Shown piece by piece: positions 1 through 64,000 of a DNA stretch of 64,000 nt. The notes beneath the pieces are model-generated. The model was not told where the DNA came from and did no database searches. It saw only the letters and a list, made by a program, of their open reading frames with translations. Position numbers and translations under genes: made by a program. The first letter of the stretch is position 1, and each line of letters opens with the position of its first letter. Origin of the DNA: Aerophototrophica crusticola (GTDB lineage: Bacteria > Pseudomonadota > Alphaproteobacteria > Azospirillales > Azospirillaceae); the NCBI GenBank assembly GCA_001939945.1, contig MOEB01000009.1, forward strand, positions 62,001 to 126,000. The letters are read 5' to 3'.

Positions 1-1530
1 GCGATGGCTTCCGGCGCCCCCGCCGGCGCGGCCGCCGACGTCGCCCGGGTGGTGGAGCTGTACAACGACGCCCGCGGCGCCACCCTGCGCTTCCTGAGCG
101 AGGGCGACCCCAAGACCATGGAGCGGGTGGAGAGGTCCGGCCGCGAGGCGGACGGGCTGCTGGCCGAGCTGGCGAAGGCCCCGTCGCTGGCGGCCCCCGC
201 CAAGGCGGCGCAGGAGATCATCGCCAACTATGTCGCCGTGGCCCGCAAGCTGGGCGACTTGGCGGGCAAGATTGCCGATGTGCGCGCCAACCGGATCAAC
301 CCGACCCGGGAGAAGGTCCTGGAAGGGGTGGAGGGCTTCGTCCAGGTTTCCGACCTTGCCCAGGCGGCGAAGATGGAGGGCATCCAGGCCAGCACGTCCG
401 GGGCCCGGTGGACGGTGCTGGGGGCGCTGGCCGGCATCGCCGCCCTGCTGTTCGGCGTGTTGCTGCTGGTTTCCCGCTCCATCACCCGCCCGGTCCGCAC
501 CCTGACGGGCGCCATGGGCCGCCTGGCGGGCGGCGAGCTGGAGACGGAGGTGGAAGGCACGACCCGCGGCGACGAGGTGGGCGCCATGGCGCGGGCGGTG
601 CAGGTCTTCAAGGAGAATGCCCTGAGGGTGCGGGCCCTGGAGGCCGAGGCCGCCCGGCAGAAGGAGGCCGCGGAGCAGGAGCGCCGCGCCGCCCTGCTGA
701 GCCTGGCCAGCGACTTCGAGGCCGGCGTGAAGGGCGTGGTGGACGCCGTCGCCACCGCCGCCACGGAGATGGAGGCCGCCGCCGCGTCCATGGGGGCCAC
801 GGCGGAGGAGACCACCCGCCAGGCCGGTGCCGTGGCCGCCGCCGCGGACCAGGCCAGCGCCAACGTCAACACGGTGGCCGGCGCCACGGAGGAGCTGTCC
901 GCCAGCATCCAGGAGATCAGCCGCCAGGTGCTGGCCTCCAGCGACATCGCCGGCCGGGCGGTTGGGGAGGCCGGGCAGGCCAGCGACACCATGCGCACCC
1001 TGGCGGAGTCGGCCCAGAAGATCGGGGAGGTGGTGCAGCTCATCAGCGACATCGCCAGCCAGACCAACCTGCTGGCCCTGAACGCCACCATCGAGGCGGC
1101 CCGGGCGGGGGAGGCCGGCAAGGGCTTCGCCGTGGTGGCATCGGAGGTGAAGGCGCTGGCCACCCAGACCGCCCGGGCGACGGAGGAGATCGGCGCCCAG
1201 ATCCAGGGCATCCAGCAGGCCACCGGGGCCGCCAGCCGCACCATCGACGGCGTGGCCGGCACCATCAGCCGGATGAGCGAGATCGCCGCCGGCATCGCCG
1301 CGGCGGTGGAGCAGCAGCAGGCCGCCACCCGCGACATCGCCGGCAACGTGGCCCAGGCCGCCCAGGGCACGGCGGAGGTGTCGTCCAACATCGGCGGGGT
1401 GAACCGTGCCGCCGGGGAGACCGGCACCGCCGCCACCCAGGTGCAGGGTGCCGCCTCTGGCCTGGCCCGGGAGGCGGAGCAGCTCCGCCGCCAGGTGGGC
1501 AGCTTCCTGGAGACGGTCCGGGCTGCCTGA
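1..1530 (+). CDS. Methyl-accepting chemotaxis protein, 5' truncated by window edge
   Basis: Transmembrane chemoreceptor that relays ligand binding to CheA/CheW. The frame is already open at base 1, so the first transmembrane helix and part of the sensor domain lie outside the window. Counting from the Met at base 4, residues 1-130 are a helical periplasmic sensor part, a hydrophobic helix spans about 134-156, and a HAMP domain follows to about 212. The cytoplasmic signalling domain runs from about 235 to 505. Its hairpin tip carries the conserved core [20 protein letters not shown] near residue 348, followed by [15 protein letters not shown]. No pentapeptide CheR tether is visible at the C-terminus (ends ETVRAA). 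A strong hairpin follows the stop. Ligand unknown. Confidence is high for the family. Confidence 0.95.
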
Positions 1531-1549
1531 CAGGCGGGGCAGGAATGGA

Positions 1550-1585
1550 AAGGGCGTGCGGCCGGGGCCCTGGCCGCACGCCCTT
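1550..1585. terminator. Bidirectional hairpin terminator between convergent genes
   Basis: A perfect 14-bp inverted repeat (AAGGGCGTGCGGCC, 8-nt loop, GGCCGCACGCCCTT) sits 20 nt after the chemoreceptor stop and 8 nt from the stop of the convergent small gene. There is no long T-run, but the position between two convergent stops fits a shared terminator. Confidence 0.7.
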
Positions 1586-1592
1586 CGTCATG

Positions 1593-1796
1593 TCAGCGGC
1601 TGGCGATCCGGTCGCTGGGGGAGACGACGCAGGGCTGGAACTCGCCGCACCAGTCGCCCTGGGCCACGTGGGGCCAGCGCACGTCCCGCGGGGTGGCAGC
1701 CGCGCCCAGGGACTTCGGACCGTCCGTCGGCTGCGGGGCATAGCGGCGGCACTGGGACTGGTCCTTGTACCAGAAACGGCATTCGCCACAGATCAT
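1593..1796 (-). CDS. Small cysteine-rich hypothetical protein (67 aa)
   Basis: Unrecognised small protein beginning MICGECRFWYK. The start at 1796 is chosen because an AGGAG box lies 6-7 nt upstream; a longer frame reaches 1853 without support. It has an N-terminal CxxC pair, a third Cys about 9 residues later (QCRRYAP), and a WCGEF motif near residue 49. This arrangement resembles small zinc- or Fe-S-binding proteins with a 'C-x2-C ... C ... W-C-G-E-F' layout. No signal peptide or membrane segment. It is monocistronic, convergent to the chemoreceptor and shares the hairpin with it. Function unknown; metal binding is inferred only from the cysteines. Confidence 0.7.
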   Translation of the reverse strand: MICGECRFWYKDQSQCRRYAPQPTDGPKSLGAAATPRDVRWPHVAQGDWCGEFQPCVVSPSDRIASR

Positions 1797-1924
1797 GGCC
1801 GTCACTCCTGTCGGTGGAAGGGTCTGCCCCTTCCAATCCCTGCCGACAGCCACCGTTCCGGATGCAAATGGTTATCACCGCGGGCCGCCGGGGCCGCCCG
1901 CGGTGATACGGGTGGAAGCCGGCC

Positions 1925-4900
1925 TCACTCCGCCGGCTGCATCGTCGCCCCCCGCGCCGGGCGCCTGAACCGGGCGACCAGGCTCATCACCGCCACGTAG
2001 AAGACCGGCACGAAGAAGATGGCCAGCACGGTGGCGGAGATCATGCCGCCCAGCACGCCCACGCCGATGGCGTTCTGGCTCTCCGCCCCCGCCCCGGTGG
2101 CGATGGCCAGGGGCAGCACGCCCAGGATGAAGGCCAGGGAGGTCATCAGGATCGGCCGCAGGCGCTGGCGGCTGGCCTCCACCGCCGCGTCGCGCAGGCT
2201 GGCGCCCTTCTCGTACCGGTCCTTGGCGAACTCCACGATCAGGATGGCGTTCTTGGCCGCCAGGCCGATGGTGGTCAGCAGGCCCACCTGGAAGTAGACG
2301 TCGCTGGGCAGGCCCCGCAGGGTCGCCGCCGCCACGGCGCCGATGACGCCCAGCGGCACCACCAGCATGACCGAGACGGGCACCGACCAGCTCTCATACA
2401 GCGCCGCCAGGCAGAGGAAGACCACCAGCATGGACAGGGCGTAGAGCGCCGGCGCCTGGGAGCCGGAGGCGCGTTCCTCGAAGGACAGGCCCGTCCACTC
2501 GATGCCGGTGCCCGCCGGCAGCTTGGCCGCCAGCTCCTCCATGGCCGCCATCGCCTCGCCCGAGCTGACGCCCGGGGCCGGGCCGCCCTGGATGTTCAGG
2601 GAGGGCACGCCGTTGTAGCGCTCCAGCTTCGGGGAGCCATAGCCCCACTCCCCCCGGGCGAAGGCGGAGAAGGGCACCATCTGGCCCGCGGCGTTGCGCA
2701 CGTACCAGCGGTTCATGTCCTCCGGCAGCATGCGGAAGGGCGCGTCGGCCTGCACGTACACCCGCTTCACCCGGCCGTTGTCCGTGAAGTCGTCCACGTA
2801 GGACGAGCCCCAGGCGGCGGACAGGGTGGTGTTGATGTCCGCCAGCGACAGGCCCAGGGCGCGGGCCTTCTCCCGGTCCACCTCCACCCGGTACTGGGGC
2901 GTGTCCTCCAGCCCGTTGGGGCGGACGCCGGCCAGGCGCGGGTCCTGCGCCGCCATGCCGAGGAGCTGGTTGCGGGCGTCCACCAGCCGCTGGTGCCCCA
3001 GCCCGCCGCGGTCCACCAGCTGCAGGTCGAAGCCGGTGGCGTTGCCCAGGCCCGGCACGGAGGGCGGCATGATGGTGAAGACCATGGCGTCCTTGATCGT
3101 GCCCAAGGCCCCCATGGCCCGGGCGGCCACGGACGCGGCGTCCTGGCCGGCCCCCTCACGCTCCGACCAGTCCTTCAGCCGCACGAAGGCCATGCCCGCG
3201 TTCTGGCCGCGGCCGGAGAAGCTGAAGCCGCCGATGGTGAACAGGCCCTCCACGTTGTCCTTCTCGGTCCCCAGGAAGTGCTGCTCCACCTTGATGGCGG
3301 TCTCGCGGGTGCGCTCCAGCGTGGCGCCGGGCGGGGCGGTCCACAGCACGAACAGCTGGCCGCGGTCCTCCGTCGGCAGGAAGGAGGTGGGCAGGCGGGC
3401 GAACAGGAAGGCCAGCCCGGCCACGATCAGCAAGTAGGCGATTCCATAGCGGCCCAGCCGCGACACGGCCCCGCGCACGCCGCCCTCATACTTGCGGCTG
3501 GCCCGGTCGAAGTTGCGGTTGAACCAGCCGAAGAAGCCCTTCCGTTCCCCCTGCCCGTGGGCGTGGGGCTTCAGGATGGTGGCGCAGAGGGCGGGGGTCA
3601 GGATCAGGGCCACCAGGACCGACAGGCCCATGGCGGAAGCGATGGTCAGGGCGAACTGCCGGTAGATCACGCCGGCCGAGCCGCCGAAGAAGGCCATGGG
3701 CACGAACACGGCGGACAGCACCAGCGCGATGCCCACCAGGGCCCCGGTGATCTGGCCCATGGACTTGCGCGTGGCCTCCTTGGGGGGCAGGCCCTCCTCC
3801 GCCATCACGCGCTCCACGTTCTCCACCACCACAATGGCGTCGTCCACCAGCAGGCCGATGGCCAGCACCATGGCGAACATGGTCAGCACGTTGATGGTGA
3901 AGCCGAAGGCCGCCAGGATGCCGAAGGTGCCCAGCAGCACCACGGGCACGGCGATGGTGGGGATCAGCGTGGCCCGGAAGTTCTGCAGGAACAGGAACAT
4001 CACCAGGAAGACGAGGACCACCGCCTCCAGCAGGGTGTGGACCACGCCCTCGATGCTGATCTTCACGAAGGGGGTGGTGTCCAGCGGGTAGATCACCTCC
4101 AGCCCCGGGGGGAAGAAGGGCTGCAACTCCGTCACGCGGGCCTTCACGGCCTCCGCGGTCTCCAGCGCGTTGGCGCCGGTGGCCAAACTCACGCCAAGCC
4201 CGGCGGCGGGCTGGCCGTTGTAGCGGGCCTGGACCTCATAGGTCTCCTGCCCCACCTCCACCCGCGCCACGTCGCGCAGGCGGAGCTGGGAGCCGTCCGG
4301 GTTCACGCGCAGCAGGACGTTGGCGAACTCCTCCGCCGTCTGCATGCGGGTCTGGGCCACGATGGTGGCGTTGAGCTGCTGCCCCGGCACGGCGGGCGCA
4401 CCGCCGAGCTGGCCGGCGGAGACCTGCGCGTTCTCCACCCCGATGGCGGCGGTCACGTCGGTGACGGCCAGGCCGTAGCTGTTCATCTTGTCCGGGTCCA
4501 GCCAGATGCGCATGGCATGCTGCGGCCCGAACACCGTCACCTCGCCCACGCCGGTGACGCGGCTGATGGGGTCCTGGACGTTGGAGGCGACGAAGTCGGC
4601 GATGTCGCCCTGGGTCAGGCTGTTGTCCGTGGACTTGAAGCCCACCACCAGCAGGAAGTCGCGGGTGGACTTGGTCACGGTCAGGCCGCGCTGCTGCACC
4701 TCCTGCGGCAGGCTGGGCACGGCGAGCTGCAGCTTGTTCTGCACCTGCACCTGGGCGATGTCCGGGTTCGCCTCCGGCTCGAAGGTCAGGGTAATGCTGA
4801 CGTTGCCCGAGCTGTCGCTGGAGGACGACATGTAGCGGAGGTAGTCGATGCCCGTCATCCGCTGCTCGATCACCTGGGTGACCGTCTGTTCCAGCGTGGC

Positions 4901-5062
4901 GGCGGAGGCGCCGGGGTAGGTGGCCGTGACGGTGACCTGGGGCGGCGCGATCTTCGGGTACTGCTCGACCGGCAGGCCAAGGATGGCCAGCCCGCCCGCC
5001 AGCATGGTGACGATGGCGAGCACCCAGGCGAAGATGGGCCGGTCGATGAAGAAGTTTACCAT
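1925..5062 (-). CDS. RND multidrug efflux permease, HAE1 (AcrB/MexB) family
   Basis: Inner-membrane proton-driven drug exporter of 1045 residues, the usual family length. It begins [18 protein letters not shown], the typical first transmembrane helix. The TM4 proton-relay motif [18 protein letters not shown] with its two Asp residues is near residue 405. The two large periplasmic porter loops are in the expected places, and PPGATLERT and the second helix block near residue 880-1030 ([16 protein letters not shown]) are conserved. A GGAGGAC ribosome site precedes the ATG. It is the distal gene of an operon with the adaptor gene at 5293-6468; the 230-bp gap between them holds a palindromic repeat. 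No outer-membrane TolC-type gene is adjacent, so the pump probably borrows one. Substrate unknown. Confidence 0.95.
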
Positions 5063-5183
5063 GTCGGTGTCCTCCGCGGGCCGCTTGGGGCGGCGCCGGG
5101 CGTGAAATCCAATCTCGACGGTCGCCGCGGCGGGGCGTGGCCCGCGCCGTGATGGCGGCTGCCCGTCCCCGCTTGCTCAACCG

Positions 5184-5279
5184 CTTCCCCCGCGAAGGCG
5201 GGGGCCCACAGTTCTTGACCCCCTGCCCACCCGAACCCCGGTCGAAAAACCGTGGACCCCCGCCTTCGCGGGGGAGGCA
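5184..5279. repeat. REP/BIME-like palindromic repeat, copy 1
   Basis: Two mirrored hairpin units: TTCCCCCGCGAAGGCGGGGG at the left and the reverse complement at the right, flanked by CCCACAGTT and AACCGTGGAC. They are separated by about 40 nt of unrelated sequence. A second copy with the same organisation is at 46829-46922. This copy lies inside the RND operon, between adaptor and permease genes, where such hairpins could change the ratio of the two products (inference). Confidence 0.85.
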
Positions 5280-5292
5280 GGAAGGTTTAGGC

Positions 5293-6468
5293 CTACCGCG
5301 CCGCCTGCGCCGGCCCGCCGGCGGCCACCTGGGCGGTGGCGGCGGGGACGGCGGTGACCTGTACGCCGGGCCGGATCTTCTGCAACCCTTCCAGCACGAT
5401 CCGCTCGCCGGGCTTCAGCCCCTCGGTCACCAGCCAGTCCTGGCCGATGGCCTGGGCGGCGTTGACGGGGCGGGGGTTGACCTTGCCGTCCTCCCCCACC
5501 ACCCAGACCTGGGCGGCGCCGTTGGGGGTGCGCGACACGGCGCGCTGCGGCACCAGGATCGCGTCGTCCCGCGCGCCCTGCTCCACCTTCGCCCGCACGA
5601 ACAGGCCGGGCAGCAGCTCCATGGTGGGGTTGGGGAACACGGCGCGGAGCTGGACGGAGTTGGTGCCCGGGTCCACGGTCACGTCGGCGAACTGCAGCTC
5701 ACCCGGCTGGGCATAGGCCGTGCCCTCCACGTCCAGGGTCACGCGGGCCTTGCCGCCCTCCCCCTGGATGCGCCCCTCCGCCATGTCCCGGCGCAGGCGC
5801 ATGAGCTGCGAGACGGACTGGGTGATGTCCACATACATGGGGTCGAGCTGCTGGATGGTGGCCAGGGCCGTGGCTTGGTTGGCCCCCACCAGGGCGCCTT
5901 CCGTCACCGCGGACTTGCCGATGCGGCCGCCGATGGGGGCGGTGACGCGGGTGCGCTCCAGGTCGATGCGGGCGGCCTCCACGGCGGCCCTGCCGGCGGC
6001 CACCTCCGCCTCACCCTGGCCCTGGGCGGCGACGGCATCCTCGAAGGCCTGCTGGCTGACGGTGCGGTTGCGCACCAGGTCGCGGTAGCGGTCCGCCTTG
6101 GCGCGCACCGACTTCAGGTTGGCCTCCGCCCGGGCGAGCTGGGCCTTGGCGCTGTTCAGCGTCGCCTCGTACGGGGCCGGGTCGATCTGGTAGAGGGGGT
6201 CCCCCTCCTTCACCAGGGCCCCTTCCTGGAACAGCCGCTTCTGGACGATGCCGCCCACCTGGGGCCGCACCTCCGCCACCCGGAAGGCCGAGGTACGGCC
6301 GGGCAGCTCGGTGGAGACCTGGACCGGCTTCGCCTGGACCGTGGCGACGCCCACCTCCGGCGGCCCGGGGGGCGGGCCGGCCTGCTGCTGCGCCGGCTCA
6401 CCACAAGCGACCAGGAAGAGGGCGAGGGCCATGGCCGGGGTCACCAGCGCCGTGTTCGCTCGGGGCAT
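5293..6468 (-). CDS. RND efflux periplasmic adaptor (AcrA/MexA-type lipoprotein)
   Basis: Membrane fusion protein linking the RND permease to an outer-membrane channel. The 391 residues start with a short signal peptide ending in a lipobox (LFLVAC, Cys at about residue 22). A lipoyl-type barrel half follows (VSTELPGRTSAFRVAEVRPQ), then an alpha-helical hairpin, the second barrel half with the signature RTRVTAPIGGRIGKS, and a C-terminal beta-barrel and membrane-proximal domain. The ATG at 6468 has an AGGA box. It is the first gene of the efflux operon and is transcribed away from the TetR gene at 6623; the 154-bp divergent region holds a candidate operator. The C-terminus is Ala/Gln rich (VAAGGPAQAAR). 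Confidence 0.95.
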   Translation of the reverse strand: MPRANTALVTPAMALALFLVACGEPAQQQAGPPPGPPEVGVATVQAKPVQVSTELPGRTSAFRVAEVRPQVGGIVQKRLFQEGALVKEGDPLYQIDPAPYEATLNSAKAQLARAEANLKSVRAKADRYRDLVRNRTVSQQAFEDAVAAQGQGEAEVAAGRAAVEAARIDLERTRVTAPIGGRIGKSAVTEGALVGANQATALATIQQLDPMYVDITQSVSQLMRLRRDMAEGRIQGEGGKARVTLDVEGTAYAQPGELQFADVTVDPGTNSVQLRAVFPNPTMELLPGLFVRAKVEQGARDDAILVPQRAVSRTPNGAAQVWVVGEDGKVNPRPVNAAQAIGQDWLVTEGLKPGERIVLEGLQKIRPGVQVTAVPAATAQVAAGGPAQAAR

Positions 6469-6550
6469 CGGAAGTCCTGTCTCTTGGTCTCAGAAAGGGG
6501 GCCGGCACTTATCCGTCAGGCGGGCATGTCCCCCGCGCGGCTGGACATGA

Positions 6551-6570
6551 ACTGTCCCGTACAGTACAGT
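6551..6570. promoter_or_regulatory. Candidate TetR operator in the efflux/tetR divergent region
   Basis: ACTGT-CCCGT-ACAGT is a perfect inverted repeat immediately followed by another direct ACAGT. It sits about 50 bp upstream of the tetR start and about 80 bp upstream of the adaptor gene, where a TetR dimer would block both promoters. The binding itself is inferred. Confidence 0.5.
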
Positions 6571-6622
6571 CTGCCGAGCTGACATAGCGCGGCTCTCGCC
6601 GCGCCGCAAGAGGATAGGACCA

Positions 6623-7282
6623 ATGGCCGAGGGTGATAGGACCCTGCCGAGCACGGGCCGCGGCTTGGCCCGGCGGCGGGCGCTGCTGGACGCGGCAGCC
6701 CGCCTGTTCGTGGAAAAGGGCTATGGCAAGACCACCCTGGACGACATCGTCGCCGTCGCCGGCGGGTCGAAGGCGACGCTCTATGCCCAGTTCGGCGACA
6801 AGGAGGGCCTGTTCCGGGCCATCATGGCGGAGAACCAGGCCCGCATCCAGGCAGGCCTGGACCGGGTGGTGGCGTGCCAGTCCCTGACCCCGGAGGAGGC
6901 GCTGACCCAGGTCGCCCTCCAGTTCCTGGGCGTGCTGCTGCAGGAGGAGACACTGTCCGTGATCCGCGTACTGATCGCGGAGGGCGGGCGCGTGCCCCAG
7001 GTGGTGGACGAGTTCATGCGCACCGGGCCGGAGGTGACCAACAAGCGGCTGTCCGATTACCTGGCCGGCCTGTCGGACCGGGGGCTTCTGTCCGTGCCCG
7101 ACCCGGCGACGGCCGCCCGCGCCTTCCTGGGCATGGTCACCGGCCGGTTGCTGTTCGATCGCCTGGTGATGCCGGAACGCACCCTGGACCTGGGGCGGGA
7201 GGAACACTACGTGCGCCAGGCGGTGCGGCTGTTCCTGGACGGCGTGTCGCCGGCCGGGGCGCGGGCGACGCGGGCGGCCTAA
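6623..7282 (+). CDS. TetR/AcrR family regulator of the divergent RND pump
   Basis: One-component repressor, 219 residues. The N-terminal helix-turn-helix covers about residues 16-65, with the characteristic GYGKTTLDDIVAVAG and KATLYAQFGDKEGLF signature. The remainder is an all-helical ligand and dimerisation domain resembling the AefR-like/TetR_C_11 group (FMRTGPEVTNKRLSDYL). The ATG is preceded by AGAGGATAGG. It is divergent from the efflux operon, the classical arrangement for a local repressor. Its stop overlaps the stop of the convergent DUF3750 gene (7279). The effector ligand is unknown. Confidence 0.9.
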   Translation: MAEGDRTLPSTGRGLARRRALLDAAARLFVEKGYGKTTLDDIVAVAGGSKATLYAQFGDKEGLFRAIMAENQARIQAGLDRVVACQSLTPEEALTQVALQFLGVLLQEETLSVIRVLIAEGGRVPQVVDEFMRTGPEVTNKRLSDYLAGLSDRGLLSVPDPATAARAFLGMVTGRLLFDRLVMPERTLDLGREEHYVRQAVRLFLDGVSPAGARATRAA

Positions 7283-8094
7283 CCACCCCTCTCCCCACCG
7301 GGAAGCGGGGGAAGTTGCACGCTGTCGCCACCCAGCACCGGCGCCCCGATGCCCGGCAGGATCAGGCCGCCGGGGGCATAGCCGAAGGACAGGCCCAGCA
7401 CCCCCAGCTCCAGGTATCCCGGCAGCCGGGTCAGGGCCACGGCGCCGCGGGGGCCCTGCACCGACCAGCCGCGGCCATCCGGCAGGTCCAGCCGGCGGGC
7501 GCGCCACCAGCCGCCGTGCCAGTCCTTGCCCAGGGCGTTGGGTGGCAGCACCGCCGCGTCCACCCCGGCCTCCGCCAGCAGCCAAGCGACGAAGGTGTTG
7601 CTGTTGGGGCCCGGCCAGGCGTTGTACTCCCGCGCGTAGGGGTACCGGGCGATGGCGACGGGCAGGCGGTCGATGGATTCCGCCGCCGCCTCGCCCCGCA
7701 GCTCATGGACCAGCCGCGGCTCCGCCCCGAACCAGCGCCCGTCCGCCGGCCGGCTGGAATCCACCACCACCGCCGTACCGGTAGAGGCCAGGCGGAAGCC
7801 GATGACCTCGTACCGCGTATAGGCATCCGCCCCCGCCGGCTTGGCAGCCACCCAGGTGTGGACGGAGAAGGCGCCGCGCCAGCGGAAGGTCTGGGCCGCA
7901 TAGACCTGCAACACCGCCTCGGGCGTCGTGGCCGGGGGCGGGGCGAGGCCGGCGCTGGACCGGTCGGCCCGCCAGAAGTCGCCGGCGAAGCTGGCCTTGC
8001 CCGTGGCCAGCATCCAGGCGGGCCCGGAGATGAGGAGCAACAAAAGGAACAGCAGGGTCAGGGCGACGAGCACGGTGGCCTTCAGGATCGGCAT
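7279..8094 (-). CDS. DUF3750 family membrane-anchored protein
   Basis: 271-residue protein with one N-terminal membrane anchor or uncleaved signal (TVLVALTLLFLLLLLISG, about residues 6-24) and a periplasmic domain. The family-typical segments are FSVHTWVAAKPAGA near 75, a REYNAWPGPNSNTF block near 160, and GKDWHGGWWRA near 190. Start: the frame can be opened at a TTG (8103), but the ATG at 8094 is more plausible. DUF3750 has no established biochemical function; the WPGPNSNT block looks like an active-site or ligand loop. Its stop overlaps that of tetR. It is not obviously in an operon with the kinase upstream. Confidence 0.8.
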   Translation of the reverse strand: MPILKATVLVALTLLFLLLLLISGPAWMLATGKASFAGDFWRADRSSAGLAPPPATTPEAVLQVYAAQTFRWRGAFSVHTWVAAKPAGADAYTRYEVIGFRLASTGTAVVVDSSRPADGRWFGAEPRLVHELRGEAAAESIDRLPVAIARYPYAREYNAWPGPNSNTFVAWLLAEAGVDAAVLPPNALGKDWHGGWWRARRLDLPDGRGWSVQGPRGAVALTRLPGYLELGVLGLSFGYAPGGLILPGIGAPVLGGDSVQLPPLPGGERGG

Positions 8095-8177
8095 GGGCGG
8101 CAAGCGGCAGGGGGAGGTCCCGTGATGGGGCCCGCCGAAGATGGCGTCCGGATGGCGGGTTTGGGAGGGGGTTGCCC

Positions 8178-11100
8178 CTACCCCTTCCCGTCCCGCATCA
8201 CCCGCAGCAGCACCCGGCTCAGCTCCTCCGCCGCATAGGGCTTCTGCAACAGCTCGAAGCCGTGGCGGCCTTCCTCCGCCAGGACATGGCTGTAGCCGCT
8301 GGTCAGCACCACGGGCAGGCCGGGGTAGCGGCGGCGCAGCTCACGGCCCAGCTCGATCCCGCTCATGCCCGGCATGACCACGTCGGTGAAGACGGCGTCG
8401 AAGCCCGGCCCCTCGGCCAGCTTGGCCAGGGCCTCCACCGCGTTGGCGGCCCAGCTCGTCTCGAAGCCAAGGTCCTGGAGGATCTGGGTGGAGAAGCTGC
8501 CCACCTCCGGGTTGTCCTCCACCACAAGCACCCGGCGGCCGCGGCCGTCCTCCGCCGGGGTGCTGTCGGCCTCGCCGGCGGAGGCGCCGGCCTGCCCACC
8601 CTCGGCCCGCGGCAGGTAGAGGGTGAAGGTGGTGCCCTTGCCGACGACGCTGTGCACGGCGATGTCGCCGCCCGACTGCTTGGCGAAGCCATAGACCTGG
8701 GACAGGCCCAGGCCGGTGCCCTTGCCCACCTCCTTCGTCGTGAAGAAGGGCTCGAAGATCTGGGTCAGCTTGTCCGGCGGGATGCCGGACCCCGTGTCGG
8801 TGAGGGACACGGCGCAGAAGGCCCCGTGGCGCACCCCGTGCCCGCGCAGGGCGGGCATCTTGGCCACCCCCTCCACCCGCACGGTCAGTGTGCCTTCGCC
8901 GTCCATCGCGTCGCGGGCGTTGACGGCCATGTTGACCAGCGCCGTCTCGAACTGGCTGGCGTCCGTCTCCACCAGGCAGGTGCCGCAGCCCACGTCGGTG
9001 ACGATCTGCACCCGGGCACCGACGATGGTGCGCAGCATGTCGGCCACTGCCAGCAGCCGCCCGCCCACGTCGAACACCTCCGGCTTCAGGGCGGAGCGGC
9101 GGGCGAAGGCCAGCAGCTGGCCGGTCAGCTTGGCCGCCCGGTCCACCGTGTCGCTGATCGCCTCCACATAGCGCCGCCGCCGCTCCTCCGCCAGGTCGGG
9201 CCGGCGCAGGAACTCCACGGCGGAGCGGATGATGGTCAGCAGGTTGTTGAAGTCATGGGCGACGCCGCCGGTGAGCTGGCCCACCGCCTCCATCTTCTGC
9301 GCCTGGCGCAGGGCCTCCTCGGCCACGCGCAGGGCCTCGGCCCGCTCCCGCTCCTCGGTGATGTCGCGGCCCACGGCGTGGATGAAGTCGTCCTCCGGCA
9401 CCGCCGTCCAGGACAGCCAGCGGTAGCCGCCGTCCTTGGTGCGGTAGCGGTTCTCGAACCGGGGCGTGGTGCGCCCCTCGGACAGGCAGGCCGCCTCCGA
9501 CCGGGTGCGGCCCACGTCGTCCGGGTGGATCAGGTCCAGGAAGCTGCGGCCCAGCAGCTCCTCCTCCGTCCAGCCCAGGATGGCGGTCCAGGCCGGGTTC
9601 ACGGCCGCGATGGTGGCGTCGAACCGGGCCACCAGCATGATGTCGGTGGACAGGCGCCACATGCGGTCCCGCTCGCGGGTGCGCTCGGCGATCTCCGCCT
9701 CCAGCTCGGCGCGGGAGCGGGCCAGCACCTCCCGCGCCTCCACCATGTCCTGGATGTCGGTGCAGGTGCCGAACCAGCGGATGATCTGGCCGTCGGCGTC
9801 GCGCACGGGCTGGGCCCGGCCCAACACCCAGCGGTACTGGCCGCTGCGGTGGCGCAGCCGGTACTCGATCCGGTAGGGCTCGCCGGTGGCGAGGCAGTGG
9901 CGCCAGGCATCCCAGGCCCGGTCCTGGTCGTTGGGGTGGAACATGCCGGCCCAGGCGTCCCCGTCCGTGGTCCCGTCCGGCACGCCGGTATAGTCGTACC
10001 AGCGCTGGTTATAGAAATCGTGGAACCCGTCCGGCCGGGTGGACCAGACCATGTGGTCGATGGAGTTGGCGATGGCCTGGAACTGGGCCTGGCTGGCCCG
10101 CAGGGCCCGCTCCATCCGGACCCGATCGCTGATGTCGGTGAACAGGATGGCGACGCGGTGTTCCGCCGGGTCGCCGACGCGGAAGGCGTGGACGTCGAAC
10201 CAGCGATCGCCCATGGGGGCGGAGCCGTTCTCGAACCGGGCGGGCCGGCCGGTCAGGGCCACCTGGCCATAGGTCTCGAACCAGTGGCTCTCCAGGCCGG
10301 GCACCAGCTCACGCGCCGTCCTGCCCTCCGCCCCCGTCAGCCCGGTCTGGCTCTCGAAGGCGGGGTTCACCTCGACGAAGCGGTAGTCCACCGGTGTCAT
10401 CGCCGCGTCGAAGAGCATCTCGACGACGCAGAACCCGGCATCAAGGGAATTGAACAGGGAGCGGTAGCGCTCCTCGCTGCGGCGCAGCCCCTCCTCCGCC
10501 GCCTTGCGGTCGCCCACGTCGCGGTAGAACAGGGCCATCCCGCCGTCCCCAGTGGGGTAGGCGCGCACCTCCAGCCAGAGGTCGCGCCCCTCGACCTGGT
10601 AGCGGTGCTCCGTCGTGCCGGGGCGGCGGTCGCGCATGACCTGCCGATAGAACGCCTCCAGCGGCGTGCCGACGCTGGCGGGCCAGAGGTCCCAATGGCT
10701 GCGGCCCAGCAGCCCGGACCGCGGCCTGCCGTCCATGCGGCACGCCTCGGCGTTCGCCTCCACCACCCGGAAATCCGGGTCCAGCAGCAGGAAGCCTTCC
10801 AGCATGCCGGCCAGCACATCGCGGGCGCGGGCCTCGCTCACCTCCAGCGCCTCGACGGCGTGGCGGCGCTCCAGCACCCGGGCGGTGACGTCCTCCACCG
10901 TGTGCAGGATGTGGGTGACCGTGCCGTCCCGGCCGACCAGGGGCACGTTCAGCGGGGCCCAGTGCCGCTCCTCGAACCGGCCGGACGGGCCGCGGATGTC
11001 ATAGCGCTGCACCGGCATCCGGTCAGGCTTGCCGGTGGCCAGGACCCGCTCCAGCGAGGAGCGCAGGTTCCGGACACCGTCGGCGAAGGGGTCGTCTGGG

Positions 11101-11279
11101 TTGTCCGGGAACACCTCGAACAGCCCCTTCCCCACCACCTGGTCCCGGCTGGTCTGCGTGGCCTGCAGGTAGGCACGGTTCACGTCGACGATGGTGAACC
11201 GGGGGGCATCCGGCGCCACCAGCAGGTGGGCCCCGGGGACCGCCTGGAACAGGACCTGGAAATCGGGGGATCGGTGCAT
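8178..11279 (-). CDS. Multi-PAS hybrid sensor histidine kinase with C-terminal receiver
   Basis: Soluble 1033-residue sensor kinase without predicted membrane segments, so it senses intracellular signals. About five PAS domains in tandem occupy residues 1-650 (for example [48 protein letters not shown] and [17 protein letters not shown]). Several are followed by PAC motifs. The dimerisation H-box [11 protein letters not shown] is near residue 675. The ATPase domain has the N-box [11 protein letters not shown]1 DTGSGIP and G2 [12 protein letters not shown]. The receiver is at about 915-1025, with the phospho-acceptor Asp in FTDVVMPG near 965. No partner regulator is adjacent, so phosphorelay to an unlinked protein is likely. 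The same kinase-receiver architecture recurs at 36360-38105. Confidence 0.93.
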
Positions 11280-11555
11280 CGGGGGCCTACCGTGCCGATC
11301 GGGCCACGATGCCGGGATGGCGCCGGTCGATGCAGTTGGTGGATCGCATTGTCACTGTCGGTCCGTGGGCAGGTCACAGGCCCCCTGGCAGGGGGTGGCA
11401 TAGCAGCATCCCGTACTATAACCCCCGGCCCTGGGGGCATGTTCAATCAGTTTGCCTGCCCCCGTTTTTTCAGGCCAAGCCCGAACCCTGCCCGGGACTT
11501 GAACAAGTTCCGGGAATATACAGGGCGGGGCATCCCGAAATTTCGGGTTAGGCCG
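11280..11555. other. Intergenic region with hairpins between kinase and epimerase genes
   Basis: Gap of 276 bp without a convincing gene. It contains a perfect 14-bp palindrome CCCGAAATTTCGGG (11534-11547) 8 nt after the epimerase stop, which may act as its terminator. Further left are a CCCCC/GGGGG stem near 11423-11438 and an ACTTG-AA-CAAGT inverted repeat near 11500. The kinase promoter must lie at its left end. Confidence 0.5.
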
Positions 11556-12506
11556 TCAGCCCACGCCCTGCAACGTCCGCCCGGCCAATGCCTGGATGCC
11601 CTGTTCCAGGGGCATCGCCGTCCAGCCAAGGGCTGCCGCCAGGGTCGGGTCCCCCACGGCCGCCGCCGGCTCCCCCTCACGCAGGAAGGCCGGGTCCTCC
11701 GACACCAGCGCGGGGTCCGCCCCGACCGCCTTGGCCATGGCCCGGGCGAGTTGGCTGAGGCTGACGCCGACGCCGCTGCACAGGTTTACGATGCCGAACA
11801 GGGGGCCGCGGGACAGGTCCTCGGCCAGGGGCAGGTAGGCGCGGGCCACGTCCGCCGCGTCACAATAATCCCGCAGCAGGCCGGGGGCGACGCGGACGGG
11901 CTGGCGGCGGATCAGCTGGTCCAGCAGCGTCGGGGCCAGCCGTCCCGGGTTGTCCCGGGACCCGTACAGCCCATAGACCCGGGCCACCCGTACCGGCACC
12001 CCGTGCAGGGCGCTGAGCTGCCGGGCGCGCAGCGTCTCGCCCAGCTTCGACAGGCCATAGGCGCTGGTGGGCCAGCAGGGGCCGTTTTCCCGGTGGGGGC
12101 CGGGGGCGTCGCCATATTCCGCCCCGCTGCCGGTGATCAGGATGCCGCCGCCCACCTCGGCCATGGCCTGGTGCAGTTCCGGCAGGGGCAGGACGTTCAC
12201 TTGGTCGGCATAGCCCAGGTCGTAGCGCTCTGAGCCCAGGTCGCGGGCCCAGCCCGCATGGTGCACCCAGACATCCGGCTTGTGCCGCCGCACCACGGTG
12301 CGGATGCCGCCCGGTTCCGTCAGGTCCACGCGTTCCGCCTGGAACAGCAGGGGGGATATCTCCACGAACCGACGGCGGTAGGGCGGCTCCAACTGGCCCA
12401 AGGGGGTGCGGTGGGTACCCACCACCCGCCACCCCGCCTCGGCGAAGGACCGGACCAGATGGTAGCCGAGGAAACTGGAAATGCCGGTGACTACCGCCGT
12501 CCGCAT
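11556..12506 (-). CDS. NAD(P)-dependent epimerase/dehydratase (extended SDR)
   Basis: 316-residue Rossmann-fold sugar nucleotide-type epimerase or reductase. The N-terminal dinucleotide loop reads TGISSFLG, a variant of TGxxGxxG in which the middle glycine is serine. The YxxxK catalytic motif is YGLSK near residue 145, preceded by a GSGAEYG strand that carries the third catalytic position. The C-terminal half has the substrate-domain block RDYCDAADVARAY. A GGAGGGG site lies before the ATG. It follows pilT by 133 bp on the same strand and could be a distal member of that transcription unit, but it has no obvious role in pilus assembly. Substrate unknown. Confidence 0.85.
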   Translation of the reverse strand: MRTAVVTGISSFLGYHLVRSFAEAGWRVVGTHRTPLGQLEPPYRRRFVEISPLLFQAERVDLTEPGGIRTVVRRHKPDVWVHHAGWARDLGSERYDLGYADQVNVLPLPELHQAMAEVGGGILITGSGAEYGDAPGPHRENGPCWPTSAYGLSKLGETLRARQLSALHGVPVRVARVYGLYGSRDNPGRLAPTLLDQLIRRQPVRVAPGLLRDYCDAADVARAYLPLAEDLSRGPLFGIVNLCSGVGVSLSQLARAMAKAVGADPALVSEDPAFLREGEPAAAVGDPTLAAALGWTAMPLEQGIQALAGRTLQGVG

Positions 12507-12639
12507 GGGCGCCCCTCCGAGTTACGCGCCCGCAAGTTTATGCTGCCCTGCACCCACAGGCCTAAGGGGCGCGCGGGGTAGCCGTTCAGGCACGGCAACC
12601 GGATGTCACAGGCCTGTCGGGTACACCCGTGTGGGCGGT

Positions 12640-13695
12640 TCAGACTACAGCCATTCCCGCCTTGGCCCCGTCCTCCACCGCCGCCAGCACATGGGCCGCC
12701 TCATCCGGTAACACCTTGCCCGACCGGACCAGGGCGTTGACGCCGTCGGCCATGGACTGCATGCCGAAGCGCGCCCCCATCTGGATCATGCTGGCGATCT
12801 GGGGGACCTTGTTTTCCCGCACCAGGGCGCGGACGGCGGGGGTGGCCACCAGCACCTCGTGCGCCGCCAGGCGCCCGCCGCCGTCGGCCCGCCGCAGCAG
12901 CGCCTGCGCCACCACGGCCTGGAGGGAGCCCGCCAGCATGGTCCGGGCCATGTCCTTGGCCGGGCCGGGGAAGACGTCCACGATGCGGTCCACCGCCTTG
13001 GCGGCGGACGCCGTGTGCAGGGTGCCCAGGACCAGGTGCCCCGTCTCTGCCGCCGTCAGGGCGAGCTGGATGGTCTCCGGGTCGCGCATCTCCCCCACCA
13101 GGATCACGTCCGGGTCCTCCCGCAGGGCGGCGCGCAGGGCGCTGGCGAAGCTTGCCGTGTGGGCGCCCACCTCCCGCTGGCTGACCAGGCTGCGGCGGCT
13201 TTCGTGGATCACCTCCACCGGGTCCTCGATGGTGACGATATGCCGGGCGTGGTGGCGGTTGATGTGGTCCACCATGGCCGCCAGGGTGGTGGACTTGCCG
13301 CTGCCGGTGGGGCCGGTGACCAGCACCAGCCCGCGGGGCAGCTCCGCCAGCCGGGTCAGCACCGCGGGCGCGCCGATGTCGGCCAGGGCCGGGGCCTTGT
13401 CCGCCACCAGCCGGAAGGCCGCCGCGGGCCCCTTCAGGATGCGGTAGGCGTTGGCGCGGAAGCGCCGCCCGCCGCTTTCCAGGGCGAAGTCCACGTCATG
13501 GGTGTCGCGGTAGCGGGCGCGCAGGGGATCCGGGATGGCGTGGGCCAGCATCTCCGCCAGCGCCTCGGCGGACAGGGGCGCCTGGTCCGTGGCCACCAGT
13601 TCCCCATGCAGGCGCAGCATGGGCACCTGCCCCGACGACAGGTGCAGGTCGGAGGCGCCGCGGGCGGCCGCCAGGCCCAGAAGCGTGTCCAGCAT
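12640..13695 (-). CDS. pilT: PilT-type retraction ATPase
   Basis: Hexameric AAA-type motor that depolymerises type IV pili at the inner face of the membrane. 351 residues from the ATG at 13695, chosen because it has GGGAAGGGC upstream and because PilT proteins begin right before the SDLHLSSG motif, here at about residue 14. A frame opened at 13722 adds nine residues with weak support. Walker A is GPTGSGKSTT near residue 128, the Asp box is VTIEDPVEVIH, Walker B is ALREDPDVILVGEMRDPET, and the His box is TGHLVLGTLHT. The usual AIRNLIRE retraction motif is altered to NKVPQIASMIQMG. It is the last gene of the pilus cluster, separated from the TPR gene by a 26-bp palindrome. Confidence 0.92.
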   Translation of the reverse strand: MLDTLLGLAAARGASDLHLSSGQVPMLRLHGELVATDQAPLSAEALAEMLAHAIPDPLRARYRDTHDVDFALESGGRRFRANAYRILKGPAAAFRLVADKAPALADIGAPAVLTRLAELPRGLVLVTGPTGSGKSTTLAAMVDHINRHHARHIVTIEDPVEVIHESRRSLVSQREVGAHTASFASALRAALREDPDVILVGEMRDPETIQLALTAAETGHLVLGTLHTASAAKAVDRIVDVFPGPAKDMARTMLAGSLQAVVAQALLRRADGGGRLAAHEVLVATPAVRALVRENKVPQIASMIQMGARFGMQSMADGVNALVRSGKVLPDEAAHVLAAVEDGAKAGMAVV

Positions 13696-13732
13696 GTCTT
13701 GCCCTTCCCGCAAGGTCGTCATCGTTCCGGCG

Positions 13733-13758
13733 GGCGGGTTTCGAATTCGAAACCCGCC
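13733..13758. repeat. 26-bp perfect palindrome around TTTCGAATTCGAAA
   Basis: A perfect palindrome (13 bp per half, half-site GGCGGGTTTCGAA) abuts the TPR gene stop codon and precedes pilT. The same core sequence CGGTTTCGAATTCGAAACCG occurs right after another stop codon at 34022-34041, so this is a recurrent post-stop element, perhaps a terminator or attenuator. Confidence 0.75.
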
Positions 13759-14427
13759 TCAGCGATTGCGCAGGTCGCGCAGCCGGCCCCGCACCGGGGC
13801 CAGCGGCACCGCCGGGTCTTCCGGCAGTTCCAATACCCGCTCATAGGCGCGGATGGCGCCGGCCACGTCGCCCAGCCGGTCGCGGGCGACGGCGAGGTTG
13901 TGCTGGGCGGCCGCGTCCTCCGGCAGGGCGGCGGCGGCGATGGCGAACTGGGTGGACGCCGCCTCCCACCGCCCCACGGCCGCGTGCAGGGTCCCGGCCC
14001 GGGTGGCGAGGTAGGGGTCGTTGGGCCGCCGGGCCTGCAGGCGCGCCAGCTCCGACAGGCCGGCCTCCGGGTTGTCCTTCCCCAGCAGCCCGGCCAGGGC
14101 CGCCAGCGCCCCATCATGGTCCGGGGCGCGGCGCAGGGCGGCGCGGTAGGCCTGCGCCGCCTCCGCCGGCCTTCCCAGCAGCTCCAGCGCCCGGCCGCGA
14201 CCGTATTCCACCCCCGGCCCGGTCGTGTCCAGCGGCCGGGCGCGGTCATAGAGGGACAACGCCTCCGCCGGTCGGCCCTGGGCCAGGGCGGCGTCGGCCC
14301 TGGCCAGGGTCTGGGCGACGGCAGCCGTCTGGTCCGTGGCCGTGATGCTGGGTCCCGCCGCCCAGGACGGCGCCGATGCCGACAGCAGGGCGAAGCCCAA
14401 CCCCAGAAGCCGAATACCCCTCACCAT
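13759..14427 (-). CDS. Secreted TPR protein of the pilus cluster (MshN/PilF-like)
   Basis: 222-residue periplasmic protein with an N-terminal signal peptide (LGLGFALLSASAPSWAA, cleavage after about residue 23). About four tetratricopeptide units follow, for example AEALSLYDRARPLD, AEAAQAYRAALRRAPD, GLSELARLQARRPND and GAIRAYERVLELPED. A GAGGAGG site precedes the ATG. It is in the same operon as the prepilin peptidase (7-nt gap). TPR proteins assist secretin or pilus assembly in MSHA (MshN) and T4P (PilF/PilW) systems; that role is inferred here from context. The usual lipobox of PilF is absent. Confidence 0.8.
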   Translation of the reverse strand: MVRGIRLLGLGFALLSASAPSWAAGPSITATDQTAAVAQTLARADAALAQGRPAEALSLYDRARPLDTTGPGVEYGRGRALELLGRPAEAAQAYRAALRRAPDHDGALAALAGLLGKDNPEAGLSELARLQARRPNDPYLATRAGTLHAAVGRWEAASTQFAIAAAALPEDAAAQHNLAVARDRLGDVAGAIRAYERVLELPEDPAVPLAPVRGRLRDLRNR

Positions 14428-14434
14428 CCCCTCC

Positions 14435-15205
14435 TCACCCGCCGGGCCACGCGCCCGGGATGGGGGCCGCGCCCCCCCATTGCAACAGCAGCAACACCAT
14501 CAGCGACAGCACCAGGGCCGGGCCGAAGGGCACCTCCGGCGCCGTGTCCCCGCCCAGGCGCCGCACGGCCGCGAAGACCAGCCCGCCCACCCCCGCCAGC
14601 AGCAGGAAGGGCGCCAGCAGGCCCGGCCCCAGCCACAGCCCGGCCATGGCCATCAGCTTCACGTCCCCCAACCCCATGGCCTCCCGCCCCACCCGCCAGG
14701 AGACGACGGCCCGCAGGCCCCAGGACAGGCCGCCGAACAGCAGCGCCCCCAGCAGGGCCGTCAGCGGCCCCGCCAGGCCCAGCGCCAGCGGCACGGCCGC
14801 CAGCAACGCCGCCAGCGCCGTCAGCCCGTCCGGCAGGTACCTGTGCTCCAGGTCGATGAGGGAGGAGAGCAGCAGCACCGTCCCCAGGGACGCCAGGGTG
14901 AAGGCCTCCGCCGGCTCCGGCACCAGGTACAGGCAGCCCAGCCAGAGGGCGCCGGTGGCCAGCTCGACGAAGGGATAGCGCGGGCTGACCCGGGCGCCGC
15001 AATGCCGGCAGCGGCCGCGCGCCATGAGCCAGGACAGCACCGGCACCAGGTCCCGCACCCCCAGCTGGGTGCCGCAGGCCGGGCAGGCCGACCGGCCCCA
15101 AAGGCTGATGCCCTGGGGCAGGCGCCAAGCCGCCGCCGCCACGAAGCTGCCCAGCGTGAGCCCCACGAGGAGCGCCCACACGGGCAGGAGCGCGGTTTCC
15201 GCCAT
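14435..15205 (-). CDS. Type 4 prepilin peptidase / N-methyltransferase (A24 family)
   Basis: Integral membrane aspartyl protease that cleaves prepilins before the conserved Phe and methylates the new N-terminus. 256 residues with about eight hydrophobic helices. The N-terminal cytoplasmic loop carries two zinc Cys pairs (CPAC near 41 and CRHC near 67), the full-length bifunctional type. The two catalytic Asp residues lie in LIDLEHRYLPD near 115 and in GLGDVKLMAMAG near 177. It starts 3 nt after the PilZ stop. Its substrates are probably the two prepilins at 21197-22069 and 22087-22782 in the same operon. Confidence 0.93.
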   Translation of the reverse strand: MAETALLPVWALLVGLTLGSFVAAAAWRLPQGISLWGRSACPACGTQLGVRDLVPVLSWLMARGRCRHCGARVSPRYPFVELATGALWLGCLYLVPEPAEAFTLASLGTVLLLSSLIDLEHRYLPDGLTALAALLAAVPLALGLAGPLTALLGALLFGGLSWGLRAVVSWRVGREAMGLGDVKLMAMAGLWLGPGLLAPFLLLAGVGGLVFAAVRRLGGDTAPEVPFGPALVLSLMVLLLLQWGGAAPIPGAWPGG

Positions 15206-15208
15206 GCC

Positions 15209-15550
15209 TCATCCCTTCCTGCCCTGCCGGGCGGCATGGGCCCGCATCACCGGTCCCACGTCAAGCTTCAGCGCGAACCCGAAATGCTTCACCTCCCCCC
15301 GGTCGGAGACGAGGCGGGCGATCACCGGCCCGTCCAGGCCCGGCAGGGTCAGCAGCACGGCGGAATAGGCGGGCACATGCTCCTCGAAATAGACGGCGCA
15401 GCCGTTGGCGGAGATGTCGAGCACGACGCATTCCCAGGGTTCCGGGTCGTCGCCCGGCACCATGATCCCCGCCGGCATGTAGGTGCGGGTCCGGTTGGCG
15501 CGGCGGCGGTCACCCGCCGGGGGCGCGTTGCCCTGGTGGTCGTCGGTCAT
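15209..15550 (-). CDS. PilZ-domain c-di-GMP receptor within the pilus operon
   Basis: 113 residues from the ATG at 15550, chosen because it overlaps the upstream stop (ATGA) and has a GGGAGG site; the much longer open frame upstream is low-complexity and out of context. The c-di-GMP binding signature is present: an RRRANRTR arginine cluster near residue 15 and DISANGC near residue 46. Single-domain PilZ proteins regulate pilus motors, so this one probably couples cyclic di-GMP to pilus extension together with the MshEN domain of the ATPase at 19460-21193. No signal peptide. Confidence 0.88.
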   Translation of the reverse strand: MTDDHQGNAPPAGDRRRANRTRTYMPAGIMVPGDDPEPWECVVLDISANGCAVYFEEHVPAYSAVLLTLPGLDGPVIARLVSDRGEVKHFGFALKLDVGPVMRAHAARQGRKG

Positions 15551-16080
15551 GGGCGGGCCTCCCTGGCGGGCATTGGCGGGCACTCCCCCGATGATAGGCC
15601 GGGTGCAGGCGTCTTGTCCTGGTCCACCGCGGGTTGCGACGGCATTCCCGCCGGGGCGGGGCGGGGCCATGGGCGGCGTTCCCCCACCCGCAGGGTCAGG
15701 CTGCGGCGCGTGCCGTCCGCCGGGTCCAGGCGCACCAGGGTCACCGACTCCGCCGAGACCTGGGCGGCCAGGATGCCCGGCGGCAGCCGGCCGGGCCGGG
15801 CCACCTGCCCGTTCAGGCGGAATTCCCACTCCCGCTCGCCCGCGAAGACCAGGCTGGACAGGTGGGCCGGCCCGTCGGGGTGGGCCGCCCGGGCCGCCGC
15901 GGGGTCGGGCAGGGCCACGGCCCCCGGCCTGTCCGTCCCTTGGCCGGCGCCCTGGGCACAGGCCAGCATCCGCCGCTCCGCCGCCGTGAACAGCAGCGAC
16001 CGCTCCCCCGCCGCCGCCGGCCGGGGCAGCAGCGGCAGGGCCAGCAGGACAGCCAGGACCAGGTGCCCGCCCCTGCTCAT
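15547..16080 (-). CDS. Periplasmic PilP/GspC/MshK-like pilus assembly protein
   Basis: 177 residues with a clear signal peptide (LVLAVLLALPLLPRPAAAG). A small beta-rich domain near residues 75-130 (LSSLVFAGEREWEFRLNG ... GILAAQVSAESVTLVRL) resembles the HR domain of PilP/GspC proteins that contact the secretin. The tail is a Pro-rich, probably disordered extension. The start at 16080 overlaps the stop of the PilO-like gene (ATGA), and its own stop overlaps the PilZ start. The call rests mainly on position between PilO-like and downstream genes, as in MshJ-MshK; sequence similarity is weak by eye. Confidence 0.6.
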   Translation of the reverse strand: MSRGGHLVLAVLLALPLLPRPAAAGERSLLFTAAERRMLACAQGAGQGTDRPGAVALPDPAAARAAHPDGPAHLSSLVFAGEREWEFRLNGQVARPGRLPPGILAAQVSAESVTLVRLDPADGTRRSLTLRVGERRPWPRPAPAGMPSQPAVDQDKTPAPGLSSGECPPMPAREARP

Positions 16081-16712
16081 CGCTTGGCCTCCGGTGCCGG
16101 GGCCAGGGTGGTCCAGGACAGGCGGAGGCTCGCCTTGGCCACCACGGGCGGGCTGCCGTCGGGCAGCGGGGCCCAGCCGGTTGCGGGCGTTTCCTCCCGC
16201 TTCAGGCTGAAGCTTTCCACCCGCAGCAGGGCGTTGTCGCCCAGGGCCGGCAGGCGGGCCAGGGACAGGGCGTGCAGGTCGTCGGACAGGTCCAGGGTGA
16301 CGTCCACCACCACCGTCCGCCGCAGCAGGGGGAATCCGCCCACCTCCGCCCGGGTCTCCTGCACCGGCAGGAAGGCATAGCGGGCGGCGGGGATGCCCAA
16401 CCGGGCCAAGCGCGCGTCCAGCCGTTCCGACAAGGCCAAGCGGTCCTGCGGGGCGAAGGTGCCCGCGGCCTCCAGCGCCCGGTAGTCGGCGGCCACCTTC
16501 GCCACCAGCGACAGGTCCTCCGCCGCCGTAGCCACGTCCTGGGCAAGCTGGTCGCGCTGGGCGGCCAGGCTGGAGACGGTGTCCTGCGCCACCATCAGGG
16601 CCGGGGCCAGGACCCAGGACCATCCGGCATGGAGGGCCATGAGGGCCAGCCCCAGGGCGGCCGGCGGCCAGTAGCGGCGGTGCAGGGACAGGCCGATGCC
16701 CGGCTTCCTCAT
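16077..16712 (-). CDS. PilO/MshJ-like inner-membrane pilus assembly protein
   Basis: 211 residues: a short cytoplasmic N-terminus, one transmembrane helix (about 18-38, LGLALMALHAGWSWVLAPAL), then a coiled-coil (about 42-85, rich in Ala, Gln and Leu heptads). A periplasmic ferredoxin-like domain follows with the strand pattern RRTVVVDVTLDLSDDLHAL. This is the PilO/GspM layout. It starts inside the stop of the PilM/N-like gene and is followed by an overlapping PilP-like gene, giving the canonical M-N-O-P order. It would form the alignment complex between platform and secretin. Confidence 0.75.
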   Translation of the reverse strand: MRKPGIGLSLHRRYWPPAALGLALMALHAGWSWVLAPALMVAQDTVSSLAAQRDQLAQDVATAAEDLSLVAKVAADYRALEAAGTFAPQDRLALSERLDARLARLGIPAARYAFLPVQETRAEVGGFPLLRRTVVVDVTLDLSDDLHALSLARLPALGDNALLRVESFSLKREETPATGWAPLPDGSPPVVAKASLRLSWTTLAPAPEAKR

Positions 16713-18247
16713 GGCAGCCCCTCCAGAACCAGCGTCACGGGATAGCCCGCCGCCCGCTCCGCCGCGGCCAGGGGGCCGCCCGCCAGCGTCTCGCCCAGGC
16801 CCAGCGGGACCGCGGGCTGCGTGACCAGGACCCTGGCGGCCGGGAAGGTGCCCGACAGCGCCCCCGTCACCGCCCGGGTCTGTTCCAGGGCGGCGCGCGG
16901 CGTCAGCCGGCCGTCCAGCCGAAGGCGCAGTTCCAGCCAGGCCGGGCCGGCTTCCGGCGCCGTCCAGTCCAGCCCGTCCACCCGCAGGTCCGGCGGCAGG
17001 GCCTTCAGCAACAGGTCCAGCGTCCCCGACGGGTCGCGCGGCCGCTCCCCCCAGGTGCCGGCGAAGCGGGTGGCGGCGTCGGCGAAGCGGGGAAGGATGG
17101 CGCTGCCCACCAGCGCGCTCAGCTTCTCCTCCCGCTGGGTGCCCAGGCTGGACAGTTCCGCCTGCACGGCCTCTGTCTCACCGCCCAGGCGCCACAGCTC
17201 CAGGGCGTCCTGCGCCGCCAGCCAGGCCGTGGCGCCCAGCCCGGCCGCCAGCAGGGCGGTGGCGGCCTTGGCCCCGCTTTCCGCTTGCCCCTGCCGCCGC
17301 CAGGCGGCGGGCAGCAGGTCCAACCCCGGGGTCGCCCGGCGGGCCGCCCAGGCCAGGGACAGGGCATCCGCCTGGTCACCCTCGGCCGCCGCGCAATATG
17401 GGGCCATGTCCGGCAGCGCCACCCCCAGCCGGGCCGCCGCCGCGGCCCGGCCCAGGATCGACACCCGGCTGATGGGCAGGCCGGAGGATTCCAGCGACTC
17501 CTCCCACGCCGTCGGGCCCACGCCCACCACCTGGATGCCCGCGCGCCCGCTGAAGCCCAGCCGCGCCAGATAGCCCAGGGTGGCCCGCAGCTCCCCCGCG
17601 ATGCCCAGCCCGGCGGCAACCATGGCCGCGGGGGTCATGCGGGTCAGCACCAGCTCCTTGCCCTTCAGCACCACCTGCCGGATGCCGCCGGTCCAGTGCT
17701 GGAGCACCAGCAGGGTCCAGGGCTCCTCCCCGTCCGGGGTGTCCGGGTCCGGGTCGCGCAGGGCCAGGGCCAACTCCACCAGGTCCAGCGGCAGCAGGCC
17801 CATGGCAGACACCGGGTTGGCAAGGCCCTTCAGCCAGTCCCGCCAGCGCGCCCACTCGCCGGAGTTGGCGACGGCGGCGAACAGGTGAGGCTGCTCCCGC
17901 CGCCCGCCGCCGGGCCCGGCCGGGGCGGCGGCCAGGGGCAGGGCGCCGCGCACCTCCACCTCCGGGAAGATGAAGTCCAGCCGCCGCTTCAGCACCTTGG
18001 CCCGGTCCAGCAGCCCCACCAGGGGTACCGTCTCCCGCCGGAAATTGATGTCGGCCACGTCCAGCAGCACGGTCACCGGCACCCGCGGCCTGGCCGCCAG
18101 CGCCTTGCCCAGGGCGGCCAGCCCGTCATCATCCGCGGCGGCGGCCAGGGCCGGCCCCAGCCGCCCGGCCCGCACCGGGGCCAACAGGGCGCCGCTGCCG
18201 CCCAGCAGCAGGACGAAGCGGTTGGAGAGGATCTGGCCGAAGCGCAT
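16709..18247 (-). CDS. PilM/PilN-like (GspL/MshI-type) fusion protein
   Basis: 512 residues in two parts. Residues 1-320 are a cytoplasmic actin-like region, divergent from PilM, recognisable by strand and loop blocks such as VTVLLDVADINFRRETVPL and WTLLVLQHWTGGIRQVVLK. A single transmembrane helix lies near 325-345 (AALLAAGLGATAWLAAQD). A coiled-coil and ferredoxin-like periplasmic part follow (AELSSLGTQREEKLSAL ... DLRVDGLDWTAPEAGPAWLE). This joins the roles of separate PilM and PilN in one chain, as GspL and MshI do. It sits 3 nt after the platform gene and overlaps the PilO-like gene. No ATP-binding residues can be assigned with confidence. Confidence 0.7.
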   Translation of the reverse strand: MRFGQILSNRFVLLLGGSGALLAPVRAGRLGPALAAAADDDGLAALGKALAARPRVPVTVLLDVADINFRRETVPLVGLLDRAKVLKRRLDFIFPEVEVRGALPLAAAPAGPGGGRREQPHLFAAVANSGEWARWRDWLKGLANPVSAMGLLPLDLVELALALRDPDPDTPDGEEPWTLLVLQHWTGGIRQVVLKGKELVLTRMTPAAMVAAGLGIAGELRATLGYLARLGFSGRAGIQVVGVGPTAWEESLESSGLPISRVSILGRAAAAARLGVALPDMAPYCAAAEGDQADALSLAWAARRATPGLDLLPAAWRRQGQAESGAKAATALLAAGLGATAWLAAQDALELWRLGGETEAVQAELSSLGTQREEKLSALVGSAILPRFADAATRFAGTWGERPRDPSGTLDLLLKALPPDLRVDGLDWTAPEAGPAWLELRLRLDGRLTPRAALEQTRAVTGALSGTFPAARVLVTQPAVPLGLGETLAGGPLAAAERAAGYPVTLVLEGLP

Positions 18248-18250
18248 CGC

Positions 18251-19456
18251 CTACCGCCCGATCTTGCCCAGGCTGTCATAGATCGGGCCGAAGACGGCCA
18301 CGGCGATCCAGGCCAGCAGCAACCCCATGATGGCCGTCAGGGCCGGCTCGATCAGCTGGATCATGCCCTGGATGGCCTCGTCCGTGTCGCGGTCGTAGAT
18401 CTCCCCGATGTTGTCCAGGGTGCGGCCCAGGGTGCCCGTGTCCTCCCCGATCCGGACCATGCGGACGATCAGGGGCGGGAACTCCCCCGTGCCCAGCATG
18501 GCGGCCGACAGGGGCACGCCCGCCTTCACCTGTTCCCGCAGCAGGTCCACCGCGTCGCCCAGGGCCCGGTTGTTCACCAGCGCCCGCGCCGCCGCCAGGC
18601 AGGACAGCAGGTCGATGCCCGCGTTGAACATGATCGCGAACATGTGGGCGAAGCGGGACAGGGCGGCCTTGCGCACCACGTCGCCGATGACCGGCAGGCG
18701 CAGCAGCAGGTAATCCATGTTGTAGGCGACCGACTCCGACAGGCGGGACGCCAGCCGCAGCCCCAGCCACGCCGCCACCGGCCCGCCCAGGATCAGCCAC
18801 CAGTAACCGGTGAAGGCGTCGGACGTGGCCATCAGCGCCCGGGTGAGGAAGGGCGGCTCCTGCCCCAGGTTGGCCAGGAACCCGACCACCTGCGGCACCA
18901 CGTAGCCGAGCATGAAGACGATGACGAGCAGCACGACCACGCACAGGATGATGGGGTAGCGCAGCGACTTGCGCACCTTGGTCATCATGGCGTCGGTCCA
19001 TTTCAGGTGCTTCACCAGCTGGTGGAAGCTTTCGGTCAGCTGCCCCGTCTCCTCCCCCGCCGCGATGAGGGAGACGAAGACCGGCCCGAACACCTTGGGA
19101 TGGTTGGCGAAGGCGCGGGACAGGCTTGTGCCCTCCGACACCTCCCGCTGGATCTGGCCCAGGATGGTGCTGAGCGCGGCGTTGCTGGTGCTTTCCCGGA
19201 TGTCGGACAGGGCGTCCAGCAGGGGCACGCCGGCCCGGCTCATCTCCTCCAGGTGCAGGGAGAGCTGCGACAGGTCGCGCAAGGACACCTTCTGGCCCAG
19301 GGCGACGGAGCGGCGCCGGCGCTGTTCCCGGCAGTCCACCAGCTCCAGTCCGATGGACCGCAGGTTCTGGTACAGGTCCACCTCGTTGCCGGCCGAGAGC
19401 GTGCCGCGGATGCTGCGTCCCTTGCTGTTGATGGCGCGGTAGCTGTAGGTGGGCAT
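18251..19456 (-). CDS. Type IV pilus / type II secretion inner-membrane platform protein (PilC/GspF/MshG)
   Basis: 401 residues with two GspF-family repeats: residues about 65-185 with SLRDLSQLSLHLEEMSRAGVP and about 265-395 with ALSRFAHMFAIMFNAGIDLL. Each is followed by transmembrane segments (around 165-190, 215-240 and 370-395). The N-terminus MPTYSYRAINSKG is typical of the family. The protein anchors the assembly and retraction ATPases at the membrane. It lies 3 nt after the ATPase stop and 3 nt before the PilM/N-like start, so translation of the three is likely coupled. Confidence 0.95.
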   Translation of the reverse strand: MPTYSYRAINSKGRSIRGTLSAGNEVDLYQNLRSIGLELVDCREQRRRRSVALGQKVSLRDLSQLSLHLEEMSRAGVPLLDALSDIRESTSNAALSTILGQIQREVSEGTSLSRAFANHPKVFGPVFVSLIAAGEETGQLTESFHQLVKHLKWTDAMMTKVRKSLRYPIILCVVVLLVIVFMLGYVVPQVVGFLANLGQEPPFLTRALMATSDAFTGYWWLILGGPVAAWLGLRLASRLSESVAYNMDYLLLRLPVIGDVVRKAALSRFAHMFAIMFNAGIDLLSCLAAARALVNNRALGDAVDLLREQVKAGVPLSAAMLGTGEFPPLIVRMVRIGEDTGTLGRTLDNIGEIYDRDTDEAIQGMIQLIEPALTAIMGLLLAWIAVAVFGPIYDSLGKIGR

Positions 19457-19459
19457 GGG

Positions 19460-21193
19460 CTAGCCCGCCCTGGCGGTGCGGCGGCGGGCCGTCAGGTCCA
19501 CGGCGCGGGCCAGGCTGTCCAGGGAGATGTCGCCGGACAGCACCTTCTCCAACCCGTCATCCACCATGGCGCGGAAGCCCTGGCGGCGCAGCAGGGATTT
19601 CAGCTCCGCCCGCTCGGCCCCGCGGGCGATGGCGGCGTCCAACTCCTCGTCCACCAGCAGCACCTCCGCCACGGCGACGCGGCCCTTGTAGCCGGTGTGG
19701 CGGCATTCCTTGCACCCCGCCGCTTCCTGGATGGTGGGCGGGTTCCCCTCCGGCACGCCCAGCAGGCGGCATTCCTCCGCCGTGGCGGGGCGGGGGCGCT
19801 TGCACGACTTGCACAGGGTCCGCACCAGGCGCTGGGCCAGCACGGCGATGATGTTGCCCGCCGTCAGGCTGGCCTGCATCCCTAGGTCGAACAGGCGGGG
19901 GAAGGCGCCGATGGCGTCGTTCGTGTGCAGGGTGGTGAAGACCTGGTGGCCGGTCATGGCGGCGCGCAGGGCCATCTGCGCCGTTTCCGAATCCCGCACC
20001 TCGCCGATGAAGATGATGTCCGGGTCCTGGCGCAGCAGGGCGCGCACGCCCTCCCCGAAGCGCAGGCCCGTCTGCTCCCGGATCTGGGTCTGGCGGATCA
20101 GGGGGAGCTGGTACTCCACCGGGTCCTCCAGGGTCATCAGGTTCACGTCAACCCGGCTGACCAGGGACAGCATGGCGTAAAGGGTGGTGGTCTTGCCGCT
20201 GCCGGTGGGGCCGGTGACGATGATGATGCCCTCGGGCCGCTTCAGCGCCTCGTCCAGGCGGGCGCGGTTGTGGGCGCTGAAGCCCAGCTCGTCCAGGGAC
20301 TTCAGGCTACGCGCCTTGTCCAGCACGCGCAGCACGATGTTCTCGCCATGGATCGTCGGCAGGGCGGCGGCGCGGAAATCCACCTCGCGGCTGCCCAGGC
20401 GCAGGGAGAAGCGGCCGTCCTGGGGCGTCAGCTTGTCCGCGATGTTCATGCCGCTGATGATCTTCAGCCGGTGCGCCAGGGCCGGCCAGATGTCCTTGTG
20501 GAAGGCCCGGATCTGGTGCAGCGCCCCGTCGATGCGGAAGCGCAGGCGCAGGAACAGCTCCTCCGGCTCGAAATGCAGGTCGCTGGCCCCGACCTTCACC
20601 GCGTCCAGCAGGATGGCGTTGGTCAGGCGGATGATGGGGTGGGTATAGCCCTCCTCGGCATTGCCCGGCTGGCTGATGCCGCCGCCTTGCAGCTCCCGCA
20701 GGATGCCGTCGATGGACATCTCGTAGCCATAGGCCCGGTCGATGGCCTCGGCCAGGTCGGCTGGGGTGCAAACCCTCGGGTGGACGCTGACGGTGGGGGG
20801 CAGGTGGCGGCGTATCTGGTCGATGGCCAGCACGTCATAGGGGTCCACCATGGCCACGTCGGCGGCCGCGCCGACGGACACGATGATGGCGCGGCAGGCC
20901 TGGGCCACCTCCTTCGGCAGCAGGCGGGCGGCCTCCGGGTCGATGACGGTGGACTTGCCCTCGAAGCGGCTGATGCCCATGCTCTCCGACAGCACGGCGG
21001 ACAGCGCGTCCTCCGTGATGAAGCCGAACTCCACCAGGATGGTGCCCAGCATCTTGCGGGAGCGGGACTTCTCCAGCAGCGCGATCTCAAGCTGGTCCTT
21101 GCTGATCAAGCCCAGGGACAGCAGCCGGTGGCCGATCTGGTGGGACCGGCCGGTTTCTGCTGACGGGGCGGGGATCAGGCTGTCCATGGGCAT
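19460..21193 (-). CDS. Pilus assembly ATPase with MshEN c-di-GMP-binding domain (GspE/PilB/MshE)
   Basis: 577-residue hexameric motor that powers pilus extension. Residues about 18-130 match the MshEN domain: two repeats of a long motif (RLLSLGLISKDQLEIAL and LGTILVEFGFITEDALSAVL) known in MshE to bind cyclic di-GMP directly. The ATPase core has Walker A GPTGSGKTTTLYA near 328, an Asp box with EDPVEYQ, Walker B LRQDPDIIFIGEVRDSET, and a His box ending TTLHTNDA. The tetracysteine zinc site is CKSCKRP near 462 and CKECRHTGYKGR near 494. It is 3 nt from the second prepilin gene and 3 nt from the platform gene. Confidence 0.95.
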   Translation of the reverse strand: MPMDSLIPAPSAETGRSHQIGHRLLSLGLISKDQLEIALLEKSRSRKMLGTILVEFGFITEDALSAVLSESMGISRFEGKSTVIDPEAARLLPKEVAQACRAIIVSVGAAADVAMVDPYDVLAIDQIRRHLPPTVSVHPRVCTPADLAEAIDRAYGYEMSIDGILRELQGGGISQPGNAEEGYTHPIIRLTNAILLDAVKVGASDLHFEPEELFLRLRFRIDGALHQIRAFHKDIWPALAHRLKIISGMNIADKLTPQDGRFSLRLGSREVDFRAAALPTIHGENIVLRVLDKARSLKSLDELGFSAHNRARLDEALKRPEGIIIVTGPTGSGKTTTLYAMLSLVSRVDVNLMTLEDPVEYQLPLIRQTQIREQTGLRFGEGVRALLRQDPDIIFIGEVRDSETAQMALRAAMTGHQVFTTLHTNDAIGAFPRLFDLGMQASLTAGNIIAVLAQRLVRTLCKSCKRPRPATAEECRLLGVPEGNPPTIQEAAGCKECRHTGYKGRVAVAEVLLVDEELDAAIARGAERAELKSLLRRQGFRAMVDDGLEKVLSGDISLDSLARAVDLTARRRTARAG

Positions 21194-21196
21194 GCC

Positions 21197-22069
21197 TCAG
21201 GGACAGCGGGAGCGGACGACGGTGGCGACCAGGCAGGCGTCGGTGTTGCCGCTGCCGCCGCTGCCGCCATTCCCGTTGCCGTTGTTGCCCCCGCCGCTGC
21301 CACCGCCGCCACCGTTGCAGTTCATGCTGCCGATCAAGTTGCTGGCCGCGGCGCAGGTGCCGCTGGGGAAGATGCCCAGGGCCTGGGCAAGCTGGGCCTT
21401 GGTGCGCCAGGCGAGCATGTCGTCATAGACGTCGTTGGCCGGGGGGCTCTGCGCCCGGGCCACGTAGTCCCGGTCGTTGTTGGTATTGTCCCGCTCGCTG
21501 GGGTCGGTGCCGGTGGCGGGCAGGATGGTCCCGGCCGTGGTGTTGGCGCCCAGCCCGTTCTGCCCATGGCTGATCACCAGGAACGCGACGCGGGAGGCGC
21601 TGCCCGTCGGCTGGCCCTGGTAGCGCACCTGGGGCGCCTGGGTCCCGCTGGTGTCTGGCCCCACGGTCAGCGCCGGGTCCGCCCGGTAGCCCAGGACCCT
21701 TGTCCAGCCATCCTGGGCGGAGATGTCGGGCAGGCCGAGCGTGCGCCAGGGCAGCACGTTGCGGTCGCGGGTCGCCGCCGTCTGCCCGCTGGAGCAGGGC
21801 GCCGCCTCCATCCCATAGTCGTCGTCCGTGGGCGGAAGGCTGCCGTCCGCCGGGCAGGGCAGGCGGCGATTCTCGGAGTAAAAGGCGAGGACCGCCTCGA
21901 CGGCGAGGTCGAGGCGGTCCTGCGTGGCGCGGGTTTGGGCGTTGCGCATGGAACCGCCGAGGAACTGGAGACCGGTCACGGAGATCAGGCCGATGATCGC
22001 GATGACGATTGCCAGCTCGATCAGGCTGAAGCCCCCCTGCCCGTCCTTGTTCCCCCGCATGTCAGCCAA
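21197..22069 (-). CDS. Type IV prepilin-like protein with Gly/Asn-rich C-terminal tail
   Basis: 290 residues. A class III prepilin leader (MADMRGNKDGQGG) is followed by FSLIELAIVIAIIGLI, so cleavage falls after Gly13 and Glu5 of the mature protein is present. A helical stalk and a large globular head follow, with a PCPADG motif near 60 and several Cys pairs. Near residues 250-275 lies a low-complexity Gly/Ser/Asn stretch encoded by repetitive GCC/CCG-rich DNA, after which the chain ends with a Cys-containing TDACLVATVVRSRCP. The head is far larger than in PilA-type major pilins, so this could be a tip or adhesive pilin rather than the major subunit. It shares an operon with the other prepilin. 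Confidence 0.85.
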   Translation of the reverse strand: MADMRGNKDGQGGFSLIELAIVIAIIGLISVTGLQFLGGSMRNAQTRATQDRLDLAVEAVLAFYSENRRLPCPADGSLPPTDDDYGMEAAPCSSGQTAATRDRNVLPWRTLGLPDISAQDGWTRVLGYRADPALTVGPDTSGTQAPQVRYQGQPTGSASRVAFLVISHGQNGLGANTTAGTILPATGTDPSERDNTNNDRDYVARAQSPPANDVYDDMLAWRTKAQLAQALGIFPSGTCAAASNLIGSMNCNGGGGGSGGGNNGNGNGGSGGSGNTDACLVATVVRSRCP

Positions 22070-22086
22070 TCCAGCGCCCCTTCCGG

Positions 22087-22782
22087 TCAGGAAGCCAGCT
22101 TGCAGACGACGTAGGTGCCGGCGGCGTTGTAGTTGGCCGAGGCCACGGCGGCGGCGGCCAGGGCCGGGCGCCCACCGGCCGCCAGCAGCGCGCGGACGTT
22201 GCCGGTGGCGGGGTTCCCGTCGTCATACTGCTGGTCATACTGCGCGGCCTGGGCCTGCGGCACCGCGGACACGCAGACATTCAGGCCGGGATTGCCCAGA
22301 ACGTTGCTCTGGAAGCCGTAGAAGCCGCCGCTGAACGGGCCGGCGGGCTGGCCCCAGCTCACCGCGTCGTTGTCGATCAGGCGGGCGGCGCGCAGGTGGT
22401 GCCAGACGAGCTGCTGCTCGTTGTTGTTGGGGACGGTGGCGCCCGGGGCGCCGAAGGCGGCGGCGCCGGTGACCAGCCCGTCGGGCGCGGTGGCACCGGC
22501 CACCATGCTGGTGACGGTGAAGGGCGCGGCGGGGAACCGGTTCGCGGCGTTGGTGTCATCGCCCGGCAGGGCGCCATAGGTGCCGGAATAGCTGGCCACC
22601 GCGGCCAGGTAGCCCTTGATGCTCGCTTCCATGTTGTTGACGCGGGCGTTGTTGATCAGCGTCTGGGCGCCGATCACGCCGCCGACGATCAGGCCGATGA
22701 TCACCAGGACGATGGCCAGCTCCACCAGCGTGAAGCCCTCCTGCCCGCGGCGCCGGGCCTTGGTATTCCTGTTCATTCCCAT
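22087..22782 (-). CDS. Type IV prepilin (MshA-like)
   Basis: 231 residues from the ATG at 22782, chosen because GAGGGAG lies 4-8 nt upstream. The leader MGMNRNTKARRRGQEG precedes FTLVELAIVLVIIGLIVGG, the canonical N-terminal helix with Glu5. The stalk continues with AQTLINNARVNNMEASIKGY, then a head with ASYSGTYGALPGDDTNAANRF. There are only two cysteines (CVSA and the final VVCKLAS), a plausible C-terminal disulfide loop as in MshA/PilA pilins. It lies 43 nt after the secretin gene and 17 nt before the second prepilin gene. Likely the major pilin, inferred from simpler composition and first position. Confidence 0.88.
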   Translation of the reverse strand: MGMNRNTKARRRGQEGFTLVELAIVLVIIGLIVGGVIGAQTLINNARVNNMEASIKGYLAAVASYSGTYGALPGDDTNAANRFPAAPFTVTSMVAGATAPDGLVTGAAAFGAPGATVPNNNEQQLVWHHLRAARLIDNDAVSWGQPAGPFSGGFYGFQSNVLGNPGLNVCVSAVPQAQAAQYDQQYDDGNPATGNVRALLAAGGRPALAAAAVASANYNAAGTYVVCKLAS

Positions 22783-22825
22783 TCTGCTCCCTCGCAAGTG
22801 CCGCGCGGCATCGGCCCCGTCGCCC

Positions 22826-24709
22826 CTAGAGAGGGCGGCGGTCACCGCCGAACGACTGGTAGATGTCGGTGTCATAGGGGTCGAGGGTGCTGCCCTCGAC
22901 GATGGTGGCCTTCAGGAAGATCACCAGCTCGCGCTTGGAGGTCTTGTCGTCCCTGGCCTTGAAGAGATAGCCGAGCAGCGGCGCGCCGGAGAGCACGGGC
23001 AGGCCCGTGTCCGTGCCCGTGGTGCTGTCCTGCATCAGCCCGCCCATCACCAGCACCTGGCCGGAGGCCATGGTGACGACGCTGTCCAGTTCCTGGACCG
23101 CGACGATGGGGACCAGCGATTCCACCCGGTTGTTCGAGGCGATGGAGACGGCCGGGTCCTGCACGAAATTCACGATCCGGGTGACCGTGGGGCGGACGGC
23201 CAGGGCGACCCGCTCCGTGTCCGTGTTGATGGACGGCTGCACCGTGATGATCACGCCCACCGGCACGGTGTTCAGGTCGCTGGAGACGGTGGTGCGGCTG
23301 ATGCCGCCGTTCTGCGCCTCGGTCGTCTCGAAGTTCAGGCGGAAATAGACTTGGTTCTGGGCCACCTTCAGCACGGCGGTCTGGTTCTGCACCACGGTGA
23401 CCCGCGGGCTGGACAGGGTGCGCACGGTGCCGAAGCGCTGCACCAGGTTCGCCACGGCCGAGATGTCGCCATTGGCCAGGGCCAGGGTGGCGCGGCCGGC
23501 GGTGGCCTCGTTCCCGCCGCCGGGGCCGGTGAAGGGCGGCTCCGCCACCACCTGGCCGAAGCTGGTCCCGAGTTCGAACGACCCGCCGAACAGGGACCGC
23601 CAGTTCACCCCCGCCTCGAACTCGTCGGACAGGGATACCTCCAGCACCCGCGCCTCGATCAGCACCTGCGCCGTGGCGGTGCGGCGAAGGTCGCGCAGGT
23701 AGGCGGCCACCTGCCGGTGCTGACGCTCCGTCGCCCGCACGGTGACCAGGCCCGCCTGCCGGTTGATGCTGAGCTGCGCCGCCGGGGGCGGCGAGGCGCC
23801 GGGCGCCGCCACCTGCACGGCGACGGCGTCGGATTGCGTCCCGGCTGCCACGGCTTGGCTTGCGAGGATCTCGGTGAGGCTGGCCAGTCCGCCCGCGCCC
23901 GTCGGGTTGCGGGCCGCGGCGTCCAGCGCGGCGGCAAGCTGGGGGGAGACCGTGGTGGCCGCTTGGCTTGCCCCGGGGGCCGGGGCGGCGACGGGCTGGG
24001 CCGCGGGGGCGGGCGTGCCGGTGGCCGGTTCCAGGCCCAGGATCGCGGCGACGTTGGCCTGCAGCTCCTTCCAGAAGTCCGCTTCCACCTTGCCGTTGAC
24101 GCTGCTGGAGGAGCCGTTGCTGCCGGCGGCGCTGCTGACGCTGGCGATGGTGGCGCTGGTGGTGACGCTGCTTTCGGTTTCCCGCACCACGTTCAGGTAA
24201 TCGATGCGGTAGCTGCGCAGCACCGGCCGGTCCGGCTCCACCCGCAGGTAGCCGTCGCGGAATTCCCACCGCAGGTTGGCCCGCTCGGCCACCCGCTCCA
24301 CGATTTCCAGGAAGGGCCGGTTGGTGGCGGTGAGGAGGATGGACCCCTCCACCCCCGAGTCGATGTCCACGTCCACCCCGGCCGTGCGGGCCATGCCCAC
24401 CAGCAGGTCGCGCACGGGGGTTTCCGTGTCGCTGCGCACGGTCAGCAGCCGGACCGCGGCGGGCACGGTGGTGCGGACGGGGGGCGACAGGGGCACCAGG
24501 GCGGGGATCGGCGCTTCCGGCTCCGGCGGAAGCTTGGCCCGGGGGGCGAGGCCCTCCCGGAAGTCGCTGCGGCTCAAGCCGGCGTCACGGTCCTGGTAGG
24601 CGAACTGGCCGCCCTGGGTCGAGCAGGCCGCCACCAGCAGGGCCAGGCCTGCCGCCAATGCCCCCCGCCGGACACCCTGCACCCACAGACACACGATACC
24701 CTGCCACAC
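22826..24709 (-). CDS. Secretin of the MSHA-like pilus (MshL/PilQ/GspD family), lipoprotein
   Basis: 627 residues forming the outer-membrane pore for the pilus. The N-terminus has a signal sequence with lipobox (ALLVAACS, Cys near residue 29). A long Pro-rich linker, an STN/N0-like domain (VRDLLVGMARTAGVDVD) and N1-type domains follow. The secretin core (about 330-610) ends with the family signature LPVLSGAPLLGYLFKARDDKTSKRE, cut here to its key part. Residues 180-260 carry a Ser- and Ala-rich insertion. The frame opens with GTG at 24709; in-frame GTG codons at 24694 or 24682 are alternatives and the ribosome site is weak for all. First gene of the twelve-gene pilus cluster. Confidence 0.9.
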   Translation of the reverse strand: MWQGIVCLWVQGVRRGALAAGLALLVAACSTQGGQFAYQDRDAGLSRSDFREGLAPRAKLPPEPEAPIPALVPLSPPVRTTVPAAVRLLTVRSDTETPVRDLLVGMARTAGVDVDIDSGVEGSILLTATNRPFLEIVERVAERANLRWEFRDGYLRVEPDRPVLRSYRIDYLNVVRETESSVTTSATIASVSSAAGSNGSSSSVNGKVEADFWKELQANVAAILGLEPATGTPAPAAQPVAAPAPGASQAATTVSPQLAAALDAAARNPTGAGGLASLTEILASQAVAAGTQSDAVAVQVAAPGASPPPAAQLSINRQAGLVTVRATERQHRQVAAYLRDLRRTATAQVLIEARVLEVSLSDEFEAGVNWRSLFGGSFELGTSFGQVVAEPPFTGPGGGNEATAGRATLALANGDISAVANLVQRFGTVRTLSSPRVTVVQNQTAVLKVAQNQVYFRLNFETTEAQNGGISRTTVSSDLNTVPVGVIITVQPSINTDTERVALAVRPTVTRIVNFVQDPAVSIASNNRVESLVPIVAVQELDSVVTMASGQVLVMGGLMQDSTTGTDTGLPVLSGAPLLGYLFKARDDKTSKRELVIFLKATIVEGSTLDPYDTDIYQSFGGDRRPL

Positions 24710-24904
24710 ACCTAGGTTGGTAACCCCAACAGACTAGCCAACTTCGTAGCCAAGGCCAAGTGACAACCTATCCTAAAGTGCAATCCCCTATCCCTCTGGA
24801 TATGCATGGGCAGGTGAGGCGACCCTGTCCCGCGTGCCACACGCTGGTCCGGCGGCCCCGGATGGGCGACAGTCGGCAGGCGTTCCAGCCGGGAGGTCGT
24901 CCCC
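24710..24904. promoter_or_regulatory. Divergent promoter region between pilus operon and LysE exporter
   Basis: 195 bp, less GC-rich than its surroundings near 24710-24810. It must hold the promoter for the leftward twelve-gene pilus operon and for the rightward lysE-type gene, whose GGGAGG site lies just before 24905. I see no clear sigma-54 pair (GG-N10-GC in the right context) and no strong operator palindrome. Confidence 0.5.
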
Positions 24905-25519
24905 ATGACCCTGACGGGCCTGTTGGTCTTCGTTGCCGCCTATGCCCTGGCCGTGGCTTCCCCCGGCCCCGGCGTGGCCGCCCTGCTGGCCCGGGTGCTG
25001 GCCAAGGGGCTGCACGGGGTGGTGCCCTTCATCTGCGGCTTCATCGTGGGCGACCTGGTCTGGTTCACCGTGGCGGCGGCGGGCATGACCGTGCTGGCCC
25101 AGGCGTTCGAGGGGGTGTTCACCGCGGTGCGCTATGCCGGCGCCGCCTACCTGCTGTACCTGGCCTGGAAGCTGTGGACCGCCCCGGCCGTGCCGGTGGG
25201 GGCGCAGGAGGCGCCGCCGAGGGATGAAGGGCTGAAGCTGTTCCTGACCAGCCTTGCCCTGACCCTGGGCAACCCCAAGACCATCATCTTCTTCATGGCC
25301 CTGCTGCCCAGCGTGCTGGACCTGCGCACCCTGACCCTGCTGGGCGCGGCGGAGGTGGCGGGGACCATGGTGGTCGTGCTGGGCGTCGTGATGGGCGCGT
25401 ACGCCCTGGCCGCCGCCCGGGCCCGGCAGGTCTTCCGCAGCAGCCGCGCCCTGAAGGCGCTGAACCGCGGCACCGGCGCCGTGATGGCGGGTGCCGCGGT
25501 GGCGATCGCCAGCCGGTGA
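24905..25519 (+). CDS. LysE/RhtB family amino-acid exporter
   Basis: 204-residue inner-membrane protein with about six hydrophobic helices. Family blocks are SPGPGVAALLARVLAKG near residue 19 (the SPGP motif of LysE/RhtB), GFIVGDLVWF in helix 2, LYLAWKLW near 84, and LTLGNPKTIIFFMALLP near 120. A GGGAGG site precedes the ATG. It probably exports an amino acid or homoserine-lactone-like compound; substrate cannot be told from sequence. It is divergent from the pilus operon and followed 62 bp later by a toxin-antitoxin pair, without an obvious functional link to either. Confidence 0.92.
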   Translation: MTLTGLLVFVAAYALAVASPGPGVAALLARVLAKGLHGVVPFICGFIVGDLVWFTVAAAGMTVLAQAFEGVFTAVRYAGAAYLLYLAWKLWTAPAVPVGAQEAPPRDEGLKLFLTSLALTLGNPKTIIFFMALLPSVLDLRTLTLLGAAEVAGTMVVVLGVVMGAYALAAARARQVFRSSRALKALNRGTGAVMAGAAVAIASR

Positions 25520-25581
25520 CGTTGTCTTGCGACATCAACCGTACTACATTGTCGTCATACGGATAGCGCCGGGAGTGAAGG

Positions 25582-25827
25582 ATGGCCATCGTATCTGTCC
25601 GCTTGGAGGCGGAAACGCAGGCGACCCTTGAGGCGAAGGCGGCCGACCTGGGTGTCGGCCTTTCGACCCTGTTGCGACGGATGGCGGAGGAAGAAGCCAA
25701 GTCCTTCAGGAAGGCCAGGATCCGGGCCCAGAGCCGGGCTGTCGCGGATTACGTGGCGTCTTCCCCTCAGGCGCAGGAATTCTACAAGGATTGGGGCACG
25801 CCCACGGCCATCGGGAATGGGTCGTGA
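25582..25827 (+). CDS. Antitoxin of a MazF/PemK-like module (ribbon-helix-helix type)
   Basis: 81 residues. The N-terminus MAIVSVRLEAETQATLEAKA fits a ribbon-helix-helix DNA-binding strand and helix (short basic strand, then two helices to about residue 45). The C-terminal half, KARIRAQSRAVADYVASSP, is likely the toxin-binding part. A GGGAGTGAAGG ribosome site is present. Its TGA overlaps the GTG start of the toxin gene, the usual translational coupling in type II toxin-antitoxin operons. It probably represses its own promoter in the 62-bp gap upstream; no clear operator palindrome was identified. Confidence 0.75.
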   Translation: MAIVSVRLEAETQATLEAKAADLGVGLSTLLRRMAEEEAKSFRKARIRAQSRAVADYVASSPQAQEFYKDWGTPTAIGNGS

Positions 25828-26177
25828 GGTTGGAGGCGGGCCAGATCGTCCTGGTGGACTGGCGGGACGCCCTGCCCCGTGAGGCCAACAAGCTGCGACC
25901 GGCCGTCGTCGTCGAGGACAGCGACCTTTTCGATGAGCGTTACCCGAACGTGATCCTCGTGCCCCTTGCCGACGACCCGCACCTTGCCATCCAGGACCTC
26001 TCGCTGCGGATCGAGCCGACGCCCGCGAACGGTTGCGCCAAGACCAGCCACGCCTTGGCGCACCATGTCACTGCGACATCAAAGGCCCGGATCATCACGG
26101 TGACGACATCCCGGGTCGAAGCCCGCGAGTTGGCTGAGATCAGGAGACTGATCGGCTTTGCGATCGGCCTGGGGTGA
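25824..26177 (+). CDS. MazF/PemK-like mRNA interferase toxin
   Basis: 117 residues from the GTG at 25824, which overlaps the antitoxin TGA; the longer frame from a TTG at 25791 would run through the antitoxin C-terminus. The fold signature is visible: VRLEAGQIVLVDWRDALPRE at the start (strand 1 and loop), then NKLRPAVVVEDSDLF (the conserved RPxVVV strand), then NVILVPLADD. These are the typical MazF/PemK core strands; the C-terminal helix ends ELAEIRRLIGFAIG. It would be an endoribonuclease neutralised by the upstream protein. The catalytic Arg is probably the one in the KLRPAVV block. Confidence 0.78.
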   Translation: MRLEAGQIVLVDWRDALPREANKLRPAVVVEDSDLFDERYPNVILVPLADDPHLAIQDLSLRIEPTPANGCAKTSHALAHHVTATSKARIITVTTSRVEARELAEIRRLIGFAIGLG

Positions 26178-26188
26178 GGGGCGGGGCG

Positions 26189-26548
26189 TCACGCCCCCAC
26201 GTCGCTGACCCCCACCAGGGCCCGGCCCGTGGCCACCACGGTGCCGTCGGGCGCGCGGCAGACCGTTTCCAGGTCGGCCAGGTGCTTGTCGGGGCGCAGG
26301 CGGGTGATCTCCACGGTCGCAGTCAGCGCTTCCCCGACCCGGGCCGGTGCCGGGAAGGTGGTTTCCTGCTTCAGGTAGTTGGTGCCCACGCCCGGCAGCT
26401 TGACGCCCAGTAGGTAGCTGAACAGGGCGCCCAGCAGGGGTTCCGGCACGATGCCCGGCGGCACCGGCGCGCCGCCCAGGGCCACATAGTCCGCCACGTC
26501 GGCCGCGGCGAAGACCCGCGTCACCATCGCCTTGTCGCCCAGCCTCAT
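26189..26548 (-). CDS. MaoC-like hot-dog protein with degenerate active site
   Basis: 119 residues, ATG at 26548 overlapping the stop of the upstream MaoC gene (TGATG). It has the general shape of a single-domain MaoC dehydratase: N-terminal FAAADVADYVALGG, middle TTFPAPARVGEALTATVEIT, end GTVVATGRALVGV. However, the D-x4-H catalytic signature found in its neighbour is replaced by GGAPVPPGIVPEP, so hydratase activity is doubtful. It may be the non-catalytic partner of a heteromeric enoyl-CoA hydratase formed with the product of 26548-26934; such pairs of active and inactive hot-dog subunits are known, and the tight overlap supports the idea (inference). Confidence 0.72.
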   Translation of the reverse strand: MRLGDKAMVTRVFAAADVADYVALGGAPVPPGIVPEPLLGALFSYLLGVKLPGVGTNYLKQETTFPAPARVGEALTATVEITRLRPDKHLADLETVCRAPDGTVVATGRALVGVSDVGA

Positions 26549-26934
26549 CACACGCCCTCCGCCGGCGCGAGCGTCGTCCGCCCGTCGCAGGTCACCGTCC
26601 CGTCCGCCACCCGGCTGACCCGGTAGGCCACCGTAGCGATGCCGCCCTCCACGCTTTCCAGCACCGCCTCGAACCGCATGGGCTCGCCCGTGAAGGTCGG
26701 GGCGGGGAAGCGCACCTGCTGGCTGAGCTGCCGCCCGCCGGGCACCAGCCGATCGGCAAGGCCGCGCAGGATGGAGTACAGGAACACCCCGTGCGCCACC
26801 GTCCGGCCGAACTTTGTGCGGGCGGAGAAGTCCGGGTCCACATGGATGGGGTTGTCGTCGCCCGACAGGCGGGCGAAGCGGTCGAACTCGTCCTGGGTCA
26901 GGGTCCGCTCGACCACGACTTTGGCGTCGCTCAT
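26548..26934 (-). CDS. MaoC-family (R)-specific enoyl-CoA hydratase
   Basis: 128 residues from the ATG at 26934, which overlaps the TGA of the acyl-CoA ligase gene. The hydratase-2 signature FARLSGDDNPIHVDPDFS near residue 20 contains the catalytic Asp and His, followed by GRTVAHGVFLYSIL, which contributes the oxyanion-hole region. It ends with DGTVTCDGRTTLAPAEGV, as in family members. It would add water to a trans-2-enoyl-CoA to give a 3-hydroxyacyl-CoA. In the operon ligase-hydratase-MaoC-like it would act right after CoA activation of an imported acid. Confidence 0.88.
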   Translation of the reverse strand: MSDAKVVVERTLTQDEFDRFARLSGDDNPIHVDPDFSARTKFGRTVAHGVFLYSILRGLADRLVPGGRQLSQQVRFPAPTFTGEPMRFEAVLESVEGGIATVAYRVSRVADGTVTCDGRTTLAPAEGV

Positions 26935-28445
26935 CAGGTCTGGTCCTTGGGAAGCCGGTGCTTCTGCACCTTGCCCGCGGCGGTGCGCGGGAAGTCGTCG
27001 ATGATCACGAAGCTCTTGGGCACCTTGTAGGCGGCCAGCCGGGTCCGGCACCAAGCGGCCAGCACCTCCGGCCCGGGGTCACGCACCCCCGGCCGCAGCT
27101 TCACGAAGGCGCGGCCCACCTCCCCCCATTTCGGGTCGGGGATGCCCACCACCGCCGCTTCCAGCACGTCCGGGTGCTGGGTCAGCATGTTCTCCACCTC
27201 CGCGGGGTAGACGTTCTCCCCGCCGGAGATGAACATCTCCTTCAGCCGGCCGACGATGTAGTAGTAGCCGTCCGCGTCCCGCCGGGCCAGGTCGCCGGTG
27301 CGCAGCCAGCCGTCCGGGGTGAAGGCCGCCGCCGTGGCGTCCGGGCGGTTCCAATAGCCGGGGGTGATGCCGGGGCCGCTGAACAGCAGCTCCCCCGTCT
27401 CCCCGTCGGGCACGTCGCGACCTTGCCCGTCCACGATCCGCACCCCGACCAGGAGCTGCGGCTTGCCGACGGAGCCGATCTTTCGCACCGCATGGCCCGG
27501 GTCCACCAGGAAGGCGGTGGGGCCCGTCTCCGTCATGCCCATGCCGTTGCAGACACGCACCCCGCGGTCGAAGAAGCGCTGCACCAGCGCGTCCGTCAGG
27601 GGCGCGCCGCCACATCCCCAATGGCGCAAGCTGGACAGGTCCACCTCGGCAAAGCGGGGGTGCAGGCTGATCTGCTGGTAAACGGCGGGCACGCCGAAGA
27701 AGGTGTCCAGGCGCCCGCTGGCCAGCAACTCCACCATCACGTCCACGTCGAACCCGGGCAGGACCAGCACCTGCCCGCCGGCCATCAGGGTGGGCAGGGC
27801 GTGCAGGTTGATGCCGGCGGTGTGGAACAGGGGCAGGAAGCACAGGGTGCGGTCGCTGCCGCGCAGATCGATGGCTTGGCCGATGTTGACATAGTTCACC
27901 AGGGCCATGGCGTAGGTATAGATCACCGCCTTGGGCGTGCCCGTGGTGCCCGAGGTGTAGAGCAGGTACCAGGTCTGCCCGCCCGGCCAGCGGTCCCGCG
28001 TGGCACGGGGCCTGGCCGCCGCCAGCGCGGCCTCATAGCCCCCCGGCCCCTCGTCATCCAGCCCCACCAGCGGGACCCCGGGGCCAACCGCCTCCGTCGC
28101 CACGGCCCAGTCCTCGGCGCCTGCGAGCACCAGCCGGGGGCGGCAGTCCGCCAGGACGGGGGCCATCTCCGCCGCCGGCATGCGCCAGTTCAGCGGCACG
28201 GCGATGGCGCCGCGCTTGCCGCAGGCGAACAGCAGCTCGAAGAAGGCGATGCGGTTGCGGCAGAGGATGCCGACCCGGTCCCCCTCCCCCACCCCATAGT
28301 CGGCCAGCAGCGCCGCGGCGCGGGAGGCGCGGTCCTCCATCTCCCGGTAGGTCACCCGCCGGCCGGTGGCCAGTTCCTCCATGGCCAGATCGTCGGGGGC
28401 GAGCGCCGCCCGTTTGGCCGTGATGTCGAAGATGTCGCCGGTCAT
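26934..28445 (-). CDS. Acyl-CoA synthetase (AMP-forming, ANL superfamily)
   Basis: 503 residues. The ATG at 28445 is chosen because it overlaps the tetR stop (ATGA) and yields the normal N-terminus MTGDIFDITAKRAALAPD; the longer open frame runs into the tetR gene. ANL motifs: P-loop YTSGTTGTPKAV near residue 175, A5 NGMGMTETGP near 310, A7/A8 GWLRTGDLARRDADGYYYIVGR near 390 with hinge KEMFISGGENVYP, and catalytic Lys in PRTAAGKVQKHRL near 495. It activates a carboxylic acid to its CoA thioester via an acyl-adenylate. Context suggests an exogenous aromatic, terpenoid or fatty acid, unknown precisely. Confidence 0.93.
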   Translation of the reverse strand: MTGDIFDITAKRAALAPDDLAMEELATGRRVTYREMEDRASRAAALLADYGVGEGDRVGILCRNRIAFFELLFACGKRGAIAVPLNWRMPAAEMAPVLADCRPRLVLAGAEDWAVATEAVGPGVPLVGLDDEGPGGYEAALAAARPRATRDRWPGGQTWYLLYTSGTTGTPKAVIYTYAMALVNYVNIGQAIDLRGSDRTLCFLPLFHTAGINLHALPTLMAGGQVLVLPGFDVDVMVELLASGRLDTFFGVPAVYQQISLHPRFAEVDLSSLRHWGCGGAPLTDALVQRFFDRGVRVCNGMGMTETGPTAFLVDPGHAVRKIGSVGKPQLLVGVRIVDGQGRDVPDGETGELLFSGPGITPGYWNRPDATAAAFTPDGWLRTGDLARRDADGYYYIVGRLKEMFISGGENVYPAEVENMLTQHPDVLEAAVVGIPDPKWGEVGRAFVKLRPGVRDPGPEVLAAWCRTRLAAYKVPKSFVIIDDFPRTAAGKVQKHRLPKDQT

Positions 28446-29080
28446 GCGCCCTCCCCACCCCTCGCCGGCCGCGGGCTGAGCCCATGGGCGATCAGGTCGC
28501 CGGCCGCGGCCGCCACCTCCGCCGGGGTCTTGTCCTCCGCCCACACGCCGTAGCGCATGCCGAGGAAGACGCTGATGCCGATCAGCGCCCAGGCCCGTTC
28601 CTCCGCCGGGCCGGGGCTGATCTCCCCCCGCCCTTCCGCCGCGGTCAGGCCCTGGCGGTAGGCGCTGGCGAAGATGCGGTAATAGTCGCGATAGGCGTCC
28701 TCGGCGACGAACTGCGCCTCCATGACGATGCGGTACAGGTTCTTGTGGGCGCGCGCGAACTCGATGAAGGCCTCGATGCCCATCCTTTCCGCCGTGATCC
28801 GGTCGGGGGCGTGGGCCACGCGGTCGGCGATGCTCTGCCGGGTCAGCCGGCCCATATGCTCCACCAGGGCCCGGAACACCTGCTCCTTGCTGTCGAAGTA
28901 GGTGTAGAAGGTGCCCAGCGCGGCCCCGGCCCGGTGGGTGATGCCGTGGATGCTGGCCTCATGGTAGCCGCGCTCCCCGAACTCCGCCGCGGCGGCGTCC
29001 AGCAGCTTCTGCAAGGTGCGTTTGCCCCGCTCCGTCCGCGGGGCCTTGTCCGTCACCAGCGTGGCGGTCGCCTTGGCCAT
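28442..29080 (-). CDS. TetR family regulator of the acyl-CoA ligase locus
   Basis: 212 residues from the ATG at 29080, which has a strong GGGGGAGG site; an in-frame ATG 36 nt upstream lacks one. The helix-turn-helix (about 15-65) shows TLQKLLDAAAAEFGERGYHEASIHGITHRAG, here in part, and ALGTFYTYFDSKEQVF. The C-terminal helical domain has ARAHKNLYRIVMEAQFV, a pattern frequent in regulators of acyl-CoA or fatty-acid metabolism. Its stop overlaps the ligase start, so it is the first gene of that operon and probably autoregulated through the inverted repeat at 29098-29119, which also faces the divergent hydrolase/TonB genes. Confidence 0.9.
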   Translation of the reverse strand: MAKATATLVTDKAPRTERGKRTLQKLLDAAAAEFGERGYHEASIHGITHRAGAALGTFYTYFDSKEQVFRALVEHMGRLTRQSIADRVAHAPDRITAERMGIEAFIEFARAHKNLYRIVMEAQFVAEDAYRDYYRIFASAYRQGLTAAEGRGEISPGPAEERAWALIGISVFLGMRYGVWAEDKTPAEVAAAAGDLIAHGLSPRPARGGEGA

Positions 29081-29097
29081 GGTTCCTCCCCCTACTG

Positions 29098-29119
29098 AAC
29101 TTGAATGTTGACTCAAGTT
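29098..29119. promoter_or_regulatory. Candidate operator of the TetR regulator
   Basis: Inverted repeat AACTTGA-N8-TCAAGTT (29098-29104 and 29113-29119), extended by a matching TGAA/TTTCA context, 18 bp upstream of the tetR start. It is conspicuously AT-rich against its surroundings and sits in the divergent region serving both the ligase operon and the hydrolase/TonB/MFS genes. Confidence 0.65.
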
Positions 29120-29248
29120 TCAGTTTTGCGCAAGCTCCCGGCCAAGCATGAACCCGCACCGACGGGCCGGCGCAACCCCCAAGCGGGGCGCCGGACCCGG
29201 ACAGGGCAGCGGGACGGCCGACAGGCCGGCAAGGGGGGAAGGCGGCGG

Positions 29249-30097
29249 ATGCCGGTGGTCACGGCCAGCGACGGGACGGCGATCGTCCATGACGACATCG
29301 GCAGCGGCCGCCCGCTGCTGCTGGTCCATGGTTGGGCCACCCATGCCGGCTTCTTCGCGCCGCAGAGCGACGGGCTGGCCGGCAGCTTCCGAATCGTCGC
29401 CCCCGACCAGCGCGGCCACCGCCGTTCCCACGCCGACGGGCAGAGCCCCACCATCCCCCAGCTTGCCGACGACCTCCGCGCCCTTCTGGACGGGCTGGAC
29501 CTGACCGGCGTGCTGGCGGTGGGCTGGTCCATGGGGGCCATGGTGCTGTGGCGGGCCCTGCTGGACGGGGCGGCAAGCCGCATCGCCGGCATGGTCGTGG
29601 TGGACATGGCCCCCCGGGTGCTGAACGGCACGGGCTGGGAGCTGGGCCTGCGCGGCGGCCACACGCGGCGCCAGACGGCGGAGGTGGTGGCCGCCATGAC
29701 CGCCGAGTGGCCGGCGGTCAGCCCCCGCATCGCCCGCCGCATCTTCGCCGAGGGGCGGGAGGCGGAGAACGCCGCCCGGATCGCCTGGGCCAAGGGGGAG
29801 ATCGCCCGCAACGACCCCCAGGCCATGGCCAGCCTGTGGGAATCCCTAACGGCGCAGGACTTCCGCGCCGACCTGCCCCGCCTGGCGCTACCGACCCTGG
29901 TGGCGCCCGGCAGCTTGAGCCGCCTCTACGGCGCGGGCACCGCCGCCTTCCTGGTGGACAGCCTGCCCGACGCGCGGCTGCACGCCTTCACCCGCTCCGG
30001 CCATGCCCCGCACCTGGAGGAGCCGGAGCTTTTCAACAGCGTCCTCACCGCGTTCGCCGCGGGCCTGCCGCCCGCGGGCGCCAAACCAACCCCGTGA
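29249..30097 (+). CDS. Alpha/beta-fold hydrolase
   Basis: 282 residues from the ATG at 29249, preceded by a G-rich ribosome site; the open frame upstream is Arg/Gly-rich and unlikely to be coding. The fold is clear: HG oxyanion motif LLLVHGWATHAGFF near residue 28, the dipeptide DQRGHRRS near 53, nucleophile elbow GWSMGAM with Ser near 93, and catalytic His in SGHAPHLEEPELF near 257. The acid residue is probably in the strand VDSLPDARLHAF. It may cleave an ester or lactone before the acid is activated by the divergently encoded ligase (inference from context). No signal peptide, so cytoplasmic. Confidence 0.9.
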   Translation: MPVVTASDGTAIVHDDIGSGRPLLLVHGWATHAGFFAPQSDGLAGSFRIVAPDQRGHRRSHADGQSPTIPQLADDLRALLDGLDLTGVLAVGWSMGAMVLWRALLDGAASRIAGMVVVDMAPRVLNGTGWELGLRGGHTRRQTAEVVAAMTAEWPAVSPRIARRIFAEGREAENAARIAWAKGEIARNDPQAMASLWESLTAQDFRADLPRLALPTLVAPGSLSRLYGAGTAAFLVDSLPDARLHAFTRSGHAPHLEEPELFNSVLTAFAAGLPPAGAKPTP

Positions 30098-30144
30098 CCG
30101 GCCGAACCGGTCGCGGGCAAGCAAACATGAAGGGGGAGTCCGAG

Positions 30145-32394
30145 ATGTCCGTGAAGAAGCCAAGCAAGAAGACGACCAGGGGCCTGCTCTGCCTGGGTGC
30201 CGCCGCCGCCGCGTTCGCCACCGCGCCCGTGGCCCTGCCCGCCCTGGCCCAGTCCAGCGGCCCCGCGCCGTCCGCCAGCAGCGCGGGCGAGATGGAAGAG
30301 ATCATCGTCACCGCCCGCCGGCGCGAGGAGTCGCTCCAGGACGTGCCGGTGTCGGTGTCCGCCTTCACGGGGGAGACGCTGGACGTGGTCGGCGCGCCGG
30401 ACATCACCACCCTGCAGCAGATCACCCCGAACCTGACGCTGCAGGTGGCCCGCGGCTCCAACTCCACCCTGATCGCCTTCATCCGCGGCGTGGGCCAGCA
30501 GGACCCGCTGTGGGGCTTCGAGCCGGGTGTCGGCCTGTACGTGGACGACGTCTATGTGGCCCGGCCGCAGGGTGCCGTGCTGGACATCTTCGACATCGAG
30601 CGGATCGAGGTGCTGCGCGGCCCCCAGGGCACGCTGTACGGCCGCAACACCATCGGCGGCGCCATCAAGTACGTGACCAAGCGCATCGGCGACGAGGCGG
30701 AGGGCAAGGCCCGGCTGAACATCGGCAGCTACAACCAGCGTGACGCCATCGCCAGCTTCGCCACCCCCATCGGCGACAAGTTCGGCATCGGCGGCGCGCT
30801 TGCCGTCTACCGCCGCGACGGCTTCGGCAAGAACCTGAACACGGGCGCCGAGCACTACAACAAGGAGATCAACGCCGGCCGGCTGTCGCTGGAGTTCAAG
30901 CCGACGGAGAGCCTGTTCTTCCGCCTGTCCGGCGACAAGACCGACGACCGGTCCAACGCCCGCCACGGCCACCGGGAGCTGCCGGGCGTCGGCGGCGTTC
31001 CCGCGGTGCTGAGCGACGTCTATGACACCAACTCGGGCCTGGGCGACGACAACGACGTGGAGACGAAGGGCGTCTCGCTGACCGGCGAGTGGGAGGTGAA
31101 CGACATCGTCACCCTGAAGTCCATCACCGCCTACCGCAAGGGCGACACCCTCACCAACATCGACTTCGACAACACCCCGTCGCCCACCCTGGACGTGCCG
31201 GCCTTCTACAAGGACGACCAGTTCACGCAGGAAATCCAGGCCCTGTTCACCGCCGACCGCTGGCAGGGCGTGGCGGGCATCTTCTACCTGGACGCCAGCG
31301 CGTCCGGCGCCTTCGACACGATCCTGGGGGCGCTGAACACCACCATCGCCACCTCGGGCAAGGTGGACACGGAAAGCTGGGCCGGCTTCGCCGACCTGAG
31401 CTATGACGTGACCGACCAGTTCTCCGTCTCGGTCGGCGCCCGCTATACCCAGGACGACAAGGAAGGCACCGTCTTCCGCGCGAACTACACCGGCATCCGC
31501 AGCCCGCTGCTGGGCGGCACGCCGCGGAACCCGGTCCTGCTGCGCACCAACTACACCAACGACAAGAGCTTCGACCAGTTCACCCCGCGGGTCAGCGCCA
31601 CCTTCGAGGCCAATGACGACCTGACGCTCTATGCCTCCTTCGGCAAGGGCTTCAAGTCGGGCGGCTTCGACATGCGCGGCGACGCCATCTTCACCCCCAA
31701 CACCGTCAACGGCTACGAGCCGGAGAAGGTGGACAGCTATGAGGTGGGCGTGAAGGGCAAGGCCCTGGACAACCGGCTGACCTTCAACCTGGCGGGCTTC
31801 TACTCCCAGTATGACGGCCAGCAGGTCACCACGCAGGTGGCGGCCACCAACGGCATCGCCAGCTTCGTGGACAATGTCGGCAACTCCCGCATCTGGGGCG
31901 TGGAGCTGGAAGGCGCGGTGTTCCTGACCGAGGGCCTGTCGGCCACCTATGCCGTCGGCTACACCAACGCCGACTTCAAGGAGTTCCTGCAGTACGACCT
32001 GGTTACCCAGCGCTTCATCGACGTGGCCGACCAGCGGGTGTTCCAGAACACCCCGAAGTGGAACGGCAATGTCGGCCTGACCTACAACCATGACCTGGCG
32101 GACAACAACGGCACGCTGACCTTCTCCGGCAGCGCCGCCTACCGCAGCAAGTACTCCCTGTTCGAGATCCCGAACCCGGCCCTGGACCAGGGCAGCTATT
32201 GGCTGCTGGACGCCGGCATCGTCTGGACCTCGGCCAGCGACACCTGGCGCGTGGGCCTGCACGGCAAGAACCTGGGCGACAAGCAGTACCGCGTGGGCGG
32301 CTACAACTTCCCCGGCGCTGCCTTCGGCAACTCCATCATCGGCTACTATGGCCCTCCGCGTACCTACACGGTGAGCCTGGAAGTGCGGTTCTGA
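30145..32394 (+). CDS. TonB-dependent outer-membrane receptor
   Basis: 749 residues from the ATG at 30145, which has AGGGGGAG six nt upstream; another ATG at 30127 precedes that site and is unlikely. A signal peptide ends at about residue 36 (PVALPALAQ), followed by a TonB box (EEIIVTARR near 52). The plug domain (about 65-175) has SLQDVPVSVSAFTGETL, IRGVGQQDP and VEVLRGPQGTLYGRN. The barrel ends with the aromatic C-terminus SLEVRF. The plug style is that of the large sphingomonad/Caulobacter group that imports varied organic substrates rather than only siderophores. It lies 47 nt after the hydrolase and is followed by a strong terminator and an MFS transporter. Confidence 0.93.
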   Translation: MSVKKPSKKTTRGLLCLGAAAAAFATAPVALPALAQSSGPAPSASSAGEMEEIIVTARRREESLQDVPVSVSAFTGETLDVVGAPDITTLQQITPNLTLQVARGSNSTLIAFIRGVGQQDPLWGFEPGVGLYVDDVYVARPQGAVLDIFDIERIEVLRGPQGTLYGRNTIGGAIKYVTKRIGDEAEGKARLNIGSYNQRDAIASFATPIGDKFGIGGALAVYRRDGFGKNLNTGAEHYNKEINAGRLSLEFKPTESLFFRLSGDKTDDRSNARHGHRELPGVGGVPAVLSDVYDTNSGLGDDNDVETKGVSLTGEWEVNDIVTLKSITAYRKGDTLTNIDFDNTPSPTLDVPAFYKDDQFTQEIQALFTADRWQGVAGIFYLDASASGAFDTILGALNTTIATSGKVDTESWAGFADLSYDVTDQFSVSVGARYTQDDKEGTVFRANYTGIRSPLLGGTPRNPVLLRTNYTNDKSFDQFTPRVSATFEANDDLTLYASFGKGFKSGGFDMRGDAIFTPNTVNGYEPEKVDSYEVGVKGKALDNRLTFNLAGFYSQYDGQQVTTQVAATNGIASFVDNVGNSRIWGVELEGAVFLTEGLSATYAVGYTNADFKEFLQYDLVTQRFIDVADQRVFQNTPKWNGNVGLTYNHDLADNNGTLTFSGSAAYRSKYSLFEIPNPALDQGSYWLLDAGIVWTSASDTWRVGLHGKNLGDKQYRVGGYNFPGAAFGNSIIGYYGPPRTYTVSLEVRF

Positions 32395-32410
32395 GGTCTG
32401 GTATTGATAA

Positions 32411-32436
32411 TGCGCCGGGGCCCTCGCCCCGGCGCA
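32411..32436 (+). terminator. Rho-independent terminator after TonB receptor
   Basis: Perfect 10-bp stem TGCGCCGGGG / CCCCGGCGCA with a 6-nt loop, followed by ATTTTCTT, 16 nt after the receptor stop. It would separate the receptor transcript from the MFS gene or limit read-through. Confidence 0.85.
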
Positions 32437-32494
32437 ATTTTCTTAGCGACCAGCGGGACCAACCCGCGGCGCGACCAGGGGAGGGAAATGTCTG

Positions 32495-33817
32495 ATGGCT
32501 GAGGCGCAAACGGCCAAGCCGGCCGGGACCGTTGCTGCTGGGGTGGTTTCAGCCGCCCCCGCCGCGGCGGACAGCAAGGGCTACAGGGCCTGGGTCCTGT
32601 TCATCCTGTTCCTGGTCTATACCTTCAACTTCATCGACCGGCAGATCATCGGCATCCTGCAGGTGCCCATCAAGGCGGAGCTGGGCCTGACGGACACCCA
32701 GATGGGGCTGATGGGCGGCCTGGCCTTCGCCCTGTTCTACACAGGCCTGGGCATCCCCATCGCCATGCTGGCCGACCGGTTCAACCGGACCTGGATCGTC
32801 GGCGCCTCGCTGGCCGTGTGGAGCGGCTTCACCGCCCTGTGCGGCACGGCCCACGGCTTCTGGCAGCTTTTCCTGTTCCGGATGGGCGTGGGTGTGGGCG
32901 AGGCAGGCGGCGTTGCCCCCTCCTACTCCCTGATCTCGGACTATTTCCCGCCGCAGGAGCGGTCGCGGGCCCTGGCCGTCTTCAGCTTCGGCATCCCCGT
33001 GGGATCGGCCCTGGGCATCCTGTTCGGCGGGCTGGTGGCCGCGCACATCGACTGGCGCGTCGCCTTCTTCGCCTGCGGCATCGCCGGCCTGGTGCTGGCG
33101 CCCGTCCTGCTGCTGACCGTGCGGGAACCCGCCCGCGGCCGCTTCGACCCCCCCACCGCCAAGGCCCCGCCCCCGCCGTTGGGGCTGGTGGTCCGCACCC
33201 TGGCCACCAAGCCCAGCTTCTGGCTGATCGCCCTGGGCGCGTCCGCCAGCTCCATCATGGGCTACGGCATGTTCTTCTGGCTGCCGCCCTTCTTCGTGCG
33301 CAGCCACGGCATGGCCCTGTCCGAACTGGCCTGGTTCTATAGCGCCATCGTCTTCTTCGGCGGCCTGCTGGGCGTGTTCATGGGCGGGGTGCTGGGCGAC
33401 AAGCTGGGCCGGACCAACAAGGCCAACTATGCCCGGGTCCCCGGCGTGGCCTTCCTGCTGGGCATCCCCTTCGCCGTGCTGGGCCTGCTGACGGACAACT
33501 GGATCGTCCTGTTCATCATGTTCCTGGTGCCCAGCGCCCTGGGCCTGGTCTGGCTGGGGCCGGTGCTGTCCAGCATCCAGCACATGGTGCCCACCAGCAT
33601 GCGGGCCACGGCATCGGCCGTGTTCCTGTTCATCAACAACCTGATCGGCATCGGCGTCGGCACGCCCCTGCTGGGCTGGATTTCCGAGACCCTGCGGCCG
33701 ATCTATGCCGAGGACAGCCTGCGCTACTCCATCCTCTACGGGCTCGGCTTTTACGTCGTGGCCTCGGTCCTGATGTTCCTGGCCGCCCGGACGCTGGACC
33801 GCGACTGGCACAAGTAG
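32495..33817 (+). CDS. MFS transporter, spinster-like family
   Basis: 440 residues, twelve predicted transmembrane helices, cytoplasmic Ala-rich N-terminus. The first helix has YTFNFIDRQIIGILQVPIK and the loop 2-3 motif is LADRFNRTWI (the MFS A-motif with D-R). The family-typical GVGEAGGVAPSYSLISDYFPP lies near residue 140. The loop 8-9 repeat is LGDKLGR. A GGGGAGGG site precedes the ATG. Genes of this type next to TonB receptors usually import the same organic anion across the inner membrane, so it likely completes the uptake route with the receptor at 30145-32394. The stop is followed by the multi-hairpin element at 33826. Confidence 0.9.
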   Translation: MAEAQTAKPAGTVAAGVVSAAPAAADSKGYRAWVLFILFLVYTFNFIDRQIIGILQVPIKAELGLTDTQMGLMGGLAFALFYTGLGIPIAMLADRFNRTWIVGASLAVWSGFTALCGTAHGFWQLFLFRMGVGVGEAGGVAPSYSLISDYFPPQERSRALAVFSFGIPVGSALGILFGGLVAAHIDWRVAFFACGIAGLVLAPVLLLTVREPARGRFDPPTAKAPPPPLGLVVRTLATKPSFWLIALGASASSIMGYGMFFWLPPFFVRSHGMALSELAWFYSAIVFFGGLLGVFMGGVLGDKLGRTNKANYARVPGVAFLLGIPFAVLGLLTDNWIVLFIMFLVPSALGLVWLGPVLSSIQHMVPTSMRATASAVFLFINNLIGIGVGTPLLGWISETLRPIYAEDSLRYSILYGLGFYVVASVLMFLAARTLDRDWHK

Positions 33818-33825
33818 GTGCCTTA

Positions 33826-33920
33826 GAGCGTGTTTACGCTGACCGTAAACACGCTCCGGCGGCGACTGCCGCCGCGCCCGCCCATGCGGGCGTAGCCAAG
33901 CCGCGGATGCGGCGCCGGCG
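33826..33920. repeat. Structured multi-hairpin element, copy A
   Basis: Five consecutive inverted repeats just after the MFS stop. Stem 1 is 13 bp (33826-33838 with 33844-33856, starts GAGCGTGTTTACG). Stem 2 is CGGCGGC-GACT-GCCGCCG (33857-33874). Stem 3 is CGCCCGC-CCAT-GCGGGCG (33875-33892). After the linker TAGCCAAG, stem 4 is CCGC-GGAT-GCGG (33901-33912), then CGCCGGCG and TTTGAG. Copy B at 42835-42935 has the same order, same loops and linker, but compensating stem changes. It lies between two convergent genes. Confidence 0.8.
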
Positions 33921-33953
33921 TTTGAGATACCGTGTTGGCTGTCAAGCGGGCTG

Positions 33954-33983
33954 GACCCGTTTCCAGTCTGCGGGAAACGGGTC
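33954..33983. terminator. Hairpin between convergent MFS and EAL genes
   Basis: Perfect 11-bp stem GACCCGTTTCC / GGAAACGGGTC with an 8-nt loop, followed on the plus strand by TGGGGAAAAAGG. It is one of several hairpins in the 228-bp convergent gap and a candidate terminator. Confidence 0.55.
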
Positions 33984-34021
33984 TGGGGAAAAAGGAAGCG
34001 GCCGGGAGGGTCACTCCCGGC

Positions 34022-34041
34022 CGGTTTCGAATTCGAAACCG
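34022..34041. repeat. 20-bp palindrome around TTTCGAATTCGAAA, second occurrence
   Basis: CGGTTTCGAATTCGAAACCG lies 4 nt beyond the EAL gene stop (34046). The 18-bp core GGTTTCGAATTCGAAACC is identical to the centre of the palindrome at 13733-13758, which also directly follows a stop codon. Confidence 0.75.
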
Positions 34042-34045
34042 CCGG

Positions 34046-34822
34046 TCAGGCGGCGAGCGCGTCCAACCCCCGCACTTCCCGTGTCACCGCCTCGAAGGAC
34101 GGCTTGGCGAAGAAATAGCCCTGCATCAGGCCCACCCCCATCTCCAGCAGGGTGCGGCCCTCCTCGACTGTCTCGATGCCCTCGGCGATGGCGTTGACGC
34201 CGATTTCCCGGCAGACCGCCAGGATGCTGCCCACGATGGTGCGGCGGATGCGGTCCGTGTGGATGTTGCGGGTGAGCTGCATGTCGATCTTCACGAAATC
34301 CGGCTGGTAGTCCGCCAGCAGGTTCAACCCGCTGAAGCCGGCGCCGAAATCGTCGATGGCGGTGGTGAAGCCCTGGCGCTTGTATTCCGTCAGGATGCGG
34401 CGCAGATGGGCCACGTCGTCCACCCGCTCGGCCTCCGTCACCTCGAACAGGATGCGGTCGATGGGGAAGCCGGTGCGCCGGGCGGCGCCCAAGGTGGCGC
34501 GGATGCAGGTTTCCGGCTGGTAGACCGCGTTGGGCAGGAAGTTCACCGACAGCCGTTCGGCGACGCCCAGGGCCGCCGCCAGCTCGATGGCCTTGACCCG
34601 GCAGGCCTGGTCGAAGGCATAGCGGTTCGCGTCGGTCACCTGGCCCAGCACCCAGCCGGCGCCCTGGCCCTCCGTCCCCCGCACCAACGCCTCATGGGCG
34701 AAGATGGTGCCGGAGGCGCCGTCCACGATGGGCTGGAAGGCCATGGTGATGTCGAAACCGATGCCTTCGGCGCAGAGCCCGCCGCAGCCCTTGGCCGCTT
34801 GGCCCCCATCCCCCGTCGCCAT
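34046..34822 (-). CDS. Stand-alone EAL-domain cyclic di-GMP phosphodiesterase
   Basis: 258 residues, a single EAL domain without sensor or GGDEF part. Catalytic motifs are intact: EALVRG near residue 44, SVNFLPNAVY (N of the metal site), FEVTEAE, DDFGAGFSGLNLL near 150, KIDMQL, EGIETVEE near 210, and QGYFFAKP at the end. It should hydrolyse c-di-GMP to pGpG. It has a Cys/Gly-rich short N-terminus (KGCGGLCAEG) of unknown meaning. Monocistronic on the minus strand, with the alcohol dehydrogenase gene upstream separated by a hairpin. It may set the c-di-GMP level read by the PilZ and MshEN proteins of the pilus operon (inference). Confidence 0.93.
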   Translation of the reverse strand: MATGDGGQAAKGCGGLCAEGIGFDITMAFQPIVDGASGTIFAHEALVRGTEGQGAGWVLGQVTDANRYAFDQACRVKAIELAAALGVAERLSVNFLPNAVYQPETCIRATLGAARRTGFPIDRILFEVTEAERVDDVAHLRRILTEYKRQGFTTAIDDFGAGFSGLNLLADYQPDFVKIDMQLTRNIHTDRIRRTIVGSILAVCREIGVNAIAEGIETVEEGRTLLEMGVGLMQGYFFAKPSFEAVTREVRGLDALAA

Positions 34823-34891
34823 CGTCCCCTCCGTCGCCCCATACCCCGTTCGGTCACCAAGGTACGCCCAGGCTCGTTAAGAAAGATAGCA

Positions 34892-34923
34892 CCGGCAGGC
34901 CATCTGGCGAGACGGCCTGCCGG
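34892..34923 (-). terminator. Hairpin terminator downstream of the alcohol dehydrogenase gene
   Basis: Perfect 10-bp stem CCGGCAGGCC / GGCCTGCCGG with a 12-nt loop, about 50 nt after the dehydrogenase stop. It is followed on the minus strand by a short A/T-richer stretch (TATCTTTCTTAACG), consistent with intrinsic termination. Confidence 0.7.
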
Positions 34924-34975
34924 GGGATGTACTTCGAAATAAAGTTGTATCAGCTTCGGCGAATGGGCGGGGAGG

Positions 34976-36313
34976 TCAGGCCTTGCCCTGTTCCGCCGAC
35001 GCGTGGTCGGGCTGGGCGCTGGGCTGGGCCGCCGCGCCACCCTGGCCCCCGTCCGCCGCGCGCAGCGCCCCCGCCGCCTGGGACAGGTTGGCGTTCGCGG
35101 ACTCCGCCTTCAGCTCCACCTTGATCCAGCCGGGCTTGCGCAGGTCGAACTGCTTGTAGGCCTCGATGGCGTCGGTGAAGCGCTCAATCGTGGACAGCAC
35201 CGCGGTGGGGTCCACATGGCCGCCGCGCACCTTGTCCACCAACTCGGGGATGTAGGTGCGGTGGTTGCAGTTGCCCATGTTGATGGTCAGGTTCTTGTTC
35301 ATGGCCTGGCCCAGGGGGAAGCTGGTGGCCGTGGGCGGGTAGACGCCGATGATGCCCAGGGTGCCGGCCTTGGCGATGGTCTGCACCGCCCATTGCGCCA
35401 CGATGCTGGGGGCGTCGCCCGGCTTCCACTGCTGCCCCTGGGGCTGCGCCTGCCCTTGCGTCACCGCCTGGACTTCCTGCTGGAACTGCTCGGCCATCTG
35501 GTCGGCCTTCGCCTTGGCCGGGCCCTCCTTGGGCCGCTCCGCGTCAACGCCCACGGCATCGATGGCGCGGTTGGGGCCGATGCCGCCGGTCAGCTCCAGC
35601 ATCGCCTCCAGCGGGTCCTCCTTGTTGAAGTTCACCGTCTCGGCGCCCAGTTGGCGGGCCTTCTCCAGCCGGTCCTCATGCCCGTCCACGGCGATGACCC
35701 GGATGGCCCCCTGCTGGAAGGCGGACAGCACGGCGAACAGCCCCACCGGGCCGCAGCCGAACACCGCCACCGTGTCGCCCGGCTTCACCTCCGCCAGCAG
35801 CGCCCCGAACCAGGCGGTGGGATAGATGTCGGACAGCAGGATGGCCTGGTCGTCCGTCACCTCGTGCGGCAGCTTCACCAAGCCCACGTTGGCGAAGGGC
35901 ACGCGGGCATATTCCGCCTGCAGGCCGTCGAAGGGGCCGCTGGGCTCCGGCCCGCCGAAGAAGGCGGTGCCGGCCGTGTTGCCATGGGGGTTGGCGGTGT
36001 CGCACTGGGCCGTGTAGCCGGACCGGCAGTAGGAGCAGGACCCGCAGGCGATGGTGCTGGGGATCACCACCCGGTCGCCGGGCCGCAGGTTGCGCACGCC
36101 CTTGCCCACCTCCTCCACGATGCCCACGCCCTCGTGCCCCAGCACGGTGCCGGGCAGCATGCCTGGGAAGGTGCCGCGGACGAAATGCAGGTCCGTGCCG
36201 CAGATCGCGCTGCTGGTCAGCCGCACGATGGCGTCGTGCGGGTCCTTGATCTTGGGTTCGGCCACGTCGTCGATGCGGATGTCGCCGATGCCGTGGAACA
36301 CGACGGCCTTCAT
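34976..36313 (-). CDS. Zinc-dependent alcohol/formaldehyde dehydrogenase (MDR family)
   Basis: 445 residues, longer than the usual 350-400. The catalytic zinc ligands are in SSAICGTDLHFVRG near residue 38 and GHEGVG near 60. The structural zinc Cys cluster is CGSCSYCRSGYTAQC near 90-104. The NAD Rossmann loop is VAVFGCGPVGLFAV near 190. The extra length comes from a Gln/Lys-rich insertion near 265-300 (QEVQAVTQGQAQPQGQQ) and an Ala/Gln-rich tail after 400. This overall layout matches the glutathione-independent formaldehyde dehydrogenase-like branch, but substrate is uncertain. It follows the kinase operon by 46 bp on the same strand. Confidence 0.88.
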   Translation of the reverse strand: MKAVVFHGIGDIRIDDVAEPKIKDPHDAIVRLTSSAICGTDLHFVRGTFPGMLPGTVLGHEGVGIVEEVGKGVRNLRPGDRVVIPSTIACGSCSYCRSGYTAQCDTANPHGNTAGTAFFGGPEPSGPFDGLQAEYARVPFANVGLVKLPHEVTDDQAILLSDIYPTAWFGALLAEVKPGDTVAVFGCGPVGLFAVLSAFQQGAIRVIAVDGHEDRLEKARQLGAETVNFNKEDPLEAMLELTGGIGPNRAIDAVGVDAERPKEGPAKAKADQMAEQFQQEVQAVTQGQAQPQGQQWKPGDAPSIVAQWAVQTIAKAGTLGIIGVYPPTATSFPLGQAMNKNLTINMGNCNHRTYIPELVDKVRGGHVDPTAVLSTIERFTDAIEAYKQFDLRKPGWIKVELKAESANANLSQAAGALRAADGGQGGAAAQPSAQPDHASAEQGKA

Positions 36314-36359
36314 GGGGAACTCCGTGCCTGTCGGGGGGAGGGTATCCCGCCCCCAACCT

Positions 36360-38105
36360 TCACGGGCGGATTGGGTTCCGTCCCAGCGCCCGGTCCAGCG
36401 CCGCCACCAGATCGTCCATCTGGAACGGCTTCGGCAGCACCGTGAAGGGCGTGCCGGCGGCCACCTGCTCGCTGTAGCCGGTCATCAGCACGACGGGCAG
36501 CCCCGGCCGCTGCCGCGTCGCCTCCAGCGCCAGGTCCACGCCGGTGAGTTTGCCGGGCATGACCACGTCGGTCAGCATCAGGTCCAGCGCCGCGCCGCCC
36601 GCCAGCAGGGACAGGGCCTCGTCCGCCGTGGTGGCCCGCTGCACCGCGAACCCCATGTCCAACAGGGCGTCGGCCAGCACGGCCCCCACCACCGGGTCAT
36701 CCTCCACCAGCAGCAGCCGGCCCGCCCGCGTCCCGTCCTGGACCGTCGCCGCGGCCTGTGCCTGCGCGGGCTGCGACGACGAGCGGGGCAGCAGCAGGGT
36801 CACCGCCGTGCCCACGCCGGGGGCGCTGTCGATCCGCACCGTGCCGCCGGACTGGCGGGCGAAGCCATAGACCTGGGACAGGCCCAGCCCTGAGCCCTTG
36901 CCCATGGCCTTGGTGGTGAAGAAAGGCTCGAACACCCGGGCCAGCACGGCCGGCTCCATGCCGGTGCCGTTGTCCCGCACCACCAGCCGCACATAGTCCC
37001 CGCCGGCCAGCCCCTCGCCCGGGTCGGCGGGCAGGCCGGCGCAGTTGGCCCCCTCCACCCGCAACTGCCCGCCGTTCGGCATGGCGTCGCGGGCGTTCAC
37101 GGCCAGGTTCAGGATGGCAAGCTCCAGCTGGGTGGGGTCCACCTCCACCGGCCACAGGCCGGCGGCCAGGTCCAGCTCCAGGGCGATGTCGGCCCGCAGG
37201 GCCCGGGCCAGCAGCTCGGACATGCCGAGCAGCCGGTCACGCACGTCCGTCGGCTCCGGCCGCAGGGCCTGGCGCCGGGCAAAGGCCAGCAGTTGCTGGG
37301 TCAGCTTGGCGCCCCTGTCCACCGCCTGCTGGCCCGCGTCCAGCAGCGGGTCCAGCGCCGGGTTCCGGGCCCGCTTGCGCACCAGCGACAGGCATCCCGC
37401 CAGGGCCTGGAGCAGGTTGTTGAAGTCATGCGCCACCCCGCCGGTGAGCTGGCCGATGGCTTCCATCTTCTGGGTCTGGCGCAGGGCGGCCTCCGCCTTC
37501 TCCCGCTCCTGGATCTGCTGGCGCAGGTCGCGGTTGGCGACGGCAAGCGCCCGGTTGGCCTTGGCCAGGGCCGCCTGCGCGGCCGCCAGCACCCCCAGCA
37601 CCAGGCAGGCCATCACGACCAGCAGGCCGATGCCGCCATAGCGGGCCAGCCGCCGCTGCGCCGGTTCCCGTTCCATCCGCAGCAGCACGTTGCCGATCAC
37701 CATCTCCCCCTGCGCCACGGTGGCGGAGACGGTGAGGCGCCGCGCCGGGTCGGCGCCGGGGTCGGAATCGGGGTCGGGGGGCAGGGCCGGCTCCCCTGGC
37801 CGGGCGAATCCGGCCACCAGCCCGCGGCGGCCATAGACGCCGGCGGCCATCACCTCCGGGTTCACCCGCAAGGCGCCCACATACTCGTGCGCCGCGGCCT
37901 GGTCCTCGAACACCAGCGCCGCCGTCACGCTGGCGGCCAGGATCTGGGCCTGCACCTGCGCCTCGCGCAGCTTCTGCCGCTCATACAGCCGCTCGTTCAG
38001 GAAGGCCACGGTGCCGCCGGTCAGCAGCACGGCCAGGGCGCCCAGCGCGGCCACGATGGGGATCAGCCGCCAGCGGGGCGAGAGGGCTCGGGTCTCCATC
38101 GGCAT
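36360..38105 (-). CDS. Membrane hybrid sensor kinase of the TonB/YfiR operon
   Basis: 581 residues. Two transmembrane helices (about 13-35 and 155-178) flank a periplasmic sensor of about 120 residues that resembles CHASE8-type domains (AAHEYVGALRVNPEVMAAGVYG). A coiled linker follows, then H-box [11 protein letters not shown] near residue 225, N-box [11 protein letters not shown]1 DNGTGME, G2 [12 protein letters not shown], and a C-terminal receiver (about 465-575) with Asp in LTDVVMPGK near 511. It starts 3 nt after the yfiR-like stop. The order TonB receptor, YfiR-like protein, kinase suggests it senses events in the periplasm through the YfiR-like protein. It could also be read as a paralogue of the kinase at 8178-11279 in its catalytic half. 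Confidence 0.93.
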   Translation of the reverse strand: MPMETRALSPRWRLIPIVAALGALAVLLTGGTVAFLNERLYERQKLREAQVQAQILAASVTAALVFEDQAAAHEYVGALRVNPEVMAAGVYGRRGLVAGFARPGEPALPPDPDSDPGADPARRLTVSATVAQGEMVIGNVLLRMEREPAQRRLARYGGIGLLVVMACLVLGVLAAAQAALAKANRALAVANRDLRQQIQEREKAEAALRQTQKMEAIGQLTGGVAHDFNNLLQALAGCLSLVRKRARNPALDPLLDAGQQAVDRGAKLTQQLLAFARRQALRPEPTDVRDRLLGMSELLARALRADIALELDLAAGLWPVEVDPTQLELAILNLAVNARDAMPNGGQLRVEGANCAGLPADPGEGLAGGDYVRLVVRDNGTGMEPAVLARVFEPFFTTKAMGKGSGLGLSQVYGFARQSGGTVRIDSAPGVGTAVTLLLPRSSSQPAQAQAAATVQDGTRAGRLLLVEDDPVVGAVLADALLDMGFAVQRATTADEALSLLAGGAALDLMLTDVVMPGKLTGVDLALEATRQRPGLPVVLMTGYSEQVAAGTPFTVLPKPFQMDDLVAALDRALGRNPIRP

Positions 38106-38108
38106 CCC

Positions 38109-38645
38109 CTACCCCCGCGGCACGACGGACAGGGCGAGGCCCAGGAGCTTGGAACTGATGCCGAGCCCCGCGCGGGCGGCGGCCGCGTCGTCCACATGGA
38201 AACGCACCCGGTCCTCCCGCACCTCGAAATGCAGGATGCCGCGCGCCGCCGGGGCCATGGCCGCATCCGTCACCGTCAACACGGGCCGGCCGGCAACGCT
38301 CCCCAGCAGCCCGTCCGCGCCCTCCCCCAGGTAGAGGATGTGGCAACCCTCCGCCCCGTCGCGTGGCGGCAGCCGCCTCACGGCCAGGGGGCGGCCGGCG
38401 ACGGAATGCTCCCGCGCCACCTCGTCCAGGGCGTCGCCGAACGGGTCCTCCCCGGCGACGCAGATGGCGAGATGGCTTTCCGGGCCGGTGAAGCTGCCAG
38501 CCGGCCAGTCCACGAAGGGCCCGAACTTGGCCAGGAAGGCCGCCTTCACCGGGTACTCCAGCGGTACCGGCTGCGCCGTCGCCGGTTCCGGCCCCGGCAG
38601 GGTTGCCAGCCAGAGGCCCAGCAGCCATGTGCGCCCCAGCGCCAT
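38109..38645 (-). CDS. YfiR-family (DUF4154) periplasmic protein
   Basis: 178 residues with a signal peptide (LLGLWLATLPGPEPATAQ). The family core is EYPVKAAFLAKFGPFVDWP near residue 30, then LAICVAGEDPFGDAL, and a C-terminal GISSKLLGLALSV. In Pseudomonas, YfiR is a periplasmic repressor of the membrane cyclase YfiN. Here the partner is instead the CHASE8-like histidine kinase encoded 3 nt downstream. Two Cys residues (CVAG and GCHIL) could form the redox-sensitive disulfide known in YfiR. It starts 3 nt after the TonB receptor stop. Role in signalling is inferred. Confidence 0.9.
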   Translation of the reverse strand: MALGRTWLLGLWLATLPGPEPATAQPVPLEYPVKAAFLAKFGPFVDWPAGSFTGPESHLAICVAGEDPFGDALDEVAREHSVAGRPLAVRRLPPRDGAEGCHILYLGEGADGLLGSVAGRPVLTVTDAAMAPAARGILHFEVREDRVRFHVDDAAAARAGLGISSKLLGLALSVVPRG

Positions 38646-38648
38646 GCC

Positions 38649-40613
38649 CTAGAACCCCACCCGCAGGCCCAGGCGGACCTGCGGCTCCACATATTGCCGG
38701 TCGGGCGGCGCGCTCATCTCGCTGTGGTTGCCGCCAAGCAGGTCGCTCCCGGTCAGCGACAGCTCCACCCCCTCCGCCACCGTCCAGCCCACGCGCAGGT
38801 CCAAGGCCCGGTAGGCGGAAACCTTGGGGCGCGGCAGCTCCCCCACCGCGCGGAAGCGCAGGTCCAGGGCCAGGTCCGGGGTCAGGTCCATCCGGCTGCC
38901 CACCTGCACCTGGTAGTCCGGGTCGTTGCCGGTCGACGACAGGTTCGCCCGGTCCAGTCGCCCGCCCTTCAGGCGGAAGTCTTCCCGCAGCAGGAACAGC
39001 CCGGCGGACAGGCGCCACCAGCCGGTGACCGCCTGGTCGCCCCAGGCCTCCAGCCCATAGCTCCTCCCCTCGATGCCATTGCGGAAGGCCACGGGAAGTG
39101 GAGCGCCGGGCCCAAACTCCGTGGCGCGCAGGTCGTCATAGAAGTTCAGGAAACCAGACAAGGAAAGGGTCGCCCCCGGCCAGGGCATCCCGCGGTAGCC
39201 GGCCTCCACCGCCACCAGACTTTCCGAGTCCATGCCGCCTTTCACCAGCACCCCGGGGAAGACCAGTTCCCGGTCGATCCGGTTCGGGGTGCGCACGGCC
39301 CGCGACACCGCGGCCCAGAGCAGCGTGTCCTGGCCCGCCTGCCAGGCGAGGCGGGCGTTGGGCAGGTACTCCAGCCCGCTGAAGCTGCTGTGCTCCAGCT
39401 TCAGGCCCAAGGTCAGGCGCAGGTCGGGTGCCAGCTCAAGGTCAACCTGGGCGAAGCCATTGCTGACCGACAGCCAGCGCTTCCGCGGGTCCAGGACGAA
39501 GGGGTTGAAGGTGTTGCGGAAATCGTCCCGGATCTGGCGGTGCCCGCCGCCCCAGACGACCTGGTACCACCCCCCTTGCCCCAGCGCGTTGGTGAAGGAC
39601 AGGTCATAGGTCTCCACGTCCTCCAGCGTGCCGTCCTTGTCGCGGTGGGTCAGGTCCACATAGCCCTGGACCTCCAGCCGCCCGCCATCGGCCCGCTGGC
39701 GCACCCAGCGGCCCAGCAGGTTCCCGCCCCACAATTCCTGCACCACGGACGCGCCGAGCGCGGGCACGCGGACCACCGTGCCGCTGTAATAGCCGTCGCC
39801 CTGGACGGTCAGCGTGTCGTCGCCCCCGCCCCAGTCGGTGCGGAAGCCCGCCTGCGCCCCGTCCCAATCATCCTTCCGCAGGACCCCCACCGACCCGCCC
39901 GGCCGTTCCCGCTGGAAACCCATGGCATAGGCCCGGTAGCCCCCGTGGCGCCCCGCCCTGCCGCCAAAGCGGGCGGAGAGCTGGCGTTGGTCGGTGCCCA
40001 GGACGCCGCTGGCCAGGAACCCCTGCGTGTCCCGCGAATCCCGGCTGATGACATTGATCACCCCGTTGACCGCGTTGGCCCCCCACAGGGTGCCGCCGGG
40101 GCCGGACACCACCTCGACGCGCTCCAGGTCCTCCAGCATCACGTTCTGCACGTCCCAGAAGACGCCGGAATGCAGGGCGGTGTAGATGCTGCGGCCGTCC
40201 ACCATGGCCAGCAGCTTGTTGGCGTTCTCCAGCCCGCCGAAGCCGCGGGCGGTGATGGAATAGTTCAGCGGGTCGAGCCGGGCCACGTGCAGGTTGGGCG
40301 CCAGCCGCAACGCCTCTGGCAGGGTGGTCGCCCCTGACCGCCGGATATCCTCCCGGCCGATGACATAGACGGCGGCCGGCGCCTGCGACAGCGACTGCGG
40401 CCGCTTGGCGACCGACGTCACTTCAAGCTGCGTCAGCTCCTCCAGCGACAGCCGCGCCAGGTCCGCCGCGTCCCGCGCCGCGGCCGGGCACGCCCCGCCC
40501 GCCAGGGCCAGCACAAGGCCCAGTCGCAACGCGGTACCCCGCCCCCCATGCCCCCGCCCCACGCCCTTTTCCCGCGGGAAAGGTGCCGGGCCCCCCTTCG
40601 TCTTATTAACCAT
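38649..40613 (-). CDS. TonB-dependent receptor of a YfiR/kinase signalling operon
   Basis: 654 residues, smaller than the receptor at 30145. A basic N-terminus is followed by a signal segment (LGLVLALAGGACPAAA). The leader block DLARLSLEELTQLEVTSVAKRPQ near residue 50 is the form typical of receptors paired with YfiR proteins. The plug has SQAPAAVYVIGREDIRRSG, ITARGFGGLENANKLLAMVDG and VEVVSGPGGTLWGANAVNGVIN. The barrel ends in the aromatic signature RLGLRVGF. It is the first gene of a three-gene operon with 3-nt gaps (receptor, YfiR-like, kinase). The ligand is unknown; no siderophore genes are nearby. Confidence 0.92.
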   Translation of the reverse strand: MVNKTKGGPAPFPREKGVGRGHGGRGTALRLGLVLALAGGACPAAARDAADLARLSLEELTQLEVTSVAKRPQSLSQAPAAVYVIGREDIRRSGATTLPEALRLAPNLHVARLDPLNYSITARGFGGLENANKLLAMVDGRSIYTALHSGVFWDVQNVMLEDLERVEVVSGPGGTLWGANAVNGVINVISRDSRDTQGFLASGVLGTDQRQLSARFGGRAGRHGGYRAYAMGFQRERPGGSVGVLRKDDWDGAQAGFRTDWGGGDDTLTVQGDGYYSGTVVRVPALGASVVQELWGGNLLGRWVRQRADGGRLEVQGYVDLTHRDKDGTLEDVETYDLSFTNALGQGGWYQVVWGGGHRQIRDDFRNTFNPFVLDPRKRWLSVSNGFAQVDLELAPDLRLTLGLKLEHSSFSGLEYLPNARLAWQAGQDTLLWAAVSRAVRTPNRIDRELVFPGVLVKGGMDSESLVAVEAGYRGMPWPGATLSLSGFLNFYDDLRATEFGPGAPLPVAFRNGIEGRSYGLEAWGDQAVTGWWRLSAGLFLLREDFRLKGGRLDRANLSSTGNDPDYQVQVGSRMDLTPDLALDLRFRAVGELPRPKVSAYRALDLRVGWTVAEGVELSLTGSDLLGGNHSEMSAPPDRQYVEPQVRLGLRVGF

Positions 40614-40787
40614 GACCTTCGTATGGAAAAAGCTTCAGAGCCTAAGCAGTCGGGATAATCGCCGATCCCTGCCGCCATTTCGCCAAGCCTTGCGTCTAAG
40701 CCATATGGGCGGAGGGGACATTCACCCGTCCTGCCCGATCGGGCTTGCCTGGGGGGCCGGGCCAGTCCACTCTGATTGACGTCAACC

Positions 40788-42032
40788 ATGGGGGACAGTC
40801 GGGTGGACAGCATCGACCGGCAGCCGTCGCCCCTATGCGCGCCGCCCTTGGCTCCCCCAGTCCCGCGGTCCCTCTGCACCGATTGCGGCCTGTCCCGCAC
40901 ATCCACGCCCAAGCTCTGCGGCAGCGCCTGCCAGTTCATCCGGCCCGACTACCCGGCGCTGGAAACCCGGACCCACGGGCGCGCCCGCGACCCGGCCCGC
41001 CCGGACGAGGTGCATTTCGGCCCGTTCCGCCGCATGCTCCGCGCCTCACTGGCCAGGCCCCGCGACGGCGCGCAATGGGCGGGGATCACCACCCGGATCG
41101 CCGAAAGGCTGCTGGAATCAGGGGCGGTGGATGCCGTGCTCACCATCGCGCCGGACCCGGACGACCGTTGGCGCCCGGTGCCCGTGCTGGTGACAAGAGT
41201 CCAAGGCATGGCCGCCTGCCGCGGCATGCGCATGGGCTACGCGCCCCTGCTGGCCCTGCTGGAACCGGCCCTGGCGCAAGGGTTCAAGCGTCTGGCCGTG
41301 ATCGGCATCCCCTGCCAGGTCCACGCCCTGCGCGCGGTGGAGCGGACACTGGGCCTGGAGCGGCTGTACGTCATCGGCACGCCCTGTTCCGACAACACGA
41401 CGACGGAGAACTTCCACCGGTTCCTGGCCCTGCTGGCCGACGACCCGTCCACCATCACCTACCTGGAGTTCCGCGCCGACTATCATGTGGAGCTGCGCTT
41501 CAGCGACGGCCGCAAGAAGCGCATCCCGTTCCTGCAACTGCCCATCTCGCAGCTGCCGCCGGACTTCTTCCCCCTGACCTGCCGCACCTGCGTGGACTAC
41601 ACCAACGTCCTGGCGGACCTGACCGTGGGCTACATGGGTGGGGAGGGGGAGCAGTGGCTGCTGGTCCGCAATGAGCGGGGGGAGGAGTTGGTGGCCCTGC
41701 TGGGGCAGGAACTGGTGGCCCGGGCCCCCGGCAGCGCCGGCAAGCGCCAGGGGCCGGTCAGGGGGTTCCTGGAGAACACGCGGCGCGCCGCCGGCGGCCT
41801 GCCCCTGCGCCGCATGCCCGCCTGGCTGCGGCCCCTGGTGGGTTGGCTGATGCCCAGGGTGGGGCCCCGCGGGCTGGAGTTCGCCCGGGCGCGGGTGGAG
41901 ATGAAGGCGGTGGAGACGATCCTGCACCTGCGCCGCCATGCGCCGCGGCGCCTACGCTCCATGGTCCCCGACCACGTCTGGACTCTGGTCGCGCCCTACG
42001 GGCTTTCCCCCGGTGAGGGGGAGAAGCGCTGA
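40788..42032 (+). CDS. FrhB/HCAR/BciB-like iron-sulfur flavoprotein
   Basis: 414 residues from the ATG at 40788 (a TTG at 40776 is possible; neither has a strong ribosome site). The N-terminal cysteine cluster is LCTDCGLSRTSTPKLCGSAC near residue 30. The middle has GIPCQVHALRAVE near 180 and GTPCSDNTTTENFHRFL near 205. The C-terminal FrhB motif LTCRTCVDYTNVLADLTVGYMG lies near 265. These are the hallmarks of the F420-hydrogenase beta subunit / 7-hydroxymethyl-chlorophyll a reductase / BciB vinyl reductase superfamily, which reduces substrates with ferredoxin electrons. No bacteriochlorophyll genes are visible nearby, so the substrate is open. Two RepA iteron-like sequences lie within the gene (41192-41204 and 41979-41994). 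Confidence 0.85.
   Translation: MGDSRVDSIDRQPSPLCAPPLAPPVPRSLCTDCGLSRTSTPKLCGSACQFIRPDYPALETRTHGRARDPARPDEVHFGPFRRMLRASLARPRDGAQWAGITTRIAERLLESGAVDAVLTIAPDPDDRWRPVPVLVTRVQGMAACRGMRMGYAPLLALLEPALAQGFKRLAVIGIPCQVHALRAVERTLGLERLYVIGTPCSDNTTTENFHRFLALLADDPSTITYLEFRADYHVELRFSDGRKKRIPFLQLPISQLPPDFFPLTCRTCVDYTNVLADLTVGYMGGEGEQWLLVRNERGEELVALLGQELVARAPGSAGKRQGPVRGFLENTRRAAGGLPLRRMPAWLRPLVGWLMPRVGPRGLEFARARVEMKAVETILHLRRHAPRRLRSMVPDHVWTLVAPYGLSPGEGEKR
41192..41204 (+). repeat. Iteron-like 13-mer inside the FrhB-like gene
   Basis: GACAAGAGTCCAA is identical to 13 nt of the iteron at 62976-62992 beside the origin. It lies within coding sequence, in the codons for T-R-V-Q. Confidence 0.55.
41979..41994 (-). 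repeat. Exact RepA iteron copy inside the FrhB-like gene
   Basis: TGGACTCTGGTCGCGC matches the iteron at 61486-61501 at all 16 positions. It encodes W-T-L-V-A near the C-terminus of the protein. A chance 16-bp match in 64 kb is very unlikely by simple base-composition reasoning. Confidence 0.75.
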
Positions 42033-42255
42033 CCTGACCGGCGGCGGACAGCCGCTGTCCGGAAACGGACAGCCTGTTCACCCGGGCGGTGGCGATGATG
42101 GCGACACTGTGGCGGCACCGGCCATTCGGTCGCGCCGCCGCCACCGGCTCCGCGGCCCGCCCCAGGAAATCGGCCCCATCCGGCACTTGGCACGGCGGTT
42201 GCTCTCCTATCCGGGCAAGAGACCACCGCCGAACACCCAGCCAGGAGAGACCGAG

Positions 42256-42408
42256 ATGACCACCCTGACCACCCGCGCCGCCGGCACCCCCACCTCGTTC
42301 CTCGACCGCGTCGCCGCCAAGCTGCCGCACGCCTCCGAGTTCGTGGAGACCACGGGCATGCTGGCCATCGCCGGCTTCATGCTGGCCTGTATCAACCACA
42401 TCCTGTGA
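42256..42408 (+). CDS. Small membrane protein (50 aa)
   Basis: Short gene, easily missed, supported by AGGAGAG about 7 nt before the ATG and by a coding-like composition. The product is a Thr/Ala-rich polar N-terminus, an amphipathic middle (SFLDRVAAKLPHASEFVE) and a C-terminal hydrophobic helix GMLAIAGFMLACINHIL ending at the stop. This is a tail-anchored topology. It lies 223 bp after the FrhB-like gene, with a small CGGACA-N5-TGTCCG hairpin (42045-42061) in between. I do not recognise a family; light-harvesting or stress-related small proteins were considered but there is no specific evidence. Confidence 0.6.
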   Translation: MTTLTTRAAGTPTSFLDRVAAKLPHASEFVETTGMLAIAGFMLACINHIL

Positions 42409-42460
42409 CGCGGGACGACCGGGCGATGGCGCCCGGCCGTCGCCTGCGGGGCGGGGACGG

Positions 42461-42736
42461 TCAGTCCGCGTCCAGGTTGCTGAACATCAACACCTTGCGT
42501 TCCAGGTCGAACATAGCGTGGCCGCTGGCCGCGAACAGGCGCAGGATGACCTCCATGTCGTCGGCCGTGGTGTCCAGGATGTACTCCTCGACCCCGTTGT
42601 CCAGGATGAGCTGGAGCGTGAACTTGCCCGGCCCGCCCCGGTCCCGCTCGGTCCAGGAGGCCTGGATGTCGGTCACCTGCCGCACCGCATAGCGGCGTTC
42701 CAGCTTCTGCTCGCGCGCGTCCTTCTCGTCGGCCAT
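42461..42736 (-). CDS. Conserved-looking hypothetical protein (91 aa)
   Basis: 91 residues, soluble, acidic, no cysteine. A GGAGAGG site precedes the ATG. The N-terminus is charged (MADEKDAREQKLERRYAVRQ), followed by beta-rich segments (KFTLQLILDNGVEEYILDT) and a helix (ADDMEVILRLFAASGHAMFD). The even mix of residues and good ribosome site argue for a real gene. It lies tail-to-tail with the 50-aa gene and downstream of the multi-hairpin element B, which sits in its 5' flank. Function unknown. Confidence 0.65.
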   Translation of the reverse strand: MADEKDAREQKLERRYAVRQVTDIQASWTERDRGGPGKFTLQLILDNGVEEYILDTTADDMEVILRLFAASGHAMFDLERKVLMFSNLDAD

Positions 42737-42834
42737 GGCCCTCTCCGTCGCAGGGGGCCCGGGATGGGCCCCTCGCGACGCCTCAATGGGCCATGGGGGG
42801 AAGCGTTCCGGCGGGAGTGGCGTCCCGCCTATAT

Positions 42835-42935
42835 CAAGCGCATGAGTTTCTGCCTCATGCGCTTGGAGGCCGGCGACCGCCGGCCCGCGGGCCCATGCCC
42901 GCGTGAGCCAAGCCGCCGGATGGCGGCGCCCGGCG
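42835..42935. repeat. Structured multi-hairpin element, copy B
   Basis: Same architecture as 33826-33920. Stem 1 is 12 bp (42835-42846 with 42854-42865, CAAGCGCATGAG). Stem 2 is GGCCGGC-GACC-GCCGGCC (42868-42885). Stem 3 is CGCGGGC-CCAT-GCCCGCG (42886-42903). After the linker TGAGCCAAG, stem 4 is CCGCC-GGAT-GGCGG (42913-42926), then CGCCCGGCG and CCTGAG. Loops (GACY, CCAT, GGAT) and linker are conserved relative to copy A; stem bases differ in pairs that keep the pairing. Confidence 0.8.
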
Positions 42936-42943
42936 CCTGAGGG

Positions 42944-42969
42944 GCCGTTGATCGGTCACGATCAACGGC
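42944..42969 (-). terminator. Hairpin after the periplasmic hypothetical gene
   Basis: Perfect 11-bp stem GCCGTTGATCG / CGATCAACGGC with a GTCA loop, 8 nt beyond the stop of the gene at 42978. No T-run is visible. It directly adjoins element B. Confidence 0.65.
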
Positions 42970-42977
42970 GGCTGGTA

Positions 42978-43469
42978 TTACTGCGACGCCTTCGACGCGG
43001 CTTCCTCCGCCGCCGCCAGTTCCGCCTGCAGGGCGTTCAGGCGGGCCTCGTTCTTGCGCACGAACTCCAGGTTCTTCTGGGTGACCGGCGACAGCTTGCT
43101 GGTGTCGCCGCCGGAGGTGGCTGCCACCTGGGCCATGCTCGCCTCCGCCCAGGCCATGGTGACCTTCAGGAATTCCAGCGGCGGGCAGCCGTTCTTGCGC
43201 AGCATGCCGCTGAACACCGGCGCCTTCTTTTCCATGTAGGCGGCCGTTTCCTCCAGGGTCCCGTCGGGGGCGTCGTCTTCCTGGTTCTGCTCGGCCTGCA
43301 GCTTCGGGTCGGTGGCGGACTTCTTCAGCACGTCCACCATGGCGGCGTTGCACTTTTCCAGCGCCGGCATGGTCAGGGTGTAGTCCACCGCCGCCTCGTG
43401 GGTCTGCGCAAGGGCGGCAGGGGCGGCCAGCAGGGCCAGGGCGAGGGTTGCGGGCAGGAGACGGGTCAT
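42978..43469 (-). CDS. Hypothetical periplasmic protein (163 aa)
   Basis: 163 residues with a textbook signal peptide (LLPATLALALLAAPAALAQ, cleavage near residue 22). The mature part is helical: VDYTLTMPALEKCNAAMVDVLKK, an acidic EQNQEDDAPDG loop, then YMEKKAPVFSGMLRKNGCPPLEFLK. A C-terminal coiled-coil ends in an Ala/Glu/Ser repeat (NALQAELAAAEEAASKASQ). The two cysteines could form a disulfide. The start at 43469 is selected because it begins the signal peptide; the longer open frame is a shadow of the neighbouring kinase gene region. No family recognised. Monocistronic, followed by a strong hairpin. Confidence 0.75.
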   Translation of the reverse strand: MTRLLPATLALALLAAPAALAQTHEAAVDYTLTMPALEKCNAAMVDVLKKSATDPKLQAEQNQEDDAPDGTLEETAAYMEKKAPVFSGMLRKNGCPPLEFLKVTMAWAEASMAQVAATSGGDTSKLSPVTQKNLEFVRKNEARLNALQAELAAAEEAASKASQ

Positions 43470-43551
43470 GATGGCCGCTTCGTCGTCAAAGGATGCGCCT
43501 TCATAGCAGACCGGCGACCGTGCCGCCCCTGTCCATCCGGCAGAGCCGGGG

Positions 43552-44442
43552 TTACCCCCGCGCCCGCAGCGCCAGCGCCATGGCACCCAGCAGCCCCGCC
43601 CGGTCCCCCAGCCCCGCCGGCCGGATGAACCCCTGCATCCCGTCCGCCAGGTCCGGGGACGCCACATACCCGCCCAGCAGCCCCACCGCCCGTTCCCGCA
43701 CCCGCGGCAATAACCCCGGCCGCAGCCCCACCCCGCCCCCGAACAGGATGCGGCGGGGGGAAGACACCAGCAGAAGCGTGACGCAGAGCTGGCCGAGGTA
43801 GTCCGCGACAAGGTCCCAAACCGGGTCGTCGTCGCCGGCCGTCTCCGCCGGCCGTCCCAGACGGGCATTGATGGCGGGGCCGGCGGCCAGACCCTCCAGG
43901 CAGTCGCCATGGAAGGGGCAGCAGCCCGCGAACGGGTCGCGGGACGCGTCGCGCCGGACCAGGATGTGCCCGGCCTCCGGGTGCAGCAGCCCGTGCACCG
44001 GCCTGCCATGGCTGACCAGCCCCACCCCGATGCCGGTGCCCACGGTGACATAGGCGAAGTCGGCAAGCCCCTGCGCGGCACCCCAGGCCCCCTCCCCCAG
44101 GGCGGCGCCGTTCACGTCCGTGTCCAGGGCCACCGGCACGCCCAGCGCGCCCCGCACCGGTCCCAGCACGTCCGTGCCGGACCAGCCCGGCTTGGGCGTG
44201 GACAGGATGCGGCCATGGGAGGATTGGCCCGGGTCCACGCCCAAGGGCCCGAAGCTGGCGATTCCCGCGGCCTGCACCGGCCCATGCTCCGCCACCAGCC
44301 GCCGCAGCGCGGCCACGGTAGCGGCCATGGTCTCCCCCGGCGTCGTGGTGGGGATGCGCACGGGCGGGGCGAGGGCATCCGGCCCGTCGCCCACGCTGAC
44401 CAGCACCTTGGTGCCGCCGATCTCCACCCCCGCGACCCGCAT
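43552..44442 (-). CDS. ROK-family sugar kinase (fructokinase-like)
   Basis: 296 residues from the ATG at 44442, which overlaps the TGA of the upstream remnant and has GGGGAGGGG before it. The N-terminal ATP loop is VEIGGTKVLVSVGDG. The catalytic Asp is in DTDVNGAALGEGAWG near residue 110, followed by YVTVGTGIGVG. The ROK zinc motif appears as HILVRRD ... CCPFHGDCLEGLAAGPAI near 160-185, in the form found in bacterial fructokinases. The C-terminal block RRILFGGGVGLRPGL is typical. The preceding gene remnant belongs to an amylosucrase-like GH13 family, consistent with a former sucrose-use operon in which this enzyme phosphorylated the released fructose. Confidence 0.88.
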   Translation of the reverse strand: MRVAGVEIGGTKVLVSVGDGPDALAPPVRIPTTTPGETMAATVAALRRLVAEHGPVQAAGIASFGPLGVDPGQSSHGRILSTPKPGWSGTDVLGPVRGALGVPVALDTDVNGAALGEGAWGAAQGLADFAYVTVGTGIGVGLVSHGRPVHGLLHPEAGHILVRRDASRDPFAGCCPFHGDCLEGLAAGPAINARLGRPAETAGDDDPVWDLVADYLGQLCVTLLLVSSPRRILFGGGVGLRPGLLPRVRERAVGLLGGYVASPDLADGMQGFIRPAGLGDRAGLLGAMALALRARG

Positions 44443-44762
44443 CACCCCTCCCCCACCAGCCAGCGCGCCTGCCAAGGACCCAGGGGAACCGGCCCGCCCG
44501 GCATCTTCTCCCCGGCCAACAGGTCCCGCACGCCGCCGGGAAACCCGGTCGCCACCGATGCCGCCTGACCGCCCAGGTTGGCGAGGCACAGCACCTGGCC
44601 CGGCCCCTCGCCGCGGGTGAAGCCCAGCACGGCCGGGCATCCCATGTCCACCGGCACGGCGGGGTTGGCGGCATGGAATGCCCCATGCGCCGCCCGCAGC
44701 CGGGCCATGGCGTTCAGGCCGGAGAAGACTTTGCCCTCCACCGTGCCCGGGTCATGCCGCCG
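44442..44762 (-). pseudogene. 3' remnant of a GH13 amylosucrase-like gene
   Basis: About 107 codons that match only the C-terminal end of a GH13 alpha-glucan/sucrose enzyme. The open segment begins RRHDPGTVEGKVFSGL, the usual start of the last helix before the C-terminal beta domain, followed by LRAAHGAFHAANPAVP, GQVLCLANLGGQ and PLGPWQARWLVGEG. The catalytic (beta/alpha)8 barrel is missing. The homology stops 11 nt from the stop codon of pbpC, and an in-frame TGA lies at 44763-44765. The TGATG overlap with the fructokinase gene is preserved. A GTG at 44741 could still give a 99-residue peptide. I read it as a deletion that joined pbpC to the tail of a sucrose operon. Confidence 0.75.
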
Positions 44763-44772
44763 TCAAGCCGAG

Positions 44773-46962
44773 TTACCGTACCCGCACCTGCACCGCCGCC
44801 CGCTGGCCCGAAGCGTCGGTCACCGCCACCTCCGCGAAGCCCGGCCCGTCCGGCAGCCAGCCCGCGCCCTGCACCGGCAGCCCGTTCACCAGCCAGCGGA
44901 AGGGCGGCTGGCCCCCCATGGCCTCCAGCGGCAGGGGCAGGGGCGCACCCGCCTCCACGCCCAAATCCACCTCCGCCCCATCCGGCGGGAAGGCCACGCC
45001 CAGGGGGGCGACGCGGGGGCCAGGGCGGGACACGGCCATCACCGTGGGCGGCAGCAGCTCGAACTGGCGCAAGGGGGCCGGCAGGGGCGTGCCCGGGCCG
45101 GCCAGCACCGTGCCCGGAGGGGCCGGGGGGAAGGGGCCGGCATCGGGCAGCAAATCGGCCAGACGGAACAGGATGGGCGCCGCCTCCCCCCTTCCCATGG
45201 CTCCCGGCCGCGGGGTTCCGTCCGGCCGACCGACCCAGACCACCGCCACATGGGCGGGGCTGAACCCCACCGCCCAGGCGTCGCGGTAGCCATAGGAGGT
45301 CCCGGTCTTGTAGGCGAAGGGCCGCGCCCCGTCGCCGGCACTGCGCCCGTCAGGCCGCGGCGTGCCGGCCAGGATGTCCGCCACCTGCCAGGCCGCCACC
45401 GGCCCCACCAGCCGCCGCGGGTCCCCCGCCCCCTGCCCCTCCGTGAACCGCAGGGGCCGCGCCGTGCCCCCGTCCGCCAGCGCGGCATAGAGCAGGGCCA
45501 TGTCCTCCAGCCTGATCCCCACCCCGCCCAGGGCCAGGGGCAGGCCCACCCGTCCGCCCGCTCCCTCCGGCAGCACCAGCCGCGCCCCCGCCGCGGACAG
45601 CCGCCCCGCCGCCCGGGTGGGGCCCAGGCGGGACAGCAGCGCCACCGCCGGCACGTTGAGGGAGGCCTGCAAAGCCTCCCGCACCGTCACGCTGCCGCGG
45701 AAACCGCCGTCAAAGTTGCGGGGCCGGTAGGCGCCGAAGGCCACCGGCCGGTCGTCGATCCGCGTCTCCGGGTGCAGCGGCAAATCCTCGAACGCCAGGG
45801 CATAGAGCAGCGGCTTCAGGGCCGACCCGGGCGACCGCACGGCCCGCACCATGTCCACCTGGCCCCCCGGCCCGTCGAAGCTGCCGCCCACATAGGCGCG
45901 CACCTGTCGCGTCGCCGTCTCCACCACCAGCAGCGCCACCTCCGCCTCCGGCTCCAGCCGCCGCCGCGCCTCGGCCGCGATGGACTCCGCCTGGGACTGG
46001 AGCACCGGGTCGATGGTGCTGGCGATGGTGCTGCCCGCCGGGTGGGACCGGCGCAGCCGTTCCGCCAAATGGGGCGCCCATTGCGGCAGGGGCAGGCGGG
46101 CGGTGGGCACCGGCTCCTCCGCCGCTTCCGCCGCGTCGCGCGGGTCCAGCACCCCCGCCGCGGACAACCGGGCCAGCACCCGGTCGCGGGCCGCCTTGGC
46201 CGCCTCCGGCCGCTCGTCGGGCCGCCTTGCCGTGGGCGACTGGGGCAGGGCCACCAGCAGGGCCGCCTGGGACAGGGTCAGCCGGTCCGGCTCCCGCCCC
46301 CAATAGGCCAGTGCCGCCGCCCGGACCCCCTCCAGGTTCCCGCCGAAGGGGGCGAGGGTCAGGTACATGGCCAGGATCTCCTCCTTGCCGTACCGCGCCT
46401 CCAGTTGCAGGGCCCGCGCCATCTCCGCCAGCTTGGCGCCAAGGGTACGCGGCCGCGGCTCCAGCAGCCGGGCCACCTGCATGGTCAGGGTGGACCCGCC
46501 GGACACCACCTCCCCATGCCACAGCGCCTGCCCCACCGCCCGGGCCAGGGCCAGCGGGTCCACGCCGGGGTGGCGGTCGAACCGCTTGTCCTCATACGCC
46601 TTCAACAGGGCCAGGTACGTGCCCGAGACCTGCCCCGGGTCGGCGTGCAGCCGCCAGGTCCCGTCCGCCGCCAGGAACGCCCGCAATGTGCCCCCGTCCT
46701 GGTCCAGCACCAGCGTCCCCCGGTCGCGGTAGCGCGACAGGTCCGGCGGGAACAGTCGGTCGAGGGTGAGGAGGGTGGCGAGGAGGAGGGGGAGTGCAAC
46801 AGCCGCCCAAGCCCCCAGCCTTTTCCTGTTTCCCCCGCGAAGGCGGGGGTCCACAGTTTTCGACCCGGTCTCCGCTGGCGCCGTCGCAAAGGAACCGTGG
46901 ACCCCCGCCTTCGCGGGGGAAGCACATTTTTCTGCTCCGTCAGCGAAACGGCCGGGCCCCAC
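44773..46962 (-). CDS. pbpC: Penicillin-binding protein 1C (bifunctional GT51/transpeptidase)
   Basis: 729 residues. The GTG at 46962 follows the alpha-2-macroglobulin stop by 3 nt and has a strong GGGGGAGG site. Residues about 13-45 are encoded by a REP-like palindrome (46829-46922), after which the membrane anchor begins (AAVALPLLLATLLTLDRLF, about 53-71). The GT51 domain has EDKRFDRHPGVDP with the catalytic Glu near 118, GGSTLTMQVARLL and KEEILAMYLTLAPFG. The transpeptidase has SPGSALKP near 379 (Ser nucleophile), SLN near 440 and KTGTS near 550. A C-terminal PBP1C-specific domain (about 640-729) ends the protein. The pairing with alpha-2-macroglobulin is the classic pbpC context and suggests cell-wall repair linked to protease trapping. 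Confidence 0.95.
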   Translation of the reverse strand: MGPGRFADGAEKCASPAKAGVHGSFATAPAETGSKTVDPRLRGGNRKRLGAWAAVALPLLLATLLTLDRLFPPDLSRYRDRGTLVLDQDGGTLRAFLAADGTWRLHADPGQVSGTYLALLKAYEDKRFDRHPGVDPLALARAVGQALWHGEVVSGGSTLTMQVARLLEPRPRTLGAKLAEMARALQLEARYGKEEILAMYLTLAPFGGNLEGVRAAALAYWGREPDRLTLSQAALLVALPQSPTARRPDERPEAAKAARDRVLARLSAAGVLDPRDAAEAAEEPVPTARLPLPQWAPHLAERLRRSHPAGSTIASTIDPVLQSQAESIAAEARRRLEPEAEVALLVVETATRQVRAYVGGSFDGPGGQVDMVRAVRSPGSALKPLLYALAFEDLPLHPETRIDDRPVAFGAYRPRNFDGGFRGSVTVREALQASLNVPAVALLSRLGPTRAAGRLSAAGARLVLPEGAGGRVGLPLALGGVGIRLEDMALLYAALADGGTARPLRFTEGQGAGDPRRLVGPVAAWQVADILAGTPRPDGRSAGDGARPFAYKTGTSYGYRDAWAVGFSPAHVAVVWVGRPDGTPRPGAMGRGEAAPILFRLADLLPDAGPFPPAPPGTVLAGPGTPLPAPLRQFELLPPTVMAVSRPGPRVAPLGVAFPPDGAEVDLGVEAGAPLPLPLEAMGGQPPFRWLVNGLPVQGAGWLPDGPGFAEVAVTDASGQRAAVQVRVR
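46829..46922. repeat. REP/BIME-like palindromic repeat, copy 2, within pbpC
   Basis: Left unit TTTCCCCCGCGAAGGCGGGG followed by GTCCACAGTT, and right unit AACCGTGGAC followed by the mirrored CCCCCGCCTTCGCGGGGGAA. Same organisation, orientation and size as 5184-5279. It is read in frame at the 5' end of pbpC. Confidence 0.88.
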
Positions 46963-46965
46963 CCC

Positions 46966-49900
46966 CTACCTCCCCCCCGTCACCACCGCCGTCCCGCCCC
47001 CCGTGCGGGCCAGGGTACCGCTGTCGTACATGTCCTCCACCGTCGCCGGCGGCCGGGCATAGGTCCCCGGGGTCACGGCGCGGGCGACGTAGGCCAGGCG
47101 GAACTCGCCCGGCTCCAGCCCGTCCTTCCGGTCGTCCGCCCCCTCGTACGACCCCCAGGGGCTGACCCAGCCCAGCTCCATCACCCCGACGAACCGGTCG
47201 TCCCGCCCCTCCCGCAGGGCGGCGGGGCTGACCTGCCCCGTCCAGGGCAGGGGGTCGGACCCGTCCGGGCCCGGGCGCAGCACGCCCTCGATCTCCCACC
47301 CCGCCGGCAGCGGGTCCACCAGCACCAGGGTGCGGCGGCCGGAAAGCTTGTCCAGCTTGCCCTTGAGGACCACCACCACCTGGGCGTTGCGCGGCAGGCT
47401 GGCGGGGTCCAGCGCTGCCCCGTCCAGGCCGTGGTAGGTCTTCTCCAGCACCAGCCCGCCATGGCTGGCGGCGGGCGGTGCCTGTTTCGGCACGCCCTTC
47501 AGCACCACCGACCGCCAGACCTCCCCCTTGCCGCTGTTGGTGAAGGCCAAGCCCTTGGCCGCCTGTTCCGGCGTGGGGCGGAAACTGGGCAAAGCGTCCT
47601 TGCCCGTGCTGGCCGCCACCCCGTCCACGGCGATGCCGGGGCGGTCGCGGCCCAGCAGCTCCTGTGCCGCCAGCAGCAGCCAGCCCTTCTGCTGGGTGTT
47701 CCAAGCGAAGGGGTCCTTCTGCCCGGCCTGCCGCCTGACCAAAGCGCCGGCCGCGTCCACCGTTTCCCGGTCGCCCACGCCGGCGGCCACGGCCAGGGTG
47801 GCCGCCGCTTCCCGCTCCGGGGAGGCGTAATAGTCCAGACCCGCCGTGCCCAGCGCGCCCCGTGCCCGCGCGAAAGCCTCCGCCGCGCGGCGCTTGTCCC
47901 CGGCCAGGGACAGGGCGGCACCCAGCTGCGCCTCCGCCAGCGAGCCCTTCCACCCCGCCTTGCCGTCCGCCGCCCGGTCGGCCAGGTAGCGCAAATCGCC
48001 CAGGTTCGCCCGTCCGGCCCGGGCCAGCAGCCAGGCGCCATAGGCGGAGGCCTGCGCCCCCTCCCCGTCATTGCCGCTGTCCAGCCGCTGCGACAGGAAC
48101 TTCTCCGCCCAGCCGGTCAGGCTGGCCAGGGCGGCGGGCGGAACCGGATGGCCCGCCCCCTGCGCCCGTTGCAGGAAGTCCAGCACATACATCTGCAGCC
48201 ATGCCCCGGCATAGTCGTCCCCGGCCCCCCAAAGGCCGAAGCTGCCGTCCGGCTTCTGCCGGTCCAGGATCCGGGCGATGGCGGCGTCCACCCGCAGGCC
48301 CGTGTCCCCGGGCTGGTCCAGCCCCATGTCCGCCGCCACCTGCGGGAAGGCCAGCAGCGGCAGGGCCACGCTGACCGTCTGTTCCGTGCAGCCATAGGGG
48401 TAGCGGTTCAAATCCTTCAGCAGCCCCGCCACGTCGATGCCCGGCAGATAGCTGTAGCTGACCGTCAGGCTGGCCGTGCCCGGCTGGAACGGCTCGAACA
48501 GGGCAGGCGTCACGGCGAACTTCTCCCCCGGCGCTTGCTGCCGCATCTCCGCCAGGGTCACCGGCGCCTGCGCGGCGCGGAGCGTCAGGTCCCAGTCCCG
48601 CTCGATCTTCAGGTCCCCGGGGCCCGCCACGGACAGCCTGACCCCGGCGATGCCCGCCGCGTCCGCCACCAGACCCAGGGGGAAGACCTTCCGCTCCCCC
48701 GCCGCCAGCGGCACGAGGGTGGGCGGCCCGGCCACGGACAGGGGCCCGCTGGGGGTCACCGCCACCTGGTAATCGCCCGCCGCCCCCTCCACATTGTGCA
48801 GCAGCAGCGCCGCCTCCGCCTTGTCGCCGGGCGCCAGGAAGCGGGGCAGCACAACCTCCGCCACTACGGGATCGCGCACCAGCATGTCGGCCTGGGCGGA
48901 GCCCATCCGGTCCTTGTCATAGGCCACGGCCATCAGCCGCAAATTCCCGGCGAAGTCCGGCACGTCCAGCGGCACCACCGCCTTGCCGTCCCGCACCTGC
49001 ACCACGCCGCTGAACAGGGACACGACCTTGGTGGAGCTGACGGGCAGCCCCGCCCCACCAAGGTCGCCGTCGCCACCCTGGCGGATCACCCCCGCCGGCC
49101 CGGCATTGCCGTCCAGCAAGCGGCCGTACATGTCCCGCATCTCCACCGCCAGCCGCCGCTTGGCGAAGAAGTGGGCCAGCGGGTCCGGCGCCTTGTAGCG
49201 GGTCAGGTTCAGGATGCCCTCATCCACCGCGGCCAGGGTGACGAACGCCTCCCGCCCCGCGCCCGCCACCGCCAGGGTCACCGGCACCGTGGTGCGCGGC
49301 CGGGTCAGGGCGGGGGCCTCAACCTTCACCTCCAGCGTCCGGTCGGCCCCGTCGATGCCGATCCAGGCCAGCCCCACCGCCCGCACCGGCCGGTAGCCCG
49401 CCTTGGCCTCCACCGGGCGCACGAAGCTGACCAGGGCATAGGCGCCCGCACCCCAGGCGGCGTCCGCCTCGATTTCCACCTCCACCGGGCCGGCGCCCAC
49501 CTCTTGCGCCTGCACGTCATGCACCCGGTCGCTGGCCACCACCACCTGCATCTGCCCGGCGAAGGGCGGGGTGACCTTCAAGGTCACCGTCTCACCGGGC
49601 TTGGCCTTCGGCTTGTCCAGGCTGACCGCCACCTTGTCCGGCGTGCCCTCCTGCCCGTCGGCGGCGACGTACCAGCCGCTGTAGAAGGTCTGCACCGTCC
49701 GGGCGTCGCCGTCCTGCACCACCAGCCGGTAGGTGCCCCAGTCCAGGCCGCGGGCCAGCCGCACCGGCTTGTCGGCCAGGGTGCCGACGGTCCCCTCCGC
49801 GACCGGCTTTTCCCGCTCCGTGTAGCGCCACGCCCAGCCATTGCCCTGGCTGTACCAGACGTAATCCCGCTCCACCTCCACCAGCGACCAGCGCAGGTCG

Positions 49901-51795
49901 GGCCGCGCCACCTGCGCCCCCTTGGCGTCCAGGGTCACCAGCTCGAAGGCCGCCTCCTGCCCTTCCGGCGCGCGGCCGTCGCTGAACAGGGGCTTCACGC
50001 CCACATAGGTCGGCAGGCCGCGCACCGGCGCCGCCACCTCTCCCCGGGTCACCCGCCCGCCGGGCTCCTGCACCTCCGCCGCCAGCCGCACCCGCAGCGG
50101 CGCGGGCGAGCCACCGGCGTCCGGCACGGTGAAGGACAGGGTGGCCTTGCCCTCCGCGTCCGTCTCCACCGCCTCCGACTCCTGCAGCCGCGTCTCGAAC
50201 GGCTCCTCCGGCCCGAAGGTGAAGCCCTTGAAGGCCGGGAACGGTTCCGGGTCGCGCTCCAGCGTCGCCACCCCGCCGGCCATCAGCCCGGCGCCGGGCG
50301 CGCCATAGAGGAACCGGGTGGTCGCCGCCAAATCCACGGTCTGGCCCGGCGCCAGCACCTCCCCGTCCGCGGGCGGCTCCAGGGTCACGGCCAGCTTGGG
50401 CGGGACGAAGTCCTGCACCTCGAACCGGGCCTCACCCACCGGGTCCTTGCCGCCCTCCAGCAGCACGGCCACGGACCATTCCCCCCGCCGCGCCCCGGCG
50501 GACAGGGTGATGGGCGCGGTCGCCCCGCCGGCCGCGGGGGTCAGGGTCACGCGCCGGTACTCCACCCCATCGGGCCGCTTCACCACCAGGGTGACCGGCG
50601 TGCCCGCCACGGCCTTGGCCTGCCGGTCGCGCAGCAGCAGGCTGGCATGCACCACCTCCCCCGGCCGGTAGATGCCCCGCTCCGTCCAGACATAGGCGTC
50701 CAGGGCGCCGGCATGGCGCTGCCCCTCCGCCCCACGGTCGCTGAAGTCGAAGGCCGCCCGCTCCAGGTCCAGCAGGGTGAAATCGCCCTTGTCCCCATAC
50801 AGCATCAGGGCCGCCGGCCGCGCCCCGCCCTTGCCGCGCAGCAGGCCGGGGGCGAAGCGGGCGATGCCGTCATCGTCCGTCTCCGCCGTCGCCAGTTCCT
50901 GGTTGTCCTTGCCCACCAGCACGGCGCGGATGTCCTCCAGCGGCTCCGCCGTGCCGAGCGACCGCGCCACCACCGTCAGCCCGTCCGCCCCGGCATAGGC
51001 AGTGGGGGCCAGGTCCGTCTCCACCAGCCAGCGGGCGGCGCTGCGCCCCCGCTGGTCCTCCCGCCACCAGTCCCCGTTCTCATCGAACGGCGCCATGGCC
51101 GCATCCTCGGCGATCACCAGATAGACTCCGGGCTTGCGCTCCGGCACCGCCTGGGCCACGGGGAAGGATGTCACCACCCGCCGGTTCGGCTGGGACTTGA
51201 CCGCCATGGTGCCTTCCCAGACCAGGGTCGCGTCCTCCCGCGCGATGCGGTCGAATTCGTACCGCTCCGGGTCGCGGGCCAGGGTCAGGCGGGCAGCCAG
51301 CCGGTCGCTGGCGCGCAGCACCTTCACCCGCAGGCTAGCGCTGTTCACCGTCTCGATCCCCAGCCCGGTGCTGCCCACCCGCGGCAGCACAAACCCGCTG
51401 CCGGAGATGCGCACGACCGGCGGCAGGTCGGGCACGCTGGCCCGCACCGTCACCGCATCCTTCAGGGCCGATCCGTCCGCCCCCGGCAGCCCGGCGCGGA
51501 AGGTCACCTCATACCGTTCCCCCGGTGCCAGGCCGTTCAGGCACAGGCTGGTGCCCTTGGCCGTCACCGCCACGTCCGTGGCCGGCTGGACGGAGACATG
51601 GTCGCGGTAGCCCGCCCCATCCCCCTTCAGCGCCGAATCGAAGGTCGCGCACCAGCCCGGCGGGTCCGTGTCCATGGCCGGCCCGTTGCCGGTCACCGTC
51701 AGGGCCGCCGCCGGCAGCGACAGGGCGGCGGCAGGCAGCACAAAGCCAAGCCGGCGCAGCAGGGGCGCCAGGGTCAGGGTCGGCCGAAGCGGCAT
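46966..51795 (-). CDS. Bacterial alpha-2-macroglobulin
   Basis: 1609-residue periplasmic protease trap. A signal peptide (LRRLGFVLPAAALSLPAAA) lacks a lipobox, so it is probably not a lipoprotein, unlike E. coli YfhM. MG domains fill residues 130-900 (for example TERGIYRPGEVVHASLLLRD near 365, the bait-region neighbourhood near 740-860). The thioester motif is YPYGCTEQTVSVALPLLAFP, with Cys near 1134 and Gln three residues later, so covalent trapping should be possible. The TED domain and a C-terminal receptor-like domain follow (WEIEGVLRPGPDGS ... GTYARPPATVEDMYDSG). It is co-transcribed with pbpC, 3 nt apart. The 422-bp region upstream holds an inverted repeat. Confidence 0.95.
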   Translation of the reverse strand: MPLRPTLTLAPLLRRLGFVLPAAALSLPAAALTVTGNGPAMDTDPPGWCATFDSALKGDGAGYRDHVSVQPATDVAVTAKGTSLCLNGLAPGERYEVTFRAGLPGADGSALKDAVTVRASVPDLPPVVRISGSGFVLPRVGSTGLGIETVNSASLRVKVLRASDRLAARLTLARDPERYEFDRIAREDATLVWEGTMAVKSQPNRRVVTSFPVAQAVPERKPGVYLVIAEDAAMAPFDENGDWWREDQRGRSAARWLVETDLAPTAYAGADGLTVVARSLGTAEPLEDIRAVLVGKDNQELATAETDDDGIARFAPGLLRGKGGARPAALMLYGDKGDFTLLDLERAAFDFSDRGAEGQRHAGALDAYVWTERGIYRPGEVVHASLLLRDRQAKAVAGTPVTLVVKRPDGVEYRRVTLTPAAGGATAPITLSAGARRGEWSVAVLLEGGKDPVGEARFEVQDFVPPKLAVTLEPPADGEVLAPGQTVDLAATTRFLYGAPGAGLMAGGVATLERDPEPFPAFKGFTFGPEEPFETRLQESEAVETDAEGKATLSFTVPDAGGSPAPLRVRLAAEVQEPGGRVTRGEVAAPVRGLPTYVGVKPLFSDGRAPEGQEAAFELVTLDAKGAQVARPDLRWSLVEVERDYVWYSQGNGWAWRYTEREKPVAEGTVGTLADKPVRLARGLDWGTYRLVVQDGDARTVQTFYSGWYVAADGQEGTPDKVAVSLDKPKAKPGETVTLKVTPPFAGQMQVVVASDRVHDVQAQEVGAGPVEVEIEADAAWGAGAYALVSFVRPVEAKAGYRPVRAVGLAWIGIDGADRTLEVKVEAPALTRPRTTVPVTLAVAGAGREAFVTLAAVDEGILNLTRYKAPDPLAHFFAKRRLAVEMRDMYGRLLDGNAGPAGVIRQGGDGDLGGAGLPVSSTKVVSLFSGVVQVRDGKAVVPLDVPDFAGNLRLMAVAYDKDRMGSAQADMLVRDPVVAEVVLPRFLAPGDKAEAALLLHNVEGAAGDYQVAVTPSGPLSVAGPPTLVPLAAGERKVFPLGLVADAAGIAGVRLSVAGPGDLKIERDWDLTLRAAQAPVTLAEMRQQAPGEKFAVTPALFEPFQPGTASLTVSYSYLPGIDVAGLLKDLNRYPYGCTEQTVSVALPLLAFPQVAADMGLDQPGDTGLRVDAAIARILDRQKPDGSFGLWGAGDDYAGAWLQMYVLDFLQRAQGAGHPVPPAALASLTGWAEKFLSQRLDSGNDGEGAQASAYGAWLLARAGRANLGDLRYLADRAADGKAGWKGSLAEAQLGAALSLAGDKRRAAEAFARARGALGTAGLDYYASPEREAAATLAVAAGVGDRETVDAAGALVRRQAGQKDPFAWNTQQKGWLLLAAQELLGRDRPGIAVDGVAASTGKDALPSFRPTPEQAAKGLAFTNSGKGEVWRSVVLKGVPKQAPPAASHGGLVLEKTYHGLDGAALDPASLPRNAQVVVVLKGKLDKLSGRRTLVLVDPLPAGWEIEGVLRPGPDGSDPLPWTGQVSPAALREGRDDRFVGVMELGWVSPWGSYEGADDRKDGLEPGEFRLAYVARAVTPGTYARPPATVEDMYDSGTLARTGGGTAVVTGGR

Positions 51796-52029
51796 GATGG
51801 ACCATCCGGGGAAGGCGCGGGGAGCGTCTGCCCCGCGAGGCCGGATGATACGCCCGCGGCAACCTTCCGTGAAGGGGCCGGGCGGTGGAGGGTATTGCGG
51901 GAAGAGGGGCCCCGGCGGTTCCGTGTCGGCGGCTCGCCCCGGTCACGAGCGAGAAATCCTATTTTCGCCGAAGGCCTACGCGCCAAGTCAACGCCAGGAA
52001 GAAACAAGGTTGAACGCCGCCCCAGCGTT

Positions 52030-52160
52030 CCCTCCCCCAGAGGGGGAGGGACAGGGAGAGGGGTTGGGCCCTTTCCGGAAAAGTAAACGCTTCGGCAAGG
52101 GCCCTGCTGTCCTGGTCGCACCACCCCTCACCCTGTCCCTCTCCCCCTGGGAGAGGGGAC
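52030..52160. repeat. Nested inverted-repeat element upstream of the macroglobulin gene
   Basis: In the gene-free gap 51796-52217. The outer arms are imperfect inverted copies: CCCTCCCCCAGAGGGGGAGG with ACAGGGAGAGGGG at left, and CCCCTCACCCTGT with CCCTCTCCCCCTGGGAGAGG at right. The inner arms are GGGCCCTT and AAGGGCCC around 52066-52103. Each outer arm is itself a small hairpin. It looks like a miniature non-coding repeat; no second copy was noticed in this window. The remaining gap also holds the promoter of the macroglobulin-pbpC operon (51796-52010). Confidence 0.6.
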
Positions 52161-52217
52161 GGGACTGCACCGCTCGACTTGATCCGAAACCGAAATCCAG
52201 CGCCGCATTCCGGCAAG

Positions 52218-54410
52218 TCACCCCACCAGCGGCAACCCCGCCGGCCGCCGCCCGGTCGCCTTCGCCAGGGCGTTCAGGATGGCCGCCGTGACGACGGGTG
52301 TCGCCGGCTCCCCGATGCCGGACGGCGGCCGCGTGCTGGGCAGCACCACCGCCTCTACCTCCGGCAGGTCCGCCGCGGTGGGCAGGGGGAAGTCGGCGAA
52401 GCTTTCCTGTTGGGCCCGCCCCCGCCTGAAGGTGATTGCCTGGGTCAGGCTGGCGAAGGCGAAGACGGCGTTGCTGACAAGCTGTGCCTGCACCCGGTCC
52501 GGGTTCACCGCCAGCCCGCAGTCGGTGGCCACCACCAGCCGCGACAGCCGGGGCGTGCCGCCCCCCATGGCCACCTCCGCCACGCAGGCGGTGTAGGTGT
52601 CCGGGCAGTCATACAGGCCACAGGCGATGCCCTGGGCCACGCCGGCCCGGCCGCCCCATCCGGCCGCCTTGGCCGCGGCCTCCAGCACCCCGCGCATCAG
52701 GTCGGCACGGAAGGTCACCGCACCGCCTTCCATGTAGCTCCAACTGCTTTCCCGCCCCTTCGGCAGGTGGCGCAACCGGAAGGCCAGCGGGTCGGTCCCG
52801 GCCAGGGCCGCCAGCTCATCCATGAAGCATTCCTGGGCCACCTGGAGCGTGGTGCTGGCCGTGCCCCGCCACCAGGCGCAGGGCACCTGTGGTTCCATCG
52901 GGTGCTGGTCAAAGTCCAAGGCCGGCACGTCATAGCCATAGGTGGCGAAGGGGATGGCCATGGAGAAATCGTACCCGTCGGCCCGGACCAGCTGCGGTTC
53001 CTGCTGGCGGAAGACGGACTCCCCCACATAGCGGTGGGCATGGCCCAGCACGCGCCCGTCCTGCCCCACCCAGCCCACCAGCCGGTGGACCGAGGCCGGG
53101 CGGTACAGGCCGCGGGTCAGGTCGTCGCCGCGGGTCCACAGCACCTGCACCGGCCGCTTCACCTTGGCGGACAGCAGCGCCGCCTCCAGCCCGTAATCCA
53201 CCTCCAGCCGCCGGCCGAACCCGCCGCCCAGCAGGGGCGCGTGGACCAGCACCTTGTCGCCAGCCAGCTTCAGTTCCCGCACCAGGGCATCATGCAGGCG
53301 GCGTTGCCGCTGCGTGCCGGTCCAGACCTCCGCCCGTCCGTCCCGCACCCAGGCCAAGGCGTTGGGCGGCTCCAGCGGGGCGTGGGCCACATAGGGGAAG
53401 GCATAGGTCCGCTCCACCCGCCGCGCGTCCTTCGGCACCGCGGCCAAGTCACCTTCCCGTCGGCAGCCGATCCCCGGCGTGGCGGCCCTTGCCGCCATGG
53501 CAGCCTTGAAGGCGTCGCTGTCGAAGCCGCCGCGCGGCCCGTCGTCCCAGCGCACGGCCAACCGGGCCCGGCCCTGCTGCGCCGCCCAGCTGTTCTCCGC
53601 CAGCACCGCCACCCCGGCGCGCACATGGTCCAGGGTCGGCCAGGCGTTGCCCGCCAGCGGCACCACCGCCACCACGCCCGGGACCGCCTTCGCCGCCGCC
53701 TCATCGAAGCCCAGCACCGTGCCACCCACCACCGGTGCCCGCTCGATGCTGGCGAACAACATCCCCGGCAGCCGTTGGTCGATGCCATAGCACGCCGCCC
53801 CCGTCGCCACCGCCGCGTGGGGTGAGCCGTGCCCAGCGCCGGCAGCCCCGGCGAACGCGTCCGCCGGCTTCAACGGCACCGTCTTGGCGTCCGGCACCGG
53901 CAGCTTCGCGGCGTCCGCCACCAGCGCCGCATAGGCCAGCCGCCGCCCGTCCGGGTGCAGCACCGCCCCGTCCGCCGTGCGCAGCCCCTCTGCCGCGATA
54001 CCCCAGCGCGCGGCGGCCGCCTGCACGAACATCAGCCGCGCGGTCGCCACGGCCGGCCGCAGCGCCATCCAACCCCCGGCCAGGCTGTAGCTTCCCCCGG
54101 TCAGGATCTGCCCGAACTTCGGGTCGGAGGTCGCCTGCACCAGGGTGATGCGGGCGGGGTCCAGGTCCAGCTCCACCGCCGCCAGGGTCAGCAGGCCCTG
54201 GTGCGCGCCCTGCCCCATCTCCACCTTGCGCAGGGTCAGCCGCACGGCACCCGTCGTGTCAAAGGCGATGGACATGTGCGGGCTGAAGGTCGCGGCCTCG
54301 GCCGCCTCCGCCGGCGGCAACCGGCCCGCCAGCAGCAGCGCCGCCCCGCCCAGGGGCACCACCTTCAGGAAGTCGCGCCGGCCCAGCGGCGCCAGGGTCC
54401 CCGTCGCCAT
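52218..54410 (-). CDS. iorB: Molybdopterin-binding large subunit, isoquinoline 1-oxidoreductase beta family
   Basis: 730 residues. It starts with a Tat signal (GRRDFLKVVPLGGAALLLAG), so the folded enzyme is exported to the periplasm. The molybdenum cofactor motifs are present: MGQGAHQGLLTLAAVEL near 65, LLGGGFGRRLEVDYGLEAAL near 395, AWWRGTASTTLQ near 515, and the catalytic Glu in GIGEPATPVVTAAIL near 700. It is the xanthine dehydrogenase-family branch with a fused two-half large subunit, which passes electrons to a cytochrome c rather than FAD, consistent with no FAD subunit gene. One base separates it from the Fe-S subunit gene upstream. The substrate (N-heterocycle or aldehyde) is unknown. 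Confidence 0.92.
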   Translation of the reverse strand: MATGTLAPLGRRDFLKVVPLGGAALLLAGRLPPAEAAEAATFSPHMSIAFDTTGAVRLTLRKVEMGQGAHQGLLTLAAVELDLDPARITLVQATSDPKFGQILTGGSYSLAGGWMALRPAVATARLMFVQAAAARWGIAAEGLRTADGAVLHPDGRRLAYAALVADAAKLPVPDAKTVPLKPADAFAGAAGAGHGSPHAAVATGAACYGIDQRLPGMLFASIERAPVVGGTVLGFDEAAAKAVPGVVAVVPLAGNAWPTLDHVRAGVAVLAENSWAAQQGRARLAVRWDDGPRGGFDSDAFKAAMAARAATPGIGCRREGDLAAVPKDARRVERTYAFPYVAHAPLEPPNALAWVRDGRAEVWTGTQRQRRLHDALVRELKLAGDKVLVHAPLLGGGFGRRLEVDYGLEAALLSAKVKRPVQVLWTRGDDLTRGLYRPASVHRLVGWVGQDGRVLGHAHRYVGESVFRQQEPQLVRADGYDFSMAIPFATYGYDVPALDFDQHPMEPQVPCAWWRGTASTTLQVAQECFMDELAALAGTDPLAFRLRHLPKGRESSWSYMEGGAVTFRADLMRGVLEAAAKAAGWGGRAGVAQGIACGLYDCPDTYTACVAEVAMGGGTPRLSRLVVATDCGLAVNPDRVQAQLVSNAVFAFASLTQAITFRRGRAQQESFADFPLPTAADLPEVEAVVLPSTRPPSGIGEPATPVVTAAILNALAKATGRRPAGLPLVG

Positions 54411-54411
54411 C

Positions 54412-54864
54412 TCAACGCCCCCCGGCCGCGGCCAGCACGGCCTGCACCATGCGGGGCTGGCTGCCGCAGCGGCACAGGTTGGTGATGGCCGCCTTCACGC
54501 CGTCCGCGTCGGGCTTCGGCTGCTGCCGCAGCAGGCCCGCCGCGGCCATGATCATGCCGGGTTGGCAATAGCCGCACTGGGCCACGCCATGCTCCACCCA
54601 GGCCCGTTGCAGCGGGTGGGTTCCGTCAGGCGACAGCCCTTCGATGGTGGTCACCGCGGCGGTGCCGACGGCGGACAGGGGCAGGCCGCAGCTCCGCGTC
54701 GCCACCCCGTCCAGCAGCACGGTGCAGGCCCCGCACTGTCCCTGGCCGCAGCCGAACTTCGTCCCCACCAGTCCCAGTAGGTCCCGCAGGACCCAGAGCA
54801 AGGGCATGTCGGGGTCGGCCTCCACCTCCCGCCGTTCCCCGTTCACCAGCAAGCCGTGCCGCAT
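54412..54864 (-). CDS. iorA: 2Fe-2S small subunit, isoquinoline 1-oxidoreductase alpha family
   Basis: 150 residues. The plant-type [2Fe-2S] cluster is GCGQGQCGACTVLL near residues 38-51, with a fourth Cys in RSCGLPL near 59. The second, all-helical [2Fe-2S] domain has QCGYCQPGM near 97 and NLCRCGSQPRM near 130. It transfers electrons from the molybdenum site of the partner encoded 1 nt downstream. A GGAAGG site precedes the ATG. The 148-bp region upstream of its start holds an array of direct repeats matching LytTR sites (54937-55011), right behind the LytTR regulator gene. Confidence 0.95.
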   Translation of the reverse strand: MRHGLLVNGERREVEADPDMPLLWVLRDLLGLVGTKFGCGQGQCGACTVLLDGVATRSCGLPLSAVGTAAVTTIEGLSPDGTHPLQRAWVEHGVAQCGYCQPGMIMAAAGLLRQQPKPDADGVKAAITNLCRCGSQPRMVQAVLAAAGGR

Positions 54865-54936
54865 CGCCGCCTTCCGTCACTCCGGATGCAATCGGCAGCG
54901 GCTTGCCAAGCTTGGGACGGCGCTTCAACGGCCTGG

Positions 54937-55011
54937 GGACGAAAGCCGGGGCGTTGTGACGAACGTCAGGGCCGCGGTGATGAACGTCAGGTGCTAGGGA
55001 CGAACGACAGG
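54937..55011 (-). promoter_or_regulatory. Phased direct-repeat array, putative LytTR binding sites
   Basis: Four direct repeats start at 54937, 54957, 54978 and 54998, spaced 20, 21 and 20 bp. On the minus strand, read toward iorA, the units are CCTGTCGTTCGTCC, CCTGACGTTCATCA, CCTGACGTTCGTCA and a degenerate CCCGGCTTTCGTCC. Two units fit the published LytTR consensus [TA][AC][CA]GTTN[AG][TG] at 8 of 9 positions. A period of two helical turns is typical for LytTR sites. The array lies between the LytTR gene stop and the iorA start. Confidence 0.7.
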
Positions 55012-55012
55012 C

Positions 55013-55846
55013 TCACGCCACCCCGCACAGCGCCCGCGCCGCGTCGCGGAACTGGCGCCCCACGGGCAGCCTCTCCCCGTCCGCCAGGGTCAGGGACAGG
55101 GCCCCGCTGGGGCTGCCCTCCACCGCCCGCACCAGGTCCCGCCGCACCAGGACCGACCGGTGCACCCGGACGAAGCCGTGGGGGGCCAGCAGCGCCTCCA
55201 CCTCCTTCAGCGGGCGTCGCCACAGCACGGTCTTCGGGCCGACCCGCAGCTCCACATAGTTGCCGGCGGCGACCACCCGGTCCACGTCCCCCGCCCGCAG
55301 CGGGCCCGCCCCGGCAGGGTGCGGAAGGTCGGCCAGGCAGTCCGGTCCGGGTGAAGGCATGGGCTCCTGCCGCACCGCCCCCGCCACCGCGGCCACCATG
55401 ACCCGCGGTTCCGGCACTGTCCGCATCCGCGGCCCCAGCAGGCAAAGCCCCAGCCCCACCAACCCCGCCATGGGCAGGCCCCGATGCAGGCTGTGGGCGA
55501 AACTTTCCAGCCCCACCTCGATGATCCCGGGGAACAGCAGCGTCCGCCCCGCGGCCGACAGCAGCAGGGCCGCAAGGCAGAGGCCCGCCACACCTGCCAC
55601 CTGCGCCCCCCTCGACCGCGGGACCCACCGCGTCGCCATCATCCAGGCCAAGCCCCAGGGCAGCACGCTGGCCACCGCCCAGCGCAGCGACACGGACAGG
55701 CTGACCCCACCTTCCTGCAACCAGCCATGGGTCAGGCAATACAGCGCCGCCGCCAGCATCAGGGTGCCCGTGGCAGCCACCACGCCCCGCGGCTGCCGCC
55801 ACCAGCCCTCCCGGTCCTCCGGGGTCGCCACCGATCCGGTCACCAT
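55013..55846 (-). CDS. Membrane-bound LytTR-domain transcription regulator
   Basis: 277 residues from the ATG at 55846, with GGGGAGG 6 nt upstream (a GTG two codons earlier is too close to that site). The N-terminal half has four hydrophobic helices (about 25-45, 55-70, 88-112 and 125-145). After a Pro-rich linker the C-terminal LytTR DNA-binding domain runs from about 190 to 275: VDRVVAAGNYVELRVGPKTVLWRRPLKE, cut here to VAAGNYVELRVG, then LLAPHGFVRVHRSVLVRRDLV. The YVEL and FVRVHRS motifs are family hallmarks. It is a one-component membrane regulator. Immediately downstream lie the direct repeats and iorAB, its likely target. Confidence 0.9.
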   Translation of the reverse strand: MVTGSVATPEDREGWWRQPRGVVAATGTLMLAAALYCLTHGWLQEGGVSLSVSLRWAVASVLPWGLAWMMATRWVPRSRGAQVAGVAGLCLAALLLSAAGRTLLFPGIIEVGLESFAHSLHRGLPMAGLVGLGLCLLGPRMRTVPEPRVMVAAVAGAVRQEPMPSPGPDCLADLPHPAGAGPLRAGDVDRVVAAGNYVELRVGPKTVLWRRPLKEVEALLAPHGFVRVHRSVLVRRDLVRAVEGSPSGALSLTLADGERLPVGRQFRDAARALCGVA

Positions 55847-56042
55847 CGCCACCCTCCCCAGCCCAGCAAGGGCATCATACGGCCGACCTCCCCGCTATTG
55901 AAGGTCCGTTCCGGCCCTGCGCCACCAAGCCGGATGCAACGTGATAACCCAGTCGGCACACCGTTCCCCCTATCCCCGGTTGCAGCCCTGAACATCCGGC
56001 ATTTCTAATCAACAGCAGCAGGGCTGGGGTTCGGGGGGAGTC

Positions 56043-57227
56043 ATGGTCTTGTGGCTTGGCACGGCAGTGGACGACAGCCACCGCGGCACACCGGAAGCCG
56101 ACCGGCTGGAAGGGCTGGACGGCAACGACCGGTTGTGGGGGGAAGGCGGGGACGACACCATCCTGGGCGGGGCCGGCGATGACCGCCTCTGGGGTGGGGC
56201 GGGGCATGACTTCCTGTTCGGGGAGGACGGGAACGACGGCCTTGTCGGCGGGCTGGGCGACGACAGCTTGCGCGGCGGGCCGGGCGATGACCGGCTGGAT
56301 GGCGACGCGGGCAACGACCAGCTCTGGGGCGGGCTGGGCCAAGACACCCTGAAGGGCAGCGCCGGGAACGACAGGCTTTCCGGCGGCCCTGGGAATGACT
56401 GGCTGGACGGCGGCACGGGGGAGGATGACGTCTACGGCGGTGACGGGAACGACACCATCGAGAACATCGGCCCGGGGGATGAGGTGCGCGCCGGTGGGGG
56501 CGATGATCTGATGGTTGTGCGGATCGGCCCCATCTACCTGCCCGACCTGCCGGGTGAAAAGGCCGTGGGCCTGCTGGATGGTGGCAGCGGCTTTGACACG
56601 GTCCGCGTCCACAACCAGGGCTTCACCTTCGACTATCCGGCCAAGGAACCGACTGTGCCGGCCTCGGTCCTTGTCTGGGCCAGCGGCAACCCGGAGGAAC
56701 CGGGCATTCCCATCGCGGTTCTGTTCATCGGCCATGCTGGGGAGAGTTGGCCAGAGGATCCCCTGGGCGCCTATTACGCCTTCAGCGGCATCGAACGGGT
56801 GGAGGCGCCGGCCGACAGCAGCCGCAGGATGCATTATGACGGGTCCGCGAGCCTGTTCCGGTCCATGACGGTCATCGGCGGCGACGGGAATGACACCTTC
56901 CGCCCCGGCCCGTCCAGGGAGGTGCTGGACGGTGGCAAGGGCAATGACACCTTCTATCTGGAGGTGGAGGATCTGGGGACGGACCATTGGATCAGCGACC
57001 CCGATGACGCGGACCGCTTCGACTTCTTCAACCAGACCAGGGGCAGGGTCACCCTTACCGGCTTCAACGGCCAGGGGGAGGAGGGTGGGGACGTTCTGGA
57101 CATGCGATCCCTGCCAGACCTGACCGTCACGGAAAGCCCGGACGGCACCACCCTTTTCGCCTGGCAAGGCGTGAAGCTGGTCGTGGACGCGGTCGGCCTT
57201 GTCCAGGGCGTGGACTACCTCACCTGA
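56043..57227 (+). CDS. RTX-type calcium-binding repeat protein, first of a tandem pair
   Basis: 394 residues, acidic. Residues about 18-135 consist of glycine-rich nonapeptide repeats (GGxGxDxLx), such as GGAGDDRLWGGAGHDFL and GGPGDDRLDGDAGNDQLW, that form a calcium-loaded beta-roll. A unique middle domain (about 150-290) contains IGPIYLPDLPGEKAVGLL and ENIGPGDEV. Another short repeat patch (about 278-305) and a C-terminal domain with LTGFNGQGEEGGDVLDM near 340 follow. No N-terminal signal peptide, so export by an unlinked type I system using a C-terminal signal is expected. The ATG has a GGGGGGAG site. The paralogue at 57264-58457 follows after 36 bp. Confidence 0.88.
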   Translation: MVLWLGTAVDDSHRGTPEADRLEGLDGNDRLWGEGGDDTILGGAGDDRLWGGAGHDFLFGEDGNDGLVGGLGDDSLRGGPGDDRLDGDAGNDQLWGGLGQDTLKGSAGNDRLSGGPGNDWLDGGTGEDDVYGGDGNDTIENIGPGDEVRAGGGDDLMVVRIGPIYLPDLPGEKAVGLLDGGSGFDTVRVHNQGFTFDYPAKEPTVPASVLVWASGNPEEPGIPIAVLFIGHAGESWPEDPLGAYYAFSGIERVEAPADSSRRMHYDGSASLFRSMTVIGGDGNDTFRPGPSREVLDGGKGNDTFYLEVEDLGTDHWISDPDDADRFDFFNQTRGRVTLTGFNGQGEEGGDVLDMRSLPDLTVTESPDGTTLFAWQGVKLVVDAVGLVQGVDYLT

Positions 57228-57263
57228 CCGGCCCCCGCATGACCGGCGGGGCGAGGAGGCATC

Positions 57264-58457
57264 ATGGTTCTCTGGCTTGGCACGGCGGTGGACGACAGCC
57301 ATCGCGGCACACCGGAAGCCGACCGGCTGGAAGGGCTGGGCGGCAATGACCGGCTGTGGGGGGAAGGCGGAGACGACACCATCCTGGGCGGGGCCGGCGA
57401 TGACCGGCTGTGGGGCGGGGCCGGCTTTGACGTCCTGTCCGGCGACGTCGGCAATGACGGCCTTGCCGGCGGCCTGGGCGACGACAGCCTGCGCGGCGGG
57501 CCGGGGGACGACCGGCTGGACGGCGACGCGGGCAATGACCGGCTCTGGGGTGATCCCGGCCGGGATGTCCTGGCGGGCGGGGCGGGGAACGACTGGCTGT
57601 CGGGCGGGCCGGGGAATGACACGCTGGACGGCGGCACCGGGCAGGACACCCTGTATGGCGGGGACGGCAACGACACCTTCCTTCGGATCGACCCGGGGGA
57701 GGAGGTGGATGGCGGGGCCGGTGACGACCTGATGGTCGTGGATTTCGGCCCGATCTACCTGCCCGACCTGCCGCCGGACAAGGCCCTGGGATTCCTGAAA
57801 GGCGGGGACGGGTTCGACACGGTGCGGGTCATCAACACCGCCTTTTCCTTCAACTACCCGGCCCTGGACGCGACCATCCCCTCCCCCATCTTCATCTGGG
57901 CCGGCGGCAACCCGGAGGAGTTGGACAACCCCACACCCGTCCTGTTCGTGGGGGCCAATGCCGAGGTCTGGTCCGACAACCCACAGGGCGCCTTCTATTA
58001 TTTCACCGGGATCGAGCGGATCGAGATCGTCGCCGATGCCGAGCGGCGCGTGCAGTATGACGGCGACCGCAGCTCCCTGGAGCCATTGACCATCATCACC
58101 GGCGACGCCAACGACGCCCTGAGCGCCAGCCTGTGGCAGGAGGTGCTGGACGGCGGCAAGGGCGACGACACCTTCTACATCGGGCCGGACACGCAGCAGG
58201 GGGACCGCTATGTCAGCCGCCCCGACGATGCCGACCTGTTCTATTTCTCAGGGCCCATCATGGGCCGCATGACGCTGACCGGCTTCAACGGCCAGGGTGC
58301 GGCGGGAGGCGACGTCATCCGCTTCCAAGACATCGCGCCCGGCACATTCACCGTCACGGAGAACGCGGACGGCACCACCCTGATAAGCTGGGCGGAGGAG
58401 GCGGAACTGCTGGTGGATGCCGTCGGGCTGGTGCGCGGGGTCGATTACTTCGTGTGA
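57264..58457 (+). CDS. RTX-type calcium-binding repeat protein, second of a tandem pair
   Basis: 397 residues, same order of parts as the upstream gene: N-terminal MVLWLGTAVDDSHRGTPEAD identical to its twin, nonapeptide repeats to about residue 137, middle domain with FGPIYLPDLPPDKALGFL, second repeat patch near 280-310 (DGGKGDDTFY), and C-terminal LTGFNGQGAAGGDVIRF. At the DNA level the first 140 bp are nearly identical to the twin, while the middle and 3' parts have diverged, which suggests a recent tandem duplication or gene conversion limited to the repeat region. Probably exported together with its neighbour. Function unknown; a structural or surface-layer-like calcium-binding role is plausible. 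Confidence 0.88.
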   Translation: MVLWLGTAVDDSHRGTPEADRLEGLGGNDRLWGEGGDDTILGGAGDDRLWGGAGFDVLSGDVGNDGLAGGLGDDSLRGGPGDDRLDGDAGNDRLWGDPGRDVLAGGAGNDWLSGGPGNDTLDGGTGQDTLYGGDGNDTFLRIDPGEEVDGGAGDDLMVVDFGPIYLPDLPPDKALGFLKGGDGFDTVRVINTAFSFNYPALDATIPSPIFIWAGGNPEELDNPTPVLFVGANAEVWSDNPQGAFYYFTGIERIEIVADAERRVQYDGDRSSLEPLTIITGDANDALSASLWQEVLDGGKGDDTFYIGPDTQQGDRYVSRPDDADLFYFSGPIMGRMTLTGFNGQGAAGGDVIRFQDIAPGTFTVTENADGTTLISWAEEAELLVDAVGLVRGVDYFV

Positions 58458-58619
58458 AGGCGCGCGCCCACGGGCATGCCGGCACGGCCGACCTTATGAA
58501 AAGGGGAAAGGGGCACGGCTGGAATGCCCCGCCCGGCCCGCCCCTGCCCTGCCACCCCCTGGCAAGGCCGCGCTTGCCCATGCTAAGGGGTGGGCGCAAG
58601 AGTTTCCAAGGGGGATGGC

Positions 58620-59108
58620 GTGTCGGCCGAAGCGATCATCGACCTGTGGGCCCTGACCGGCGGCCCGGCCGTGGTGGGCGGGCAGACGGCGCGGCTGCTG
58701 GAGCCGGGCGGCAGCCAGCTCCAGGCACAGGACCTGCAACTGCTCCAGACCATGCTGGTCCCGGCGCGGGATGGCGGCCCCGTTGTGGTGGTCACCGCCC
58801 CGGGCAGCGCCCTGAACCCCGGCCGCTGGTACCCCCGCCGGGTGGAAGCCTCGCTGGAGCGGCTGATGGACACCGCCCTGGTGCTGGAGGCGGACGGGGC
58901 GGAACAGACCCTGGCCCTGGTGGAGTCCATGGGCTGGTCGGAAAGCAACAAGCCCGGCTTCGTCCAGGTCACCCTGGGCGACGGCATGGTGGAGCTGTTC
59001 CGCCAGAAGCGGCTGCGCGCCTGGGAGGGCAAGATGCCGGACCTGTACCTGCGCGTCCACCTGCCGGGGACCGAGCCGCCCCTGCGCCGCGACAAGCAGC
59101 GCCGCTAA
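58620..59108 (+). CDS. Hypothetical protein (162 aa) next to the MotAB-like genes
   Basis: 162 residues from the GTG at 58620, preceded by AAGGGGGA; an earlier GTG at 58590 lacks a site. Soluble alpha/beta protein without cysteines. Recognisable stretches are IDLWALTGGPAVVGGQTARLL, VVVVTAPGSALNPGRWYPRR, and a basic C-terminal end (LRVHLPGTEPPLRRDKQRR). I do not recognise the family. It is convergent with the motB-like gene, whose stop is 15 bp away. A 160-bp gap without a visible gene separates it from the RTX gene. Confidence 0.65.
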   Translation: MSAEAIIDLWALTGGPAVVGGQTARLLEPGGSQLQAQDLQLLQTMLVPARDGGPVVVVTAPGSALNPGRWYPRRVEASLERLMDTALVLEADGAEQTLALVESMGWSESNKPGFVQVTLGDGMVELFRQKRLRAWEGKMPDLYLRVHLPGTEPPLRRDKQRR

Positions 59109-59123
59109 GCTACGTCCCAGAAA

Positions 59124-59900
59124 TCAGCGCACCGCAGCGTCGGCGCTGGCGGGATCGGTGTCGATGATGATCTCCACCCGCCGGTTCTCCGCCCGCCGTG
59201 CCGGGTCCGGCGTGACCGGGCGGCTGTCGGCCAGCCCCTTGGCGGCCAACCGGGCCGGCGGCACCCCCAGCTCCACCAGTGCGCGCACCACCGTGGCCGC
59301 GCGGGCGGCGGACAGTTCCCAGTTGCTGGGGTAGCGGCCGTTGCGGATGACCAGGTCGTCCGTGTGCCCTTCCACCGTGATGCTGCCGGGCACCGCCGCG
59401 ACGGCCGGGGCGATGCGGGCCAGCAGGTCCCGCGCCCCCGGTTGCAGCACCGCCGAGCCGGAGGCGAACAGGATGGGTGAGCGCACCGCCAGGGTCACCC
59501 GCCGCTCCGCCACCGCCAGATCCACGTCCGGCGGCAGCCCCGCCGCCTCCAGCTTTTCCAACCAGGCCCGTGCCGTGGGGGACAGGGGCTTCGGCGCGCG
59601 GTCGTCAGCAGCGCCGGCCGGGGCGGGTCCGGTGGGGACCGCCATGTCCCCCGCGGGCGGCGCGGCCGGTCCCGTTTCCGGCGCCCCCTCCCCTGCCGTC
59701 ACGCCCAGCCGTCCGTCCATGCCCAAGATGGCCACCATGCCCAGGAACACGACCATCAGCAGGGTGACCAAGTCCATGTAGCTGAAGACCCATTCCTCCG
59801 ACTCCTCCGGTGCCGGGGGCGGCAGGCGCAGGTCGGCCCCCCGCGGCGGGCGGTCCGCCAGCCGGGCGGCGCGCCCGCGCCTCTCGCGTTCAGCCGCCAT
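59124..59900 (-). CDS. motB: MotB-like stator protein with OmpA peptidoglycan-binding domain
   Basis: 258 residues from the ATG at 59900, chosen for its GAGGTGG site and because it overlaps the motA-like stop by 11 nt. A basic, Pro-rich N-terminus is followed by the single proton-channel helix EEWVFSYMDLVTLLMVVFLGMVAI (about 36-58), in which the Asp of SYMDLVT corresponds to the essential MotB Asp32. A Pro/Ala-rich linker follows, then the OmpA-like domain (about 145-250) with SITVEGHTDDLV, WELSAARAATVVRAL and NRRVEIIIDTD. It would anchor a stator to peptidoglycan. No other flagellar genes are visible, so it could drive a motor elsewhere or another rotary system. Confidence 0.88.
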   Translation of the reverse strand: MAAERERRGRAARLADRPPRGADLRLPPPAPEESEEWVFSYMDLVTLLMVVFLGMVAILGMDGRLGVTAGEGAPETGPAAPPAGDMAVPTGPAPAGAADDRAPKPLSPTARAWLEKLEAAGLPPDVDLAVAERRVTLAVRSPILFASGSAVLQPGARDLLARIAPAVAAVPGSITVEGHTDDLVIRNGRYPSNWELSAARAATVVRALVELGVPPARLAAKGLADSRPVTPDPARRAENRRVEIIIDTDPASADAAVR

Positions 59901-60690
59901 GGCCCACCTCGTCCCGGGCATCCATCAGGTAGGTGCGCAGGGTCTCCTCGATCATGGACGGCGACCGGCCGAGCTGGGCCAGCACCACCCCCTCCATCAG
60001 CACGTTCAGCAGCGCCACCTGGTGGGTGGTGCGTTGCTCCAGCTTGATGGCCAGGGGCTTGAACACCAGGTTGGCCAGGACCAGGCCGTAGAGGGTGGTG
60101 AGCATCGCCACCGCCATGCTTTCCCCGATCAGGCCGATGTCGCCGCCGCCGAGCCGCTTCAGCATCCCCACCATGCCGGTGAGCGTGCCCAGCAACCCGA
60201 AGGCCGGGGCGAAGGCGGCCAGCACCCGGAACACCCGCGCCTGGGCCTGCTCCCGCTCCACCAGCTTCTGGATGCGCCAGCTCATCACATGCATCAGGTC
60301 GTCCAGGCTGGCCCCGTCCACCACAAGCTGGAGCCCCAGCCTGAGGAAGGGGCTGCGCACGGTGCGCACCCGCTCATCCGCCGCCTGGACCTGCTTGCCG
60401 AACAGCAGCCGTGCCACCTCCACCAGCTCGGCCACGTCCGCCTCGATCCCCGGCGTGCCGCGGAACACGGCGGCGACGGCGGTGGCGGCGTCGCGCAGCT
60501 CGTCGCCCCGGAAGGACAGCAGGGCCACGCAGGCCACCCCGCCCAGCACGATGGCCAGCCCCTCGGCGTTGTAGTACAGCCGCGCATCACCCCCCGCGGT
60601 GATCACGAACCACAGCAGCCCCGCGGAGGCGGCAAGGCCCAGCAGGGTGGTCAGGACAAGGCGGGAATGGCGGGGGGAGGAAGCTGGCAT
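59890..60690 (-). CDS. motA: MotA/PomA-like stator protein
   Basis: 266 residues from the ATG at 60690; the open frame further upstream is Pro/Arg-rich and unlikely. Four transmembrane helices: about 10-30 (LTTLLGLAASAGLLWFVI), 40-58, 150-172 and 185-205. The third and fourth contain AAFAPAFGLLGTLTGMVGML and LTTLYGLVLANLVFKPLA, the conserved pore-lining part of MotA/PomA. The cytoplasmic loop between helices 2 and 3 is charged (ERVRTVRSPFLRLG). Length and layout match PomA-type (four-helix) stators. It pairs with the MotB-like protein through an overlapping gene border. The ribosome site is weak. Confidence 0.88.
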   Translation of the reverse strand: MPASSPRHSRLVLTTLLGLAASAGLLWFVITAGGDARLYYNAEGLAIVLGGVACVALLSFRGDELRDAATAVAAVFRGTPGIEADVAELVEVARLLFGKQVQAADERVRTVRSPFLRLGLQLVVDGASLDDLMHVMSWRIQKLVEREQAQARVFRVLAAFAPAFGLLGTLTGMVGMLKRLGGGDIGLIGESMAVAMLTTLYGLVLANLVFKPLAIKLEQRTTHQVALLNVLMEGVVLAQLGRSPSMIEETLRTYLMDARDEVGHGG

Positions 60691-60791
60691 CGCGGAACCG
60701 GGATCGGCCGGCCGGGGCGCCGGCCCTGCCCCGGACCATCCGCCAGGCGATGCGGGCGGGGAATGATTTGGGTCAACCTTTTTCGCCGGCG

Positions 60792-61424
60792 CTAATAGAT
60801 CCCGGTGCGCAGGTCCACATGCTTGCGCGGCACGGCGGCGGTGAACAGGTCGGGCGGCGGCGCCGCATGCACCGCCAGCCAATAGATGTGGTGGTCCATG
60901 AAATAGGACAGGTCCGACCCGCCGGCGGAGGATCGGAAGCGGCCGTTCCAGTCGATCCGCACCACCTCCCCCGCCCTGACGCGCAGCAGCGGCGTGGGCA
61001 GATGCCCCGGCCAGGGCGTGACCCGCAGGGAGGGCCAGGGTTCCAGCAGCCCGATGTCCACGCCGCCGTCCCGAAGGGTCCAGCGCAGGTTGGCCGCATG
61101 GGCCGGCTCCTGGTGTGCCCAGTCATCGGCGGTCACCGGCCCCACCCGTTCCCGTTTGGCGAAACCGTCCCGCTCCAGCGCCCAGACGGCGTGCAGCCAC
61201 GCGTTCCCCGTGGCGCCGGGCGGCAGGGGATGGGCCTCGGCCAGGGCCAGGCGCGCGGCGGCCTTGTCGGCCCCGCGCGTCGCCTTGGTCCAACGCCGCC
61301 AGACATGCTGGATCACCAGCATCCGCACTTCCCCCACCCGATCAAGGCCCTGCGCCACGCCCATCATGCCCGCGGCCACGGCATCCGCATAGGTACCGTC
61401 GCCGCCCGGGCGGGGGCGCGACAA
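60792..61424 (-). CDS. Hypothetical protein (about 210 aa) beside the replication region
   Basis: Soluble protein, Trp- and Pro-rich, with blocks such as GEVRMLVIQHVWRRWTK, NAWLHAVWALERDGF, LLEPWPSLRVTPWPGHLP and YFMDHHIYWLAVHAAPP. I do not recognise it. The start is uncertain: the open frame begins with a TTG (61424) that lies within an iteron, while an ATG-ATG at 61367 is a plausible alternative giving about 191 residues. The text DGTYADAVAAGMMGVAQ before that ATG looks coding. It lies upstream of the motA-like gene by 101 bp on the same strand. Function unknown. Confidence 0.6.
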   Translation of the reverse strand: MSRPRPGGDGTYADAVAAGMMGVAQGLDRVGEVRMLVIQHVWRRWTKATRGADKAAARLALAEAHPLPPGATGNAWLHAVWALERDGFAKRERVGPVTADDWAHQEPAHAANLRWTLRDGGVDIGLLEPWPSLRVTPWPGHLPTPLLRVRAGEVVRIDWNGRFRSSAGGSDLSYFMDHHIYWLAVHAAPPPDLFTAAVPRKHVDLRTGIY

Positions 61425-61765
61425 GAGTCCAGTCCCCGCCCCTGCTGCCCCGGCCCCGGGCGCGACAAGAGTCCAGGAGTCGGGTTGGACTCTGGTCGCG
61501 CGGGCCCTTGCTGATTCGGGATGCCCGGATCATCCGCGACTCCGCCGCCTTCGAAGGGACGGAAGACCGCGCCGGAAGGCTTCAGGCCTGCGGCTCCAGG
61601 CCCCCCGGCCCCAGGAATGCGCCGCAAACCAACGGTTTGGCCGCATCCGGCCGCCAGAACGGAACCGGGGGCACCATCGCTGGCGCCCCCGGCTCGTTGG
61701 ACTTCAGTCGCGCTGGCCCGGACTGGACTCTTGTCGCGCCCCAGGGGCTTGGACCCTGGTCGCGG
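61416..61765. repeat. RepA iterons, downstream cluster
   Basis: Between the hypothetical gene and the repA stop. Copies at 61416-61432 and 61460-61476 (plus, GCGCGACAAGAGTCCAG), and at 61486-61501, 61724-61739 and 61750-61765 (minus, TGGACTCTGGTCGCGC and close variants). A degenerate copy is at 61698-61713 with 3 mismatches. The copies at 61460 and 61486 face each other as an inverted pair. The stretch 61505-61690 has no gene and no other clear signal. Confidence 0.85.
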
Positions 61766-61767
61766 GG

Positions 61768-62709
61768 TCAGCTCCCGGTGACCTGCTTCAAGGGGATGGG
61801 CGGCGAGGAGGGATAAAGGGTCAAGCCGCGCTCATCCACGCTGACCTTCGCCTCCGGATAGGCGGCCATGGCCATCTTCAGCGGGTCGATGAAGCGGGCG
61901 CGGAAGTCGCGCAAGCGGGCGTAGTTGCTGCCGAACTGGGGATACAGCGCCTCCCACCGGACAAGCTGCGGGCGCTTCAGATGGTGCAGCCGGTAGGCCA
62001 GCCAGGCATAGACGTCCAGGGCCACGCTGTGCGGCCCGATGGCCTTCAGCGCCTGCTCCAGCAGGGGGATGGGGTGGTCCTTCAGCTTCTCGAAGAAATC
62101 CTCGCCCAGCACGACCCGCTCCTGCCACAGGGTGCCCTGGCGGGTGTCGGGGGAGGCGAAGGACAGGTCGATCTGGCCGCCCTTGATGATGTCGGACTTC
62201 ATGAACTCCGGCGTGTCCTGGCCGTCCCGCTGCCAAGAGAAGACCAGGTTCGCCGCGGCGATCCGGGCCAGCTGCTCCCGGACCGACTTGTAGGTCTTGC
62301 CGCCGACAGGAATTCCCACCCGGTCCAGGAAGGCGTTCAGGCTCGGGCCCAGCTCCACCTCGCGGCTGCGGTTGCGCACCGCCTGGGTCTGCAGGTAGAT
62401 CAGCAGCAAGCGCGCATGCGCGCCATAGGGCACGCCGCAACGAACCATCTTGCCGCCCGGGGCCGGCAGCAGGCCGGGGCTGATTGTCAGCTTGACGAGC
62501 CCGTTCTCCCGCTCCCAGATCTGGTCGTCGGGGATTTTCTTGTGGGGCAGGGAGGTGAGGGCGAATCCGGTGTAGACCGTCCCCATCTCCGGGCTTTCCA
62601 CCGACAGCACCTCGGCCGCGATGTCCACCAGGGGGCGTTCCTCCGGTTCCACATACATCCTGGCTTGCTCACGGCCATGCTGAAGGACGAGCTGGTGGAT
62701 GGTCCCCAT
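61768..62709 (-). CDS. repA: Plasmid-type replication initiator RepA
   Basis: 313 residues. ATG at 62709 with a perfect AAGGAG box. The sequence fits the RepA_C family of plasmid initiators seen in alpha- and betaproteobacteria: GFALTSLPHKKIPDDQIWERENG near residue 48, in part, CGVPYGAHARLLLIYLQTQAV near 90, NAFLDRVGIPVGGKTYKSVREQL near 125, and a C-terminal winged-helix-like part with VALDVYAWLAYRLHHLKRPQLVRW near 228. It would bind the iterons on both sides of its gene (61416-61765 and 62763-62992) and recruit DnaA/DnaB. No parA/parB or other plasmid genes are within the window, so they may lie to the right. The initiator defines this DNA as a separate replicon. Confidence 0.9.
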   Translation of the reverse strand: MGTIHQLVLQHGREQARMYVEPEERPLVDIAAEVLSVESPEMGTVYTGFALTSLPHKKIPDDQIWERENGLVKLTISPGLLPAPGGKMVRCGVPYGAHARLLLIYLQTQAVRNRSREVELGPSLNAFLDRVGIPVGGKTYKSVREQLARIAAANLVFSWQRDGQDTPEFMKSDIIKGGQIDLSFASPDTRQGTLWQERVVLGEDFFEKLKDHPIPLLEQALKAIGPHSVALDVYAWLAYRLHHLKRPQLVRWEALYPQFGSNYARLRDFRARFIDPLKMAMAAYPEAKVSVDERGLTLYPSSPPIPLKQVTGS

Positions 62710-62762
62710 CGGGCGATCTCCTTTGTCCCGGATGCTGGGACAACGGTCCGTTCCTGTCCACT

Positions 62763-62992
62763 TGGACTCTGGTCGCGAAGCCTAGTTGTAAGGTTAGTTG
62801 GGCTTAAGTGTTGGGTTAGCGACTGGAGTCCTGTGGATAACCGGGGGGTGCGCGACCAGCGTCCAAGCCGGCGCGACCAGGGTCCAGGGGATCGTTCCGC
62901 CCCCGCACCCCTCCAGTCCCCCCGCGACTCCGGCGACTCCGCCGAATCGCGGCCTGGCCGTGGCGGCCCCGTCGGGCGCGACAAGAGTCCAA
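62763..62992. other. Probable replication origin: iterons, DnaA box, AT-rich stretch
   Basis: Upstream of repA, inside the gene-free gap 62710-63140. Iterons at 62763-62778 (minus), 62850-62866, 62871-62887 and 62976-62992 (plus), and a degenerate one at 62819-62832. Between the first and second lies a locally AT-rich stretch (62779-62818, repeated GTTAG/GTTGGG motifs) that could unwind first, next to a perfect DnaA box. Consensus GCGCGACnAGnGTCCA. Together with the downstream cluster this is a typical iteron-controlled origin. Confidence 0.85.
62832..62840 (-). promoter_or_regulatory. DnaA box
   Basis: TGTGGATAA is the exact reverse complement of the DnaA box TTATCCACA. It lies between iterons in the repA upstream region, beside the AT-rich stretch. 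Confidence 0.85.
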
Positions 62993-63140
62993 CGGTGGGG
63001 GGACGGAAGCCGTCCAACTTTCCAGCATCTTGGCTGCCAAGTGTGGGCTTTCGGGCGCGCGGGGACAGGGTTTCCATGCCCAGGGCGAAAAAGGAAGGGG
63101 GCGGCCAAGCGGCCGCCCCCTTCCCTGCCGGATCTGGATC

Positions 63141-63545
63141 TCACCCCCGCTTCAGCGCCCGGAACTGGAACCAGGCGAACTCCGCGTCCACCACGGCCAG
63201 GGCCAGCAGCAGGCCGATGCCGGTCCAGGTCATGAAGGCGTGGTCCACCAGCACCACCAGGGCGGTCAGCAGCGCGCTGGCGACGTTGACCCAGGGGATG
63301 GCCCGTAGCAGCCGCGGCCCGGCGAACAGGATGAGGGCGGCCCCGGCGAGGCACAGCAGGCCCACCCCCCGCACCAAGTCCGCCGGCCAGCCCGTGGCCA
63401 GCAGCAGCGGGTCGGCCACCACCTGCCCGGCCACCCAGCCGCCCAACAGCAGCAGGTCGGTGCCCAGCAGGGCCAGGTACAGGGCGTTCAAGGTGAAGGC
63501 ACGCGGCTTAGCGGGGGCGCGGCGTTCCGCTGTCAGGACGGTCAT
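63141..63545 (-). CDS. Small integral membrane protein (134 aa)
   Basis: 134 residues from the ATG at 63545, which has GGAG 6 nt upstream; nearby in-frame ATGs at 63551 and 63557 are less well placed. Four hydrophobic helices: about 20-42 (ALYLALLGTDLLLLGGWVAG), 55-73, 78-97 and 100-120 (FMTWTGIGLLLALAVVD). The end is FAWFQFRALKRG. I do not recognise the family; small four-helix proteins like this are often under an adjacent XRE regulator. It is divergent from the XRE gene at 63659, with a shared inverted repeat in the 113-bp gap, and is probably repressed or activated by it. Confidence 0.75.
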   Translation of the reverse strand: MTVLTAERRAPAKPRAFTLNALYLALLGTDLLLLGGWVAGQVVADPLLLATGWPADLVRGVGLLCLAGAALILFAGPRLLRAIPWVNVASALLTALVVLVDHAFMTWTGIGLLLALAVVDAEFAWFQFRALKRG

Positions 63546-63606
63546 CGTCATCTCCATCGCTTGGCGTTTCCGATGGCCGCAGCTTCGGCCCATGCCGGGG
63601 GGCCCG

Positions 63607-63627
63607 CAATTACATGCCAGGTAATTG
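63607..63627. promoter_or_regulatory. Candidate operator of the XRE regulator
   Basis: Inverted repeat CAATTAC-N7-GTAATTG in the divergent gap between the small membrane protein gene and the XRE gene. It is AT-rich against the surrounding DNA and lies 32 bp before the XRE start. Symmetric AATTAC/GTAATT sites are a plausible operator for a dimeric HTH protein. Confidence 0.7.
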
Positions 63628-63658
63628 TCGCGCGGCACCGGCCATGGGAAAAGGGGGC

Positions 63659-64000
63659 ATGATGACGAACGCCGCCCCAGCGCCCCGCCCCGCCCGCCCG
63701 CGCGACGAGTTCGGCCCCAGCCTGCGCCGCTGGCGCCAGGCGCGGGGGGTGAGCCAGCTTGACCTGGCGCTGGCCTGCGGCACCAGCCAGCGGCACCTGT
63801 CGTTCCTGGAGACCGGCCGCTCCCGCCCCAGCCGGGGCATGGTCCTGCAATTGGGGGCCGCCCTGAACATCCCCCTGCGCCACCAGAATGAGATGCTGGT
63901 CGCCGCCGGCCTCGCCCCCGCCTTCGGGCCGCGCCCGGCCGACGCGCCGGAGCTGGCGCCCGTCAACCAGGCCCTGGACCACGCCCTGCGCCTGCAGGAC
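63659..64000 (+). CDS. XRE-family regulator with MmyB-like C-terminus, 3' truncated
   Basis: First 114 residues of a longer protein that runs off the window. The ATG at 63659 has AAAGGGGG before it (a second ATG follows directly). The helix-turn-helix is SLRRWRQARGVSQLDLALACG, in part, then QRHLSFLETGRSRPSRGMVLQLGAAL (about residues 20-72). The segment NIPLRHQNEMLVAAGLAPAFG leads into the MmyB-like ligand domain typical of this group. These regulators usually control an adjacent, divergent gene, here the small membrane protein gene at 63141-63545. The effector is unknown. Confidence 0.88.
   Translation, partial: MMTNAAPAPRPARPRDEFGPSLRRWRQARGVSQLDLALACGTSQRHLSFLETGRSRPSRGMVLQLGAALNIPLRHQNEMLVAAGLAPAFGPRPADAPELAPVNQALDHALRLQD

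Follow-up and report, generated by a model that had tools for sequence, protein, structure and literature searches.

A family of probable non-autonomous MITE-like elements with a conserved folded core in the Azospirillaceae

Introduction

By analogy of build, the closest described counterpart of the element reported here is the BOX family of Streptococcus pneumoniae and S. suis, which PMC3049150 describes as small, modular and tightly folded repeats with terminal inverted repeats, target site duplications and variable internal modules. In S. suis, the same paper describes two sets of ends, boxA/C and boxE/F, around one boxB module, and the element here likewise has two end types around one core. 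BOX elements occur in different bacteria, however, and the element here is very GC-rich, the homology of the two having been compared through Rfam only. ISSpn2 has been proposed as the partner of BOX (PMC3049150), whereas no partner insertion sequence was found here. In the sections of PMC10969869 that characterise them, prokaryotic MITEs are short and intergenic and have terminal inverted repeats, target duplications and stem-loop transcripts, and the element here is alike; according to the same sections MITEs are typically AT-rich, whereas this element is very GC-rich, its conserved termini are short and its fold of five hairpins covaries.

Two further systems bear comparison. According to PMC12016507, the IS1031 group of IS5 prefers TNA targets and produces exclusively a 3-bp direct repeat, like one of our two end types (type II), but the ends of the group member given there begin with GAACC and type II ends begin with TACC. 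REP families carrying GTAG or CGTC tags are high-copy extragenic hairpins, as here, and most CGTC families are found in alphaproteobacteria, seemingly without a dedicated transposase (PMC3733652, in the pages that treat them); these pages give REPs as tagged palindromes of 20-40 bp, in contrast to the five hairpins, defined ends and target duplications of the present element.

The window had no Rfam match at gathering score, and a sub-threshold Rfam scan gave none for one copy of the element (copy B) and two for the other (copy A), both below their gathering scores. No description of the family was found in the literature searched, which scarcely covers subscription journals. Small mobile repeats are known as a kind, but to the extent of our searches this family has not been described. 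What seems to be new is the family itself, its targeting of stop codons and the sharing of one core between two types of end.

Results

Two copies of a five-hairpin element

The window, that is, the whole stretch of DNA that was analysed (64,000 nucleotides), spans positions 62001-126000 of contig C318 in the 6.06-Mb genome of Aerophototrophica crusticola. An earlier sequence-only reading had described one series of hairpins at two loci of the window, and we found this series at both on re-reading the sequence (copies A and B, Table 1). As that reading had it, stem 2 and stem 3 each differ between the copies at two pairs, every one of them changed on both sides, the linker AGCCAAG is the same in both, and stem 4 is longer by one pair in copy B. 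The series lies where it had been placed, but each element is longer than described and holds an extra right-hand hairpin (hairpin 5). The long first stem is present in both copies, but its sequence differs between them, and two end types are involved: type I, as in copy A, and type II, as in copy B. Both copies fold better than dinucleotide shuffles (copy A, z -5.5, 0 of 200 shuffles as good; copy B, z -3.8, 1 of 200).

Table 1. Features of copies A and B, numbered from the first nucleotide of the window.
Feature	Position	Strand	Basis or remark
Copy A, type I element, 158 bp	33826..33983	+	compared with type I copies of relatives
Copy A neighbours: MFS transporter gene (stop 33817), convergent EAL gene (stop 34046)			
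Left TA flank of copy A	33824..33825	.	read from sequence
Right side of copy A, TG	33984..33985		TA pair not intact
Copy A hairpin 1, GAGCGTGTTTACG/CTGAC/CGTAAACACGCTC	33826..33856	+	sequence and folding
Copy A stem 2, CGGCGGC/GACT/GCCGCCG	33857..33874	+	sequence, folding, alignment
Copy A stem 3, CGCCCGC/CCAT/GCGGGCG	33875..33892	+	sequence, folding, alignment
Copy A linker AGCCAAG	33894..33900		sequence re-read
Copy A core end: AGCCAAG, stem 4 (GGAT loop), CGCCGGCG, TTTGAG	33894..33926	+	
Copy A possible pairing, GCC with GGC	33895..33897 with 33917..33919		
Copy A hairpin 5 = right end, GACCCGTTTCC...GGAAACGGGTC	33954..33983	+	likewise present in further type I copies
Copy B, type II element, 146 bp	42832..42977	+	between minus-strand genes 42461-42736 and 42978-43469
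Copy B left flank (CTA)	42829..42831	.	one base off right-hand TTA
Copy B hairpin 1, CAAGCGCATGAG...CTCATGCGCTTG	42834..42866	+	sequence, folding, alignment
Copy B stem 2, GGCCGGC/GACC/GCCGGCC	42868..42885	+	sequence, folding, alignment
Copy B stem 3, CGCGGGC/CCAT/GCCCGCG	42886..42903	+	sequence, folding, alignment
Copy B linker AGCCAAG	42906..42912		sequence re-read
Copy B core end: AGCCAAG, stem 4 (GGAT loop), CGCCCGGCG, CCTGAG	42906..42941	+	
Copy B possible pairing, GCC with GGC	42907..42909 with 42932..42934		
Copy B hairpin 5, GCCGTTGATC/GGTCAC/GATCAACGGC	42944..42969	+	sequence, alignment
Copy B right terminus TGGTA	42973..42977	+	inverted relative to left terminus (TATC in B, TACC in most copies)
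Copy B right flank (TTA), which is the stop (TAA) of minus-strand gene 42978-43469	42978..42980	.	

The EAL protein encoded beside copy A has its closest named relatives, at 73% each, in Niveispirillum sp. SYP-B3756 and Azospirillum sp. RU38E. A separate terminator-like site for the EAL gene lies outside copy A, at 34023-33999. The proteins of both minus-strand genes around copy B matched no Pfam family. Gene order around the two copies is not kept in relatives, so that the MFS, EAL and ROK relatives offered no clean empty site; the 37 loci around these relatives gave no hit with the covariance model described below (the MFS relatives are 8 loci, L183-L190, and the 3' end of L185 lies at a contig edge).

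Other repeats were seen in the window. The 14-bp palindrome TTTCGAATTCGAAA occurs twice (34025-34038 and 13739-13752; shuffles gave an expectation of 0) and in 6 of the 399 loci fetched, all from the same genome, one of which (L182) overlaps the window; it may represent a second kind of small repeat, or else a binding site. An inverted copy of the 363-bp stretch 42046-42408, which holds a 50-aa frame (42256-42408), lies ~28 kb off on the same contig (G000:C318:132371-132733, L204) with 96% identity, and a 300-nt direct repeat is found at 56034-56333 and 57255-57554 (88% identical, 1221 bp apart). Four collinear stretches that are 72-86% alike (families D3, D6, D11 and D12) link 8667-9324 with 36843-37497, and this likeness suggests two related genes.

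The stems are kept by compensatory change

Pairing was measured in an alignment (A1) of 76 distinct cores, which are 82 minus six odd ones (L008, L020, L023, L029, L033 and L053). Stems 2, 3 and 4 were paired in 98.6% of cells vs 80.0% in shuffles, so the upkeep of the stems, proposed by the sequence-only reading on two copies, extends to the further ones. Double-sided changes were present in 205 cells vs 69.6 in shuffles, and the covariation score was 0.355 vs 0.083 in shuffles and 0.017-0.070 when the partners were slid by one to three columns, controls that leave the kinship among copies in. In contrast, the number of pairs with a double change (10 vs 9.1; 77 of 500 shuffles as high) and that of further pair types (21 vs 19.2; 45 of 500 as high) were hardly above the shuffles. 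For a second alignment (A2), 18 full-length type II copies out of 33 were taken, all from A. crusticola and RU38E, with near-duplicates and other genera excluded. Its six helices were paired in 98.7% of cells. Both sides had changed in 78 cells (23 in shuffles), and such double changes affected 15 pairs (10.2 in shuffles); these shuffles, too, retain kinship. The RNAalifold consensus adds a pairing of GCC (of AGCCAAG) with GGC (of CGCC(C)GGCG) that encloses stem 4; these pairs hardly vary, and never in A2, so that covariation speaks neither for nor against them.

We next compared G·U with A·C mismatches, counting unique arms of this genome in hairpin 1 and stems 2-3, stems that were picked by a neutral rule. 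G·U exceeded A·C by 36 to 9 (hairpin 1, 25 to 5; stem 2, 9 to 3; stem 3, 2 to 1), or by 21 to 9 when counted as distinct position-and-pair events (p 0.04). Hairpin 5 had no strand bias across all sampled genomes (G·U 33, A·C 28), and the one-strand bias thus concerns part of the stems only. From the excess in hairpin 1 and stems 2-3, the fold of one strand is probably kept, and this is probably the strand given in Table 1, the one first read, as RNA or single-stranded DNA. The interior also varies in its parts: the copies fetched from G023 have a longer stem in place of stem 3, and long forms (L286, L287) have an additional hairpin within CGCC.C.GGCG.

Copies are numerous and confined to one family

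The constant parts were combined in the pattern AGCCAAGN{0,12}GGATN{0,20}TGAG, with its reversed form as control. This pattern matched 95 places in the genome vs 0 for the reversed form; 94 are real, and the remaining one (C285:46408) matched by chance. The sequence-only reading had called for a covariance search; with a model made from the 76 cores, all 150 candidates that were scored in this genome were hits of at least 43.9 bits, a lower bound on the copy number, and further copies were found in relatives. This agrees with that reading's dispersed multi-hairpin element kept by compensatory change, and with its option of mobility. The element is about 145-160 bp long and has no transposase gene inside, short and in many copies as MITEs are.

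Fifty-eight relatives were searched with the pattern. All 10 other genomes of the same genus had 7-152 matches each, four genomes of another genus (G011, G023, G028 and G031) had 70-176, G015, not of the host's genus either, had 385 in a 4.3-Mb genome, and G016 had 15. Other family members had 0-5; the 0-2 matches of 24 genomes outside the family are like those of the controls (0-1) and therefore at chance level. At E<=1e-6 the covariance model, with at most 59 candidates scored per genome, found hits in 51 genomes among 82 of the order; these 51 belong to a single family and to 9 of 13 genera. DNA matches were also found on two plasmids of Niveispirillum cyanobacteriorum and one of Azospirillum oryzae. 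The elements are a family of non-autonomous MITE-like elements within the Azospirillaceae.

RU38E elements typically measure 157 bp between flanks. RU38E also has short forms of 82-122 bp, in which the core or another part is missing but the two TNA flanks remain identical, and L284 of A. crusticola consists of hairpins 1 and 5 only, with TGA on both sides. In relatives the core is also repeated in tandem, up to five times and every 102-120 bp (L344, L345 and L346 in RU38E, L350 in G023, L348 in G010 and L097 in G032). The G015 copies among the matches listed (L212-L231) are nearly identical and many lie near contig ends, for which reason the element probably breaks assemblies.

Two end types surround a common core, and type II duplicates TNA

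Terminal inverted repeats, as expected of MITEs, are present in both end types. Type II ends read TACC...GGTA (one-base variants were allowed in the search), with hairpins 1 and 5 just inside, and were found in five genera. In RU38E they read TACCAATC...GATTGGTA; between genera about 4 bp of the terminus are common and TACC alone is constant. Type I ends in relatives read TAGAGC...GCTCTA, that is, GAGC-type ends next to TA.

Type II copies are flanked by 3-bp direct repeats of the form TNA. Counting only copies with TNA on both sides (17 of 102 anchors in this genome, one of the 3 mismatching rows, L067, having a doubtful left end), flanks were identical in 14 of 17, where 4.4 were expected. 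In RU38E, inverted end pairs drawn from 100 of 117 ends had identical TNA in 17 of 21 (5.7 expected), and across five genera, in a set that overlaps the two former, 26 of 32 full-length copies did (8.4 expected); in either case none of 100,000 permutations, which keep the selection for TNA, was as high. Type II thus has the target site duplication of MITEs, weakly so in G015 alone, the genome with most copies, where TNA flanks agree in 3 of 7 (1.6 expected) or, in a second count, 4 of 7. Type I copies had TA on both sides in 9 of the 35 short-core copies of A. crusticola, and a duplication cannot here be told from a part of the ends.

The 93 cores of this genome comprise 58 long and 35 short ones. 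Both type II ends were visible in 16 of the 58 long-core copies, and 19 of these 58 and 11 of the 35 short-core copies had no recognisable right hairpin. Given this low share of intact ends (16/58 and 9/35), most copies of this genome have lost, or never had, recognisable ends, and a large share is decayed or core-only.

Stop codons as a probable, nearly harmless landing site

Flanking genes were called with a codon-usage script for 93 distinct copies, recovered from the 94 real pattern places. They were convergent at 36 copies, co-directional at 27 and 23 in the two orientations and divergent at 6, with one side undetermined at 1. No called gene covered the middle of the core in the 93 copies; the core was overlapped by more than 5 bases in one (L008) and the hairpin 1 region in 8. 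Among 14 type II insertions of this genome with identical flanks, TNA was exactly a stop codon in 7, compared with a 14% share of stop codons among free (non-coding-plus-stop) TNA triplets of the same loci (p 0.0015). At insertions sitting on stops, the TNA duplication restores the stop codon. In a genome of ~70% GC a considerable share of free TNA sites are stop codons, and because the stop is restored, such insertions probably do little harm; insertion exactly at stop codons through the TNA target would thus offer a nearly harmless landing site. This target also accounts for much of the excess of copies at the 3' ends of genes.

In G023, one copy (L355, G023:C2:312000-312500) lies just before a reading frame. 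By its first residues we take this frame to resemble groEL, the copy being perhaps in a groES-groEL interval.

A search for an autonomous partner

Wider inverted pairs (400-6000 bp) among 100 of the 117 RU38E ends numbered five, and each left end was already closely partnered; at least three RU38E ends that were inspected formed part of no recognisable element. Likewise, no TACC ends were found at 25 PF01609 and 14 PF13586 loci, although two of the transposase loci (L389 and L393) have other, imperfect repeats flanked by TNA. Where left-end patterns matched in the A. crusticola genome, the 14 places fetched held single hairpins, shortened or long forms of the element, or no element at all, and none held an insertion sequence; type I ends in N. 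cyanobacteriorum gave no partner match at 6 places. The ends of IS1031-group elements generally begin with GA. Type II shares with this group the 3-bp TNA duplication and not the GA-initial ends; the GAGC-like ends of type I presumably resemble those of the IS5 family in general. The flanks of the IS5-like locus L290 of RU38E read TTA|GAGTCCG...CGGACTC|TAA, a pattern as in type I, and by this likeness L290 may serve as a lead, and as a lead only, to a type I partner.

Discussion

We conclude that the element is very probably MITE-like and non-autonomous, a transposable element whose interior keeps its fold and on which a transposase would act in trans. This reading draws on the copy number, the spread among relatives, the defined ends, the TNA duplication, the insertion at stop codons, the covarying stems, the strand bias of part of the stems, the rarity of genes overlapping the core, the shortened forms and the tandem arrays. 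Against it speak the constant TACC, which alone is short for a transposase site, the negative search for an autonomous partner in the sets covered, the many copies of A. crusticola without recognisable ends, the weak TNA agreement in G015, the unbiased hairpin 5, the two covariation measures close to the shuffles and the lack of a clean empty site around copies A and B. We suggest that a DDE transposase would recognise the ends, TACC...GGTA in type II and the GAGC type in type I, with an IS1031-like staggering for type II and an IS5-like one for type I. For type II, the target would be cut with a 3-bp stagger at TNA, which would leave TNA on both sides. As for the interior, a compact fold may be best tolerated where the element is transcribed together with its neighbours, or the folded strand may have a part in the spread of the element, two options that are not separable here. 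It is quite unlikely, in our judgement, that the folded core itself is what behaves selfishly. The core would then be a structured RNA, or a single strand in folded form, that serves to spread or retain itself, that two or more transposition systems (TACC/TNA and GAGC/TA) have carried and that uses stop codons as safe landing sites.

The element could instead be a structured RNA of the host, acting in cis or in trans (a 3'-UTR stabiliser, a processing site or a small RNA) and dispersed because it is useful. Such a role is in line with the strand-specific surplus of G·U in hairpin 1 and stem 2 and with the recurrence of AGCCAAG...C-GGAT-G...CGCC(C)GGCG...TGAG in several genera, which the search pattern partly demands; the core is also common to the two end types, and some copies lie directly upstream of genes, L355 of G023 among them. 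However, copy number ranges from 0 to 385 inside one family, copies lie in both orientations to genes, the loci around the MFS, EAL and ROK relatives hold none (0/37), and shortened forms keep their TNA repeats when the core is gone, so we consider a host RNA somewhat unlikely. Bidirectional transcription terminators would account for the many copies between convergent genes and the few between divergent ones (36/93 and 6/93). Yet a scan of copies A and B, the only two scanned, found no stem followed by a T-run, and the intrinsic terminator was rejected on this ground; moreover, the TNA target at stop codons explains much of the 3' bias and the orientation among co-directional genes is even (27 vs 23). 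Terminators are thus highly improbable, and the plain terminator cassette, one of the options of the sequence-only reading, did not stand, both orientations to genes being found and the EAL gene having a terminator-like site apart from copy A.

That reading had also considered a mobile single-stranded DNA element of the REP/RAYT kind, i.e. palindromic REP/BIME repeats moved as single strands by a Y1 (RAYT) transposase. Hairpins, an extragenic 3' location, high copy number and tandem arrays in relatives are all shared with REP/BIME repeats, and the folding of single-stranded DNA would give the same partial preference for one strand. Y1 transposition, however, is not known to make a target duplication, and type II copies have TNA duplications. 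PF01797 had no match in the A. crusticola genome, the sole genome searched, whereas 5 of 14 control genomes were positive. Neither a constant GTAG nor a constant CGTC tag is present, the bases before AGCCAAG vary in A1, and the element has five hairpins in 145-160 bp rather than a palindrome of 20-40 bp. The absent PF01797 in this genome, the TNA duplications and the absent tag led us to reject the REP/RAYT element, which we hold to be very improbable.

Two features are unusual: the insertion exactly at stop codons through a TNA target, and the strong covariation in a mobile element together with the single core under two kinds of end. A fold required for movement would connect DNA transposition with RNA-like structure; a fold that is not so required would show selection of folding for tolerance in transcripts. 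Were the core the selfish unit after all, one RNA-like module would parasitise several transposases. Some genomes hold around a hundred matches to the pattern, or more, so the family bears on annotation, on assembly and on the 3' regions of genes, and it places small mobile repeats in the Azospirillaceae, a plant- and soil-associated host family.
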